Source: Tilletia caries
Taxonomy: Eukaryota; Basidiomycota; Exobasidiomycetes; Tilletiales; Tilletiaceae
NCBI GenBank assembly: GCA_032718865.1
Contig: JALUTQ010000003.1
Location: 278,001-342,000, forward strand
Direction of reading: 5' to 3'
Length of the DNA stretch: 64,000 nt
Positions 1 through 64,000 of the stretch are shown one piece after another. The notes below the pieces were generated by a model, which saw nothing but the letters and a program-made list of their open reading frames with translations, had not been told where the DNA came from and did not search any database. The number at the start of each line of letters is the position of its first letter. The first letter of the stretch is position 1. Made by a program: the position numbers and the translations under genes.

Positions 1-946
1 CTTCTCCGAACGTTACCCAATCTCTCGAGATCTTCTTCTCGCCTTCGTCTGTTCTTTCGCTGGCAAGGTTCGACGCAAGACCGTCAGCGACTACTTGACG
101 GGCTTGGCTAGCTGGCACGCCATGTGGAATCGGCCTTGGATTCGGCATAACTCCATTACCGTCGCCCTTCAAGGTATCGCTCGCCTCGCTCCCCCTCCCA
201 ACGACGAACGTCTCCCCATCCTCACGGAGGATATGCTTGCGGTCCGAGGCGAGCTCGATATCGACAACGATCCTCGTCATGCTGCCGTGTGGGCCTGCGC
301 TATGGTGTCCTGGTGGACCTGTTGTCGATTGTAGGAGACCACGCTCCCCGGGCTTTCACACTTCGTTCCCACACGACATCCTTCTCGTTCATCGCTCGGT
401 CGTCCTCGGCTCATCGCTCCGTCGAACGCGCTTCTCGTGGACGTGTCCTTCCCCTGGACGAAGTCGACCAGGACCGCAGGCATCGTCAAAGCCGTCGTAT
501 CTGTCGGTGGTCGACTGGACCCGCTTGCGGCGCTCCTTCATCACCTCTCGCTCTCCCCGGTTGATCACGCTCTCGCTTCCTCGACTCCGCTCTTCGCCTT
601 TCGCTCTAATGACTCTCCTCCCGGCTCGCTTCTTCGTCCGCTCACCAAGATTGAATTCCTGGCGGAGTTTAACGCTGCTCTCGTTCGCGCCGGTCGTGTC
701 GCCTTCCTGGGGCACTCGTTCCGCATTGGCGGCGCCACTGTCCATTGGCATGCTGGCGCCGCGGTCGCAGACATCAAGCTGCTTGATGGTTGGACCAGCA
801 ACTCGGTAAATCGGTATCTTCGAGATTACGGTCGCGGCCTCCTCGCCGTCCATCAGCGTACCGCTGCCTCGATTGCCAACGTCTCCTCGGCTCAACCCGT
901 TCCCCTCGCTCCCGTTTCGCTTCCCGCTCCCGCTCCACGTCCCTGA
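1..946 (+). pseudogene. Tyrosine recombinase (Crypton/DIRS-like) pseudogene, 5' end outside window
   Basis: Reading frame 2 is open from base 2 to the TGA at 944-946 apart from one stop. It encodes a tyrosine recombinase of the kind carried by Crypton and DIRS-type elements, which catalyses DNA strand exchange for transposon integration. The N-terminal part (2-331) looks like the helical SAM-like core-binding domain. The catalytic domain shows the second box GHSFRIGGAT (H-x-x-R) near 710-740, then LLDGW, and a likely nucleophile tyrosine in RYLRDY near 811-828. An in-frame TAG at 332-334 interrupts the protein directly after CCRL and before E, where related proteins carry the C-R-x-G-E box with the first catalytic arginine. 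The start lies upstream of the window. It is probably inactive unless read through. The assignment to Crypton rather than DIRS is open, because no flanking repeats or reverse transcriptase are visible. Confidence 0.75.
332..334 (+). other. Nonsense codon in recombinase catalytic box
   Basis: TAG in the frame of the recombinase, between CCRL and ETTLPG. It is the only stop in about 940 bp of frame 2, so a single point change can explain it. Confidence 0.7.
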
Positions 947-1364
947 TCTCTCATCTCGTCTCGCTCCCGCTCACGCTCGCATTCTGTCCTAATGCTTCTC
1001 TCGCTTTTCATGTGATTCATCATTCTTATTCATTCACGACTCGTTTTTTGGATTTCCTCGTTTGCATGTGTACTGAGCGTCGGAGGCATCCCTCCGCGTC
1101 TTCGCCACTGGGTGCTTCGGCTGTCCACCCCAGGCCCTTGGTCCTGCGCTGCCCCCCCGCGTCGCTACGCTCCTTCCTTCGGGATGTCGATCGGCGGCGG
1201 GCCAGCTTGGATTATTGGGTCTCGCTCGTTACTGTGGCCGGTCAGACCCACGAACTTGGGTCTTACACATGCACGTGTATCATTCGATACTCCGTGCTAC
1301 GCTCACGCCTTTAGATTCAGAAGTCTCCCACGAGAAGGGAGCGAGGACACTGATGCTGGCTGTA
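947..1364. other. Gap without a gene
   Basis: About 420 bp between the recombinase remnant and the Tc1-type element. It is CT-rich at first and has no convincing ORF. It may be the 3' part of the recombinase element. Confidence 0.5.
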
Positions 1365-1430
1365 CAGTAGGGTCTCAAAAGTTTGTACCCAAACAACTTT
1401 TGGGACATTTCATGACACCTTCACTCCTTG
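1365..1430 (+). repeat. Left terminal inverted repeat of the 955-bp element
   Basis: Imperfect arm starting at the base after TA 1363-1364. It pairs with 2254-2319. Confidence 0.65.
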
Positions 1431-2253
1431 ACAAGATACACAACCACACAACAAGACATACATGAAACTGGTATTCAGCGTTTCCTTGTGTTGTCCTCTA
1501 CTCATTCGTGCCCCAGTCAATATCGCTGGGCCGCAGACTGGCTACGTTACCTTGCTCATAAGTCATAATTTCATATCACGGTGCCCAGATTTCTTGTGAC
1601 CACAGCGCCTTCCACAGAGCACCTACTGGCAATGTTAGAGTCTTTAATGGTAGGTCCTATCCTCTCCTAAAAGTCTTTCACTTTGCGATCTGGGCCTTCG
1701 CAAGGTGGCTGGCGGTTGACAGCCAAGTGAAGTTTCAGCCATGTAAATCGGATCGGAGTCAAAAATTTCATAGGCGTCTAGGAAGGTCTTAACTGACCCT
1801 ACAGACACAGGACTCGACCAGACTATGGCAATGCTACATACCTTTGACTTCTGTAAGAACCGTAGGAAGTTTTTGAGGTACCATATCGAGCTTCCCAAGG
1901 TAAGAATATTTATTCGATGTTGGCTCTTTGCCCTCCTTGTTTTCACACGGCTGCCATTTCAAGGCCCGGACTAAGATCGCATTTCTCAAGAGAGCAATAT
2001 TGAAGCTAATGTGTAGGTCTTTCTATTTCATCAGAGCCGCAGCTCACGCTTTTCGAGTGGGAGCGGTGGAAACTCGGATGTATGGTGCAGGTGATGAATA
2101 TCCCTGCCTCTTGCGGTAAATTCGATAGACAAGCCAATTTTTGTGATACTCTACCTATCGCACGCGGAACGCGTTCCTGCTGTTCTCCTCTTCCTACATG
2201 ACTAATCTCAATGGTAGCCGATTGTAGCGAAGTAATACATTTATAAGGACGAC

Positions 2254-2319
2254 CTGTAAAATTTGGTGTTGTGAAATGGTCGAATTTGGGTTTGGGTACA
2301 AACTTATGAGACGTAGCTG
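2254..2319 (-). repeat. Right terminal inverted repeat of the 955-bp element
   Basis: Imperfect arm ending at the base before TA 2320-2321. The perfectly matching core is AAGTTTGTACCCAAAC on the minus strand. Confidence 0.65.
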
Positions 2320-2321
2320 TA

Positions 2322-2948
2322 CATTCGAAGGTGTGGCTCAAACGCTTTCTCTTGGAAAATTGGCCCTCCACATTTTTGGGAACCCGTTTTTGCCTGTCTC
2401 AAAACTTACGCAACTCGCTGTATGGCTATCCGCTAGTATTATATGTACCCATCAAGAATGGCTGCGCCAAACTTGAGTTCGTTCTACACATGCTGGCTGG
2501 CTTTCATCCATATGTAATGTCCTTTCATATAGTTTTTGTGTCTTGAGAGGGGGGGGGGGTTTGGGGGGGGAACGCCCCCAGGTCAGTTTTGGAGCAAACC
2601 TACGAAATCCTCCACCAAATCATAAGGATCAGAGGTCTACACCGAGCCTGTGGCCTTAAGCCAGGTCACTATTTCGTTCTACACATGACAGACTTGCTTC
2701 TTCTTGACAGCACGACTGGCTCACGACTCACGAGTCTCTTTCACAACAAACATGTGATTTGGATGTCTGATTTTCTCTCATCTACATGACTGATATCTCG
2801 CACCTTGACACTGCCGAAAGCCCTGCTACTTGGTGGTGAGTCAGACAGTCTTTATTAGAGCAACCCACTTTTGAGGATGGAAATCTCATTTCCCTCCACT
2901 TTCCCCTCTCCGTCTTACGCTGTCACCGCCCGCAGGGCGATGTCTCTA
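2322..2948. other. Gap before the pogo element
   Basis: No gene recognised. It contains two G-runs (2547-2575) and two copies of TTCGTTCTACACATG (about 2480 and 2673). The last 60 bp look like the 3' end of an intron (pyrimidine-rich, then CCCGCAG at 2931-2937) directly before the pogo insertion point. Confidence 0.4.
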
Positions 2949-3067
2949 CTCGGGCCCAATGGTTGTAAACAATTTTTTTTGGCGGTCGCAAAAAAAGCCC
3001 TCTCCTGTGGAGAGGGCCTGCAAGCTCAATGCACATTCCTACATCAATGCCCACGTCCCCCGAACAG
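2949..3067 (+). repeat. Left terminal inverted repeat of the pogo element
   Basis: Begins CTCGGGCCCAATGGTTGT. About the first 90 bases are identical to the complement of 9600-9687; after that there are a few small indels. It contains a hairpin, GCCCTCTCC-TGT-GGAGAGGGC, at about 2997-3017. Confidence 0.9.
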
Positions 3068-3165
3068 ATCGTAAAGACGTGAACGCGTCCCTCCCTCTCT
3101 TTTCTTCTATGTACCACCAGGCTTCAAATACAATTCATCATTCAGGAATCAACACTATCGCGCTC

Positions 3166-3170
3166 GTTTT
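3166..3170. other. Target-site duplication of the LTR element (left copy)
   Basis: GTTTT; the other copy is at 6291-6295. Five bases is the usual duplication length for LTR retrotransposon integration. Confidence 0.85.
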
Positions 3171-3475
3171 TGTATCGGTAGCGTGCCGATAGGGTACTGA
3201 CCTGCGGGGAAAGTACGAGTAAGAGGACAACGTCCAATAACCTTGAGACAACGTCTAAGGGGAACAAAGGCAACGCCAGAGTGTAGAGAAGAGAGTGCAG
3301 ATGAATTCGAGTAACTAAGTACAAGGGGGAGCAGCGAGAGCGGCGAAGGTGATGAGGAAGAAAGGGAAGTCTCTCGGCCGAGAGAAGGAGAAGTGATGAG
3401 GAAAGAGAGAAAGGAAGATAAGAGATAAGATATAAGAGGGGAGCACGTGGTCCAGCCACGTGGTACACCAGCACA
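3171..3475 (-). repeat. LTR (downstream copy in element orientation)
   Basis: 305 bp. Differs from the other LTR by a 21-bp extra block around 3228-3249 (bounded by the repeat ACAACGTC) and one substitution near 3342. It contains a TATA-like stretch on the minus strand near 3430 and two CACGTG palindromes (3444-3449, 3457-3462). Confidence 0.9.
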
Positions 3476-3582
3476 TGCCCACCCTTAGAAGACGACTGTC
3501 CCGAGTCGGCATGAAGAGTAAACGATGAGGAGTGAGGCGGACGAACGAGAGAAGGAAGGTGGAAAGAGGGGTATGGAGGAAA

Positions 3583-4261
3583 GGGTGCGTCTCGGAGAGC
3601 CTTCTCGCTGAAAGCCTCGAGGATGTCGGACTCGAAGGAGAGCGCAGAAAGGAACTTGTTGTAGACGATGTTCACCTTGCCAAACTTGAGGTTCGACTTG
3701 AAGATCATGTCGGCAATGGCAGCCGCATCCGCAAACGTAGGCACATCACGGCCGACCTGGGAGAAGGAGAGGGCAAGGTTCTTCTTGAACGAACGCTGTA
3801 GCTGAGCCTTGGACTTCTCGCCGAGGACGACGATGGCTGGACCCTCGGGCGAGTCCGGGTTGGCGGCGGTGGGGCTGATCTTGGCGAGCTCGGCACGGGT
3901 CCGCTTGGAGACGGAGGAGTGGATACCGCCGCAGAGACCCTTGTCGGAGGAGACGACGATGAAGAGCTCTCGGCCACCGGATGGTGCAAGGGCCTCGGAT
4001 TTAGTGAAGATATCACCGTTGGCCTTGCCGTAGACCTTGGCAGCCTGCATGGCAGTGGTGGCCTTGTTGAGCTTGGTGGTTGCAATCATCTTCATGGACT
4101 TGGTGATCTTCTCGATGTTCCGGACCGACTTGACTCGTTGCTCAAGCTCACGGAGGGTGGCTAAGTGGCTTGTTGTGCTGCGGAGGCGGAGAAGGAGCGA
4201 GCAGCAGCCAGGGGGCAGCGGCACCCACCAAGGGGCGAGCGGAGCGAGCGAGGGAAGCCAT
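3583..4261 (-). pseudogene. ATP3: Captured fragment of mitochondrial F1-ATP synthase gamma subunit gene
   Basis: The gamma subunit forms the rotating shaft of mitochondrial ATP synthase. From 4157 down to about 3583 one frame encodes the conserved N-terminal helix (LRELEQRVKSVRNIEKITKS), VVSSDKGLCGGIHSSVSK and the following Rossmann-like region to FESDILEAFSEKALRDAP. The ATG at 4261 opens a mitochondrial presequence, but it is in another frame. A middle stretch reading RSFSASAAQQAT is in a third frame. Two apparent one-base losses (near the C-run 4211-4215, and near 4162) would reconcile the frames. The C-terminal helix and the last third of the protein are missing; a pyrimidine-rich, intron-like stretch runs into the LTR. 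It lies wholly inside the LTR element, so it is a captured copy and the working gene should be elsewhere. A chimeric ORF continues from it through the LTR to 3142. Confidence 0.8.
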
Positions 4262-4671
4262 CTCGGAGCGGAATGTGCGAATTCTCGACGCGGACGGGTA
4301 TGAGAGGACGGAGAGTGACTGGAGGTGCGAGCAGTCTGAGTGCTCTGCTGGATGGAGGGATTTCTCGACCTCAACACATGCGCGGGGGCCACGGATCGCG
4401 GAAAACGCTGTTGCCAGTGCGAGATGGATAGTGGATGAAGTAAGCGATTTCTTGAGGAGAGATAGTGAGATCGCGCAAGGGCACAAATGGGAGGCTTTGA
4501 TAGGCCATGGCTGTGGCCCGCGTGCAACCCGACTTGCTGCCGCTATGCGCTACCGTTCTCGTGATCCCTCCTACCCACACGCCGCCGACTCCGGACTGCA
4601 ATGAGCGCAAGTCCCGAAGTGAGTCCCGAAGTCGTCCGAGAGCTCAACTCGCCGCATAGAGGCAGAAACAA

Positions 4672-5054
4672 CTACCCGGCAATGGAGTTGTAGAAGAAGT
4701 CTTGGATCTTGTCGTCGCCGTTCTTGCTGTCGCCGAGCTTGATGATCTGCTCGATGACGCGCTTGAGGTCAGCTACGACGCGAGCGCTCTGGTCGGAGAG
4801 GGCGGAAGTGCGGTCGAAGGTGCCTTCCTTGAGGACGGGGGACTGCTTGATCTTCTCGAGGAGGGCGTTGAGCTGGTTCTGGGAGGGGAGGGCGGTGAGT
4901 GTTGGGTGCGTTGTATGCTGCCCCTCTTGCTGCTACCGCTGTCGATGCTGTCGATGCCGATGCTGGCCCTCGCTGCTGCTGCTGCTGCTGCTGCTGAGAT
5001 GCTGAGAGAGAAGCGGTCGCGCGATGGCGTCGTGTGGGCGCGATTGGCTGCCAT
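4672..5054 (-). pseudogene. Captured gene fragment resembling HAM1-like N-terminal domain
   Basis: From 4878 down to a stop at 4672-4674 one frame encodes LPSQNQLNALLEKIKQSPVL, then ARVVADLKRVIEQIIKLGDS and NGDDKIQDFFYNS. The spacing and the acidic-aromatic ending recall the start of fungal HAM1-like proteins (large lipid-transfer-like membrane proteins), but I am not certain of the family. A possible 3' splice site (TCCCAG) precedes the segment. Another ORF starting at ATG 5054 (MAANRAHTTPSRDRFSLS, then a poly-alanine run) could be its 5' exon in a different frame. The end at GGGTAG may be a real stop or an unspliced donor. It is in the same orientation as the gamma-subunit fragment and also lies inside the LTR element. 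Confidence 0.45.
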
Positions 5055-5559
5055 GACAGACCGTGCATACTATGCCCACTCTCCTCCCTCATGAACGTCC
5101 TCTACGACATTGTCGACGAGATGGCGTGCGGCGGTGGAGATCACGGTACTGTGGTCTGCGTGCATAATGGCAAGGGGACGATGTTGGTTTTGACGAATCG
5201 CTGCAGCAGCAAGCGAGGACCGAAAGGGAACGACGCCGGGTTGTGATGTGGCGACGCCGACTCCGTGATGTGTTCTGGAGAAGTCTCGCGAAAAGAAACA
5301 GCTGTCGGGGCCGGAGGGATTGCTCGACCTCGACACTACCGCGCTGATTGAGAAAAGAGTCGCGCCGAGCAAAGAAGCTGGTGCTTGCCGGCGCCGGCGC
5401 GCATCTGGACAGGTGGACCGGTCTGAGGACGGAGACCGGGAGGAAAAGCGTGCTGTATCGATGCTAAGTCGAAAGGAGACGAAGTCGGGTGAGCCAGTCT
5501 TATGGCGGAGACTGTCGACTACCGAGGAGGCCAGAGCCGAGAGGGTCACACCGATGGAC

Positions 5560-5860
5560 GATGATCGATGGCGTGTCGAGAATCGAAAATAATGAGGCCG
5601 GGTGTAAAGAAGGAGAAGACGGCTGCGCGTCGAAGGGGCAGAGTGGCAGACCCCGAGGCGGACAACCCGCAAATGTGAATGTCGCGATTCGATGGCGTAT
5701 CAAACGCAGAGCAGAACGAAGGCCGATCACAGCTGCGCGCTGGACCAGAGAAGCGCGTCGATGGCTTGTCGAACGCGAAAACCGAGAAGCACCAGTCTTG
5801 AGGCGGAGGCTGGCAAATCGAGGTATCAAAGATCGTACCGACGGCGTGTCGAGAACGAGA
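5560..5860. repeat. Dispersed short repeats within the LTR element interior
   Basis: Four related copies of a motif near GATGGCGTGTCGAGAA occur at about 5571, 5692, 5759 and 5838, each followed by A- and G-rich sequence. They lie next to the upstream LTR, and no protein homology was seen. Confidence 0.45.
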
Positions 5861-6006
5861 ACGGAGAAAAGGTCAAAGCGGCATGCTTGACCGGCGGCTG
5901 CGGCGCAGCAGAAAGACGGGATCTGGCGAGATTGTCGTTGCGCGTCCAGGCGTTGGGTGCTCAGCGTCCGTCGTTCGGGTAACCGAGAGAAGCACTCTCA
6001 TCACCA

Positions 6007-6290
6007 TGTATCGGTAGCGTGCCGATAGGGTACTGACCTGCGGGGAAAGTACGAGTAAGAGGACAACGTCTAAGGGGAACAAAGGCAACGCCAGAGTGTA
6101 GAGAAGAGAGTGCAGATGAATTCGAGTAACTAAGTACAAGGGGGAGCAGCGAGAGCGGAGAAGGTGATGAGGAAGAAAGGGAAGTCTCTCGGCCGAGAGA
6201 AGGAGAAGTGATGAGGAAAGAGAGAAAGGAAGATAAGAGATAAGATATAAGAGGGGAGCACGTGGTCCAGCCACGTGGTACACCAGCACA
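6007..6290 (-). repeat. LTR (upstream copy in element orientation)
   Basis: 284 bp, otherwise matching 3171-3475. It is followed on the plus strand by the target duplication GTTTT and then, five bases later, by the pogo transposase ATG at 6300. Confidence 0.9.
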
Positions 6291-6299
6291 GTTTTCGAC

Positions 6300-8014
6300 A
6301 TGACATCGAAATACAAAGAGGAAGAAGAAGCCGTCGAGTGCGCGGTTGAAGAGGCACAGGCTATCGTTCGGAATGGAGGCAAACCAGATTTTTCAGCTCT
6401 TGGCCGCAAGCACAAGGTGGATCGCCAGCGCATCTCAAGGCGATATCATAATGGATTAAGCAGATCTACACGTCCTGCCAACAATCGGCTGCTCTCAGAC
6501 AGTCAGGAGGCCGCGCTTGTTGCTTGGATTCGCGTGTTGGACGATCTCGAAGTAGCTGCTCGCCCGGCATTGATGAGGGCCTCTGCAAATTAACTCCTTC
6601 GCGTTGCGTGGGAGAGCAACACATCAACAAAGGCCACAAATGAGGCGAATGCGCCCACCGAAGTGGGCGATCACTGGGTCCATAACTTCGTCAAAAGGCA
6701 CGAGGAGCTTCATTTCCTCAAGCAAAAATCGAGGGAGCTCTCGAGAATGACTATGGATTGGACAACAATTAACTGGTTCTTCGTCAAGCTGGATAAAGTC
6801 ATCAAACAGCATGGAATATTGCCTGAAGACATCTGGAACGTTGATGAGGTCGGCTTCCGTGTAGGCATAGGAGGGCGACAATGGATCATTACGCTGGTTC
6901 CATCAAAAGACGCACACCTTGCGTCGGAGACCTGCCGGGATAGCATCACCGCTATCGAGGCCGTCAATGCAACAGGACAGCATATTGAACCGATGATCAT
7001 TATGTCTGCAAGCGTGCACTCTGAGGCGTGGGTGGACAACAAACTCGAGGACGAGACTCTCCTCGCCGTTTCTCCCAAAGGATACACCGACGATATCATT
7101 GCGTTAAGGTGGATCAAACACTTCGCTGCCCGGACCAAAAATATGACCAAAGGCAGCAAACGGCTCCTCATTTTTGATGGACACGGTCTCATTGCACGAA
7201 GCAATTTTTGGATCACTGCGAGAAGAATGGAATCATACCCTTCAGCCTTCCGCCTCATTCGTCCCACGCCCTGCAGCCTCTCGACGTCTCTGTCTTTCAG
7301 CCGTATAAGCATTGGCACAGAGAGGCTGTCGATGCTGCAACACGAACCGGCTGCACAAATTTCAACAAGATAGAATTTTTGGCAGCCCTTCATGATATTC
7401 GAACGAAGACGATGAAGCCCAATACGATTAAGGCGGGATTCAGGCGCACGGGAATCTGGCCGTACAATCCAAATGAGGTCCTGTCCAAGTACCCCAACCC
7501 AAAGTACTCCGGTACTTCATCTCACCAGGCCACCTCATCTCAGCCTAATGTTCCTTCCTCGCCGAGTCAGCCCGAGCCTCCAGTCACGCCGCGCACTGTC
7601 CGGTCCATCAGGCGCTCTGCTCATGAGATAGAGAAGCGATACGATCTCTCGCCGACTTTAGAGAAATATATCAGAGGCACCGTGGAAAATGCGCAAACAG
7701 GGAGCCTCGCAATTTCGGCACTCGATCAACACACAGCAGCACAGGTGGAACGAAACAAGCGTAACGAGCGGCAGCGCAAGGTTACGCAGTCGGGAGGGGT
7801 ACTGTACGCGCGGGAGGCCAGAGAGATAGCTCAGGAGAAGTTGCAACAGGAGGAAAAGGAAGAGGCAAAGCGGGAATGGGTGAAGACGAAAAAGGAGATC
7901 AAGAAGCGCAAAGATGAGGGATGGGCTAAGGTTTTTGTCGAGGTGCGCAAGGTACACCGCCACGTTCCCAGGATTTTTGTAGCCTATCCTCAAAATTTCC
8001 TAGGAGCCTCCTGA
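6300..8014 (+). pseudogene. Pogo/Tigger-type transposase (DDE), one stop and one frameshift
   Basis: It encodes the DDE transposase of the surrounding pogo element, which would bind the terminal repeats and excise and integrate the DNA. The N-terminus (6300-6470) is a Psq-like helix-turn-helix (KPDFSALGRKHKVDRQRIS). A CENP-B-type region follows, with HWVHNFVKRHEELHFLKQKS near 6670. The catalytic carboxylates appear as IWNVDEVGFRVG (about 6833), LLIFDGHG (about 7173) and QPLDVSVFQPYKHW (about 7273). The third acid is D, as usual for pogo. The C-terminus is a long charged coiled region (KLQQEEKEEAKREW). The frame is broken by TAA at 6594-6596 and by a one-base loss near 7190, after which the frame beginning around 7208 continues to the TGA at 8012-8014. 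The LTR insertion separates the ATG from its promoter. It is inactive as it stands. Confidence 0.85.
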
Positions 8015-9566
8015 AACTCATAGAAACCACCAGGAGACCATATTGACCAGGATCCTCCTCAACTCATTTTGGACCGGTTCCTCGACATGTCCAGGAGAAC
8101 ACATGTCAGGGAGGATCCTCAGACCGAAATGGAAGCATCGGAATTTCCCTCAGCGCTGCTCATGTCCTCTTCTTTCTTGTCAGACTGAGTGTGTTGTGAT
8201 ACGGAGAGGAGGAGAAATCAAAGGGGCATCGATTGCGCGACCAGAATGCAAACGACATTGATAGAGAGAAATTCGCAGAACAGCAGAAAGGTAAAAGGAA
8301 CTTGGGGAGCAAAGTTGCGCGTTGAAGATGAAGAAGTCCTGATGGGGAACGCGCAGAGTCTGGATGAGGAGGGCGAGAGAAGACATCAGATCAGAAAGGA
8401 AGAATGGCTGGGGGACGATGGAAGATAGCAGTCAGCACTCAGCAGAGAGAAGCGGTTGTGAAAGGAAGCTGCGAGTGTGGGAGAGTGGAGACAACGTCAG
8501 CAGTGAGAAGTAGTCAGTGCTCGGGAGGTCAGGGTTCGGGAATCAGGAGACCGAAGGAGCGAAGACTGCAGGAGAAGAGAGAAGTAATGAGGGAGGGTCG
8601 GAGGGAGGCGAGGATGAGCGTGGCTCGGAGAGGGAAGTGCAGTGGGAAGATACTGGTGAGCTGCTGCGCACTGCGCGCGCGATGGGTGACGGAGCTGTCT
8701 GTGGAAAGAATGGGGCTGCTGTTGATGGACGCGTGGTTGTTGGCTGTGCGAATGAATGTGGTGGAAGAGGGTAAGAACAAGCAGCTGCTCCTCCTGTGAG
8801 CCTTTGGGGAGAAGAAAAATTTTCAGTCTTCAAATTATTCGCGACACCGTGTTGCCGACCGCGCGACACAGTGTTGCCGACCGCGCGACACCGTGTTGTG
8901 AGGGTCTGCCAAATTCTCTATGTGGATCCTGACCCAGGATACCCCAAGAGACCAGTGGGGAGACTCCTCAACATAAGGCTTCTAGGATAGTAAAATTTCA
9001 TCCTGAGGAGTGTTCCCAACTATCTTCCAGGATTGAGATTACGCATCTTGGGCAGGAGGATCCTAGCTTAGAGCAGTTTGCATATTGCTTCGAGCGAATT
9101 AATTAATTTTGCGGGCAAAACGCGAGGAGACACAAAAAGTCTGTGAGGGTCTCAAGTACCATGACTGGCCAGCAGCCAGCACTCACCACGTCGAAGGTAC
9201 AGTTCACATCATACCTCAGGCCTCAGTAGCTGCACTCTGTCGTTGTGCCGGTCGGGCACGGGCGAGGTCTTGCTGTGGGCCTGGCTTCGCGAGGTGAGAG
9301 GTCCCGTCGCGCAGGATTTGTGGGCGAGGCCATCGTGTAAAGCGGTCCAAGAGACGCTGTGAGACTCCAAAGTCGCGATAATAACCATGAAACTCAGGTT
9401 GGCGGGCGTAAAATATATATTTCCGATTCCGAAGCAATATGCAAACTGCTCTAGCCGTTCAGATTTGGCGGTGTAACCGCAAAGGAGGAGGTCAAGCGGG
9501 CGGAAAAACGAAGGCGTCTTCAGTAGATTCTCATTTCATGTAGTACAACGACGAAATGAAGAGGGA
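8015..9566. other. 3' non-coding part of the pogo element
   Basis: About 1.5 kb with no convincing gene; the purine-rich ORFs at 8400-8800 look spurious. The motif CCAGGAT or AGGATCCT recurs at about 8046, 8112, 8923, 8937, 9029 and 9057. These could be subterminal transposase-binding repeats, but that is inference. Confidence 0.45.
8841..8899 (+). repeat. 22-bp tandem repeat, 2.7 copies
   Basis: Unit GCGACACCGTGTTGCCGACC plus GC at 8841-8862, 8863-8884 (one substitution) and 8885-8899 (partial). Confidence 0.8.
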
Positions 9567-9687
9567 CTGTTGGGGGACGTGGGCATTGAGCTAGGAATAA
9601 TGTGCATTGAGCTTGCAGGCCCTCTCCACAGGAGAGGGCTTTTTTTGCGACCGCCAAAAAAAATTGTTTACAACCATTGGGCCCGAG
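9567..9687 (-). repeat. Right terminal inverted repeat of the pogo element
   Basis: Complement of the left arm, with the same internal hairpin. It ends GGGCCCGAG before the TA at 9688-9689. Confidence 0.9.
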
Positions 9688-9689
9688 TA

Positions 9690-11024
9690 TCTGCTTCTTG
9701 TCGAAAGAAGCGAGCCCGGTCTTCATGAGGCGATGGGAGACGATGAGGGACGAGGTTCTTTCCCCGACCTTCAAATCCGTGGAGCTCCAACAGCGCGAAC
9801 GATACGCTCGCGGACAAGACCCAGCACCTTCCTCAGTCCCAAGCCCCGCCCTCCCCCGCCCGGCACTAGCTCCATCACAAACGTTTGCGAACGATGTCGA
9901 GCAACACTGAAGGCATCGCGGTTAACGTGACCGTTCATGATTTGTCCAGAGAACGCCTCTTGAGGCTCGGCGGCCACGTTGCGTGGCTTTGCGATGAAGA
10001 TGCCCAAGCTGAACGTTCCTCCTCTTCATCCTCTCGCTCACCACTCTTCTTACCTCTTTCCCTGACCCTGCCCCCCCTTTGTTGATACCTGCAGCTTTAT
10101 CGACCGGAGCGTGATGATCTCCCCGGCTGCGCCAACCCGCCGCTCTCATACATCGGCCATGAGTCACGTCAGCCTCCGCGTCTCATGACATCCCTCCGGA
10201 CGTCAACCCCCGTCGGTACCCTGCAACCCCCATCCGGATCGCCCATCGTCACGTTCTCCGGCCAATCGTGATCGCGAGCACTTCCCACTCCGGCTGCCGG
10301 GGCCGGCGGGGACGACGTGTGGCTCGACCAACAGGACGCCTCGACGTGTCGCCATGGGCGGGTGAGAGGTTCGGAGGCGAGTCCAGCTTCACGGACTCGA
10401 GCACGGCTGGACTGGCTGGGCGGGGGGGGGGGGGGGCAACGCTCGCGGCTCGGATCAGGATCAGCAAGGACGGGTTTCGAGCGACGGAGCGATGACCATC
10501 AACCAAGCGGCGGCGAGCATCAGGGTTCACCTTCGTTGGGAACGGCGGGTTCCTCTGGCCACCCTCCCGACTATCCTCGCCCCCACGCCGGCATCAACAT
10601 GAGGCAGAACATGCGGCGACAGCGGGAAGCAAGCACCCGATCACATCCGTCGGTTTGCTCGGCAGTCTCCACACCCCGTTCCCCTTCACGAAACCCAGCG
10701 CGCAGCAGATCTCGCGCTCGCATTCCGCCCGAGAACACCACCACACAGCCAGAAGCACGCGGACGGCGGTACGGACTGTTCGGCATCGTCGATTGCTGTT
10801 GCTGCCGTGGTACACCCGCTCGCGTCCCGCTCGACCTTCGATATCCGGGATGATTCGTGTGGGGGCCAAATGGCCAAAGCAGCAGCTCGCTTCGCGGCGC
10901 GGGGCTCACCGCCGAGATCGTCTGCCACACGGTCGCTCTCATGTCTTTTAGGTCCCTTGCCGCAATTCACACAGAACTCTCAATGATGTCTACTTCTCAC
11001 ATTTTATGGATTGACAACGGGGAA
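9690..11024. other. Gap; possible remnant exon at its left end
   Basis: The frame entering from the pogo junction (9690-9910) reads like a protein C-terminus (FKSVELQQRERYARGQDP) and may be an exon interrupted by the pogo insertion. From about 10240 to 10900 the DNA is very GC-rich, with a G-run at 10422-10436. ORFs there look like composition artefacts. Nothing else was recognised. Confidence 0.4.
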
Positions 11025-11444
11025 TTACATGAACTTCAGCCGAGGTCCGCGGCCCATATGATCGAAGAGATTGAAGCACTCCTCGTCGTCAGGGTCTTCC
11101 CATATTGCCGTCTTCATGACCTTGGGTCGGAACATGACGGGCAAGCGCTGCAGACGGACCTTCGACTGCGTCTCTGACGTCTGCGTGGACGATGTGCTTT
11201 GGCCCAGTCGTGATTGGGAAGACTGGGCGACTTGGGTGGAGGATGGAGGGGGAGTCGCTTGCGGCCTCAGAACACGGTAGTAATCCGTGCGATAGGAGAA
11301 GGGGTCTCCATCGAACAGTAGCAACAGCATCAATCCTCGCTGCGTCCAGTAGTACTCAGTTCTCCTAACGCAGCTGAGCGTATCAATAACTGTTGGTAGG
11401 GTGTTGATGCGCACAGTGAAGTCGGTTAGAGGGATGCGAAACAT
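11025..11444 (-). CDS. Hypothetical protein, 139 aa
   Basis: Single ORF from ATG 11444 to a stop at 11025. I do not recognise it. The N-terminal half (FRIPLTDFTVRINTLP, CVRRTEYYWTQRGLMLLLLF) looks more protein-like than random. The middle is rich in S, T and Q, and the end (IWEDPDDEECFNLFDHMG) is acidic. It lies downstream of the secreted-protein gene on the same strand, with no intron signal linking the two. It could be a real small gene, a last exon, or chance. Confidence 0.35.
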   Translation of the reverse strand: MFRIPLTDFTVRINTLPTVIDTLSCVRRTEYYWTQRGLMLLLLFDGDPFSYRTDYYRVLRPQATPPPSSTQVAQSSQSRLGQSTSSTQTSETQSKVRLQRLPVMFRPKVMKTAIWEDPDDEECFNLFDHMGRGPRLKFM

Positions 11445-11595
11445 TTGTTACAAGATGACAAGTTCGTCAATTCCTTAAACACTTTGAAGACAGATAGATA
11501 ATGGACACAAGTTTTGCGTGAGGCCTGGATGAGGCCTGTTCGGTTCGTGAGGGGCGAAAAGCTGAAGCTACCCTGAGCCGCCAAGGACGATCCAT

Positions 11596-12916
11596 TTACT
11601 GGATGTCGAAGGGGAAGATCGGGACATCGGGGGAAAGGGCGGGGCACGAGAAGGGGACAGTGGCGATGCTGGCACCGGCGCTGTCGAACAGGTTCAGGTT
11701 ACCGGCAGCCGAGCCGAGGGAGACGGTGGCGGTGGTGCCGGAGGTGGAACCAGCGGTGAAGGTGACGGCGGGGAGCGTCGTGGTGGGGGCACCGGAGGGG
11801 ATGGTGGCAACAGCGGTGGAGGAGACGGCGATCTTGGCGGAGGTGTAACCGGTGGAGGGGATGCCGTTCTTGGTGGAGGGGCTGGCGTTGGCAGCGTTGA
11901 AGTTGAGGGTAGAGATGCCGACGGAGAAGGTGGCGGCGTTGGCGTACTTGCCCTGAATCAGGCTGACGAGGGCAGCGGAGGAGTAAATGTTACCCTGGCC
12001 CTTGGTCACGGAGATGGCGCCACCGGGAGCAACGGCAGCGTTGTTGGCACGGGCACCACCGAGGGAGACACGGACGGCAGTCGAGCCGAGGTCGGTGAAA
12101 GTGCAGGCTGCGCGAGTAGAAAAAAAAAAACAAAAAAACTGATCAGCTGAAAAATTCCCCCAAACGGCTCAAAGTAAGATCCAGACACGTACTGTAAGTG
12201 TAACCAGTGGCGCCGGCGGTGGAGTTCACGGGAATCGTAGGCAGAATGCCGTTGTTGGCGGGAGTAAGTGTGGTGGTGGAGCCGGAGGTGCCAACGTTGA
12301 TGTAGGCGAGCGAGGCAGGGCGGGCCTGAGCGGGGCAGACGATGCTGGCAGTCAGGAAGGTGGCGGCACCAGCGTCGTTGTAGGTCTTGACGGTGGCCTC
12401 GATCTGGCCAATGGAGACAATGACCTTGCTGTTGGCAGCGGCGCCCTTGAAGGGGCCAACCTTGAGGGTCTTGCCGGAACCGGGAACGTTCAGGACGGAG
12501 ACACCGCCGGAGACGACCGGTGCCGAGGGGATGGCGATGGGGGTAACGGCGGCGTCAATGGTGGAGGGGGTGGCGCCCTGGGCGTTGACAATGACCTTGG
12601 TAGCGTTACCGGCGTAGGTGCGGGCACCGAAGCCGTAGGCCAAGTTGTTGATGGACGCGGGCACGATGAGACGGGTGCCGGCAGTGATGTAGAAGCTCTG
12701 GGTGGAGCTGACACGGTTGGGGAGGGCAGCCTTGATGCCGAAGAGGATCTGCTGGTTCTTCAGGTTGAGACCGGTGGAGGTGACGTTGCAGAGGAGGGTG
12801 GAGTTGAGAACACCGATCTCGTAGCCGGAGGTGGCGGCACCGACGGAGAAGGGACCCGTGGTGGCAGCGGCGGCAGCGCCGATGAGGGAGAGGACGGCGG
12901 CGACGGTGAGTTGCAT
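11596..12916 (-). CDS. Secreted protein with two tandem related domains
   Basis: 411 aa from two exons: 12916-12193 and 12107-11596, with an 85-nt intron (GTACGT donor, GCGCAG acceptor; coding sum 1236 nt). The protein starts with a clear signal peptide (MQLTVAAVLSLIGAAAAAT). The mature part is rich in A, S, T, G and V and is predicted to be beta-rich, with no membrane anchor or GPI signal seen. It contains two similar blocks, each opening with a cysteine near a short beta strand (LLCNVTS; YTCTFTD) and closing with a cysteine in VCPA or SCPA. The overall pattern recalls beta-sandwich repeats such as bacterial DUF6801, but that is only an impression. The intron falls just before the second block. 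A TATA box lies about 95 bp upstream, suggesting strong or regulated expression. The function is unknown; a cell-wall or extracellular role is likely. Confidence 0.8.
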
Positions 12917-13010
12917 GGCGAGGATAAGGATGAAGAGAAGGTGGGTGAAGGGTGAGTGAGGATGAGGAGGGGATGAGGAAAGAAATGTGAGGATGCGAAG
13001 AATTGTCAGT

Positions 13011-13020
13011 CTTTATACCT
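13011..13020 (-). promoter_or_regulatory. TATA box of the secreted-protein gene
   Basis: AGGTATAAAG on the minus strand, about 95 bp upstream of the ATG at 12916, followed by a CT-rich leader. Confidence 0.6.
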
Positions 13021-16000
13021 TTTTCCTGGGAACTTCTTGAGAGACCGCAGATCCTTGGATCACTACACTACTGTGACACAGATGAGCAAGCGGAAGCACG
13101 GGGCAAATCCCAAACGTGGGGAAGAACGGATCAGCGATCAGCGACCAGCGCGGGAGGGAAATTCTGTTTCCTCTGCTCTGTTGCCTGCAAGGCCAAGGAT
13201 CTGCAAATCAGAGCCCTGGAATTTTCTGGGCGGCGATTCACTTGTGGAGATAGACTGGAGATTGTAGACTGGAGTAGAGTATATTAGATCTGAAATTGAT
13301 TCCCCCCGCAGTAGTCGGGCCAAGGACTCACTCTAGTTAGGCAGCACTTTGCAGTATGTGTTCTGTGGGGAACGGGAAGCAGCCTGGCGAGGTGTAAGTG
13401 CCAAGTGGCCTGTCTGCGTAGGAAACCAGGAACTAGAACACCAGTGCTATCGTCAGTCATCTGCGGACTGATGCCGACCGTGCACTCACTGCGAACGTGA
13501 TGTGTGAACTACATACTTGTCTGGCGAGAAACTGGTGAGGCGGTGAGGCGGTGAGATGTGAGAGGTCCGCAAGCCACCCGATCCAAAATGCTGGGTTAGG
13601 TGATGGGTCGGCTCTCGGCAGCCAGTCGGCACACTGAAGCCACGCCTGCGTTCGGATGCACGAAACAACAAACAAAAGAAAAACATCCATTTTGTGGCTT
13701 GCGTGCCTGACTCTTGGGTGGGAGAGCCAGCATCGTCGTTCCTCGGACCTCGTCACTTCGACGCTTGACCGACCCGTTATTTGACGCACGGCTTCCACCC
13801 CACCAGCCACAGGGCACAGCCCCCGCGGGCGAGTCACAACTCGACCATCGTCGCCCAGGTGGCGAATTTCCCTGGCCACCCTCTGTGAATCGTCTCCAAG
13901 CTCGTGGCTGCAGGCTGACTGCTTAAGCTTGGTGGTTTGAAAACTGCAGCTTGCCGTTCGGTTCCTTTGGCTTGCTTTTTTAGTCCCCTGATCTACTACT
14001 ACTACTGCAGTCTGCAGGCCAGCTAACTCTCATTAAATTCACCCAGACCAACAATTTGAAATCGAGAAAGAAGAACTTGGATTTGGGGTTGGGACGTTCG
14101 CTATAACCGTGCAGGCTGGGCATCACGCATCACGACCATGCTGCGCGGGAGAGTCGCGCAGATTCATGTATTGGCGGACGGCATCTGCTTTTGCCTTGGG
14201 CATCCCGCATCGTCCCCGTCAGTTGTCACGATGTCACGGGCCTGGCCTGAACGTGGCCCAACATAGTAGTATGGAAGTAAGTAATGGTGGTCTAGCATTC
14301 TGGAAGCAGTAGTAGTTGGTCTCCGATAGATGTTTACTATGTAGTAAGCAGTAGTAGTAGCATCGAACCCCCACTTGCTCCCAGCTCCTGTTCCAAAAAA
14401 AAATCACACACCTGCCAGCGCAGCTCCGCGCCGCTCCTCGCCTCCTCAGATCCATATATAAGCAAGGGCTGGCCGCTGGCAGTCCAAGCTTGAAGCAGGC
14501 TTCTGAAGCTTCGGAGGCTTCAGATCATTTGCAGAAGTTCACAGAGGAGTAGGAGGTGAGGAGGTGGGGACGCCATTGACGTGGGCCTTTGGTCCTTTCT
14601 CACCCACTAACTCACCCTTGGCGGCGGCGTCGACGGCGGGGCTGTCACTTGTTTGACTCGTGGTTTGACAGGTCAATAATACGGCGGTGTCTCATCGTTC
14701 CCCACGAGGATGTCAGTATTGTTTCTGCAGGTGCCAATCTGTATGTGTTGCACCATCGCTACATGCTCTTCACGTCCATGCTGAGCGTTGAGCCTGCGAC
14801 AAGTATTCGACCGTGGTCTGTGAGAGTGCGTGAGGCTGGGCGGGGTGGGGACCTGCGGGAGGTTGGACAAGGAGAGGGTCCCAATATCCAGGCACAGGCA
14901 GGCAGCTCAGCGCCTCAGCGCCACCACGTACCTTATGCCATTTATGCTTTTCTTTAAGCTTTCTGAGCCGATTATTTGTTGGATGTGCTCTCTCGTTGAA
15001 GGACACTGGCGCCGTGCCGACTTGTGGAGATGTCTGCCCTGTATGTGGGGTATGTACAAGGTGTGCCAATCGCCGAGCCGAATGCACGGCGTCGCCTCAA
15101 CTTCAATGAATGATTATGGTTGCAGCCAGCAACTGGTCAACGTTCAACCATGACCTGATCCATCATCCAACCTCTTCCTGCTTCGTCTGCGTTCTGGCAG
15201 CGGGCGGTTGGCTTTCGGTATTCAGCGTTCAGCAAGGGAGAGTACGGACTTAAAGTGGCTATACCTCTCGGATTTAGGAGAATATCAGTATATTACCGCT
15301 TACCCTTACCTGTCTCGGCCAGTTCTAACTTCTATTATTCATGTAGTAGACATATGTCGATGCAGGTGTCCTTGGCGTGGTGCCGGCGTGGATTCTGGAT
15401 ATCTGGCGATACCGGCTCGCTTTGTTGGGGGCAAAAAGGGCTCATCGTTTCGGGGTTGACTTCGGCTTCATGCTGCTGGCCGCAGCGGGCATCCCAGGCT
15501 CAGCCAGGCGTACATTATTCATGGCGAGGGCCGAGGGCGGTGAGACGTGCATCGTGAGGCGGTGAGGCGGGGAGGAGACAGGCCGCCTCAAATCTCAAAG
15601 GTTGAAGGACCTGTCCAAGGCAGTGGGACCGATCTGGAGCCCGTAGAGCATGGTGGTCTAGCGATACCTTGAGAGTACCGCGAGACTCAGACACAGCCAG
15701 ACTCAGACTCCAGAACGGATGTCCACATGGCGGAACCACGTGGGACTCCACCAAACATAAGGCCCGCAGGCGGAAAGGAAAGACAGACTGCCTCTGGTGA
15801 GCGGTGAGTGGTGGGTAGGTGCGGAATGAAAGCCTGAAGCTGCTGCGTGAGGAACGGACGGGGGTGGAAATGGGTGAGTGTGGACCGTTGACAGGGAGCA
15901 AGCATACACAGTTGTGCCGGCCGTCAGTCAGGAGAGCAGGAGAGAAGGAGAGGTTGCTGCAAAAAGGCTGCAATTTCATAGGCGAGAAGCGCTTTTGAAA

Positions 16001-16433
16001 AGGTGAGTTGGGACTTTCGATGAGCACGCAGTCTCTCCTGAGGCGAACCCAGCTCTGGATTCGGTCTGGCAGCGAAGACCAGTCCGTTACATGATTCGGT
16101 GAAGACGTCCAAGTGAGCAGCAGGCAGCAGGCAGCAAGCAGCGAGCATACGAAGACGAAGGCGAAGGGTGAGTGCGAGGGAGAGAAGGATGTGCAGCGCG
16201 TCTGGTCCTGTTGCGATTCGTTGTCGGCCGTCAGCTCACGTTCCCAACTTATTTTTTTCTATTCCGTACCCGATCGATTCACTGCCATCGCACACAGGAT
16301 GCCATTCCTCGCTCTGTCCTCCCATTGATACATAGCTTACACTCACCTGCAGGACTCCCCCTCCTACTCCTATTCCATTCGACTATCTACAGCCTTCACC
16401 GCCCACTTGGGATCTACTCTGGCGTGCGCGATC
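13021..16433. other. Long intergenic region without a recognised gene
   Basis: About 3.4 kb. It contains many short ORFs without recognisable motifs, a TATATAAG sequence at about 14455, CAG/TAG-rich simple repeats around 14270-14360, and a CT-rich stretch leading into the gene at 16434. It may hold promoters or non-coding transcripts, but nothing firm was seen. Confidence 0.5.
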
Positions 16434-18842
16434 ATGACCTCCACAGCGTCAACATCGGCAAGCGCGGCGGAAGCGGACCCATACGCAACCATCAGGAGCT
16501 CACACTCCAACCGCAAGGCTCCCTCCTCACGCACTCCCATCTTACCCGCAACCTCAGCCTCCCCGCCCTCCTTCTCGGCACCCAGGACATCAACCCCCAA
16601 CACCTCCTCGTCCTCCTGCTCCCCGCTTATAAGGCCCTCCTCCCCGACCCCGTCCACCTTCTCAGCCTCGTCCTCCTCCCACTCCTCCACCACTTCCTCT
16701 TTCAAACGGCGAAGGACTAGCGTGGATAGCGTTACCACAGACTGGACAGGCTCTCTCCCGCGGACCAACTTCAGAGCCAAAACAGGCTCACGATTACTCC
16801 GTCACGGCCTTCATTCCAACAGGGACTCCCTCGGCAGCAGCACCAGCGCCCCACCAGCCGAAGCCGAACCAGATGCAGATGCAGATGTAGACGCGGAAGG
16901 AGAAGGAGACGGCCTCAAGGGCTCCGCCGAAAGCACCACCTCCTCCACAGCAACCACCCAATCAGCCCAAGCCGCCTTCGAGGAGCTCTTCCACGCCACA
17001 GCCTTCGCCCTCGAACGCTCCAACGAGCTCCTCCTCTCGACCCTCAACTCCCGCTCCCAGCTCGCATCGCTACGGGCACAGCAGAGCGCCATCGAACAGA
17101 ACATGAACTCGCGCGAGTTGGAGCTTCGCAGACGACTGGAGGCCAATCGCGATATGGCCGAGTGGGTTCGGCAGAGCGCTGAACAGCTCGAGACGCTCGT
17201 CAGAGAGTTGGATGCGGAAAGGTTGCGCGCGGCTGGTGGGAAACCTGTTCTTAACTCGACTGCCGGCGCCGGTGGTGGCGGAGCAGGGTCCGCTTGGGGT
17301 TTCGCTCGTCCGGCCCACTGGCGCGTTCCTTCCCTCGGCGGACTAGGCTCCGTCTTCGGCGCAGCGGGGGAGAACGAGGCAGCAGGCTCTGTCCCGAATT
17401 CTGCTGCCGCTGCTGCTGCTGCTGCCACCACGTCCTCGTTATCATCCGAAGCGAACGTGGGGAACACCGCTGAGGACGGGACGTTGACGATTGGTAAAAC
17501 GGCGGCGAAGCGACTTGAACGGGTGCTTATCAAGCATAAGAGGGGGCAGAGCTCTCTCAGCCTTGCGAGCTCTATGCAGGGCCAGCAGGGCCACGGTAGG
17601 AGTGCATCCGTGGCTTCCTCCCGGTTGGAGACGCCCATCTTCCTCAACGGCGGCGGCGGCGGTGGTAATGGGGCAGGGGTCGGCGACATGAAGCTAAGCT
17701 CGCCCTCCCATTCTCCCCTCGCGAAAATGGTCGACTTCCAAGACGAAGCTCGCGATACTGGGGCCGACAATGACAAGGCAGCGCCGCCGTCCAAGGAAGA
17801 CTCCGAGCTTCATGCGGCCAACACGAGCTCGAGCGTCGTGTCTACCCTGGCGCCTTCTTCTTCGTCCAACATCCCGGCGACGCCCAAATCGACTATTGTG
17901 CGGAGTCGGTCGTCGAAACTGATCAGGCCGGGCAAGCCTGGGCTGGGACTTCGACTTGGGCCCTCGGCGCCAACGACGACGACGACGCCTACTGCGGCCT
18001 TGAGCAGTCCCACAGTTGTAGTTTCTCGCAGCGCCGAGACGTCATCCTCCCCCGAAGTAGGCGGAGTCGCGGCTCGGAACTCGTTCGCGAGTCGACGGAC
18101 GGAGTCTCATACGAGTCTGAGCTCGATTAACGAAGATGAGGGCAACTCGTTATCTACCACGGGAGGGCGTACTGGGCGACTGTTCTCCTTTGGTGCTGGG
18201 GATGGTGGTGGAGGTGCTGGTCCTGCGACGTCATCAGCAGCACCCGCCTCGCCCACAGTAGATCGGTGCGTCTCGCCTGCGCTATCGATCCAATTCACTC
18301 CCGGCGCAGCAGGCGGAGGAGGAGGAGGTGCGCGTCGGACCCCTTCCCAGCGGGGCAGTATCAGTTCGTTGAACAGCGTGAATTCGGTCCGGAGCGAGCG
18401 GTATTTGAACATGAAGACTTCGGGCGGGATGAGTTCTCCTGGGTTTGCGAAACCTCGGGCGTTGGTTGCTGTTGCTGGTTCGTCGGCGCCCGCGTCCCGG
18501 TTGGAGGTGCCGACTACTGTGCTTTCGGGATCGGCGCCGTTTCCCGGTTGGTCCTCTGGGCCTGCTGATGGCTTGCCTGACATGACGGCGGCGGCGGGTG
18601 CGGGCGGGATGGGCTCGTTGATGTTGATGAATGCGGGAGGTGGAGGTGGGGGAGGTGCGTCTGGTACGCTCTCTGCTCTTCTGAGTCGGAGCCCGTCCAG
18701 GGCTGCTTCTGCCACCTCTGCGCAGCGCAGTACCGCCGGTAGCGAGATGGGCGAAGGAGAGGGCGAAGGAGAGGAGGATGACAGTGCGCAATTCAGCGCC
18801 TACCTCCGTAACAGCGAGAACAAGGACTCCTCTACCTCTTCG

Positions 18843-18873
<31 letters not shown>

Positions 18874-19472
18874 CAAAAATCCCACCCGCAAGCCCGCTCA
18901 AAGTCGACGCTCGCCGACTCTCGTCCCAATCGAACGCGAGCAGGCTGAGCAATCTCTCCATGAACCTGCGCTCGCCCCGTCTGGCCCGGTTGGACTCGAT
19001 GAACAACGCGGGGAGTGCGCTGGCTGCGCAGGCTAGTTCGGACCTTGCGTCCGGGTGGACCGGCGAGGGTGGGCATAGGCGGGCGGATAAGATGATGGGG
19101 AACGGTGAGGGGGCTGGTGGGAGGGGGGCTGGGGCTGGTGGTGCGGCTGGTGGTGGTGGTGGAGGGAAGGGAGCCTTGGCGGCGCTCAAGAGGTTGAATG
19201 AGCAGAAGGGCGTGTTGCCCGGTGGGCCGGAGGTGGATGGCCGGTTCCTTTCTGAGACGGGCGCCGGTGCCGGGGCTGGGGCTGGTGCTGGCGCGTGGGC
19301 GTCGATCACGAGTTGGGTTGGGTTGGGCGGTCTGGCTGGTGGTGGTGCGGCGCCGGCTGCTGGTGCTGGGGAGGATACGTCACAGGAAGAGGCGATGGAG
19401 AACGGCGCTGTTGTGGCCAAGGACTCTGAGCCTGCGTCGGTGGTGGGCACGGCTACGGTACAGGAGGTCTGA
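16434..19472 (+). CDS. Large low-complexity protein with a coiled-coil, function unknown
   Basis: Single-exon ORF of 1012 aa from ATG 16434, the first ATG of the frame, to TGA 19470-19472. I do not recognise the family. The N-terminus is Ser/Thr/Pro-rich (phosphorylation-prone). Around residues 175-275 there is a predicted coiled-coil, from FEELFHATAFALERSNELLL through LRAQQSAIEQNMNSRELELR to QLETLVRELDAERLRAAGG. The rest is disordered, with runs of G, A, S and Q (Q-run near 18846-18873) and short conserved-looking basic-serine patches such as SRLSNLSMNLRSPRLARLDS near 18940-19000 and WASITSWVGLGG near the C-terminus. This layout suits a scaffold or cytoskeletal/polarity protein, but that is inference. 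Long antisense ORFs opposite it are composition shadows. Confidence 0.7.
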
Positions 19473-19823
19473 ATGGGGGGATTCGCCTCTGGATTTCAAG
19501 GATCTATCACGGTCTTCAAGAGTGTTCCCGAACGCCCCCCCCCTTCTTCGTCCTCTCCCCATCGCTCTCGGCCAACATCAACCACTACACTCCTTAATAT
19601 TTCGACATCGCATATTGTACCAGTAGATAAATTTGTTAAAGAAGCACCTGGCACAGCGTACATTCTCCCCAATTTTACTCCCTTTTCACTGCTTTCCCTA
19701 TCAAGACTTGGGAATGCGTTCGTGGGATTCATTGGCTGTAAGTATGCCATCTAGGATTCTTTGTACTTGGGCGTCTTCTATGATTCTGATCCAAGCCTTG
19801 ACGGCTTTCCTTTGGGGGGCTCT
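19473..19823. other. Convergent intergenic spacer
   Basis: 351 bp between the large orphan gene and the phosphatase gene on the other strand. No gene seen; it would hold both 3' UTRs. Confidence 0.6.
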
Positions 19824-22005
19824 TCAAGTACGAAGGGAAAGCTGAACGACAGCCCACTTCCCATTCACCCTCCACTTCCCATCCTCCGCCTTGACCTTCT
19901 CCTCCACGCCCTCCCCCAAGCCGACACACACATCCGCCTTGCACGTCCGGAGCGCGAGGATGTTGGCTTGTCCTGCCAGGGGTCCGAGGGCGGTGTTGAA
20001 GGGGGTTGTGGAGGGCCAGTTGAGGTCGGAGGTTAGTTTGCGGTAGTTCTGTTGGAGGGAGTGAGGGAGGGAGGGAGGGAGGGTTGTGAGTGTTTGTGGG
20101 GAAGGGTCTGGATGGGGTTGTCCTTGTGGACTTACGAGGTCGCCTTTGAAGATGACGAGCGCAGATTCTTGCAAGTCTGCGAGCAGGTCCGGTGCGTACT
20201 TTTCCTGTGTTATTGATGAAAGAGGCGTTCAACAACTCTCATCGAAAGAAGGAAAAAGAGAGGGGGGGGAACGCACCATCTCGGAATAGCCCATCGGCTC
20301 CGTCCAGAAATCGCCAGCACCCGCCCGTCGACCGAGCTCAGCATCAAGCGGCATGCTAAGCCTGAACCGGCCCGAGTCGAGGTGCTCGACCCAGCGAGCG
20401 GCGGTGGACTTGAGTGCTTCCATCTCGTCGTCTCCGGAGGAGGAGGGAGGGGCAGGGGCGATGTCGGAGACGGAGGGCGGGGTGACGGAGGTGGAGTCGA
20501 TGATGTAGGATGCGGAGGGCGAGCAGGGTCGGCCGCGTGCCTGGTGAAACAGTCCCGAAAAGGAAGAAAGAAAGGAAGGAAGAAAGAGGTACGGTAAGGA
20601 ACATTCGCTCGAATCCGAAGGGAGAAAGTTTGAATAAGAAAAACGTACGTCTGCAAAGTAAGCTGGGTCGATGCCCTCGGGGGTCTCTACGACGGCACCA
20701 CTGCTAGACTTCGTAGCGGCGGTGCCGTCTTCGCCGAGGAAGAAGTCTTCGGGAGAGAGGAGGGCGGTGATGATGTGTCGGAAGTCTAAGGGGGTTCTTG
20801 AGCGTGTTAGTGACCTATGCAGAAGAGGAGCGGGATCGGTAACGGTGGGATACGTACCCGAAGGGTTGACGTCGCTGACGAACCATGGCCTTGAGAACGA
20901 GAATGGGAAGGATTAGAGGGGGACGAAGGTAAGGTACAGAGAGAGAGGGAGGCGGCTCACATGTTCTTGGGGTGGAAGACGACTTCTCGAACTTTGCCAG
21001 TACTCAAGAGCCAGTCTGCAAAGAGCAAGTCCGTGTACAGCTCGAACCCGGAATTATCAAGCACAACATCGACACGGACGCCCTTCTCCTTGCGTTCTTC
21101 GACGGAGGAGAAGGTAGGCAGGGGCGCAAAGACGTCGTCCCAGACGCGTTCGAGGTCGTTGGAGAGGATGAAGCGAGCCTTGGCCTGCTGTTGCTCTGCG
21201 GAGGATGCCTGGAGGGCCTGTATGTCTGCGTAGGAGAGGGAGGTGAGCAGCGAGAGGTCGGTTGCGTTTCCCCAGAGACTCATGGTGGCCATTTCGAGGA
21301 AGAGGGCCTTTTGACCCTCTGCGCTGTTGGTCACGCTCTCGATGTCCTTAGAGCTGGCGGCGGCGGTGATGATGTTGTTCACGGTGTTGGCGAGGGTGCG
21401 GATGGCCTTACCGGAGCTCTTGAGGGTCTGTAGTTTCTGAAGAGCGAAGGGGTCGAAGTTCTGCCAGTGGATTGAGTTTGCGAAGATGGCTCGTAGGGTG
21501 GCGTACAGATGGCACTCTGCGAACAGCCAGGACGCGCGGAACCAGGTCGGATGCTCAGCCTCGACCACGGCATTGTAATGACGGCAATCGAGCCCGTCGG
21601 AGGAGGCAGTAGAAGAATGGACGATGGGCTCGAGTGGCCGGTCGCGTGCGAGGTCGTGTTTGAGCTTGGAGATGGATTCGATGAGCGCCTTGGCTTCGTC
21701 GATGCGTTCCTGTGCGAGCTGTGCGTTGCGTGCGTAGGCGAGGGCGGCGGAGGCGTGGACGAGGCTGTCGATCACGCCCGTCAGGATCGTCGGCCAGCGC
21801 GAGAGGCAGGAGGTATATGCGAAACTGGGTGGGGGAATTCCAATTCGATGGGGCATGGTTAACAGCGACATCCTCACAACCAGTACAGATAATAATGAGC
21901 TGAGTGAGTGACTGACCTCTCCTTGTCAGCTGTGGACGCTGGTTTGATTTCCGTCCAGGGCGGCTGCTGGGATTGCAGCACGGGTGCGTTCGAGGCAGCA
22001 CTCAT
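19824..22005 (-). CDS. ARMT1/DUF89-family damage-control phosphatase-like protein
   Basis: 559 aa from seven exons: 22005-21917, 21824-20961, 20889-20858, 20785-20649, 20540-20277, 20204-20136 and 20048-19824 (sum 1680 nt). Members of this family are metal-dependent phosphatases that remove damaged or surplus sugar-phosphate metabolites (fructose-1-phosphate and related compounds in the fungal branch); a claimed protein carboxyl-methyltransferase activity is debated. Diagnostic motifs are the start of the domain [20 protein letters not shown], the metal-binding [33 protein letters not shown], and [13 protein letters not shown] near the C-terminus. The motifs run across the predicted splice junctions, which supports the gene model. 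The length is slightly above the usual 430-480 aa because of a Ser/Pro-rich insert encoded in exon 5. The predicted location is cytosolic. A CACGTG palindrome (22103-22108) lies about 100 bp upstream of the ATG. Confidence 0.9.
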
Positions 22006-22373
22006 CTTTCCTTTCTTCTAACTTCTGTTTCTATGAGCGAGGTGTCTGGCTACTGTATCCCGCGATGCGAATGAAGGTGAGGTGGTGATGGGGAGTGGAA
22101 ATCACGTGGCGATGTTATGGATGTATGGATGCTTATGTAATGCCGTTTATCCGGATATTTACCCCGCACTTGATGTGACTGCACGGACAGCGGCGGTCCC
22201 TCTCGCACTCCACCACCACTGACCAGATCGCTGGAGTCTGGACTTCGTTATTATGGAGAGTGAGAGTGTTGCCAAGTCCGAGTGCCAGCTTATTGTTATG
22301 GCTGTGCACCAGCCCTGTGGCCTGTGGCCTGTGGCCTGTGGTTGTGAGTCGGGGTCACTGTCACTGTGTCTCC
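22006..22373. other. Promoter region of the ARMT1-like gene
   Basis: Holds CACGTG at 22103-22108 and four tandem copies of CCTGTGG at about 22315-22342, next to the Tc1 insertion site. No gene seen. Confidence 0.5.
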
Positions 22374-22375
22374 TA

Positions 22376-22406
22376 CAGTGGCGAGCAGAAATGGCCGCAT
22401 GTTCTT
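22376..22406 (+). repeat. Left terminal inverted repeat of the Tc1 element
   Basis: 31 bp, identical to the complement of 23956-23986. Confidence 0.95.
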
Positions 22407-22617
22407 AAGTAAACCATAAACACCACGAGAAAGACCACTCCAAAATAACAAACCCATAGCCAACTATTGGGGCCGAGGAAAGCAACGTATCAAGGTTCTA
22501 TGCTGGCATTTCCAGCTGTTGAATTCGACCGAGGACGTAGAAAAGTAGAAAAGGGTTTGTTTGTTCATTCGGCCATTTTGCACCAAGACCCACAGCCAGA
22601 GAGAAACACCAACAAAC

Positions 22618-23657
22618 CTAATACTTTGTGTTGCCGCCTTTGGCCCTAATGACCGCTGCACACCTCCTAGGCATGCTCTCGATCAGCCCCTTGCACGTAT
22701 CAGTCGGAAGTCGTTCCCATTCTACCTGAACCCTCTCCCACAGCTCTTGGGCGCCCTTGGGTTGGGTCGAATAGGTGTGAAGGCGTCGCTTGAGGGTGTT
22801 CCATAGGTGTTCGATCGGATTAAGGTCCGGACTGTTTGCAGGCCACTCGAGGGGGTGATATTGTGGGCCTTGAACCATGCTTTTTGCCAATTTTGCGGTG
22901 TGTTTTGGATCGTTATCCTGCTGCAGGATGATCTTGTCGCGCGCCGGAGAGTCTGGGAGCAGTGACATCGCATCGATAACGGGAACGAGGTTTTTCGTAA
23001 GGATCTCGGTGTATTGCTGAGCGTTCATGCGGCCTTGAACGAGCTCTATTTTTGCCCGGGCCAGACCATGTCATGCAGCCCCACACCATGATGTTGCCGC
23101 CCCCAAACTTGACGGTGGGGGTAATCGTCCGTTCGCTGAGGCCCGACCCGTTCTCGACCTAGACCACCTCTCGCCCATCACTAGAGATGCGGTTGATCTT
23201 AGTCTCGTCCGTCCATATGACGCGTGCCCAGTCTTCCGGGGTCCACTCAACGTGCTTGAGGGCAAAGCGGAGCCGATTTTGTTTGTACCGCCGGGTCATC
23301 AAGGGTCTCTTTTTTTCTTGACGACAGGGTGCATTCCCACAGAGCGCAGCGCCCGCCGTGCCGTCCAGACAGAGACTTTGAGGCCCTTCGCTGCCTGCAG
23401 CTCCTTTTAGAGCCTGCCGAGCATTGTTTGCTTTTTTCGTCTTTATCGCACGCTTGAGAGCGGATTTGTCCCGATTGTCGAGTTTTTGGCGGCCTGCCTT
23501 TCGGCTTTGCATGCGGTATATCTTTATGCTGTGATCTCAGGGAGTTCACAGTCGTCTTGCTGACCCCACATTGACGTGCCACGGCCCGGCTCGACTTGCC
23601 CTTCCGCAGCTCAGCCGCAATATGAGCTTTCTTTGCAGGGGTTAAAGATTTCATTGA
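22618..23657 (-). pseudogene. Tc1-type transposase, multiply frameshifted
   Basis: DDE transposase of the surrounding Tc1 element. The N-terminal helix-turn-helix (KKAHIAAELRKGKSSRAVAR, then QCGVSKTTVNSLRSQ) starts near 23655. The protein then changes frame near 23490 (into LDNRDKSALKRAIKTKKANN), again around 23320-23420 (VSVWTARRALRSVGMHPVV), and back. The catalytic residues are readable: WTDETKI near 23205, LQQDNDPKHTAK near 22920, and NPIEHLWNTLKRR near 22815. The last two acids are separated by 34 residues, the DD34E spacing of Tc1. There is a stop at 23159-23161 after DGREVV and another frame change near 23040. The C-terminus (TCKGLIESMPRRCAAVIRAK) is intact to 22618. It is not functional. 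Confidence 0.9.
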
Positions 23658-23955
23658 TTGTATTGCCGTTCTGCAGGCGAAAAGCATCTGTCAGTCCCAA
23701 TAGCCCTCTTACATGCAGTTTGCGGCACTTACTATATGGTATGGTGAAGCTGGGATGGATGGTGAGGGGGGGAGGTGCAAAAAAAATGGCCACAGGGCTC
23801 TCAGGTTAAAGGGGCTGGCGTCGCGGACGTAGTCCAGCGACCTGTGCGCGCGTTGCAGTTTCTAGAAGCTACTATCTGGTGCTTTGGTCACAAAAAAGTC
23901 ACAACGTGGTAGTATAGGGAAAATGAGGTGCAATTGACTGAGATGTGTGTACTGG

Positions 23956-23986
23956 AAGAACATGCGGCCATTTCTGCTCGCCACTG
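23956..23986 (-). repeat. Right terminal inverted repeat of the Tc1 element
   Basis: 31 bp, identical to the complement of 22376-22406. Confidence 0.95.
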
Positions 23987-24260
23987 TATTTTTTACTGGG
24001 GCAGGCACGTCAGGAGTCTGGACTGTGGAGAGTTGTAATGGAAAATTACCCCAGACTCGCAGTCTCAGATTTCTCACATTACGACGCGCTGAGCTGTCCG
24101 CTTCTTGGTCAACTTCGACAGGTTCTTCACTCGGTCGCTCTCATCTTGACGCTTGACCGCTTGACCACGCTGGAGCTCGAGTGTCGACTGGACCAGATAC
24201 ATACATAAGACTTACAGTACGGCATAATAAGCTGGGACCCGTCCTGCACTCGCACCCACG

Positions 24261-27200
24261 ATGAACGGCAGCAGCAGCAGCAGCAGCAGTATTCCCATGG
24301 GGGGCAGCAACTTCGATCACCACGAACACTTCCCGCGCGGCCGCCTCACGCACACCCACAGCAGCACCAGCACCAGCACCAGCACCAGCCACGGTGGCGA
24401 CGGCGGATCGCCCTTCTCCGCACACTCCCGCGAGAGCTCGCTCGGAAACCAGCCGCAGACTCAGCAGCACCGCCCACGCGACCACTCGCCGTTCCAAGAC
24501 TCCGCCGCCATCAACATGCAGCATCCACAGCGCGCCATAGGCTTCGAAGTCGGCCGCGCCACGGGGAACGGACACCATCCGGCTTCCTCCTCCTCACCCG
24601 GCGGCGGAGGCGACTTCTCCTCACGCGCCAGCTCCCTCGGCCCCGTCGCACGACCGCAGCCAGCTGGACCAGCCGGGACCAGCATGCCGCGCACAACATC
24701 CGCCATCGGGCCCAGCGGATCCTCACAACACATCAGCAGCAGTGCATACGGATCCTCCTCTTCCTCCTCGTCGTCCTCCTCCCTCGCCTCTTCCGGCTTT
24801 GGCGGGTTTGGTGGCAGCGGCTCATCCTCCGCCCTCGGCTCGCTCGCCATAACAGACGAAGACCTCCTAGGCGATCTCGAGTCCCTCAACATTGGCAGCA
24901 ATGGCGGGCCTTATGGCCACGGCTCTGCATCCACCTCCTCCGTCCTTGCCCGTGTCCAGTACGACACCGCACAGATCCAGCGACACCCTTCGGTCCGCGT
25001 GCCATCGAACCACGCAGCACAGACAGGCGTCCATGCAGCATCCGTCCCCTCCGGCTTCGGCCTCGGACAGCTCTTTGCCAACCACCACCAGCAATCTCAG
25101 CACCACCATCACCACCACCACCACCACAGCTCATCATCAGCTCTCGGCGGTGGTGGGGGCAACGGATCCGTCTATGGCTCCAGCGCAGGCTCCAATTCGA
25201 GTTCCAGCTACGGCGGCGCTCATGCCATCCCCGCCGAGATGAGCGCGAGTACCAACAGCCATCTCTTTCATCGGAGTAACCAGCAGCACCAGTACAGCCC
25301 GCAACTCTCCCATCATCACCACGTGTCCAGTACCGGGTCCAACTCGAGCGCTGCTGCTGCCGCTGCAGCCGAGTATCTGCGCGGTGGGACTCCTTATGGC
25401 AGTGGCTCCCATCCGACTCAACAGCAGCAGTCAAATCTCTTCTCACAGCATCAGCACCAGCTCTATGGACACAGTCACGCTCATGCCCATCATCCCCACG
25501 CCCATCCCCTCTCCGCCAGCTGGAACGACTCCGGCGCAGTCACGCCGGGAACATCCGCCCCTCCCGCTCCTGGCGCGCGCATGCACGAACTCGCCGAACG
25601 ACTGCAACGGCACCAGCAGGTACAGGGACAACAGTCCTACCTGCCTCTCAAATCTAAACACGTCCCGATGCCTTCAAGAGATCTCGGCGGCGCTTCCTGG
25701 GGTACCTCAGGATCTCCCACTGCGCTCGGTGGGTTGGGATCCAGTCCTGGGGCGGCTGCAGCAGCCGCTGCGGCCATGGCGGCTGCGTTGGGACGCAGTC
25801 CCGCATCTACCAGTGGCCTCGGACGCCGCGTCGTCCCTCGCTCTGGATCACAGACGTCTCCCTCCCGACGTTCTCTCGGCGGCGGTGGCGGTGGCGGCAG
25901 TGACTTTGATGCCCAGAGCTCGCATAGCGAGAGCGATTGGGTCGACGATGATGGGCCTGAGGATGGGCCTGAGTATTCGGGCCCGCATGGGAATGGCGGG
26001 CTGGGTCACTATGGCCATCATCATCATCACCAGCACGCACACCAGCAGTACCAGAATGGGATGGGTCTGCAGGGGTATCAGCATCAGCAGCAGGCTGAGG
26101 GCGGACGCGGACATGGGCATGGCGAGGAGTATGAGGAGGGCGAGGAAGGGATGGGCGGGGCGGGGGCTCGGACTCCGACTGCGCGGACGTCTAGACATCC
26201 CTTCAATGGATTCACGAGTATGAGTGGGCGCGCGTCACAGGTATGTCCCCTTTCTCTCGTCTTTCTGTATTTTTATTTTTATCCCTAGGTGCTCAGTTCC
26301 TTCCCTCACATCCCTGCCTCTTCAGCAGCAACAACATCAGCAACAAGCTCCGCCACCACTACCACTGCACTCGCTCGACGCCCTCGCCGCGCACGGTCTG
26401 GACGAATTGACGATAGCCACCCTGGCCGCGCTGGGCGCGAGCGGAGCGGCGGGCGCGGCGGATCTTATGGGTGCCTTTGGTGGCCAAGGAGGCGGACACG
26501 GCGGGCAAGGAGGAGGCATGATTCCAGGCGGGTCGTCGTCGTTCGGGATGCATCCTGGTGGGCCCTTTGGTGGACCACAGTCCTTCGGGCCCGGTGGTGG
26601 CGGCGGACATCCGCACCAACAAGGACCCGGCGGGCCTACAGGCTTCGCAGGACCCGGCGTGGCCGAGCTCGGGAAAGGCGTGCCGCTGCAGACGTTGTTG
26701 AAGGAGACGCCTTTGTACATTGTGGAGTTTAAGCAGGGGCGGAAGGAGGTCTTTTTCGCACCGGTGGACCTGCAGATGCAGTGGGAGAGGGAGCGGGAGC
26801 GGATTGTGAATGGGGATTTGGTGATTGTGGAGGCGGATCGGGGGAAGGATTTGGGTACAGTCGTTACGGAGTGAGTTGCTTCTGTCTCCCCCACGCGTGC
26901 TTTGGCTATTGCGTTATGGTGCTCGCGCTTACGATTAACTTTGGCTGAATTTCCTTTCTTTTTTTTTTTTTCTGTGAATCTCAGCTCGCTCACTGTCGAG
27001 CAGGTCCAGGCGTATCTGCTGCACCACTCCGAAGTGCTACAGGCCCAAGTGAACGCTCAGCAGCGCGCGGAAGGAGGCGCCGGCGCGGGAGGACCACTAT
27101 CACCAGGCCTCGACGGCACCAACGGCACCAGCAGTAGCAACGGAGGCGGACCCCACCCACCAGGCAGCACCAACCCGAACAGCAGCAGCAGCAGCAGCAA

Positions 27201-27727
27201 CGAGCTTCCGATGTACGCCCGTCTTGCGCGCTCGATCCACCCGAAGCGTCTGTATGGCAAGGCGAGCACGAACGATACCAGTCTGCTGTTGACGAAGGCG
27301 CAGGATGAGGAGCGGGCGTTGCAGTTGTGCCGGACGAAGGTGTCGCAGCGCGGGTTGCCGATGAGTGTTGTTGCTGCGGAGATGCAGTGGTGAGTTGTTC
27401 TTTCTTTTGGGGGTTCTTTGCGATATAGGGGGGTTCGCTTTCGTTGGAGTGGAGAGAGTTGCTCACTCTCTTTCGCATCTTTTTCTTCGCGCAGGGATCG
27501 CCGCAAGTTGACTTTCTACTATACTGCATCCGCGCGCGTCGATTTCCGCGATCTTGTGAGTTTTGGTAACCCCAATCCTTGCTAAAGACCGAGGCTTGCC
27601 CCAATCTGCACAATCGCTAGACCATGGATCGCCGGATACTTACACTGTCGTAATCCCCTCATCACAGGTGAAAGAATTGTTCCGGCTGTACAAGACGCGC
27701 ATCTGGATGTGCCACCTGGCTCGATGA
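24261..27727 (+). CDS. PSP1 C-terminal-domain protein
   Basis: 1016 aa from five exons: 24261-26240, 26326-26870, 26985-27389, 27495-27555 and 27668-27727 (sum 3051 nt). The first 700 residues are disordered and rich in S, G, H, Q and A, with a His-run near 25096-25128 and an Asp/Glu patch near 25930-25980. The conserved part is the PSP1 domain: PLYIVEFKQGRKEVFFAP and GDLVIVEADRGKDLGTVVTD, then the C-terminal core YGKASTNDTSLLLTKAQDEE, CRTKVSQRGLPMSVVAAEMQ, WDRRKLTFYYTASARVDFRD and LVKELFRLYKTRIWMCHL. Yeast PSP1 was found as a high-copy suppressor of DNA polymerase alpha mutants and associates with P-bodies; the molecular role is unclear. Four splice junctions rejoin the conserved core exactly. 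The low-complexity N-terminus would suit condensate formation (inference). It ends directly after the domain. Confidence 0.92.
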
Positions 27728-30700
27728 TGGTTCTTTTCGGCGTCCTTCACGATGAACGGATCGCATAAATCAAAGGGGGCGACACACACGCACGCACGCA
27801 CACACGTACACACACAATCACATACCCGCCTGGGGGACCCGCACGCAACTTTTCCTTTTCTTCCCCTCCCATCGAATGGATTTCGCTTTCACAGTTTTTC
27901 TACGTCTACACACACACACACACACACACAACACACACAACTCTGGGCCCGCCAAGAAGATTATGGGGTTCTCGTTTCTGTCCCCTCTCCCTGCTCTTCT
28001 CGTTCTTCTTTCGGCCGCGTCTTCTATGCAAAGTTCTGCTATCAGCCACGGGAGGCACGCAGAAGGAATTTCCGGGGGTTTCCTCCACGACGGGGCGGCG
28101 CTCTCGGCTCGTTCATCTCTCTCTCTCTGGGGATCGAAGACCTCCTCTTTCTCGTCGTTAAAGCATCAGCCTCACGCAACATCCCTCCTCCCCTGCCAAT
28201 CTACGATACGAGCCCCGTTCACCAATCGATCCTTCCTCCCTCTACATGCATAAACACGGTTGTCCTCTCTTTCTCCCTCTCTTTCTCCTTTCTGTGACTT
28301 TCTCTGTCCTGTTCTTCCTCTTCACGTTCTGTTCTCCGTCGGTTCCTTCCACGTCCCGTCCCAGCATCAGGTGTGTGTTGGGGGTATTTGTGTCCCCTTT
28401 CTCTCCGGCTCTTACCTCGCAAACCAAACTGCACGACCCCCCCCCCCCCCCCACCTCTCTTCTTCTCCTTTTTCAGTCAGTGTGTTCTCGGTTCGTTTCT
28501 CTCCTCCCCCCTTCTTCCTCAGTCTCTCTCCTCTTTCGTCTATACATATCTGCGCAGATGTTACCCTTCTGTTCCTTTCCCTGGGGGCCCCTTCTACACG
28601 TAAACGTCCGTACATATATCAGATCCCCATATTTGGCATGGTGAACCCGACCCCCCCTCCTCTCTCTGCTGCTTCCTGTTACTGCTGGTGGAGTGTATCT
28701 TAAGTATTATCATATGCATACCCTCCCTCGCGTCGCCGCCGTCGTTTCCCGTGCTCGTCTTCCTCCGACCTTGACACTTGAAGCAGCACACGATCGAGCC
28801 GTGAATGTTGAAAGGCATCGAGCTCCGCCCGGACTTCCTGCCAGACTTTTTCGGGATGGCATCGAGTATCGAGTGAGTCCTTCTCATGTAGTTGTAGCCA
28901 CCGAATCTTGTCAGCATCTCGCTGACAGCTTACTGGTTACTTTTCACGCTCCACGCTGCGATCATTCGCCGTCGCGAGATGCAGACAGGTTTATATATGC
29001 CTGGCCAGGCAACAGACAGGCAGGCAGGCGTGTGGTTTGCGGACGAAGAAGAGGTGGATTGCATATGAGGCGCTCAGGCGAGTGAAGGGATGGATTAAGC
29101 TTTGGCCGAAAATACGCCACAAAAACCTTGAGGCCTTGTCTCACAACCGCATTTTGGTCGGGGATGAAAAGCCTTTTGCTGGATCTGAACTTCTCAGTTT
29201 CTCACCTTGATCGTCTGCTCACGGATTGTTTTGTTTGTGGGTAAGCGACAACAAAGGAAGTGGTACATAACGCTCGGCGGCGTCAACACTTCTCAGTGCT
29301 TCAAGTCAGAGGCTCTCGGCCTATGGGCTCGCCTCGCCTCGCCGGCCGGTCCCGCTACAGGCTCCGACAATACATCGGCCGGAAGGCGGGAGGACGACAT
29401 CTTAATGTTCTTTTTGTTTTGTTTACTCTGCGTGGGAAATGTGGGAGATACAATTTGTTGACTGCGAAGTTGGGACGAGAGTCTAGGTCCTTACATGTAT
29501 GTATGTTATATGCTCGGGGGAGCTCTGAAGTATAAGGAGATGATCGATGATCGCGGTCAGAAAAGCATGTGAACTGCGGATGGAAGGATGTAACAAATCA
29601 TCGATCATCAGCAGCGCGTATGTAGCGATTGGATCACAGCTGCATATACACGCATACGATCATCCGCCTGCGACCTCACTGATATGCGGATAATCAGTGT
29701 GACGGGCTGCTTTACATCTACGATCGGTGACAAATAATGAGTACAGTATGTATGTAGTGGGGATGGGGCGATGAGCTCGTGGTATGATTATGTGCTTCAA
29801 AGCACGCATGCACAGCCGTGCATTTCAAGCCGTACCACCTCTTCAGGCGCTATGTACTTACATATCTCACTCATTGACATCCCGCTCTTGAGTGTCCGCG
29901 ACGTCCAAGGTCCGCCCACTCAAGTTTGGCACTCTGGTGTCTGTCTGAAAACCGACTTTTGCGACGTCCCCAGAATAAATTTTGGCTAAGGGGTCCAAGT
30001 TTTTCGTTTAGCGCCGATATTATGTAGTCAGTTAATCTATTCGGTACGGCTTCCGAACAGCTCACCGAGGTGTGTGGACTTGTGGAGCCCGTCTGAGCAC
30101 CTCCTGGATTGATTCTCATCGGCCGCAGGAGGCAAGGAGGTGCGGGATTGGCGCTCATAAGTCATAGATCTCACAGTCCGGCTAATACTCCAGCCTCGCT
30201 CGGTAGCTCCGCCCCGGTCTCCTCTGGTGCAGCTGTTTTCCGGTTATATCGGCTTGCAAAGAAAAGTACCTTCGTGCTCTTACCGAGACTGAGGTCCGAC
30301 TGCATCTTTCTCTGCCTGAAAGCCTGAGCATAAGCGCAAGTACGCAAACCGAGGGTGACAAGAACTGCTGTTATTCGAACATCATTCCCACTATTAATTG
30401 ATATCTCTCCTGCTGCTTGAGCCTCGAGACAGACGCGAGGAAGCAGTAGTTAGCCTCTCTTGACGTATTTAATATGACTCTTGACGTCTTTTTGTTGTCT
30501 CCTTCACTTCAGATGGAGGCGGACAACTCTCCCTACAGCCTTTTTACAGCATGTACAAGTATGCCGAGTACGAACTTCGCGGAGCGAACGAAGATATTTG
30601 TGATTGACTCATTCCTTTGCCGTTGTGGCTCACTCGCTGCGGAGTGCGGACCCGACTGTCTAGAGAGCTCAGACGAAGAAAATCGGGAGCATGTTCAAGG

Positions 30701-31080
30701 TTGTACACATATACATATAAGGCTGCTATGGCTGAGAAGCGGGGCCCGGAGCAGGAGTCAGCCTCTGAAGAAGATGGATGGGCATGTGAGAATCGAGCAT
30801 GGACAACCACGACTACACCATTAGTCCATAACCCGGACCGTTGGTCTAGGTAGGGGGTAGGATACATACATAGTGGTACAGGCCCTCATGCCTCATGCAC
30901 GCAACATGCCAGAAGCCCTTGCTTACTTGGTTCTGCACGACTTCGCATATTTAGCTTCAGTTTTCCCGGCCTTTGCCTTCTTGTCCGTCTTGTGGATTGT
31001 CAACCCTTTCACCTTGTTGCCTCTAAAGCATCCCTTCCTCTGCTGTTTCATATCGGCGTCAATGTTGTGGTAGACTGAGA
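27728..31080. other. Long intergenic region, left half
   Basis: No convincing gene. It contains a (CA)n tract at 27909-27930, a C-run at 28438-28451, and a CT-rich stretch from 28240 to 28560 that looks like a leader or repeat. It also has the hairpin at 29539-29609. ORFs here lack recognisable motifs. Confidence 0.5.
29539..29609. repeat. Perfect 13-bp inverted repeat (potential hairpin)
   Basis: GATGATCGATGAT at 29539-29551 and ATCATCGATCATC at 29597-29609. Each arm itself contains the palindrome ATCGAT. The spacer is 45 bp. Confidence 0.6.
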
Positions 31081-32585
31081 GGAGCTGGCCTGTGCCACGA
31101 CCATTGACTCCCTTTTTGCCCTCTATCACCATCCTCTTTTCCCTTCCCTTTTCCTTACCTTGCTACGCGTTTCCCTTCCATCAATGAGCAGACACCGCTC
31201 TGATCCCGCTCTATGTCCTTCTACGACCTTCCACTGTCTCGAGGCTCGGCCATTGCGCCTTCTCATTTCCATGTCTTCCTGTCTTCGCCCCTCTTCCAGA
31301 CGACGTTTGTATCTAAGAACCATCATCTACCCGCCTCTCTGCCCAATACACTCTATCCACCTCGTTTTGCCTTGCCTGCTACGTTCTCTCGTTCACTCTC
31401 ACACACTTCTCTAGCAACCACTCTATTTCCTCGGCGAGAATCCTACCCTCGACTGGGTTCTCGACTACAATGTGTCGAGAAAATACCCTCGCTGCGATAA
31501 CGCGAACTCTTTGTTCCAACCTGTTTCTCGCTGACCCTTGCTTCCTCACCTCCTGGTCCTATTGATCCTCCCCCCCCCCCCCCCTCTCTTGCGTTTCAGC
31601 ATCAAGAACGAAGTCTATGACACGCTCGCAACCTGCTCGCCCCAACGCCTCAACTCGCTCGCATTAGCTGCCCAGTTGGCGCAGGAACGTCGCCTGGCGC
31701 CCGACGCAAGAAGCTTCCATGCAGAAGTGGATACGCAAACGTATTGGGACAGTGCTGGTCAGAATTCCTGGCACTATTAATCTTATCAAACGTCAAGCGC
31801 CCGAGCACAGATCGTGATGCGTGATGCGTGGGGCGTGATGCAAGATGCGAGATGCTGCGAGCTGGGGTTGGACGCCTGACGCCCGACCAAGGCTATCCCA
31901 GGAAGGACCGATGCGTGGGTTCGTGGGACGTGTCCCATGGATTTAGCATCGAAACGGAGGCAGGCCGGCACGCGACCCTTACCCTGCAGAGTCCAAAGCT
32001 TACTTGAACATTCCAAGGCGCACAACAACGAAGTTTACTGAACCCGAAACTTGGAACAGGCGACCATCAGGGCAGCAAACAAGGCAACAAAGTGCTTGGG
32101 AGCTGTCTTCCCCTTGCTCTCTTCGGAAAAACTGAGCGAGGGGACAGGGGAGCGCACGGCATGCGACCTTGGAGAGCAACACTACTGACTGCCACTCTTC
32201 CCGCGCGCTATACCCAGGCAAGGTTCAACGGCGATCGGCGCAGTGCATCGCTCGCGGCCCCTTTCGCCTTAACCGCTGACCTCCTGTCCCGAGACTGACA
32301 GTCTCCTCTCCTGCTGATCTTCCCATCCTCATACTTAAGAGATTGACGAGCGGCCGAACCCAAAACCGTTCAACCGCTTCAACCTCCCCCCTTCCCTGAT
32401 TTGATCTTCTGTTTGCCCTTTTTCAGCCAACTGTCCTCACTCTCCGCAGGACCGTTTTCTTCGCTCGACAACCACCTCTCAACTCCTTCCAGTCAACCCG
32501 TATCCGGTGTCCATCTACAGATTGGAGTAGATTCTACGCAAACTCGGATTCTGGTGTCGTTGAACAGGACCTTCAGCTTGAGGAG
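31081..32585 (+). other. Probable upstream/leader region of the MYB gene
   Basis: CT-rich sequence with several upstream ATGs. A very strong polypyrimidine tract (C-run 31570-31584) is followed by TTTCAG at about 31596-31601, which looks like a 3' splice site. After it an ORF (31604-31780) reads SIKNEVYDTLATCSPQRLNS. This may be a 5' UTR exon, a small separate gene, or chance. Degenerate GATGCGTGATGC-type repeats lie at 31815-31858. Confidence 0.35.
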
Positions 32586-32693
32586 GTGAGTGATACACTC
32601 GACATCGGCAGGGCTGGACACGACCATCAGCATCATCCATGCTCACTATCTTTTGCAATTCAACTTTTGCGGGCGTGTCTCTCTCGATGGCAG
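32586..32693 (+). other. Probable 5' UTR intron of the MYB gene
   Basis: GTGAGT donor at 32586 and GATGGCAG acceptor ending at 32693, ten bases before the ATG at 32704. The length of 108 nt and the TGCTCAC branch-like motif at about 32640 fit other introns here. Confidence 0.5.
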
Positions 32694-32703
32694 AACTTAA
32701 CGA

Positions 32704-35700
32704 ATGGCTCATCAATTCCCCATTGGTAGTGCACCTTTCATCGGTCTGGACACCATCCAACACATCACCCTAGCGGAACGACGAGGTTTCGGTGCCCTGC
32801 CTACTGTAACAGCCTTGCCAGAGATGTTCACTCACGAGCACCAAGCTCAGCTTCACCATTCTCATCCCCATGCTCACCAAGCTCACCATCACCACGGCAT
32901 GCCCATGCAAATGGGTGCACCGATGAGTGCGCCACCAACCATCACAGGAATGTCAACGCCAACCGGCGTGCAGACTCCCAAAGTCGAATCGAGTGCTCCT
33001 GTCGCTCACTGGACCCAGGAGGACGACAGAAGATTACGAGCTGCGGTAGAGAATGTCTCATGCGGTCGGAATGGTTCGGCTGGGTCTTCGGCGAACGCTG
33101 CCGCCCTTAGCGGGACGGCTGGAAAGTCATGGCAACGCATCGCCCTCGTTGCTTTCCCCAACGGCCCGCACGACAAGGATGCGTGTGCGGCTCGCTGGAA
33201 GGCATTAAACCAACCCAGCAGCATCAAGGGCCCCTGGTCGAAACAAGAGGACAAGCAACTTATCCGCCTTGTCGATCAGTACGGGCCGGAGCACTGGGTG
33301 ACCATTGCTGAAAAGCTCGGCACCCGGACTGGCAAACAGTGTCGCGAGCGGTGGCACAACCATGTTGATCCTACGATCAACAAGACATCGTTCACGCCCG
33401 AGGAGGATGCCATCATCATGAACATGTACGACAAGATTGGAAGTAAATGGGCAGAGATGAGCAAGGTTCTCAAAGGGCGGCCGGACAACGCCATCAAGAA
33501 CCACTACAACACTACCCTTGTCCGCCGGCGGAAGCTCATGGAGGCGGTCGGAAAGGTCAACCGGGCCCAAACCCACCATCTTGAGCAAGTCCAGCAGGAA
33601 CAACAGATGCAGCATCAGCGGCAACAACACGAACAGGCTGCTGCGGAATCTCAAAGACATCAACAGCAGCAGCAACAAGAACATCAGCAACATCATCAGC
33701 AACAACAGCAACATCAGCAACAGCAACAACAGCAACAACAGCAACACGAGCAACATCAACATCATCTTCAACAACAGCAACAACAACAACAGCAGCAGCA
33801 GCAACAACATCAGCAACAACAACAACAACAGTTCCATCATGTACAACATCAAATTCTTCCACCAACTCCCATGTCCGCCCCACCCATGGTCCATGCCCAA
33901 GATCCCATGTTCGTCAACGCCATGATGGAACACCGGAGATACCTGCTGCAGCAGCAGCAGAACGAGAACGCAAACGCAGGCATGGTCGTTCCCGACGGGA
34001 CCATGTCAAGCCCCTACATCACGGAAGGTTGCTTTCCGATGATGCCGTTCCGCCTGGAGGATCAAGAGAACGAAGCTATGCCCCGGTTCGCCCCCGGTGC
34101 CGTCCATCAGTTCCAGGATCGATTCGGCATGGGTGGCGGTGGTGGGTCCATGATGGCTCGCTCGGCCTCGATTCCTGCCCAGTCGCACGTCCGACTGGGC
34201 CTTCCGATCCCTCTCCAGCGATCGACCTCGTACACGAATGGATTCGTGCCACCCCCACCTGCGCCGGGAACGTTTATCAACCCGGACGAGTTCAACTTCA
34301 TGGGTGCCCCAGGGGAGAACGCTTCCAGCAGCTTTGCGGATCCGAGCTCGATTCAGTTCGGAGGGTTCGGGAACTTGCCGCATATGGTGATCTCGAGCCA
34401 GGAGTCGTACAACAACTTGACGCCACCGCCGCCGCCGCCTGGTGTATCGCTGGACATGGTGCCGCCTTCGCATCTTCATCAGATGCACGAGTCGCTGTCG
34501 GAGGGCGTCTCGCTTCCGAGCTCGCATCAGGACTGGCAGCTCGAACATATGATGCAGGCGGCCGCATCGCAGCAGTCGTTACATCACGGCTCGCAAGCAT
34601 CGGACGCAAGTGGGCTCTATGCGACATATGGGAACATGCTCGGCGTCACAGGCATGCCGGTGACGATGGTCCTGTCAGACCACTCGCCTCAGGATGCGTT
34701 CGCGCACGCCAACCTGCCCGAGCTGTCCAGTGCCGGCACCAGTCCGTTCTTCGGCAGCATTCCGCTGGGCATGCCTGGGTCGGCAACGACGACCCACGTC
34801 CAGGCGGGGACGGTGATGCAGCATCAGCATTCGCAACAACTTGCACTGGAGGCTCGGCAACAGCTCCAGCAGGAGCAAGAAATTGCTGCGATCCGGGTTC
34901 GGGAGGCTCAGCTGCATGCGATGGCGATGCAACAGCAGCAGCAGCAACAGCAGCCCAGTCAGACATCGTCGACGACGGCCTCCTCTTCTTCTGCTGCGCA
35001 CGAGTCCAACGGTCGCTCGACCTTGTCGGTGGCCCCAAGCAAGAGTGCGACGAACGCTCGCGGTGGAGTGTCACCTAAGACGAGCACCATGGAGCTATCG
35101 GACAAGCCGAGCAAGAAGAGGAAACACTCTGCCGGTCTGACGACTTCTGACTCTCGGGATGCGAAGAACGAGGGGACTTCGAGCAGTAAAGCCGACGCTT
35201 CTGCTGCTGCCTCCTCTTCCTCATCATCGTCATCAATCCACCGCGACTCCATCGCAGGCCACTCCGTCAAGCTACCCAGCATGCCCGAATCCCCCTTCAG
35301 CCCGCGCCGTCCCCGCGAACGTCTCCCCTCCCTCGCAGCCGTAGCTGGAGCCGAGGCACTAAACGCCTCCCCCACCACAATCAACAACGCAGCAGCGGTG
35401 ATCGCGATCCGGAACCGGTCCCGCACCTCGAGTCTGCTGGGCATCGACGAGACGCATAAAGCGCTGCTGCCCGCGTTCAAGCAGCAGATGTCGGCTTCGG
35501 CGCATAAGGCGGCGGCTGCGGCGGCTGTGGCTAATGTGCTTGCTGCCAACGCCGGTTCCGGTTCTGGTGGCGGTGGGAAGGACAGGGACGGCGGCTTGGC
35601 TTCCGGGCGGTCGAGTCCTGGTGGGACGGGTCTATCGGCCATCGTCCTCGGCGGCGGCACACCATCCTCGGCCAGTCGTCGATTGCGCTCCGGCAGTCAG

Positions 35701-36525
35701 CTGAGCGAAGGAGGTAATGGAGACTCGCCCTCGAGGCGGATGGCAGCGCCCCCGTTGAAACGGTCGCGGTTGAGCAGTCTCTCGACGGATATCTTGCCTT
35801 CGACGATCGCTTCGAGTAACTTTACGTTCAGTGTGCCGTCGTCGGCTCCTGGTGAGGGTAAGGCTGATGCAGCAGCGGGGGCGGGAGTGGGTGACACGTC
35901 GACCTCGAGCGCTCGGTCGTCCACGAGCAGTGCGAGCGGTAGTAGTAGCAGCAGCAGCAGCCACCTCGCCATGCTTCCCGCCCTCTCCGCCGACTCCTCC
36001 ATGAACTCGAACTCGACCAGGAGCATGACGTTGCTCATGAGCCCGGACGACATCGAGCCGTCGGAGGATTACACGAGTGCGAAGGTGCTCCCTCCACCAT
36101 CGGTATCGTCCGCAACGACGTCGGCGGGTATACTGGGTTCGAGCATGCTGGGTAACTTCGCTAGCTTCGTGCTCCCGCCTTCGTTGGACGGGTATGGCTT
36201 CTCCTTCGGGAACTCGCTCTCGCCTTCGGGACCCTCGATGACTTCTTCGTCCTCGTCCTCGTCCTCTGCGCTCAAGGAGAAGAACGGTGGCAATAACGGC
36301 AACGGCAATGGCACTACGTCGCACATGGTCGCCAACCTGCTCGGCCTTCATCATGCGCATCATCAGCAGGGGAACGGGAACGGGAACGATGAGAACGACC
36401 CCTCTGGTGGGAATGGACATCACTCGAACTCGAACTCGTCCCGGATGACGTTCGGGAACAGCCATCTGCGGATTGGGTCGAATAGCACTGGCACCGTCGG
36501 TTCCAGTCGGCCTGGGTCGAGTTGA
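32704..36525 (+). CDS. Three-repeat MYB transcription factor with polyglutamine tract
   Basis: Single-exon ORF, 1273 aa. Three MYB repeats lie at about residues 100-276. R1 (HWTQEDDRRLRAAVENV) contains an insert rich in S, A and G. R2 is IKGPWSKQEDKQLIRLVDQY with HWVTIAEKLGTRTGKQCRER and WHNHVDP. R3 is FTPEEDAIIMNMYDKIGSKW with LKGRPDNAIKNHYNTTLVRR. The regularly spaced tryptophans and the RxxKQCRERWHNHVDP signature mark it as a DNA-binding c-MYB-like protein related to fungal BAS1/MYB regulators. Residues about 292-376 are a Q/H-rich tract. Later Q-runs, S-runs and a basic KKRKH patch (possible nuclear signal, near 35113) occur in the disordered C-terminus, which may act as an activation region. 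The His-rich N-terminus (HHHH near 32887) is unusual. The long leader and probable 5' UTR intron suggest translational or developmental control. Target genes cannot be inferred. Confidence 0.9.
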   Translation: MAHQFPIGSAPFIGLDTIQHITLAERRGFGALPTVTALPEMFTHEHQAQLHHSHPHAHQAHHHHGMPMQMGAPMSAPPTITGMSTPTGVQTPKVESSAPVAHWTQEDDRRLRAAVENVSCGRNGSAGSSANAAALSGTAGKSWQRIALVAFPNGPHDKDACAARWKALNQPSSIKGPWSKQEDKQLIRLVDQYGPEHWVTIAEKLGTRTGKQCRERWHNHVDPTINKTSFTPEEDAIIMNMYDKIGSKWAEMSKVLKGRPDNAIKNHYNTTLVRRRKLMEAVGKVNRAQTHHLEQVQQEQQMQHQRQQHEQAAAESQRHQQQQQQEHQQHHQQQQQHQQQQQQQQQQHEQHQHHLQQQQQQQQQQQQQHQQQQQQQFHHVQHQILPPTPMSAPPMVHAQDPMFVNAMMEHRRYLLQQQQNENANAGMVVPDGTMSSPYITEGCFPMMPFRLEDQENEAMPRFAPGAVHQFQDRFGMGGGGGSMMARSASIPAQSHVRLGLPIPLQRSTSYTNGFVPPPPAPGTFINPDEFNFMGAPGENASSSFADPSSIQFGGFGNLPHMVISSQESYNNLTPPPPPPGVSLDMVPPSHLHQMHESLSEGVSLPSSHQDWQLEHMMQAAASQQSLHHGSQASDASGLYATYGNMLGVTGMPVTMVLSDHSPQDAFAHANLPELSSAGTSPFFGSIPLGMPGSATTTHVQAGTVMQHQHSQQLALEARQQLQQEQEIAAIRVREAQLHAMAMQQQQQQQQPSQTSSTTASSSSAAHESNGRSTLSVAPSKSATNARGGVSPKTSTMELSDKPSKKRKHSAGLTTSDSRDAKNEGTSSSKADASAAASSSSSSSSIHRDSIAGHSVKLPSMPESPFSPRRPRERLPSLAAVAGAEALNASPTTINNAAAVIAIRNRSRTSSLLGIDETHKALLPAFKQQMSASAHKAAAAAAVANVLAANAGSGSGGGGKDRDGGLASGRSSPGGTGLSAIVLGGGTPSSASRRLRSGSQLSEGGNGDSPSRRMAAPPLKRSRLSSLSTDILPSTIASSNFTFSVPSSAPGEGKADAAAGAGVGDTSTSSARSSTSSASGSSSSSSSHLAMLPALSADSSMNSNSTRSMTLLMSPDDIEPSEDYTSAKVLPPPSVSSATTSAGILGSSMLGNFASFVLPPSLDGYGFSFGNSLSPSGPSMTSSSSSSSSALKEKNGGNNGNGNGTTSHMVANLLGLHHAHHQQGNGNGNDENDPSGGNGHHSNSNSSRMTFGNSHLRIGSNSTGTVGSSRPGSS

Positions 36526-37071
36526 AGCAGGCCTACCTTACCTTCCCTTCCCTCCCCTTACCCTACACCACTCCGGACAATTCCACGTATCGCAATGGGC
36601 TTCCCAGCAACAAGCGATTAAACCTCCACCTTTAACGAAAAATTTCCTTCTTCAACGTCACCTGTATTGTCCTGTTCCCCTCCCTTCCGTCGCATCCCTT
36701 CGCAAAAAAAACGTTCTCGTTCTCCTTTTCTATACTTTCCTGTTCTTTTATACACGCATCTTTACAGCCCTCTCGTCGTCGTCATCTGGTCCTCCCTCTC
36801 ACTCATGTCTTTGTTCGCTTGTCTCCCCCCCGTGCCCCCTCTCTCGCCGGCTTCGTTCTGCGTTCCGATTCTGGGTCTTGTTGATTCGTTCGTTCCCGGG
36901 ATTGTCCTCACTTATGTAGCGTAGCAAATCGGATCGTCTTCTTCGCATGCAGACCCGCGCCCGGAGTGATGGTGATGCATGGTTTGATCTCGGAGTGGAT
37001 GGCTGGAATGCATTGCACCTCTAGACATGAGGCATGAGGAAAAAACCGCATACATCGAGAGAGAATAGACC
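36526..37071. other. Convergent intergenic spacer
   Basis: 546 bp between the MYB gene and DBP3, CT-rich on the left. No gene recognised. Confidence 0.55.
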
Positions 37072-38875
37072 TTAATCAAACGTAATCTTCTTCGCCTTCC
37101 CCGGCACAAGCTCCCGATAATGATCCCCAAACGCACTATGCGTCTTCTTCTTGATCGTCGAGGGGAACCGGTTCATCGATTCGGGCACGGGTTGGTCGGC
37201 GTCCCTGAGGACCCGCATGAGCTCGCCGGCGTGTGCTTTGTCTTCTTCGGTGAAGAAGGTGATGGATTTGCCGGTCTTGCCGCCCCGGCCTGTGCGGCCG
37301 ATTCGGTGGACGTAGTCTTCGACGGCTGTTGAAGAAAATGAGAGGTCAGCGGGAGTGGGAAAAGAAGAGGGGAATGGGCGAAGGATTACACTCACTCAGA
37401 GGGAAGGTATAGTTAATGACATACTCCACATTGGGAATGTCCAATCCGCGCGCAGCGACATCGGTGGCGACCAACAAGGGCGTCTTAGCCGTCTTGAATG
37501 CATCGAGGGAAGCCATACGATCATGCTGTGACAGATCGCCATGGATGCCCGAGACAGCATAGCCGTTCCTTCGGAGGGTCTGCTCCACACGCTGTGCCTC
37601 CTTCTTGTAGAGGGCAAAGATGAGGATCTTGTCCTTGCTAGCAGCGCCGTTCCCACCGGCCCCAATCCGTCTAAGGATCTCATTCAGTCTGCGTTCCTTC
37701 GCGCGTCCGTCGTCAAGGACCTCGACCTCCTGCGAGACGCGTCGATTGGCGCTCAACTCGTCAGAGCCGACGGTGACGCGTGTGGGGTTGCGCATGAAGG
37801 ACTCGGCAAGACCGCGTACGGCGGGAGGCCAGGTGGCTGAGAACATGGAGGTATGTCTCCCGCCCTCCGGATGGGTGTGGGAGCGACAGAGCCCGATGAT
37901 GGCGCGAATGTCGGGTTCGAAGCCGCGGTCGAGCATGCGATCAGCCTCGTCGAGGACGAGGTACTGGACCTGACTGAGGTCGAGAGCGGAATCGCCTCCT
38001 GAGGAACTACCGCGTGCGAGGTCGAGGACGCGACCTGGTGTGCCGACGACGATGCGGATGGGAGGCTGTGAGGAGCGGAGGGCGGCCACTTGCTCGTGCT
38101 TGCTGACGCCGCCGTAAAGACAGATGGATCCGATGCCCAAGGGTTTGGCGAGGAGCTCTAAGTTTTCGTGTGTCTGTATGGCGAGTTCGCGTGTGGGTGC
38201 GACGACGAGCATGGACACAGCTGCGGCGGAGGCATTCCCCTTCCCCTTCGCCTTTGCGCCCTTCTTCTGCTGTTGTGCGTCGGTTGATGCGATGAGTTGG
38301 AGTGCGGGGAGACCGAAGGCGAAGGTCTTTCCTGAGCCTGTCTCTGCGATGCCTACGACGTCTGAGCCTGCGAGGAGGATGGGCCAGCAGCATGCCTGGA
38401 TGGGGGTGGGCTGTGCGAAGCCCTGTGACTGGAGGGCGGTGAAGAGGTCTGGCTGGAGATGTGGCTTGAGTTCTGCGAAGGAGAGCATGGGGAGCGGCGG
38501 GGTGGCCGAAGAGTCGTCGTCGTTGTCTGGCACTTCGATGGTGATCTTGTTTGCGGTGAGGAAGTCCTGTGCTGCAGCTGGGTCTGTGGGTGCGATTGTC
38601 TTGTCCTTCTTCTTCTGCTTCTTGCTGTCGTCGTTGGCTACTTCTGCTGTGCTTCCGTCTGCGCTCTTCTTCTGCTTCTTCTTCTTGGGCTTCTGCTGGT
38701 CCTCTCGCTCCTGGTCGCCGTCGTTGCCGCGGTCCTGCGCATCGCCCTGCTCGTGCTCCTCCTTCTGCTGCTGCTCTCTCTTTCGCTTCTTCTCCTCCTT
38801 CTTTGCAGCCTTTGCTGCCTTGCGCGCTGCCTTGTCTGCCTTGTCCGTCGCTGCTGCTGCTGTGTCTGCGCTCAT
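37072..38875 (-). CDS. DBP3: DEAD-box ATP-dependent RNA helicase, Dbp3 type
   Basis: 577 aa from two exons, 38875-37396 and 37325-37072 (sum 1734 nt); the 70-nt intron joins YTFPL to [14 protein letters not shown]. Dbp3 is a nucleolar helicase for 60S ribosomal subunit assembly and pre-rRNA processing. The N-terminus is Lys/Glu-rich ([20 protein letters not shown]), as in Dbp3. All helicase motifs are visible: Q motif GFAQPTPIQ, motif I AETGSGKT, Ia PTRELAIQ, Ib [40 protein letters not shown] and [12 protein letters not shown]. The start is placed at ATG 38875 ([10 protein letters not shown]); an in-frame ATG at 38951 would add a Cys-rich leader without family support. It is divergent from PNO1, another ribosome assembly gene, 243 bp away. 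It could be confused with Dbp2/Ded1-type helicases, but the basic N-terminus and short C-terminus favour Dbp3. Confidence 0.88.
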
Positions 38876-39118
38876 CTTGCCTAATGCCTGCTGTGCTGAG
38901 AAATGCTGTGGATGAGTGCGAGGACAAGAACAGCAGCAAGAAGAAGCCATCGATGTTTTTTGACTTTTTATGCTTATGTAAGCCCAGGAAATTGCACTCA
39001 CTCGGCCGAAGCGAAAAAAAGTTGGAATCACTCGCTCATGCATCCCATGGCGAGCTCATGCTGGCTGCCCTCGCACTCATCCTCACTCGATCCTCACTCA
39101 CGCATACATACACACAGA
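38876..39118. promoter_or_regulatory. Shared divergent promoter DBP3/PNO1
   Basis: 243 bp between the two start codons. It contains GATGAG (38911-38916) and its complement CTCATC (39076-39081), the core of the PAC element known from yeast ribosome-biogenesis promoters. Whether PAC functions in this fungus is inference. Confidence 0.5.
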
Positions 39119-40287
39119 ATGGTGTCTTCATACGCAGCAGCAGCATCGAGCTCAGCCAAGCCACAGGCATCCTCGCTCGGGGCCAAAGCTGCAAAACCAA
39201 CACAGACAGTCAAACAGTCTCTCCTCGGCAACACAACAGCACCAGCTACCAAGGACAGCAACGACGACGACGACCCACTCCCACCACGCAAGCCATTCGG
39301 ACAGGAAGACAGCGACGACGACAATCCTGATCTCGTCTTCGAAGATGCAAGAGCAGACACCGAAAACGACAACGACGACGACCTCATGATCACAGACACA
39401 ATCGAACTCGTATCCACAACCTCAACCACAGCACCCACAACAAGATCAGCATCAGCATCAGCATCAGCATCGAACAAACCCTCCTTCCCCGCCCTCGCAT
39501 CCGGCGCTGCCTCCTCAGCCATCACCTCCTCCACCGTATCAGCAGGAGCAACGGCCATCGTCGAAAAGCAGGAACGCAAGATCCCCATCCCACCACACCG
39601 TCTCTCCCCGCTCAAACGCGACTGGCCCAAGATCTACACCCCGCTGGTCGAGATGGCAAACCTCCAAGTACGCATGAACGTCAAGCGCCACACCGTCGAG
39701 CTCCGTTCCTCCAAACACACCCTCGCCAGCGCAGCCGCTGGCCTCGGCGTCTCCGGTGGACTCGGCATGCTCCAGCGCGGAGCCGATTTCGTGAAAGCGT
39801 ATGCGCTGGGTTTCGATGTCGATGATGCTATTGCCCTCCTCAGGATGGACGACCTCTTTGTGGACACCTTTGAGATCAAGGACGTCAAGACGCTTCATGG
39901 GGACCATCTTAGTCGCGCCATTGGTCGCATCGCCGGTAAGGACGGAAGGACCCGGTATGCCATCGAAAATGCCAGTCGGACACGCGTCGTCCTCGCAGAT
40001 ACGTGAGTCCTTACCCTTTTCAGTCTCTGCTTTCCATTTGCTCACTTCTCATCATATCTTCCACGGGTCCATAGCAAAATTCACATCCTCGGCTCGTTCC
40101 AAAACATCCGTATCGCACGCGATGCCGTCGTCTCTCTCATCATGGGCTCGCCCCCCGGAAAGGTCTATGCAAACGTGAGTCTTGTACCAGCCCCCCTCTC
40201 TCTCTTTCTCCGCCTTGAATGCTCACTGCATGCACATTCTTCCATCAGCTTAAGACGATCGGTGCAAGACAGCGACAGCGCGCCTGA
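39119..40287 (+). CDS. PNO1: Pre-rRNA-processing KH-domain protein Pno1/Dim2
   Basis: 340 aa from three exons, 39119-40002, 40075-40174 and 40249-40287 (sum 1023 nt). Pno1 binds the 3' end of 18S pre-rRNA and is needed for dimethylation and for cleavage at site D during 40S assembly; it acts in the nucleolus and cytoplasm. The N-terminal 140 residues are acidic and low complexity (DDDDPLPPRKPFGQEDSDDD). The conserved part begins PIPPHRLSPLKRDWPKIYTP and continues with QVRMNVKRHTVELRSSKHT, DFVKAYALGFDVDDAIALLR, GRIAGKDGRTRYAIENASRT (KH-like GxxG loop), KIHILGSFQNIRIARDAVVS, then LIMGSPPGKVYANLKTIGAR. The splice junctions fall inside conserved blocks and restore them. The last exon encodes only 12 residues. 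Confidence 0.95.
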
Positions 40288-40572
40288 ACTTCTCGCCTCG
40301 CTTCCCTTCCCTTCCCGTCGCCCTTCCCCCTCCCGATCTGTACTCCGTTCCTATCTCTCCCGCTTCAAAAATGCTCACGCGCCTCGGTACCGCATTTTTG
40401 CTCCCCTTCTTCACGACTCAGACCGCATTTCTTCGCACGTGGTTCGCAAGAGACGCCCTTCTCAGAGCCTGGAAGCCATTTTGGAACAACAGAATCGAGA
40501 GATACAGAAAGTGCGAGAGTGAGAGAAAGAGAGAGAGGGAAGGAAAGTAAAGGAATGCGAGAAAATGACAGC

Positions 40573-42774
40573 TCAAGCCGTCACGGCGTACATCGCGTCC
40601 AACAGCCGCGCCTCCGCCTCCGCATCATCATCAATCCCATCATCCACCTCCATCTTGTCCCCTCCGCCCTGCTGCTCACCAACAAGAGCATCCAACTCCT
40701 CATCCCCAATCTCCCCCTCCACCTTCCCATCCTCTCCCAGCACAGACGTCTTCCCCCATTTCGGAACGGAAGGGACATAGTTCTCGCCCGGGTCCCTCTT
40801 CTCCCCTTCCTCCTTAACCTCCTGCTCCTCATCCACCTCCATCCCCTCCCTCGACAGCCCAAAGCTCCGCTCAAAGTACCGATTCGGATGACTAACACTC
40901 TCCCCCTTCCCATCCACACCCCCGCCCCTCTTCACCCCGACCTTCTTGTGGGTGAGCTCAAAGAGGCGCGTACAGCCGACGTGGTAGTGTCCTGCCTTGA
41001 CCGCGGTGAGGATCTCGGCTTGCTCCGAGGCCGGGATGTTGTACAGCGAGGACAGGCCGGCGGAGAGGTTTTGCGGGGAGAAGTGGCGGAAGGGACAGCC
41101 GTGGGAGTCTTGTGGGCCTGGTTGGTCCTGCGTCAGGATCCGGGCGCAGCTGTTGAAATCATGGCCAGAAGGGGCGGGGGGGGGACGGTTAGGAAACACG
41201 TAGAGACAGCATATCAGAAGGGGAACAAAGGACTCACCTCTTCGCAGGGTAGTTCATCCGTCGCCCCTCCAACCCATACCCGTGCCGAATATTATACTTA
41301 TGCTCCTTATTAAACTTATCATCCGTCATCCCAGCAAAACTCCTCCTCCAAAAAACCAACGCCTCCTCAATCGGCAACCCCATCTCCTTCAAGAAGAGAT
41401 TATACTGCAACCGGCCGAAATGCTTGAGATGCTTCTTCTCCGTGAGCGTCTCTTGCAGATGACGCATGCACATCGGCGCGTGTTGCCGCACGAGATTCTC
41501 GACCATCTCCGCTCGCAAAGCCTCACCCAACTCCGCCCCGATCCCACTCCCAGCCTGACCCTGATAATCCGAAGATATACCCGCCATGAACCCCATCGAA
41601 AGGTGCTCCAGCACGGGAACGAGGCGGTCATCCTCGTTCAGCCGGGGCAGTGCGCGCGCGGTCTGTTCGAGCGCGGCGAGCAGGTTGTTGTGGAACTCGG
41701 ACACGACTAGGGCTGATTGTTCGCGGGAGGGGACGTAGGCTTGGCCGTTGAGGAGGAGGACTTTGCGCTTTTCGACGAGGTCGAGGACTTTGGTCCAGTG
41801 GACCTGTTTTTCATAGGGAGAAGGGGGGAAGGGGGAAGTGAGTTGGCGTGTTGATGGAGTGCTCAAATGGAAGGATTGTGCTGGAGCTTACCTTGTAAAA
41901 ATGCTCGTCCTTGAAGTTTGTCGCGGCCCATGAGTTGACGGCTTTCAGCTGGGGCGCCAATCTTTGCTTTTCCTCGTCAGAGACCTAATAAAAGAGGGGG
42001 AAACGGAGGAAAGAAAAGAGGAAAGAGGACGAAGAGGGGAGGGTCTTCAGCAATCTTTCCGCCTCCTCATCGCCCAGTTTTCCCAAGCAACAAGGAAAAC
42101 AGTCGCGGGAGAAAACGAAGGTACGTACGTGCTCCCACTCGATGTTCAAACTAGCCACGAACTCCGCCCTCTCGATCGAATCATCCTCCTCCCACCTCAG
42201 CCTAAAAAGCATCGTCTCCGCCTTAGCGAACCTGCGCCTAAGCTCCTCGCTCCGACTGAAGGCGAGCCGGAGGACAAAGTGCGAGACGTGGTCGCGCTCG
42301 CGCTCGTGTTGGAGCGGTTTCTCTTTGGCTGTGTGGGCGTTGAGGGGGAGGTAGGTCCGGGATGTTGTTTTTACTAGATCCCGGGTTTCTTCGTAGGTCC
42401 GGTTTCGCGCTTGGGAGGACTCGATGTCGGCCAGTACTGCAGTGCGGTCCAATAGGGAAATTTCAGCCCCAAATTTCATTCCCGTCACACATGCGCGCGC
42501 AAGGTGGAAATGCTAACTCACCACGCAGTCTGTCGATGGCCCAGGTCTCGAACTGCCACAGGGTGATCTCCTGCGTCGGCGGCACGTTGTAGAACGACAG
42601 TCGGGTCGGGTATCGCTCGTTGCCCTTCCGGAGCGCGACACCTGGGCTCTTGCTGCCGCCGCCGCCGCCGGGTGTTGCGCGTGTGAAGAGGGAGTTGGGG
42701 CCGCCGGGCGTGGCGGGGCTGCCGGCGGTGGCGGCGCGCTCGGAGGTGATGGGTCTGTGGCCGGCGCGTTGCAT
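40573..42774 (-). CDS. PRI2: DNA primase large subunit
   Basis: 598 aa from five exons: 42774-42522, 42436-42129, 41984-41892, 41803-41238 and 41149-40573 (sum 1797 nt). Pri2 is the iron-sulfur subunit of DNA polymerase alpha-primase and helps start RNA primers at replication origins and on the lagging strand. Recognised blocks are RLSFYNVPPTQEITLWQFET, WAIDRLRVLADIESS, the helical domain with VHWTKVLDLVEKRKVLLLNG and PMCMRHLQETLTEKKHLKHF with GRLQYNLFLKEMGLPIEEAL and FWRRSF. The iron-sulfur domain has MCMRHL, RSCARI and HGCPFRHF cysteines; PMCMRHL, SCA, HGCPF and HVGCTRLFE supply four candidate ligands. The C-terminal tail is acidic. A perfect ACGCGT box lies 131 bp upstream of the ATG, matching cell-cycle MBF control of replication genes in yeasts. 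Confidence 0.95.
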
Positions 42775-43076
42775 GACTGTTGTCGTTGTGGATCTTAGTT
42801 GGTGGGTGGTGGGCGGGCTGCAGAGAGGGTAAAAAGTGGGTGTTGATCTCCGCCGCGCTTTCCTCTCCTTTGAGCGGGACGCGCTCGAGAAGACGCGCGA
42901 CGCGACGCGTTTGACATTTTTGGGTGATCATGGAATGTGGAACGATGATCATGCTCTCACACCTTCGAACACAGCGAACTATTATTAGTGCGAAGCACAG
43001 ACTGCACAACTCGACGCCGGCGAGGTTGAACTTGAGGTCGAGGTCGAGGTCGAGGTCAGCGTGTGTGAGCAGCAAG
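42775..43076. promoter_or_regulatory. Shared divergent promoter PRI2/CWC27
   Basis: 302 bp between start codons. It holds GACGCGACGCGTTTGAC at about 42901-42914, including a perfect MCB-type ACGCGT (42905-42910), and a GAGGTCGAGGTC-type repeat near 43033-43057. Confidence 0.6.
42905..42910. promoter_or_regulatory. MCB-type ACGCGT box upstream of PRI2
   Basis: ACGCGT palindrome. In ascomycete yeasts this is bound by MBF to drive G1/S genes, and PRI2 is a classic target type. Its use here is inferred. Confidence 0.5.
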
Positions 43077-45219
43077 ATGGCGAATATCTACGTGAAAGAG
43101 CCTCCGACAGCGGGGAAGGTGAGTCCCCATATCTGCCCCTCTCTGCGACCTAGTCATGGTCCAAGAGCTGAATTCCAATTGTAATGCCTGTAGATCCGCC
43201 TCGTCACGTCCAGCGGCGACATCGACATCGAGCTCTGGTCGAACGAGGCTCCCAAGGCATGCCGCAACATCATCGGCCTCGCGCTCGAAGGCTACTACGA
43301 CAACTGCGTCTTCCACCGCATCGTCAAGAACTTCATCATCCAAACCGGCGATCCCACGGGAACAGGCATGGGCGGGGAGAGCTTCTACGGCGAACCCTTC
43401 GCAGACGAGATCCACCAACGACTCCGCTTCACCCGCCGCGGTCTCGTCGCCTGCGCGAATTCCAACGAACCAGGCACGAACGAGTCCCAGTTCTTCATCA
43501 CACTCGACCAGACGCCCGAGCTCCAGAACAAACACACGATCTGGGGACGGATCGAGGGTCCGACGATTTATAACGTCCTCGCGCTTGCGGATGTGGAGAT
43601 GCGGCAGGACGAGCCTGATCGGCCGGTATATGCGCCCAAGTTGCTCACGGTTCAGGTGCTGGAGAATCCTTTTGACGATATCGTGCCGCGCATCACGCGC
43701 GAGGAGCGGAAGGAGCAGGATCGGGCTAAGAAGGAGGCTCTCCGCGCGAAGAGGGAAGGCAGAGCCGGACCAAAGACCAAGAAGTGAGTGATATGGAGTT
43801 TCCTATTCCCATTGAATATAGCTCGTACAGATCTAATCAGAACTGCAACCCATCCCTCTACAGAAATTCGACACTGCTTTCCTTTGGCGAAGCGGAAGAG
43901 GTCGAAGCGACCGCCCTGAGCAAGGGTGTTAGCAAGTCCAGCCACGACCTTCTCAACGACAAGCGTCTCAAGCGCGAGGCAGCCGTCGTCATACCCGCAT
44001 TCGACAACCCCGCACCAGCTTCCACCTCAAACAAAGCGAACCAACAACGCGCCGAGGAGAATGGAGACGAACCGAGCGCAAAGAAACGGAAGACGGAACC
44101 AGCGGCGGGGGAGACCAAAATGGAAAGCAGCGACCTCGCGTCCTTACGCGCCACACACGCGTCCAAATCCGCCAAATCCGGCCTCTCCTCCCAAATCTCC
44201 GAGCTCGAGTCCTCCCTGCGCGACATGAGCGGCGCCAAAGCCAAAGCGAAAGCAGCGGCCGAGGAGGAGGAGCGGAAGCGGAAGAAGGCGAACCGGGGGA
44301 GGGAGCTGCTCGAAGAGGCGCGGCGGGAGTACGTGCTGAAGGGAGGTGATGTCAAAGATGGGAAGGATGGACATGGACAGAAGAAGGGGAAGGCTAGGGA
44401 GGTATCGGGGGAAGATGCGACGTTGGCTGCTATGAAGCGGTTCCAGGCGGAGATTCGTTCCAAGGGGGCTGCTGCTGGCGATGGCGATGGCGGTAAGGAA
44501 GCTCAGCGGGATCCAATAGCGTCTGTGGAGGCTGTGGCGGAGGAAGTCTCGGTCTTGGATAGGGAATATGGTGCGAGCGATGATGACGATGATGATTGGC
44601 GGAATCACCGGTGAGTTTTTTTCCTCCTCCTCTCCCACGCAGGGTTCTATCATCGCTCTTGTCACCCCCTTCCCTTGCTGACTGCCCTTGTCCCCTCCCT
44701 TGACGGATACGATACATTCACCACTCCAGCCTCGATTCCCGCGGCAAGTCGATGTTTACCTCCAGCACCAAAGGAGCAGGCGGGGACAGACTGGACGACT
44801 ACGAAGTTCTCGATCCGCGTCAACCCTCGGCTGCCGCTGCTCGTCTTGGATTCGGACCGGCTGATAATGTGGCCAAAGCTAGGGAGGAGGAAAAGCTGCG
44901 GGTCGAAGGTCGGCGCGGGCGGGATTGGGTGGATGAGAGGGATTGGAAGGGATGGAGTGGTCGAGAGGAAAGAGGTGGTGGTGGTGGTGGTGGTAGTGGC
45001 GGAAGTAGGCCGTCTCGAGACGATGATCGACCTGGACACGGTCAAGGTCATGGTCAACGCGACGGTGGAGGAGGGCGAGGGAGGGGAAGGGGGAGTTGGG
45101 GCGAGCGTGGAGAGGCCGATAAGCGGCCGCCAAATCACAGCGGGGGGTGGGATGGCCGATCAGGGTCGAAAAGGGACGAGTTGGGCGACCGGTCGGGTGC
45201 GTCGCGGGATCGACGATGA
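43077..45219 (+). CDS. CWC27: Spliceosomal cyclophilin-type peptidyl-prolyl isomerase Cwc27
   Basis: 622 aa from four exons: 43077-43118, 43194-43783, 43864-44610 and 44730-45219 (sum 1869 nt). Cwc27 is a cyclophilin-fold protein of the activated spliceosome, where it pairs with Cwc22. The N-terminal 175 residues are the cyclophilin domain: IRLVTSSGDIDIELWSNEAP, FHRIVKNFIIQTGDPTGTG, GGESFYGEPFADE, ANSNEPGTNESQFFITLDQT and KHTIWGRIEGPTIYN. The catalytic arginine is present in FHRIV, and the active-site tryptophan of canonical cyclophilins corresponds to an E/H-type position, so catalysis may be weak. After it come FGEAEEVEA, a Lys/Glu coiled region (KAAAEEEERKRKKANRGREL), DDYEVLDPR and a Gly/Arg/Asp-rich C-terminus. 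It is longer than usual for Cwc27 (about 400-470 aa) owing to this RGG-like tail. It is divergent from PRI2. Confidence 0.93.
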
Positions 45220-45415
45220 GGGGAGGCGCAGCGAGATGACAGCTCTATTCATACATATCCAGAGTCGAGGGGCCCAGCAATCAGCTTGTCTTTCCAGTCT
45301 GAAATCTGTCACAAGTACACTCTTCCATATCTGCTTGGAAGCTCAGAATCTGTTCGCGGGAACATAGGCGTCAGGCAAGCGCTCCTGCTGTTCACAAGAG
45401 GCGATCCGTGCAAAT

Positions 45416-46960
45416 TTATGTCCTCCATCGAATTTCGAAACGACGGTACATGGTCTGAGTGCCATCCATCCTCCGTGCGCCCTGTGCGTGCGTTCCAAGC
45501 CGTAAGCGCGGTGGCCCGAAGTCGTCATAACCCTTCAGCTCCGCCTCGACCGCCATCAGCAACTTGACCTCGTCTTTCCCTTCCTCTTCCCGCTGCGGCC
45601 CGTCGGTACCTTGCGACGATTTGCTGCTCGGGAACGCATGGTATATGGCTGTCATCTCCGCGGCGTGCGTGGAGCGGAGGGGCGAGATCATGTGCATGAG
45701 GCCTCCTTCCTCCTCGCGAGTTGGGTGCTGAGAGTTGGTCGTGCTGGACGATGGTCTGCGCAGGTACTTTTCTGCGACTGCTCGGATCCAGGTCGGGTGG
45801 AGTGGGTCGTAGACGCAGTCTGCAGAGGGAAGGCTAGTGGTGTCAGCTTTGATAAAGATGGGAAACATAATGCTTGGGTGAGGGAACGTGACTGACCTGC
45901 AGCAATGAGGATGTCCACCGTTCCGTCCTCGAACGGAAGAGGCTCCAGCCAGGTTGGATCCATGCTGGACTCGGACTGGACAGGCAGCGTCTGGGCTTTG
46001 GAAGAGTATGTCGAGGATGTATGTTCGCCCGCCTGAGCATCATAAACAGCCTGCCAGTCCAACCGTCGTACCTGGGTCGAGCTGCCAGTCTCGATGCCGT
46101 TTAGAGCGACGTTGGACGTCAGATTGGCGAGCACGTTCGGATGGTGGTCCGTCAGAACGAGCTGGAGATCGATCTTGTCCTCTGCTTTGTTCATTTCGTT
46201 CGACGGTCGTTTTCGTCTGGCGAGAGCAAGTCCAAGACCGACCAGACCTGTTCCTGCCCCAATCTCGAGAATCCGAAGGGGGCGACCAGCCCTACAGGGA
46301 GAATCAAGGGACAAGGATTGCCTCGTGTCCGGGTCTTTGAGGAGATGTTGGAGAAGGAGCGGGGCGGCACCCCATGTTCGGCCTCCGAGCGCATCTTCGG
46401 TCAGGGTCGCTTCTTGGGAGCGGACCGAGAGGGTGCCGGAGGGAGTTGCGAAATTGTATCGTACTCGAGATGGACCGGACGCTACACATTAAGGCCATGG
46501 ATCCTGTCAGTGACAGGCGAACTTGATTGGGGACTTCTGGAGTGGACTCACCTGACTTCCCAGCGCAGACGGCGAGCAGTTCCGCAGCGCGAGACACAGC
46601 TTCTTCTCTCCGTTCTTCGACCTTTTGTTCGTCGCCGTCGCCGTCCTTGGCGAGCCAGTCCAAGTCGGAAGCAACGATGCCAGTCAACCAATTACGGACG
46701 ACACGCATCTCGAATTCTTCGCCGCTTCGATCATCTTCGTCTTCATCCGGATCCTGGAGGTTCCCGTCGAACAGAATCTCGCGTTCGTCGTCCTTGCCCT
46801 TTTCGCTCACTCCTAAGGCTCTTGCCGTGTTTTTAAGGGCAGCTTCGACTTTGCTGAGCGATGGAGTCCGCCGAACGGCGAGGTGTTGGAGGTCCCGGGA
46901 GGGCAGGAAATCCACAGCCTGTTCGCCCACCGCGTCCGACCCTTGGCCCTTCGCTGACAT
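45416..46960 (-). CDS. Protein-lysine methyltransferase, METTL21/EFM2-like
   Basis: 465 aa from three exons: 46960-46552, 46481-45897 and 45819-45416 (sum 1398 nt). It is a seven-beta-strand SAM-dependent methyltransferase of the PF10294 group, which modifies lysines on elongation factors and chaperones. Motif I is ILEIGAGTGLVGLGLAL. The next acidic loop is LVLTDHHPNVLANLTSNVAL. The family motif D-x-x-Y appears as DILIAADCVYDPLHP, rebuilt across intron 2. GRTWGAAPLLLQHLL precedes motif I, as in this family. The N-terminal extension (VVRNWLTGIVASDLDWLA) resembles Efm2, which methylates elongation factor 2. An EFM3/FAM86-type identity is also possible, so I give no symbol. An acidic stretch DPDEDEDDRSGEE lies near residue 75. 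It is divergent from the uridine phosphorylase gene, 259 bp away. Confidence 0.8.
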
Positions 46961-47219
46961 GTCTTTCAGCCAGGCCCAGTCCTTCTAGCGGACAACGACA
47001 ACGACCGTCATGGGAGTGATCCCGAGTCCACGTGGTGGTCATGCTCCCGCACAGACCCGCTTGCTCGAAGCTGAGCTCCTTGGGCCAGCATGGGATGTAG
47101 AACCATCGCTTCCCTGGAGCTGCATCCCTGCACGCTTTTCCCTCGCCCCCTTCCTTGCTTGCATCTCGAGCCGCCCCGCCCGGTCTGAAGTGTACATCTC
47201 GCAACTCCGTCTCCCCAAA
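46961..47219. promoter_or_regulatory. Shared divergent promoter, methyltransferase/uridine phosphorylase
   Basis: 259 bp with a CACGTG palindrome at 47029-47034. Confidence 0.5.
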
Positions 47220-48948
47220 ATGAAAGAAGTCCTGACCGACGCCAACTTTCCGGTACGTGTCTGGTTCCTTGGGCTGTGCCTCGATTGCTTCAACCTACTG
47301 ATAAGTGACTGTCTTGAATCTTGGACAGCGTGATGCGGAGGGGCATACCTATCACGTTGCGACCAAGCTCGGCCAGGTCGCCAACCGTATTGTGAGGCAA
47401 AGGGACCCCTGGGACCGAGTTTGTAGTGCTATAAATTGGGACGAGCTCATGATTATTTTCCTTGCTCTCCCAAACGTAGATCACAGTCGGAGATCATGGT
47501 GAGTGTTTCGCCGGAAGGAACGAGTTCTAGCTAGGGACTGACATGTTTTGTCCACGGGTTCCGCAGTCAGAGCCCGCCGCATCGCTGAGCTGTTCGACGG
47601 TGGCAAAGCCATCTTTGAGAAGAGCTCGCAGCGTCTCTTTGTAAGTCAACCACTTGCCTATATGAATTCCGTACATAGGCCCGGCTGGCTGATCATATTG
47701 GTTCTCCTACGCAGTTGACTTTGACCGGTACCTACAAGGGTACACCGATTACTGTTGTCGCTATCGGCATGGGCTTCAGCGTGAGTCGATCGGTGTTGAT
47801 GAGCTAAAGGCGACAGAGCTGGATGACCTGACTCCCCTTCGTTGGTATTCACGTTCAGGCGGTCGACTTCTTCCTTCGCGAATGCCGAGCCGTCGTCCAA
47901 GGCGAGATGATTGTAGTCAGGTGAGCGAGGGACGATCTTCACTTAAATTTCGACTATGACTGAGCGACTTAATACCACTTGCAGACTTGGATCAGTGAGC
48001 CCTTAGGAATGATGTGGCTAGACAGCTTGTCCTTCGCAGCAGGCCTGACTGTTACTTTTGCAGTGCGGATCTATTGACGAGAGCCTTCGGATCGGAACCG
48101 TTGTCGTGCCCTTCCAATCAGTAGGCGTGACCCGCAACTGGGACTACTTCAGCCCAGAGCTTTCAGGCAAGGAGCGTAGCGCTCTCGAGCCGTACCTCAT
48201 CACTCAGCCCGTGCGTGATCGACCTATGCCCCACAGGAGCTCAGAGGAGCCGCTTCACTGACAGATTTGTGCCTCTTTCCGCAGATCGCATGTGACAAAG
48301 AAGTGCATGATGCATTGCTCAAGTCACTCGAAGCATCTACTGTAGCTCCGGCCAGGTCCGACGTCTTTGGGGGCGAGAAAGCCAAGGCCGTTGGCAACAC
48401 CACCAATGCCAGTGCCGACAGGTCAGTACTGGCCGTCAAAACGTGACCCTTGCTTTACAGATCTTGCTCGGACTAATACTTTCATCGCGCTCTTCTTCTA
48501 GCTTTTACGCTGCCCAAGGTCGGAATGACCCAGCTTTCTCCGATGCCAACGATACCCTGATTGATGATCTCAAGAAGCGGCGCCCTGGCGTGGCTACGTT
48601 CGAGATGGAGACGTATGCGCTGAGCTCGCTGGCTGCGTGCGCCAATGCTGACGGATCAGGTCGGATCCGGACAGGCGCGGTGCAGATGATGTGAGTTGTG
48701 ACCCTACTCTTCTCTGGTACCAATGTCAACCGTCTATGCTGACGAGGATATGGCTGCTATCTGCAAATCTCTCCTCCCTTCTCAGCTTTGCCGACCGGAA
48801 CTCGTCAGGCGTCATCACACCGACCGAGGTCGAATTGTTGGAGCTTTGGGCGGGAAAGAGTGTATGCGATGCCCTTATCAGCCTGCCCATTCCTGAAGAG
48901 CTCACGCAGAAGGAGGGCGTGTGGAGCCAGGCATCGACGTCGAGCTAG
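47220..48948 (+). CDS. Uridine phosphorylase
   Basis: 320 aa from eleven exons: 47220-47252, 47329-47391, 47480-47498, 47567-47640, 47715-47780, 47859-47920, 47985-47994, 48064-48210, 48285-48421, 48502-48690 and 48786-48948 (sum 963 nt). It phosphorolyses uridine to uracil and ribose-1-phosphate in pyrimidine salvage. Motifs across many junctions confirm the model: [19 protein letters not shown] (phosphate site), [40 protein letters not shown], and [18 protein letters not shown] (ribose/uracil-binding FEMET). An acidic-serine insert lies around residues 200-225. Exon 3 is 19 nt and exon 7 only 10 nt; both are needed to keep frame and motif. A purine-nucleoside or AMP-type specificity is less likely because of FEMET. 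The gene is unusually intron-dense for its size compared with its neighbours. Confidence 0.92.
47985..47994 (+). other. 10-nt coding microexon of uridine phosphorylase
   Basis: ACTTGGATCA, bounded by GCAG and GTGAGC. It encodes the LGS of VVRLGSCGS. Without it, the conserved glycine loop and the frame are lost. Confidence 0.85.
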
Positions 48949-49226
48949 ACGTGGACGAGGACGCGGATTCAATTGGACTGATAAATATCCCCTTGCCATC
49001 GAGTGTCGTGTTTGTGTCACGTGATAGCGCGTCGTATTTTGCCGTACGAGAGAAATATTATTTTGAAATCTGTCGGTCACGTTTTTTGCAGTCGGTGGCC
49101 TTGCAAATTTTCGCATCGGACCTTCGCCCCCTTCTGCGGTGCGCTCGCTCGCCCTCACTCCGACGCTCACCACGATCGCCAGCCTCAGCCAAGAGAGGAA
49201 CAAGAACTTCGTCAACCTCCACCGCC
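48949..49226 (+). promoter_or_regulatory. RPS8 promoter and leader
   Basis: 278 bp with CACGTG at 49018-49023, inside GTCACGTGA, about 205 bp before the ATG. Confidence 0.55.
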
Positions 49227-50280
49227 ATGGGTATCAGCCGATCATCCAGACACAAGCGCACAGCCTCGGGTGCTCGCCAGGCCCACTACCGCAAGAAGAG
49301 AAAGTTCGAGCTCGGTCGCCAGGCCGCCAACACCCGTATCGGTGCCAAGCGCATTCACTCCGTCCGCGTCCGTGGTGGTAACGTCAAGCAGCGTGCCCTC
49401 CGTCTCGAGAGGTGAGTCTGACTTTCTTCACCAACAGCCTGCCTCGACGCCGCGGATGGACATGGGCTGCATGCGACGGACTTGGGCGCGGCGACGTCGG
49501 AGCGACACAGCAGTGGCATGTATGGACAGGGCTGCAGAGTGGGACCAAGATGAGCAACAGGCAGAAGGGAACGGGCAGCGATACATCAGCCGACTACAAG
49601 GTTGTCCCGCCACGATCGAAGGGTCCGCTCCCATCTGCGGTCTCGCTACCCGAAGCAGTCGCCGCCCTCCAGGGGTTGGTCGGAAGGGGAATCAGCGAAG
49701 CATTCAGGGAGGTTGCGATGGGAACAGGGGTCGACGAAGGGCTAAAGGCTGCAGAGGCTCATCATGATCCATCGCGTGAGATCAACTCGAGATTCGGGAA
49801 CTGACTCTTGGTTTCTACTTCCCCCAATCTTTGCACAGCGGTAACTTTGCATGGGGCTCTGAGCACATCACCGCCAAGACCCGTATCCTCGGTGTCGTCT
49901 TCAACGCTTCCAACAACGAGCTGGTCCGCACAAACACCCTCGTCAAGGGTGCCGTCATCCAGGTCGATGCCACCCCCTTCCGTCAGGCATACGAGAAGCA
50001 CTACGGTGTCCCCGTGACTATCAAGAAGCGCGCCGGTGCCCCCGCTGAGGTCGAGGAGGTCAAGAAGAGCAAGCACATTGCCGCTACCCTCGTTGGCCGT
50101 CAGAAGGACGCCAAGCTCGACCCCCTCGTTGAGCCCCAATTCGGCGCTGGTCGTTTGTACGCCGTCATCTCATCTCGTCCCGGTCAGAGCGGGCGGGCAG
50201 ATGGTTACATCCTGGAGGGCGCTGAGCTCGAGCACTACGTTCGCCGGCTCCGTACCAAGGGTTCCGCCAAGCACGGTTAA
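49227..50280 (+). CDS. RPS8: 40S ribosomal protein eS8
   Basis: 208 aa from two exons, 49227-49411 and 49839-50280 (sum 627 nt). It is a structural protein of the small ribosomal subunit. The N-terminus [20 protein letters not shown] is typical; further blocks are [79 protein letters not shown] and [20 protein letters not shown], ending [10 protein letters not shown]. The single intron is 427 nt, several times longer than other introns in the window, and falls between ALRLE-R/S and GNFAW. It starts with GGTGAG, so reading through meets a stop at once. An ORF within it is not supported as coding. Codon choice is strongly C-ending (GTC, CTC, GCC), fitting high expression. Confidence 0.97.
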
Positions 50281-50978
50281 GCGCATCGGCCCCAACCTTT
50301 CATCACTACGAGAGAGAAATCATTCTCCCTCTCGTATGTGTTTGGTGTACATTGTTGTCCTCTACATCCCATCATCGCCCACTCTTTCTTTCGGTCGACG
50401 GTCCCACTGCCATCGGCGTCCTGCCCACGCCCACAAGCCCCCCAAGCAAGTTCTCTCATCCATGGAAGCGGCCACCTTTGTGGCCCGTAGGAGCTCTGCC
50501 TCCCTCTTGCACCTTCTGCCCGACACTCGGGTCGGATATCCCCGTCGTAGCCTCACAGCATGCAATCAACTCTTCTCTTAGCATCGTTCTCCAACCATCC
50601 AGCCTGAGTCTACATTCTGCAAGCTTCCAGTCTGAGTCCGGGTCGTACAGCCTGCACTGAGTCAAGGTCATGAACCTCGATCCATTTTGTGTAAGTGCGG
50701 CGATAATGTGACAGACATAGGATTGCAACAGCGTCGACCTTCACATCTCCGGCCGCCAGCAACTTCGCTGCGTTGGAGACAACCCCATTTTCGACTCTCG
50801 TTCAATCAGCTCAGCTCAACTCATGGGACGATCAGGACGCTTGCTTGTTCTGCGGGAAAGGCGGCAGGGGTGGTGCTTCGCTGATGCGACGTAGCAAGGT
50901 CCTATCCCACCGTGTGTTTCGAATGTCAGCGGCAGTACTGACCGGGCAAGCATTCTTCGAGAGATGGACTCCTACGAC
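50281..50978. other. Convergent intergenic spacer
   Basis: 698 bp between RPS8 and the ZIP4-like gene. Short ORFs only; nothing recognised. Confidence 0.55.
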
Positions 50979-53900
50979 TCACTGGTACTGAATCTCCATC
51001 TACAGGAGGAATCAGAGCGGGTCTAGGTCAGAATCTTGCTCATCATGGTCAGAGAGCCGCGAATGCACTCACCCTGCGTCTTGTAGCGTCCGGAAAAGGA
51101 ATGAACCGACTGAAGCTCAGAGCGAGCTCGCTCAACGTTTTCGCCTCTTCTAGCACCGCCGCCCTATAAATAAGGAATGATCTTTCAGTGAGAGCGGACG
51201 TCAAACATGGTACCATGCCTCAGAGAAAGGTGCTCACATCGCCAGCTCCGTGCCCTGCGGAATGAAGAGAGAGGATAAGCGATAAGCTCGGAGTAAGAAA
51301 GGTCCGGGACAGATTTCGCAGGCGCTCACCCTTTGCCACGCTTGCGCCAGGTACCACATGATATCGTCGACGTGCGATTCCGTCTTCTCCTTGCCTTGCG
51401 CCTCGACCACAGCGTCCCGTACCGACTCGAAGCAGGCCAATGCTCTTCGGCGGTATTCTGCTTGTGCGAACGTGCCGTCTTCAAGGAGGCACATCAGCAG
51501 GAAGCGGTGGTATCGCAGCGTTCGACTGATCGTCTTCTCATCTCTGTTCAGAAGGCCAATGAAAGATAAGCACCTTTCTACTGCGACGAGGGCATGGACA
51601 GGACTCACTCTTCAAGATTGTATCTCCGCAGCAGAAACTTGGATAGAACCGCAGAAGTCAGTGAAGATGGTCGGGGTCGCCAAGCATGATTACATGGCCG
51701 ACTCACCTCTAAGCACTGGACCTCGATTTCGACCGGGATTTCGGACTCGGCCTCCACGCTCACGGCATGAACGAGCGCCTCTGCGACCTTGAAAGGCATG
51801 GAGTCCAGCCGGCCCTCGAGACTCTGTCTCCCATGTCAGAACCCAAGGGCTTCTTGACTGTTCCAGTGAGGTGAGAAGTCTCACCTGCAAAAGTTCCTTG
51901 ACACCTGACCAATCTTGGGTCGCGACTGCCAGTTTTAGCAAAAGCATGAGCAGAGCCCACTGGAATTGGTGGCCCGGCGATCAGTACCGGTCGTCGAGAT
52001 TCACAAGATTGAGGCAAACCATACCTCCGCCTCTGCCGGTGCAGCTTCCGGATTGATAGCATGTGCCGCCTTTCGTAGCTTCTGGGCAAGCTCGACTTGC
52101 TCTTGCAGCATCTTGTACAGACTCTGTTCACAGCAGCGGGATAATAATTCAGCGAATAGTCCATTCAGTAGAGCAGGGAGAGATGCACTCACCGCCCGTT
52201 CAGAGGGGTTCTCTACGCTCGGAACGCTGAGCGCCGCAACTTCGACCGAAGCGAACTTTGCACACCAACTCGCAACCACGATGGAGCTATCAGGAGCTTC
52301 TCCCGAGAACCGATGCCGCTCTTCCATCAACTTTGGGATACAAGACACCAGATCAGCAGGTACAAGGCACAGTGCGTTCGTCGGACACTCACATCGAAAG
52401 CAACGTCAAAGAGACTGGCCGTGATGTTTGCGTCAAGAGAGTGGGATGCCAGGACTCCGGCGTTGTAAGCTAAGAAAGCGTTTCGGACAGCGTGAGTAAC
52501 CGTTCTGTTGACTTTGCGGAGATGTCGAGCTCACCATGCTTCCACAGCCATTCTGCGTGCTTGCGTGCGTCCTCGTTCGAGTCCATTTGAGTGCTCAACG
52601 CTTTCAGAGCTTGACGCAGATACACCTCAAGCTGATTGGCTTGGTGCTCGCTGGAATGAGAGGCGTGGTCAGAACGCAAGTGAGCACGTGAAGCAAGGAT
52701 ACTACTGTACTCACGTCCAAGCTCGCTCGTTGTCAGGCGGGAGGAAAATGCAAACGAGGGTCCTGCAAAGAAAGGCAATGAATATGGTGGCATGTTCCAC
52801 GAAGCGGATGGTCTCCAGCCTGTGCACTCACTTGTGCAGCGTTAGAATGTCGACCTTAGCCTCCATCTGAGAGTCGACCTTGATAGCGTCCAGCAGCGTT
52901 TCGAGGCCGACGTGGAGAACTCTTTCCATGTTCGCCTTCTGCGCCTCTTCAACAACCTGAAAGCGTAGTTTTGATCAGTAACTGATACGAGCACTGAAGC
53001 GGTCCATAATCACACGTACCTCAACAAGGACTTGAGGCTCCATGTCGGGAGCTCGCACCAACGCCTGGAACGCTCCCAAAGCCTCGTCCTCGTCGCCCAT
53101 TTGAACGGCAGCAAGGTACATGCAGAGATGCGAGGACGCATTGTTGCGATAAGGCTCGGAGCAGAGATCCAAGCATGCCTTCACAGCCTCGGGCTGGTGC
53201 AGTGCGAGGTAGCAGACCGCGATACGTCTAACAAAATGAAGGAGATAAGTATTCAGAAACAGTGGAGGCCGGGAATTGGAGGGAGTTGCTTCACTCACCT
53301 TGCACTTTTGGCAATGTTGTCGGGCATGGAAGCAAAGACCCGATGCACGGCGATCATGTGGACGTCGGCAGCGTGTTCGAACATCTCTTTTTTGTACAAA
53401 ACGTCCCCTCGGCGCCAGATCATCTGCAGGTCGCTGTCAATGGAACGGGCTTGCGATCAGAGGTAATGGCATACAACCTTGCTTACCATTTGGGCAGCAC
53501 AAACAGCATCCTGACTCAGATCGATGTCTGAGCTTTCGATGTCTGCAAACTGAAAAACGATCAGAAGGCCGCGAGTAATTACGATCAGATGGAATGCTCA
53601 CCGTCCAACAGCGAGTCGAGCTGCGACAAGGTTGATGGGTCGCTGAGCAAGAACAGAGCTCGAAGAACGACGGACGTGACATGCTGCTGCACGTCTTCTT
53701 GATCGCACTTCAGCATGGCACGGATGATGATGCGGAACCCGGTAGCGAGCATACTATGGAAGCGTGGAAGTCACGTTAGCGCATGGTCATCCGCGTTCAC
53801 GGCGATGTTACGACCTGGACTGGAAGTATCACGTACCGCTTCGGGCCGTGGGTGACGAAGTCTAGCAGTTGGGCAGTGTTTGTTTCATTGAAGGCGAGTG

Positions 53901-55968
53901 TCGAACACAGCTGCTCCAGTGCTCGAGAGATATCCGCGTCGCTGCCGTGTCGCGTTGTCACTCGGAAGCGCATGATTGCGATGTACTGGGTAAATGGTCA
54001 AAGTCAGCCCTAGGTCCTCAGCACCATATCAGACTTCCAGGTCATACCTCGACGAGCTCGCTGTTCTGCCCGCCATCAGCCTGAAGCATTTTCGATGACT
54101 CGTTCAAAGCTGCTTCTGCCGAAGCGAGTGCACTTCGCTCCGTTGCTCCAGCAATAAAGTAGGCATACGCTGCATAGATGCCATCAGCAAATGATTCTTC
54201 TCGCATACGGACCGGCATGATGCATTCTGCTCACCCAGTTGGAGCAGGGCTTTGACCTGAGAACAGTATACCAGGAGTGAGCAAGCTCTTCACATCACAT
54301 CCACCATCATCTTCTGCGACTCACCACGGGCACTCCGACCACACCGGCCCGCTCTTGGAGCGTAATGCCCTTTTGCAGCCACTTAACCGCAATTTTACAT
54401 TGTCCAATCTCCGTCTCGCCCAGACCAGCTCCTTCTCCTTCGGTTTGGACTTGCTCAGGTAGCTGTAGGAGGAAATGCTGTCCGAGCTGGAAACACCGCC
54501 TCCAGATGGGCTCTGCCTAATCAGATTCGGACACGAATGAGTCAATAGCGGGATGGACAACAAGCTGTGACCGTCGACTTGCCTTCGCGATGGTCACGTC
54601 CGAAGGAGACAGCTCATCTGTGATGCCAGATGCGAGGTGAGCGGCCGCCTTGCTAACCTCCCCGTTCATCAATCCTCACCAAGAAGCTTGGACAGATGAC
54701 TATCTCCACTTTCGTAGCGACCTGATGCGAAGTCCTATTGACGAAGCAGACGTCAGTCAGGAACTGCATGTCATCCATGCGGATTCCATGCTCACGACGT
54801 CAAAGCAAGCGCATGCAAAGGCTCGTCGAACGTCTTCCAGCTGAGAGACAAGCTTCCTATTAGAAGGGTTCTCTTCAGTCCTCGGAAGGAAGTCCAAAAG
54901 CTGCGTGACTCGGGAAAGCGGAAAGCCTGCGTCAGAAAATGATAGATATCCAGCATAAATGCCTCACGAACCTCCTTGGCGCGAGACAGCGGTCCCTCAA
55001 ATTCATGTTTGGTAGTGGCTGCAAGAGCAAGAGTGTATGAGTGCGGTGGCCGGTCATTCTTCGGGAAGCTCCGCGTACACATACAGCTCAACAGACTGAG
55101 CAGGCTGGAGTACGCCATGATGAGCCTGACAGCGGCTGCGGAAGGAAGTCGTAATCCAGTAAGAATCGCCGAAAATGAATGCCTGAGGACACCTTTTGAC
55201 ATACCATCCGTGTCGAGGCTGACACTTGATCCTGCATCGAGCATAGACACCGCCGTCGATCGGACTGCATGTATTCCAAAAGCAATGTAGATTGGTGAGC
55301 GTACGCGTACAATTCGAATGGTGCACCAGCCATTCACCATCGGCTATAAAGTTGTCTGCTCCGGCATCCCCTTCGCTGAGGTGTCGAAGCGTAATCGATG
55401 CATTCCACAGTCGGACTCCTGCGAAAGGGACAGGGAGGTTTCAGTCCGCATATACTCGCAAGCAACACATCTAACGGAAGCTCACCTTGTTCGTCAAGAA
55501 TGTCGGCGGTCTTCTGATCGATTCCACCTCGGAGGCCGGTCGCTGTCTTGGTCAGCTCCGCGAGTGCTGAGCGCACAATGTTGTTCGACTGATGTTCGAG
55601 CGACAGCTTGTCCTTGACGCATTCGAACAAAGCTGGAAGAGAGGTTTGGGCAGCGGGCAGAAGGGAAGGGGGGGAAAGAATGAAAGATGCATTAGTACCT
55701 AAGTCGACCTGTTCTTCTGCGCTGGAAGAGAAGAAAATGCTGCAATTGGAAGGAAATCTGGCTGGGGGAACTGCAACGTGAGAGGAGTGCCTACCCTGGA
55801 CTTTGGCAAGAGCGTCATGCTCTGCTGCGTTTGGGCGATCAACATTCATCATCGCGGGCAAAATCTCTGCAAAAGGAAGCAGCCAATCTCTTCAAAAATG
55901 GGTCAGCTATGACAAGGAGGGGCGGCGGGTAACACCTGCGGGAAGAGATCAGAGATGGTTGTGCTCAT
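50979..55968 (-). CDS. ZIP4/SPO22-like meiotic TPR protein (many small exons)
   Basis: A chain of about two dozen short exons (mostly 60-200 nt) and short introns runs from ATG 55968 to a TGA at 50979-50981. ZIP4/SPO22/TEX11 proteins are long helical TPR-type scaffolds of the meiotic ZMM complex that promote crossovers and synaptonemal complex assembly. Blocks read after splicing include a start MSTTISDLFPQ, then KTADILDEQGVRLWNASITL (the LWN motif typical of this family), RLIMAYSSLLSLLS, QLEDVRRAFACACFDV, DARKHAEWLWKHGELDISAK, RIAVCYLALHQPEAVKACLD, MDSNEDARKHAEWLWKHGEL, VDDIMWYLAQAWQRGTELAM and LEEAKTLSELALSFSRFIPF, ending MEIQYQ. The family call rests on LWN, the helical repeat texture and the C-terminal WxxAxAxxxG block. 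Other TPR proteins are possible. Exact boundaries of several exons are uncertain. The pairing with CSM1 supports a meiotic role. Confidence 0.62.
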
Positions 55969-56154
55969 GCTGATGGGGACGGGCGCGAGTCTCGAGGCGT
56001 GTTCCAAAAAAGTCACGTGAGTGTGTTGTTCTCGAGACGCGTCTCTCAAAAATCGCGTCCAACGCGCCTCGGGGACCAGGTGTTGTTCTCTATCGCCGTT
56101 CCCGCCCACGACAACAACCCACTACTTCCATATTTGTTTCCCTCCGCCCTCAGC
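55969..56154. promoter_or_regulatory. Shared divergent promoter, ZIP4-like/CSM1
   Basis: 186 bp only. It contains CACGTG (56014-56019), ACGCGT (56037-56042) and two further CGCG-containing sites (ATCGCGTCC, AACGCGCC) near 56052-56067. Confidence 0.6.
56037..56042. promoter_or_regulatory. MCB-type ACGCGT box
   Basis: ACGCGT inside CTCGAGACGCGTCTC, between two meiosis/chromosome genes. In yeasts MBF uses this site for S-phase and premeiotic genes. Confidence 0.45.
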
Positions 56155-57542
56155 ATGCCAAAAGCCAGCTCATCTCAGCCGGTGTCTGGATCATCGAAGT
56201 CCAGCTCGTCGAAGAAGACGTCGGAGGACAAGGAGAATCGCGCGGCGGGCAAGCAGGATGCCCAGCAGCACTCTGTTGGCGATGCGGCAGGGGAGGTCGA
56301 GCGGCTGACGAGCAAGATCAAGCTCCTTGAAGGTCATTTAGCTGATGTGAGTACTCTCTGTTGACTTCACGCACTCGCCGTCTTTGTGAGGGGCTGGCTG
56401 ATCGTTTCCTTTCTCCTGTTGTCCTGGATGTAACAGATGGAAGCGGAGCGCGAAGGAGACGTCAAGCATTTCGAGGAGCTCCAAGGTTTGCGGAATAAAA
56501 AGATGGAGCAACAGCTGGAGAGGGTGAAGGAGAAGGCGATGGGGAAGCATCAATGTGAGTGCTTGCATGACTCTTCAAGCTGGTAGCATGGGATGTGTGC
56601 ACTGACACGTATTTGTCGATGAACGTAGTACAAGAAAAGCTAATCAGCACACTCAAGGAGCGCGTCAAAGCTCTCGAAGCAACGATTACCTCCCTGGCAG
56701 CGGCGCCCTCCAATGGCGAAGGCAGCGCGGGGAGCGCATCGACCGTGCGGAATGTGGGGACGTCCGCATCTGCTCAAGCTAGCAATCGGGACGAGGGCAC
56801 GTCGGAAATGGCAGCCGAGCTGAAGAAATTGCGGGAAAGCATGGCAAGGAGGGAGCAAGAGTGGGAGCTAGAGCGGAGCAGCTTAAAAGATCAAGGTGAG
56901 TTCCTACGCGAACCCAAACAAAGGTCTGATTGCGGGACCCTAAACACTTTTTATTTTCCTTCAGTGCGACAACTGGAGAGAGAGAACAAGGCGGAGAGAG
57001 AAGCGTCGAAGGCGGCGCTTCAGAAGACGAATGGCACACATCAAGCTGTCAAGGAGCCTGCTGGGAACCCGCTCAATGAGGGTACGGACAAGATTCGAGC
57101 GTTGTACGAGGATCTCACGGGGCTTACTATCAGCTCTGTGGAGACGTATGACTCTCGGAATGGGTACCGCAGGTTCCGAGGAGTCTTCGCGAATCAGGGA
57201 TATCATCGTGAGTTCCCATCTTCTCTCTCTCGATATTCAACAACTTGCCAGCCGTATCTAACGTCTTGATCTTCCTTTTCCTCCACAGATCTCCAACTGT
57301 GCCTCGAGGAGTCCGCATCGGAAGTACCACCCTCGACCGCGGAGAAATCATCCCGGAAGCCAGCCATGGCCCCACGGAAGCGACAGGAACTCGTGTACAT
57401 TCCTCAGATCCAGGACGACCGCGACGCCGAGTTGCTCAAGGCGGGGACGTTGCCTGCCTTCTTCTTGGGACAGATACGGTTCGATCGGAGCTCGGGCGTC
57501 AAGTTTCTTGATAAACTCCATCGCGGGCTCGAGAGGAAGTAG
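56155..57542 (+). CDS. CSM1: Monopolin complex subunit Csm1/Pcs1
   Basis: 357 aa from five exons: 56155-56346, 56437-56554, 56629-56895, 56965-57207 and 57289-57542 (sum 1074 nt). Csm1/Pcs1 is a kinetochore protein that clamps sister kinetochores in meiosis I and prevents merotelic attachment in fission yeast. The N-terminus is a Ser/Lys-rich tail. A long coiled-coil runs from about residue 45 to 240 (GEVERLTSKIKLLEGHLAD, KMEQQLERVKEKAMGKHQ, KLISTLKERVKALEATITSL, VRQLERENKAEREASKAALQ), broken by a Ser/Gly linker. The C-terminal globular domain is marked by KIRALYEDLTGLTISSVETY, GYRRFRGVFANQGYHHLQLC and ending GTLPAFFLGQIRFDRSSGVK with KFLDKLHRGLE. The order coiled-coil then RWD-like domain is that of Csm1. 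Confidence 0.88.
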
Positions 57543-57930
57543 CCTTTTTCACGCTGCGAGCCAGACCGGGCGTCTGGGCTTGTCTACCTGCCTTAGTCTC
57601 CATCCCGTCTTCCTGTTCTCTCTCTATGTATGTATACTATGTACTGTGCTGCCCCCTTATCCCCCCCCCGCCCATCGGCCCATACCGGCGCGTCTTGCAT
57701 GGAACGCGTTCGTGTTGTGGTCACGTGGCCGCGCTGTGCACGTGGTTCAATATGCACAGACCCCGCGCCTGAAATTTGCCGCTCTAAAACGACGCCGGCC
57801 GTTGCCACATGCAAGAAAGAAAAAAAGAAGGCCTTGCCCTGGCACGCTTTCTTCCAGCCCACCCCCGCCTACCGCCTGACTGCCACCTCCACGAAACACC
57901 TTTGCACGTCTTTTCCTCACGAACTTCAAT
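57543..57930 (+). promoter_or_regulatory. TCTP promoter region
   Basis: 388 bp with two CACGTG palindromes (57722-57727 and 57739-57744) about 190-210 bp before the ATG, and a C-run at 57661-57668. Confidence 0.5.
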
Positions 57931-59025
57931 ATGCTTGTGAGTACGAGCGGTGCGGTGCTGCGCTGCGCAAATCTTCAGTCCAGGCGGACGTTGGACGACG
58001 AGCTCGGAACGCCCGAGTGAGGTGGACGGGAGGATTAAAAAGCGCGCGCGCGCGCGCGCGGGGTTTGGAAGGCCGGTCACGATTGGGATAGAGAGGCTGA
58101 CAACCTGCTTCCTCTGCTTTCTGTTTGATCTCAGGTTTACACCGACCTTATCACCGGCGACGAGATGGGTGAGTACTTGAGAAAGCGCGCTTCTCCGGAA
58201 AATTCAGCTACAACGGCTACTGATGACCTTCTCCCCTCGTTTTGTAAATGTGTTGCTTCCTGTAGCCTCCGACTCGTTCGACCTGTAAGTCTTGTCGCGT
58301 CGGTATGCGCGCGCGCCGGCGCCCCCAACTCACCTCGGTTCTCCTTCCCTTTGCTCGACGCGCCCCTCCCTTTACAGTAAGCTCGTCGACGACATCGTCT
58401 TCGAGGTCGACTCCCAGCTGATCACCCTCAAAGAGGGCGAAGTCGACATCGGCGGCAACCCCTCGGCCGAAGAGGCCGACGAAGGCGTCGAAGACGGCTC
58501 GAAGACGGTGAACAACTTCGGCAACGCGTTCTCGCTCCAACCAACCTCGTTCGACAAGAAGACGTACCTGACGTACTTGAAGGGGTACATGAAGGAGATC
58601 AAGAGCAAGCTGCCGGAGGACAGGGTGCCCGCGTTTGAGAAGGGGGCTGCGGCTTTTGCGAAGAAGGTGGTGGCTAACTTTAAGGACTACGAGTTCTTCA
58701 CTGGCGAGTCGATGAACCCTGACGGGTGAGTGATTCTGCGTCGAACTTCGGGGGTCGGCGCGTGGGCCGTTTTGGCGTCGCGACCACTCTTTTTCATGTC
58801 CGGGGGCGGTGATTTGCTGAATCCTCCTTTCCCTCTTTCTTATCTACAGCATGGTCGCCATGCTCAACTACCGGGAGGACGGTGTCACTCCCTACTGGTG
58901 AGTGCCTAGAATCGCGAGAACCCAGACCCCCCCGGTCTGATCTGCGACCTTTGGACTAACTCAACGCTCCCTTGTCTCCATTCAGGATCCTCTGGAAGGA
59001 CGGGCTCAAGGTGACCAAGGTCTAA
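57931..59025 (+). CDS. TMA19: Translationally controlled tumour protein homologue
   Basis: 164 aa from six exons: 57931-57936, 58135-58168, 58266-58284, 58378-58725, 58850-58897 and 58986-59025 (sum 495 nt). TCTP is a small cytosolic protein associated with ribosomes and with growth and stress control. Motifs: MLVYTDLITGDEMASDSFDL at the start, DIVFEVDSQLITLKEGEVDI, GGNPSAEEADEG (TCTP1 region), YLTYLKGYMKEIKSKLPEDR, FKDYEFFTGESMNPDGMVAM and LNYREDGVTPYWILWKDGLK at the end. The length matches the family (about 167-172 aa). The first coding exon is only ATGCTT, followed by a 198-nt intron containing an alternating GC tract. Exon 3 has 19 nt. The last exon encodes the conserved ILWKDGLKVTKV. Confidence 0.95.
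58042..58060. repeat. Alternating GC dinucleotide tract in TCTP intron 1
   Basis: About nine GC repeats without interruption; a potential Z-DNA former located inside the first intron. Confidence 0.8.
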
Positions 59026-59794
59026 ACGACCCAATCCCAACCACCGGGGTTCATCTCCTCGCCGTCTTCCCTTTCCCCCTGCGCGGCCGCAATCGTAGCC
59101 TCCCCTGTCAACTTCGGGAGCGGCCCCTCCCTACCCGAGGCCTCATTTCGTCTCCCCAGTCTTATCCACCCATGTACTTGCTCCCTCCCACACCTCCTCT
59201 CCAACCTTACAACCCTCGCATTCAAAAAGTGGGAACCAGGCGGAGAACCCCCGCCTGACGACACCATTTCAATTCCGATTGACTTTCTACACATCCATCA
59301 TTTCGACCTGGCCGAGCCCACAATCCAGAAGAGTCTGCACTTTTGGGGCAGGGGAGGTTCTCTTTGCATTGCAACTCAGAAATGGGATTGGGGAGGGAAG
59401 GGGTGGGGAAGAGCGGATTGAACCACCCTTCCTTTGAGAAAGAAAAGACATGGGATGGAAAAAAAAACGCGAAGGGAGCCGAAAGAAAAGGAAGGGAAAT
59501 TTGAAAGGGTATGGCACCGAACAAGGAGGGAAGGAAGGGAGAAGTGATGTTGGGTCCGCGGTCCGCGGATGAAGGCTAGTTCTTTTCTTTTTTGGCTTGA
59601 CGTAAATAGCAAGGGCAAGCTGCGGCTTTGATGTGGGGATCTCTACAGACGAATGGATGGAGAGATTCGAGCGCGGAGACGGAACGGCGGGAACGGGGGA
59701 GCCCCTTCTGGGCCCATCAAGCACATTGGGACGACTGTGTGCCATGGATGCGAAAAGATATTGCCTTGCAATGAGCCCTTGGGAACGGATCCGT
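59026..59794. other. Convergent intergenic spacer
   Basis: 769 bp between TCTP and the HMG-box gene. Purine-rich on the plus strand around 59400-59560; ORFs there look like shadows of composition. Confidence 0.55.
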
Positions 59795-61096
59795 TTACTG
59801 GGGGGTGTTTCGCAACTCGTACGCCTTGACGGCGACGTGGTAGTTCTCGTTGTCGCGCTTGAACCGGTCCTCGTATGGCTGAAAAGCAGAAGACAGAGTC
59901 AAAGGGGTTAAGATAGTTGTCAATACCAGCCAGAGATGAGCGAGAAATGCGGCCAAAAACACACCTGCTTGGTCTCAGCACTGAACGAGTTCCACTCCTT
60001 CGCAGCATCCTTCGCCAGCTGGTTCTGGGCCGCCTTGACACTGTCATGAGCCGCAAGGACAGTCTCGTAGTGCCTGATCCGGTAGTCGCCCATGAAGTGG
60101 AAGAAGGGCGAGATGGGCCGCTTGGGCTTGAGCGGGTCGCGCAGGGCCAGACTGCGTCGCTTGGTGGGCACCTTGAGGGAGGCATCGCCCGCTTCGCTCT
60201 TCTTGAGGGCCGCTTGACGACGACGGTTCAGGTAGCGCTCGTACTCGTTCTGGCGCTGGATGTCGTCTGGGGTCAGGGAGGCCTTCCAGGTCTCGAGCTC
60301 GGCGGGGTAGGTCTCCTTTGCGGCTGCGGCTGCATCCAGGTATTTCTGTGGACAGATTTGGGGAGGGTACGGAGATGTCAGATAAAGAAGGACACGCCAG
60401 AGCGGAGGGGTTGGATGGACGGCGTACCTGCTTGTCTGCTTGAGGAAGCGACTTCCATTGATTGGCGATTCCGCGCAAGAGGTCTTGGGGCGCTTTGCTC
60501 CCGGTTTGTTCCCTGACCTCTGGGTTGCTGAAGTGGTCCTTCATGAAGAGGATGTATGCGGGGAGCAGCCTGGGTCTTGTCTCTTGTGGGAGGGGCACTG
60601 TTGATGGTGGGGGAGGGGAAGACGGATCAGAATGAGCGAGGAGGCGCTTGTGACGCGATAAGGCAGAGAGGGAGAGAGAGAACATACCCGGCTTGCCATC
60701 GGCATCGAGTCGTACCCATGGCTTTGGTGCGGGAGCCTTCTTAGGAGCGGCCTTCTTCTTAGGAGCCGCTGCTTTCTTCTTGGGAGCAGCCTTCTTCTTG
60801 GGGGCAGCCTTCTTCTTCTTCGCAGCGGCTGCGGTCTTCTTAGCAGCGGCGGCCTTCTTGGTAGCAGCAGGCTTTGATTTTGCGGATGTGGCCGTCTTCT
60901 TGGTAGTTGCGGATGGGGACGCTGCGGGTGCCTTCTTCTTGGGGGCAGTTGCTGCTGCTGCTGCTGCTGCTGCGGTGGAAGCGAGACGGGCTGTCGCTGA
61001 TGCGCGTGCGGCGAGGAGGGCTGCTGCTGGGAGGCGCGTGGATGAGCCGGCGATGCTGAGAGCGGCAAAGCGCGACAGCATGGCGAGCGACGGCAT
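59795..61096 (-). CDS. Mitochondrial double HMG-box DNA-packaging protein with Lys/Ala-rich linker
   Basis: 347 aa from four exons: 61096-60688, 60597-60428, 60345-59965 and 59878-59795 (sum 1044 nt). The N-terminus (MLSRFAALSIAGSS, RLPAAALLAARASATARLAS) is a basic amphipathic mitochondrial presequence. It is followed by an alanine run and a long Lys/Ala/Pro stretch with PKKKAAPKKKAAAPKKK repeats like a histone H1 tail. Two HMG boxes follow: box A RLLPAYILFMKDHFSNPEVR with ANQWKSLPQADKQKYLDAAA, and box B KPKRPISPFFHFMGDYRIRH with AKEWNSFSAETKQPYEDRFK. This resembles Abf2/TFAM-type proteins that coat mitochondrial DNA. A second in-frame ATG (MLSRF) lies five codons into the ORF and may be the real start. 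A nuclear architectural HMG protein is the alternative, but the presequence argues against it. Confidence 0.82.
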
Positions 61097-61356
61097 TCAG
61101 GTAAACACGCGCTTGGGGTCGGGATGGTCGCGTATGGGAAGTGGGAAGGGAAGGGCAAGGGCAAGGGAGTCACTCAGTCAGTGCGAAGTGCGAGCGAGTG
61201 GAGAGTGAGACAGTCGCGCTCGCGTCACGCTTGGGGAACCGTGTCACGTGATTGTCCGTCACGTGCTTACATAATCACCACCACCACCACCACTCGCCTG
61301 AAATTTTTGCCAGAACCCAGAGTCAGTCAGTCAACACAACACAGGTCAAGGCAGCG
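61097..61356. promoter_or_regulatory. Shared divergent promoter, HMG-box gene/RRP1
   Basis: 260 bp with two CACGTG palindromes (61245-61250 and 61260-61265) about 100 bp before RRP1. Confidence 0.6.
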
Positions 61357-63278
61357 ATGGCACCGCGGACAGTGAAGACGTCGCACGGAGAGGCGATCGG
61401 CCCGCTTCAGGCTGCCGAGCTCCTCCGCGCACGCCGCATCGCAACCGGAAAGACCGCACTCACCCCCGAGGAAGAGGCACACCAAGCAGCGCGCCAGGCA
61501 GAACAGCCCACCGCACAGGACGCGCTCCCACTCGGCAGGCTCCTCGCCTCCACCGAGAAGCGCATACGCGACGGCGCCATTCGCTCCCTCGCTGCCTTTG
61601 TCTCCCGCCCCAGCAGCAGCAGCAGTAGTGCCCACCAGGACGACCCTCCATCGACCTCGGCTGTCATCTTGCCAGCAGAGATGGCCAAGCTCTGGAAGGG
61701 CATCTTCTACTGCTTCTGGATGTCCGACAAGCCTCTCGTGCAGCAGGCCCTCGCCTCAGAACTTGCCCAACTCGTCCTCCGCATCGCAAACCCGCCGCAG
61801 GGAAAGAAGCGGTCCAGCACTGAAGAGCAGCAGGAACAGCACGACGCCCTCGATCCCGGCAGGGTCGACTCCGCCATCGCTTTCCTCCAAGGCTTCTGGG
61901 CCGCCATGGCAAGGGAATGGCCTTTGATCGACAAGCACAGGTGAGAATCGAGATCCTGTCACCCTACGCTGCGATGCACTTGTCCCTGCTCACACTCTCC
62001 CCGACTGTATGCAGGGTCGACAAATACCTCCTCCTCATGCGCCGGTTCACAGGCGCCGGCTTCCAACTCTGCCAGCTCACCAACTGGGACCCGTCCGCCC
62101 TCGCAAGACTGAACGACGTTCTTACCACACCCACGCCCGCACCAGGCAGCGCTTCCCAGGACGATTCCAACGACCCCTTCGCAAGGGGCGGACCAGGGCC
62201 CCTCGCAGTACACGACATCAAGCTGCCTGACAGCATCTCCTACCACGTCGCTGATATCTGGGTAGATGAGCTCTCCAACGCACTAGCAACCGCAGATGAG
62301 CCATCATCATCATCATCATCATCGCGCGCCGCTCCACTACCAGAAGTGTTCCAACCGATCATGGCAGCCCTCTCCCGCGCCGCACTCTCGAAGATGTACG
62401 ACCGAATCCTACAGAGCAGCCTTCAGCCCCTGCTTGACGATCTCCAGAAGGCTATCGAGTTCTTGGACGTCATTGCAGGGGAGGACGATGACGATCTTGA
62501 TGATGACCACGAAGCGGAAGGAGAGGAGCAGGGCGAGGGAAAAGCCAAGTCTAAAGGCGCTTCAAGACCAAAGCGGAATGCTCAGAGAAAACCCGACGAA
62601 GGAGCAGACGGAGAGGAAGACGACGACTTTGACATCGAGGAGCTATGGGAAGCTCTCGATTACCCCTCGCTCTTGCAGTCGGCCCTGACGTTGGACGCGT
62701 CGTCGCAGCCAACCACCATCGACACGCAAGCCGCCCGGCCTGCCAAGCGCGCAAAGTCGTCCAAAGCGACACGGAAGGAAGCAGAGCTCGAACCAGAAAT
62801 GCAGACGACTCCTTCCTCCCCAACGCCGTCAGCAAAGACTCTCCTATGCCGCGCCCGCAAACTCCGACTCGACATCTACCTCGCCCTCCGCGCAGCAGCA
62901 CGCAGTACATCGACTACCACCACACCCGCGAACCCCGCCCGGGCCCGCTCGCTCGAGAAACTTGTCCGCTCCCAACTCTCCCCAACGGAAGACCCCGAGC
63001 CCCAGTCCCCCTCCGACGAAGGCGTCCTCTCCGCCTCCGAGCGCCGCACACTCGAACGCAAGGTCCGGATGGAGCGTGCGAAGGCGAGGATCTTGAGACG
63101 GAAGAGGAACGTGGAGATGCAGGCTGCTGTTATGCGGAAGGCGGCGGAGAGGAGGGCGAAGAAGGCGAAGGTTGCCAGTCAGGGGAGGGCCGCGGCTGAG
63201 AAGGCTAGGTTGGGGATGGACGGGCCGGTCGTTATTGGGCCTTCGCTTTCGCGTAAGCTGGCGCGACGGAAGAAGTGA
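61357..63278 (+). CDS. RRP1: Ribosomal RNA-processing protein Rrp1 (Nop52 family)
   Basis: 615 aa from two exons, 61357-61940 and 62015-63278 (sum 1848 nt). Rrp1 is a nucleolar protein of early 60S assembly, needed for 27S pre-rRNA processing. Conserved helical-repeat blocks are LGRLLASTEKRIRDGAIRSL, LWKGIFYCFWMSDKPLVQQA with LASELAQLVLRI, FLQGFWAAMAREWPLIDKHR, then across the intron VDKYLLLMRRFTGAGFQLCQ, followed by the region up to ISYHVADIWVDELSNAL. The C-terminal half is acidic and then strongly basic (EDDDDLDDDHEAEGEEQGEG; RKVRMERAKARILRRKRNVE), as usual for nucleolar proteins, ending SRKLARRKK. The start ATG follows the shared promoter closely. It ends 124 bp from the convergent SDO1 gene. 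Confidence 0.92.
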
Positions 63279-63402
63279 TCCTTTCCTTTTTCCCCCTTTC
63301 TTTTGTCTCCCCTGCATTTGATGCCTGACGTGAAATGATTTGTGTAGAATTCAATTTCAACGGGACACGGCTTTTTCTTCCGTTCTTGATCATTTTTTTT
63401 CT

Positions 63403-63625
63403 CTAATCGATTCTCTCGTCGCCGTCGTGGCCATCTAGCACAGTTGCGAAGCTGAGCGTCTCTACGCGTCCCCTGCCCTTGGTCTCCTCCTCCAACAGCT
63501 CGTTGATGAGTCGCAGCGAGCCAGGACTGATCATCGCGATCTGCATGGGAATGAGGTAAAAGCAACGTTGATCAGCTCGACGTCCCGAGGGGGAAGGGAA
63601 GGGAAGGGAAGCAGGGCAGCGAACG

Positions 63626-63657
<32 letters not shown>

Positions 63658-64000
63658 GTACCAATTCCCACTCATCCGTCCAATCCTCATCCTCCACCTT
63701 CTCCACCAACGGCACCACCTTCTCCTTAATCCGCTTCCCGTCCTTATTCGGCATCGTAACCCGCACCTTCATCCGCGCCCTCTCAATCGGGATCGTCTTC
63801 TTCTCCTGCAAGATCTTGATCAACTCCAACGCCTGACTCTTCGCGCTCTTGCCCGGCTTCACGCTGAAATGCACCTCGGCCATCGCTTTTTCGATCATCC
63901 CCACGGTGTAGGGCCGTTGCGAGCGCGGGTCGATGCATTTCTCGACGACTTGGGTTGCGATGTCGCGCCAGGTTGAGGAGAGCTCGTGCGAGCGTTCCTT
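63403..64000 (-). CDS. SDO1: Ribosome maturation protein Sdo1/SBDS, N-terminal part outside window
   Basis: Two exons are visible: 64000 (window edge) to 63662, and 63540-63403, ending with TAG 63403-63405. Sdo1/SBDS works with the GTPase Efl1 to release the anti-association factor Tif6/eIF6 from 60S subunits in the cytoplasm. The visible part covers the middle and C-terminal domains: ELSSTWRDIATQVVEKCIDP, RPYTVGMIEKAMAEVHFSVK, KSAKSQALELIKILQEKKTI, PIERARMKVRVTMPNKDGKR, then EDEDWTDEWEL joined to IAMISPGSLRLINELLEEET. The intron (63541-63661) contains a (GA)n tract at 63628-63653. About 90-100 N-terminal residues (the RNA-binding FYSH domain) are missing because the window ends. Confidence 0.94.
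63628..63653. repeat. (GA)n microsatellite in SDO1 intron
   Basis: Uninterrupted GAGAGA run of about 26 bp directly upstream of the splice donor (minus strand). Confidence 0.85.

Follow-up and report, generated by a model that had tools for sequence, protein, structure and literature searches.

The stretch at positions 3171 to 6290 of the window (the whole 64,000-nucleotide piece of Tilletia caries DNA analysed here, C3:278001-342000, from a genome of 38.1 Mb in 40 contigs) raises the question of whether a mobile LTR element has taken up pieces of host genes, and by which route, or whether the piece of the ATP synthase gamma gene (ATP3) between its repeats is the native gene.

The window element and its LTR family

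The window element is a non-autonomous LTR element on the minus strand (Table 1). The 305/284-bp repeats with TG..CA ends and the GTTTT duplication described in the initial annotation are all present, and so are its primer-site-like and polypurine-like sequences; read on the minus strand, TGGTGATGAGAGTGC adjoins the 5' LTR and AAGGGTGGG precedes the 3' LTR. Aligned with each other, the LTRs differ by 1 substitution over 284 sites and by 21 gap columns (305 versus 284 bp), and the direct repeats consist of a 229-nt block at 100% and a 67-nt block at 99% identity, with the length difference in between. The 21-bp gap adjoins ACAACGTC repeats, and both the long and the short LTR forms occur elsewhere in the genome.

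Table 1. Features of the window element in window coordinates. Element positions are numbered along the minus strand, starting at the end of the interior that carries the primer site (window coordinate = 6007 minus element position).
Feature	Position	Strand	Remarks
Target-site duplication GTTTT, left	3166..3170	no strand	
3' LTR, 305 bp, TG..CA	3171..3475	-	
Element tail common to L014 and L015	3476..3573	-	
Polypurine-tract-like AAGGGTGGG adjoining the 3' LTR	3478..3486	-	identical or near variant in other members
C10 protein-kinase gene relic, 19 nt, exact	3574..3592	-	trace of earlier cargo; GACGCACCC common with ATP3
Piece of spliced ATP3 (F1 ATP synthase gamma) mRNA, from the 5'UTR to the exon 3/4 junction	3583..4342	-	
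22-nt motif copy GTTGAGGTCGAGAAATCCCTCC	4354..4375	-	ATP3 piece follows after 11 nt
308-bp stretch, present in L014 too	4376..4683	-	
HAM1_N-domain gene piece	4684..4889	-	98.5% over 206 bp to C3:858103-858308
F-box-like gene 5' end	4885..5082	-	native C30:1086481 region, 80% over 191 bp; TCCCC at the junction with HAM1_N
NOG1 scrap, 27 nt, inverted	5083..5109	+	
NOG1 coding scrap, sense	5097..5134	-	89% over 38 bp
Stretch partly common to L019 and L020	5141..5485	-	
22-nt motif copy GTCGAGGTCGAGCAATCCCTCC	5313..5334	-	
Leader	5497..6006	-	L014 full length, 92.5%; L019 ~318 bp, 76%; L009, L010, L015 first ~100 bp, 69-70%
Primer-binding-site-like TGGTGATGAGAGTGC	5992..6006	-	
5' LTR, 284 bp, without 21 bp of the other LTR	6007..6290	-	
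Target-site duplication GTTTT, right	6291..6295	no strand	

A search of the genome with the LTR returned at least 40 matching loci (40 of 103 candidates were scored and all 40 matched). Since other near-identical LTR pairs are present in the genome, the repeat structure in the window is more than chance. Besides the GTTTT of the window element, 5-bp duplications flank the LTR pairs of L009 (C19, CTCAC), L010 (C28, ATGCT), L014 (C4, GGAGG), L015 (C13, GCAAG), L050 (C34, GTGAC) and the gypsy-like L023 (C5, GCTCG), as well as the solo LTRs L011, L012 and L013; this tally leaves out L022, L053, L056, L019, L020, L064, L052 and L057, among others. Substitutions between the two LTRs of one copy number 1/305 in L009, 1/312 in L014, 2/315 in L015, 0/261 in L050 and 2/291 (with 14 gap columns) in L010, and this near identity indicates that the shuffling of host genes described below is recent. 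The 5' LTR of L020 is shortened to 138 bp. The polypurine tract AAGGGTGGG recurs in L014, L015, L019, L020 and L050, with one-letter variants in L009, L010 and L052.

The absence of retroviral genes noted earlier held among the 12 stop-to-stop ORFs of the window element compared with Pfam, some short ORFs being left out: ten had no match at E 0.01, and the minus-strand ORFs 3142-4542 and 4672-4932 matched ATP-synt (PF00231, E 3.8e-38) and HAM1_N (PF19343, E 1.2e-8), respectively. With one ORF scanned per element, no Pfam match was obtained in L010, L019, L053, L064, L050 or L052, and positions 316-1821 of L010 had no second match in the genome search.

Coding capacity was found in a gypsy-like relative, L023. 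The LTR of L023 is identical to that of the window element over 136/136 bp, and the window element has the primer site and a portion of its LTR in common with both L022 and L023; it may belong to Ty3/gypsy, the link being this 136-bp match and the primer site. Among the matches listed, there was no DNA match between its interior and those of L022 and L023. L023 carries RVT_1 (E 2e-30), RNase H and Integrase_H2C2 zinc-binding (E 8e-15) domains, together with rve (integrase core) and protease matches below the Pfam cut-off; this copy may be rearranged, as an additional RNase H match lies past the integrase region. The gag ORF of a related element has eight relatives at E <=0.001 (7997 candidates scored), all of them in Tilletia species, at 41-53% identity.

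The primer-site-like TGGTGATGAGAG is conserved in the family, and two pattern searches, with ARAGORN run at three candidate places (0 genes), yielded no convincing tRNA for it. Self-priming, as in Tf1-like elements, was considered and not adopted: a 9-nt self-match, which 4 to 13 of 500 shuffles equalled, occurs in the LTRs of the window element, L009, L010, L014 and L015, and the LTRs of seven other members (L022, L023, L050, L053, L056, L057 and L064) contain no self-match longer than 7 nt.

Host-gene cargo

From the primer-site end, the interior runs through the leader, the L019/L020-related stretch, the NOG1 scraps, the F-box, HAM1_N and 308-bp pieces, the motif, ATP3, the kinase relic and the tail. 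Of its 2531 bp, about 1.2 kb could be traced to host genes and about 0.5 kb is leader, common with L014 and partly with other members, so the earlier statement that the interior consists of captured pieces goes too far. The second coding fragment reported there is not a single gene but a fusion of an F-box gene and a HAM1_N gene.

The ATP3 piece decides whether the locus is native. A genome search with the interior found it in one other LTR element (L014, C4:704588-707208) and at one native locus (L045, C4), where ATP3 is intact, has introns and encodes 307 aa after splicing. We therefore reject the possibility that the window copy is the native gene. The initial annotation had proposed that a second LTR-flanked copy and an intact, intron-bearing ATP3 elsewhere would support capture, and that the introns would tell an RNA from a DNA route. 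Both loci exist, L014 having a GGAGG duplication unlike the GTTTT of the window element, and the capture interpretation is supported by them. As for the introns, L045 1522-1951 (430 bp, just 5' of the ATG) and 2193-2262 (70 bp), both GT-AG, are absent from the cargo exactly at the splice sites, which argues for RNA-mediated capture.

The supposed gene start is thus an ATP3 piece that begins in the 5'UTR, is spliced and is frameshifted. Alignment with the spliced native sequence (750 sites) shows 12 substitutions and two length changes that break the frame, 1 bp lost in the presequence region and 8 bp gained further along. The piece also lacks 41 bp of the 5'UTR, a gap that is not GT-AG. As the cargo starts at L045 position 1400, within the 5'UTR, the suggestion that upstream DNA had been carried along was not borne out, and no promoter DNA upstream of ATP3 was found with it. 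The piece ends in GACGCACCC at the join of exons 3 and 4; these nine letters are also present in the kinase gene, which makes the last two letters of the ATP3 piece ambiguous. The HAM1_N-ATP3 block is 99% identical between the window element and L014 over 1424 bp, the target duplications differ, and six derived changes in ATP3 exon 3 are common to both; ATP3 was therefore captured once and then moved. These two elements also have the leader in common. On the 5' side of HAM1_N the window element has the F-box piece, for which L014 gave no match, and L014 has the motif.

Across the family, cargo was traced to seven host genes on seven contigs: ATP3, the HAM1_N and F-box genes (named by Pfam), an SCS7-like gene (best solved-structure match yeast SCS7, E 2.8e-62), a kinase gene (Pkinase domain, best solved-structure match CaMKK2), NOG1 (solved-structure match, E 2.1e-74) and a gene with PRA-CH, PRA-PH and histidinol dehydrogenase domains, which we take to be HIS4. 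L020 (C13) carries a 5'UTR-to-coding piece of the SCS7-like gene (native C15:717174-718466), from which both native GT-AG introns (72 and 97 bp) are exactly absent; L064 has a piece of the same gene with different endpoints. Among the seven source genes the intron test is informative for ATP3 and the SCS7-like gene, and the exact absence of introns in both indicates capture from spliced RNA. Two other gaps, one of ~570 bp in HIS4 and one of 159 bp in the kinase cargo, fall within open reading frames and are not introns.

L009 and L015 have a block of kinase, NOG1 and the start of HIS4 in common (98% over 1477 bp; duplications CTCAC versus GCAAG), and in L015 HIS4 is followed by a second kinase piece, taken from further along that gene. 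HAM1_N-gene pieces occur in L014, next to ATP3, and in L050, L052 and L057; the latter three, at 74-81% identity, are considered older for that reason. One replacement can be read in the window element itself. Its tail opens with 19 exact letters of the kinase gene, where shuffles gave at most 11 (20 shuffles of the kinase stretch), and since L015 keeps a long kinase piece at the same place, we conclude that kinase cargo was replaced by ATP3.

Route of capture

In our assessment, with a probability of about 85%, this is a non-autonomous LTR retrotransposon whose interior was built by successive captures of host mRNAs through template switching. The LTR pairs with their duplications, the exact intron loss in two genes, the chimeric junctions and the presence of the same cargo at different loci are seen directly. 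Most likely, a Ty3/gypsy-type reverse transcriptase switched onto co-packaged mRNAs. Element RNA and cellular mRNAs would be packaged together in particles of a Ty3/gypsy-type helper, for which L023 is a candidate. During minus-strand synthesis the reverse transcriptase would quit the element tail at a short microhomology, copy the mRNA toward its 5' end and rejoin the element RNA upstream; the hybrid cDNA would integrate with a 5-bp duplication, and later retransposition would carry the cargo along.

Orientation and junctions bear on this. When blocks common to two elements are counted once, there are 14 pieces: five in the window element (ATP3, F-box, HAM1_N and two NOG1 scraps, its kinase relic being left out), three in L009/L015 (kinase start, NOG1, HIS4), the later kinase piece of L015, the SCS7-like pieces of L020 and L064, and the HAM1_N pieces of L050, L052 and L057. 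All are in sense orientation except the 27-nt NOG1 scrap of the window element (13/14 sense). At the five junctions with two known partners, the overlaps are 5 nt (TCCCC) between F-box and HAM1_N, 9 nt (GACGCACCC) between ATP3 and kinase, 7 nt (TCAGCTC) between kinase and NOG1, 5 nt (CGTCC) at a jump inside HIS4, and 0 nt between HIS4 and kinase in L015.

Sense orientation and intron loss would equally be expected if read-through came first, that is, if an element inserted in or beside a host gene was fused to it by a DNA fusion or deletion, the chimeric transcript was spliced and the 3' end was regained through a single later template switch, as in the two-step model of retroviral oncogene capture. 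Such a former insertion would leave no sign at the native loci. We nevertheless consider this route improbable: the source loci of the cargo, seven in all, are spread over seven contigs, bringing several genes into one element would have taken many fusions, and the 9-nt ATP3/kinase and 7-nt kinase/NOG1 overlaps fit direct switching from RNA to RNA. Still less credit can be given to capture at the DNA level, in which gap repair, gene conversion or a Helitron or Pack-type transposon put the gene pieces between the LTRs. Exact loss of GT-AG introns in ATP3 and the SCS7-like gene contradicts it for two of the seven genes, and the 13/14 sense pieces and the LTRs with 5-bp duplications speak against it in general; the HIS4, NOG1, kinase, F-box and HAM1_N (window element) pieces yield no intron test, and for these a DNA route is conceivable in principle. 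Processed pseudogenes made by a LINE and inserted into existing LTR elements would account for the intron loss and are the least probable source, given that the examined junctions are direct gene-to-gene or gene-to-element joins with neither an A-run nor a duplication, that pieces in the window element, L009, L015, L020 and L064 end within coding sequence, and that the same mosaics stand at different loci with differing target duplications.

Within the template-switching reading, we asked where the cargo begins. Pieces starting upstream of an ATG are only those of ATP3, the SCS7-like gene in L020 and the F-box gene; as the others start internally, a rule that cargo begins at transcription starts was dropped. 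The 22-nt motif GTYGAGGTYGAGMRATCCCTCC occurs, with at most one mismatch, at 61 places in the genome, 23 of them within the regions covered here, and the reversed pattern at 0. Downstream of the motif, the kinase piece of L009 follows after 5 nt, ATP3 after 11 nt in the window element and L014, and the SCS7-like piece of L064 after 35 nt, and in L014 HAM1_N directly abuts it; elsewhere the distance is 73 nt (SCS7-like, L020), 90 nt (HIS4) or more than 100 nt. It thus stands just upstream of 4/10 cargo 5' junctions (permutation p 0.0009), in a post hoc test for which the motif positions and the 40-nt window were set with the data already in view and whose ten junctions include related elements and are not fully independent; the remaining 6/10 junctions are 73 to >400 nt from the motif. 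The test used 13 motif positions, one of them off by one base and six from the genome scan (two in L009, two in L015, one in L014 and one in L064). The motif is not family-specific, being present also outside the known members, among other places in inverted pairs on C5, C19, C23 and C30 whose copies are separated by 7.7-12 kb. One may speculate that the family is a standing capture platform, in which the leader with its primer site and the tail with its polypurine tract bracket an exchangeable slot, GTYGAGGTYGAGMRATCCCTCC is a preferred site of re-entry for the reverse transcriptase after mRNA copying, and modules are repeatedly added and swapped; we regard this extension as rather doubtful.

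Comparison with known systems

In retroviral oncogene transduction, switching by the reverse transcriptase brings spliced host mRNA into an LTR retroelement. Here, in contrast, there is no virus, the genes are housekeeping genes, the ATP3 frame is broken and there are many captures in one genome. TRIMs and LARDs resemble the window element in their LTRs and primer-site-like and polypurine-like sequences, and no pol was found in the window element. However, the interior of a TRIM is very short, and 2531 bp, much of it host mRNA sequence, is beyond TRIM norms. A plant TRIM that took up a P450-like fragment is mentioned in the available part of PMC13317346.

Among fungi, the chimeric retropseudogenes of Magnaporthe grisea are likewise fused copies of cellular transcripts and are attributed to template jumps; in the available text they are, however, ascribed to LINE reverse transcription (PMC2104539). 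The hAT and Tc1/mariner elements of Pyrenophora, as far as the accessible portion of PMC3538342 describes them, are also fungal transposons with host genes, acquired by transduplication, but they are DNA transposons with terminal inverted repeats. Helitrons and Pack-type TIR elements take DNA cargo and have no LTRs, unlike the window element with its LTRs, 5-bp duplications and removed introns. In the open-licence literature, with most subscription papers outside this scope, we found no report of a fungal LTR element capturing spliced host genes (including the available parts of PMC13317346, PMC4905642, PMC13041039, PMC2104539, PMC3248453, PMC3538342, PMC10684912 and PMC9172201).

The significance of the family is that it shows, in a fungus, an LTR element shuffling unrelated host genes by way of RNA, with donors, recipients, junctions and one replaced cargo all preserved in a single genome. 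A template-switching route to chimeric genes becomes directly readable, and the family offers a compact system in which one could measure how often capture occurs, which entry and exit points are preferred and what part packaging plays.

Gene-transducing elements of the Bs1 type are recognized by intron-less host-gene pieces between LTRs and a native source with introns. This is what was found for the ATP3 and SCS7-like pieces. Several unrelated genes also share one element, both in the window element (NOG1 scraps, F-box, HAM1_N, ATP3, kinase relic) and in L009 (kinase, NOG1, HIS4). Maize Bs1, according to the available part of PMC13317346, is likewise an LTR element with segments of several unrelated host genes, three in number and none with a full-length ORF. 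The present case differs in that several related elements each form their own mosaic, cargo replacement can be observed and the host organism is fungal. The window element functions like a Bs1-type gene-transducing LTR element, and Bs1 is the closest known case.

Cargo and possible cargo of the related elements

Pieces of the HAM1_N-domain gene, part of which is carried as cargo by the non-autonomous LTR element W, were found at 74-89% identity within three elements and also at two other loci, as if the transcript of this gene had been captured often. For about 1.5 kb of the interior of the related element L010 (L010:1743-3682), the genome search gave no other match, and the one ORF that was scanned against Pfam had no match; this stretch is possibly a captured sequence that is lost or foreign.

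Features in and around the elements
Feature	Location	Details
HAM1_N-domain gene pieces	L046, L047, L048, L050, L052, L057	
DDE_1 region	window 6300-7373	opposite strand to W; immediately outside W
Inverted-repeat element, 770 bp	L009:3209-3978	ends TAAGGATGGG..CCCATCCTTA; 8-bp duplication GTGCAGAA

Nested, adjoining and repeated sequences

The HIS4 cargo of the related element L009 itself hosts a nested inverted-repeat element, for which 37 of the 44 genome matches listed are near-full, at 93-99%. Since the gypsy-like relatives L022 and L023 directly adjoin other reverse-transcriptase sequences (RVT_2 and RVT_1; L022:468-1541, L023:184-1437), there is a hint of nested retroelement insertion at these loci. 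On contig C13, the loci L015 and L016 repeat the LTR, one flank and part of the interior in opposite orientation, and they likely represent a segmental duplication that took in the element.

Surroundings and LTRs of W

A DDE_1 match (E 7.4e-7) was obtained by Pfam scan in the ORF at window 6594-7373. A neighbouring frame begins with an ATG 9 nt beyond the LTR of W and has no Pfam match. Both frames probably belong to one broken transposase gene, which would start in this second frame. The two LTRs of W (window 3171-3475 and 6007-6290) differ by a 21-bp stretch that is present in one and absent from the other, and this difference is adjoined by ACAACGTC repeats; the copies L026 and L027 likewise lack the 21 bp.

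Inverted pairs of the 22-nt motif

The 22-nt motif that recurs upstream of some cargo 5' junctions also occurs in inverted pairs, spaced 7.7-12 kb apart, on contigs C5, C19, C23 (L066, L067) and C30; at L066 it sits inside a tandem unit of about 97 bp. The two members of such a pair may mark the termini of a large transposon.
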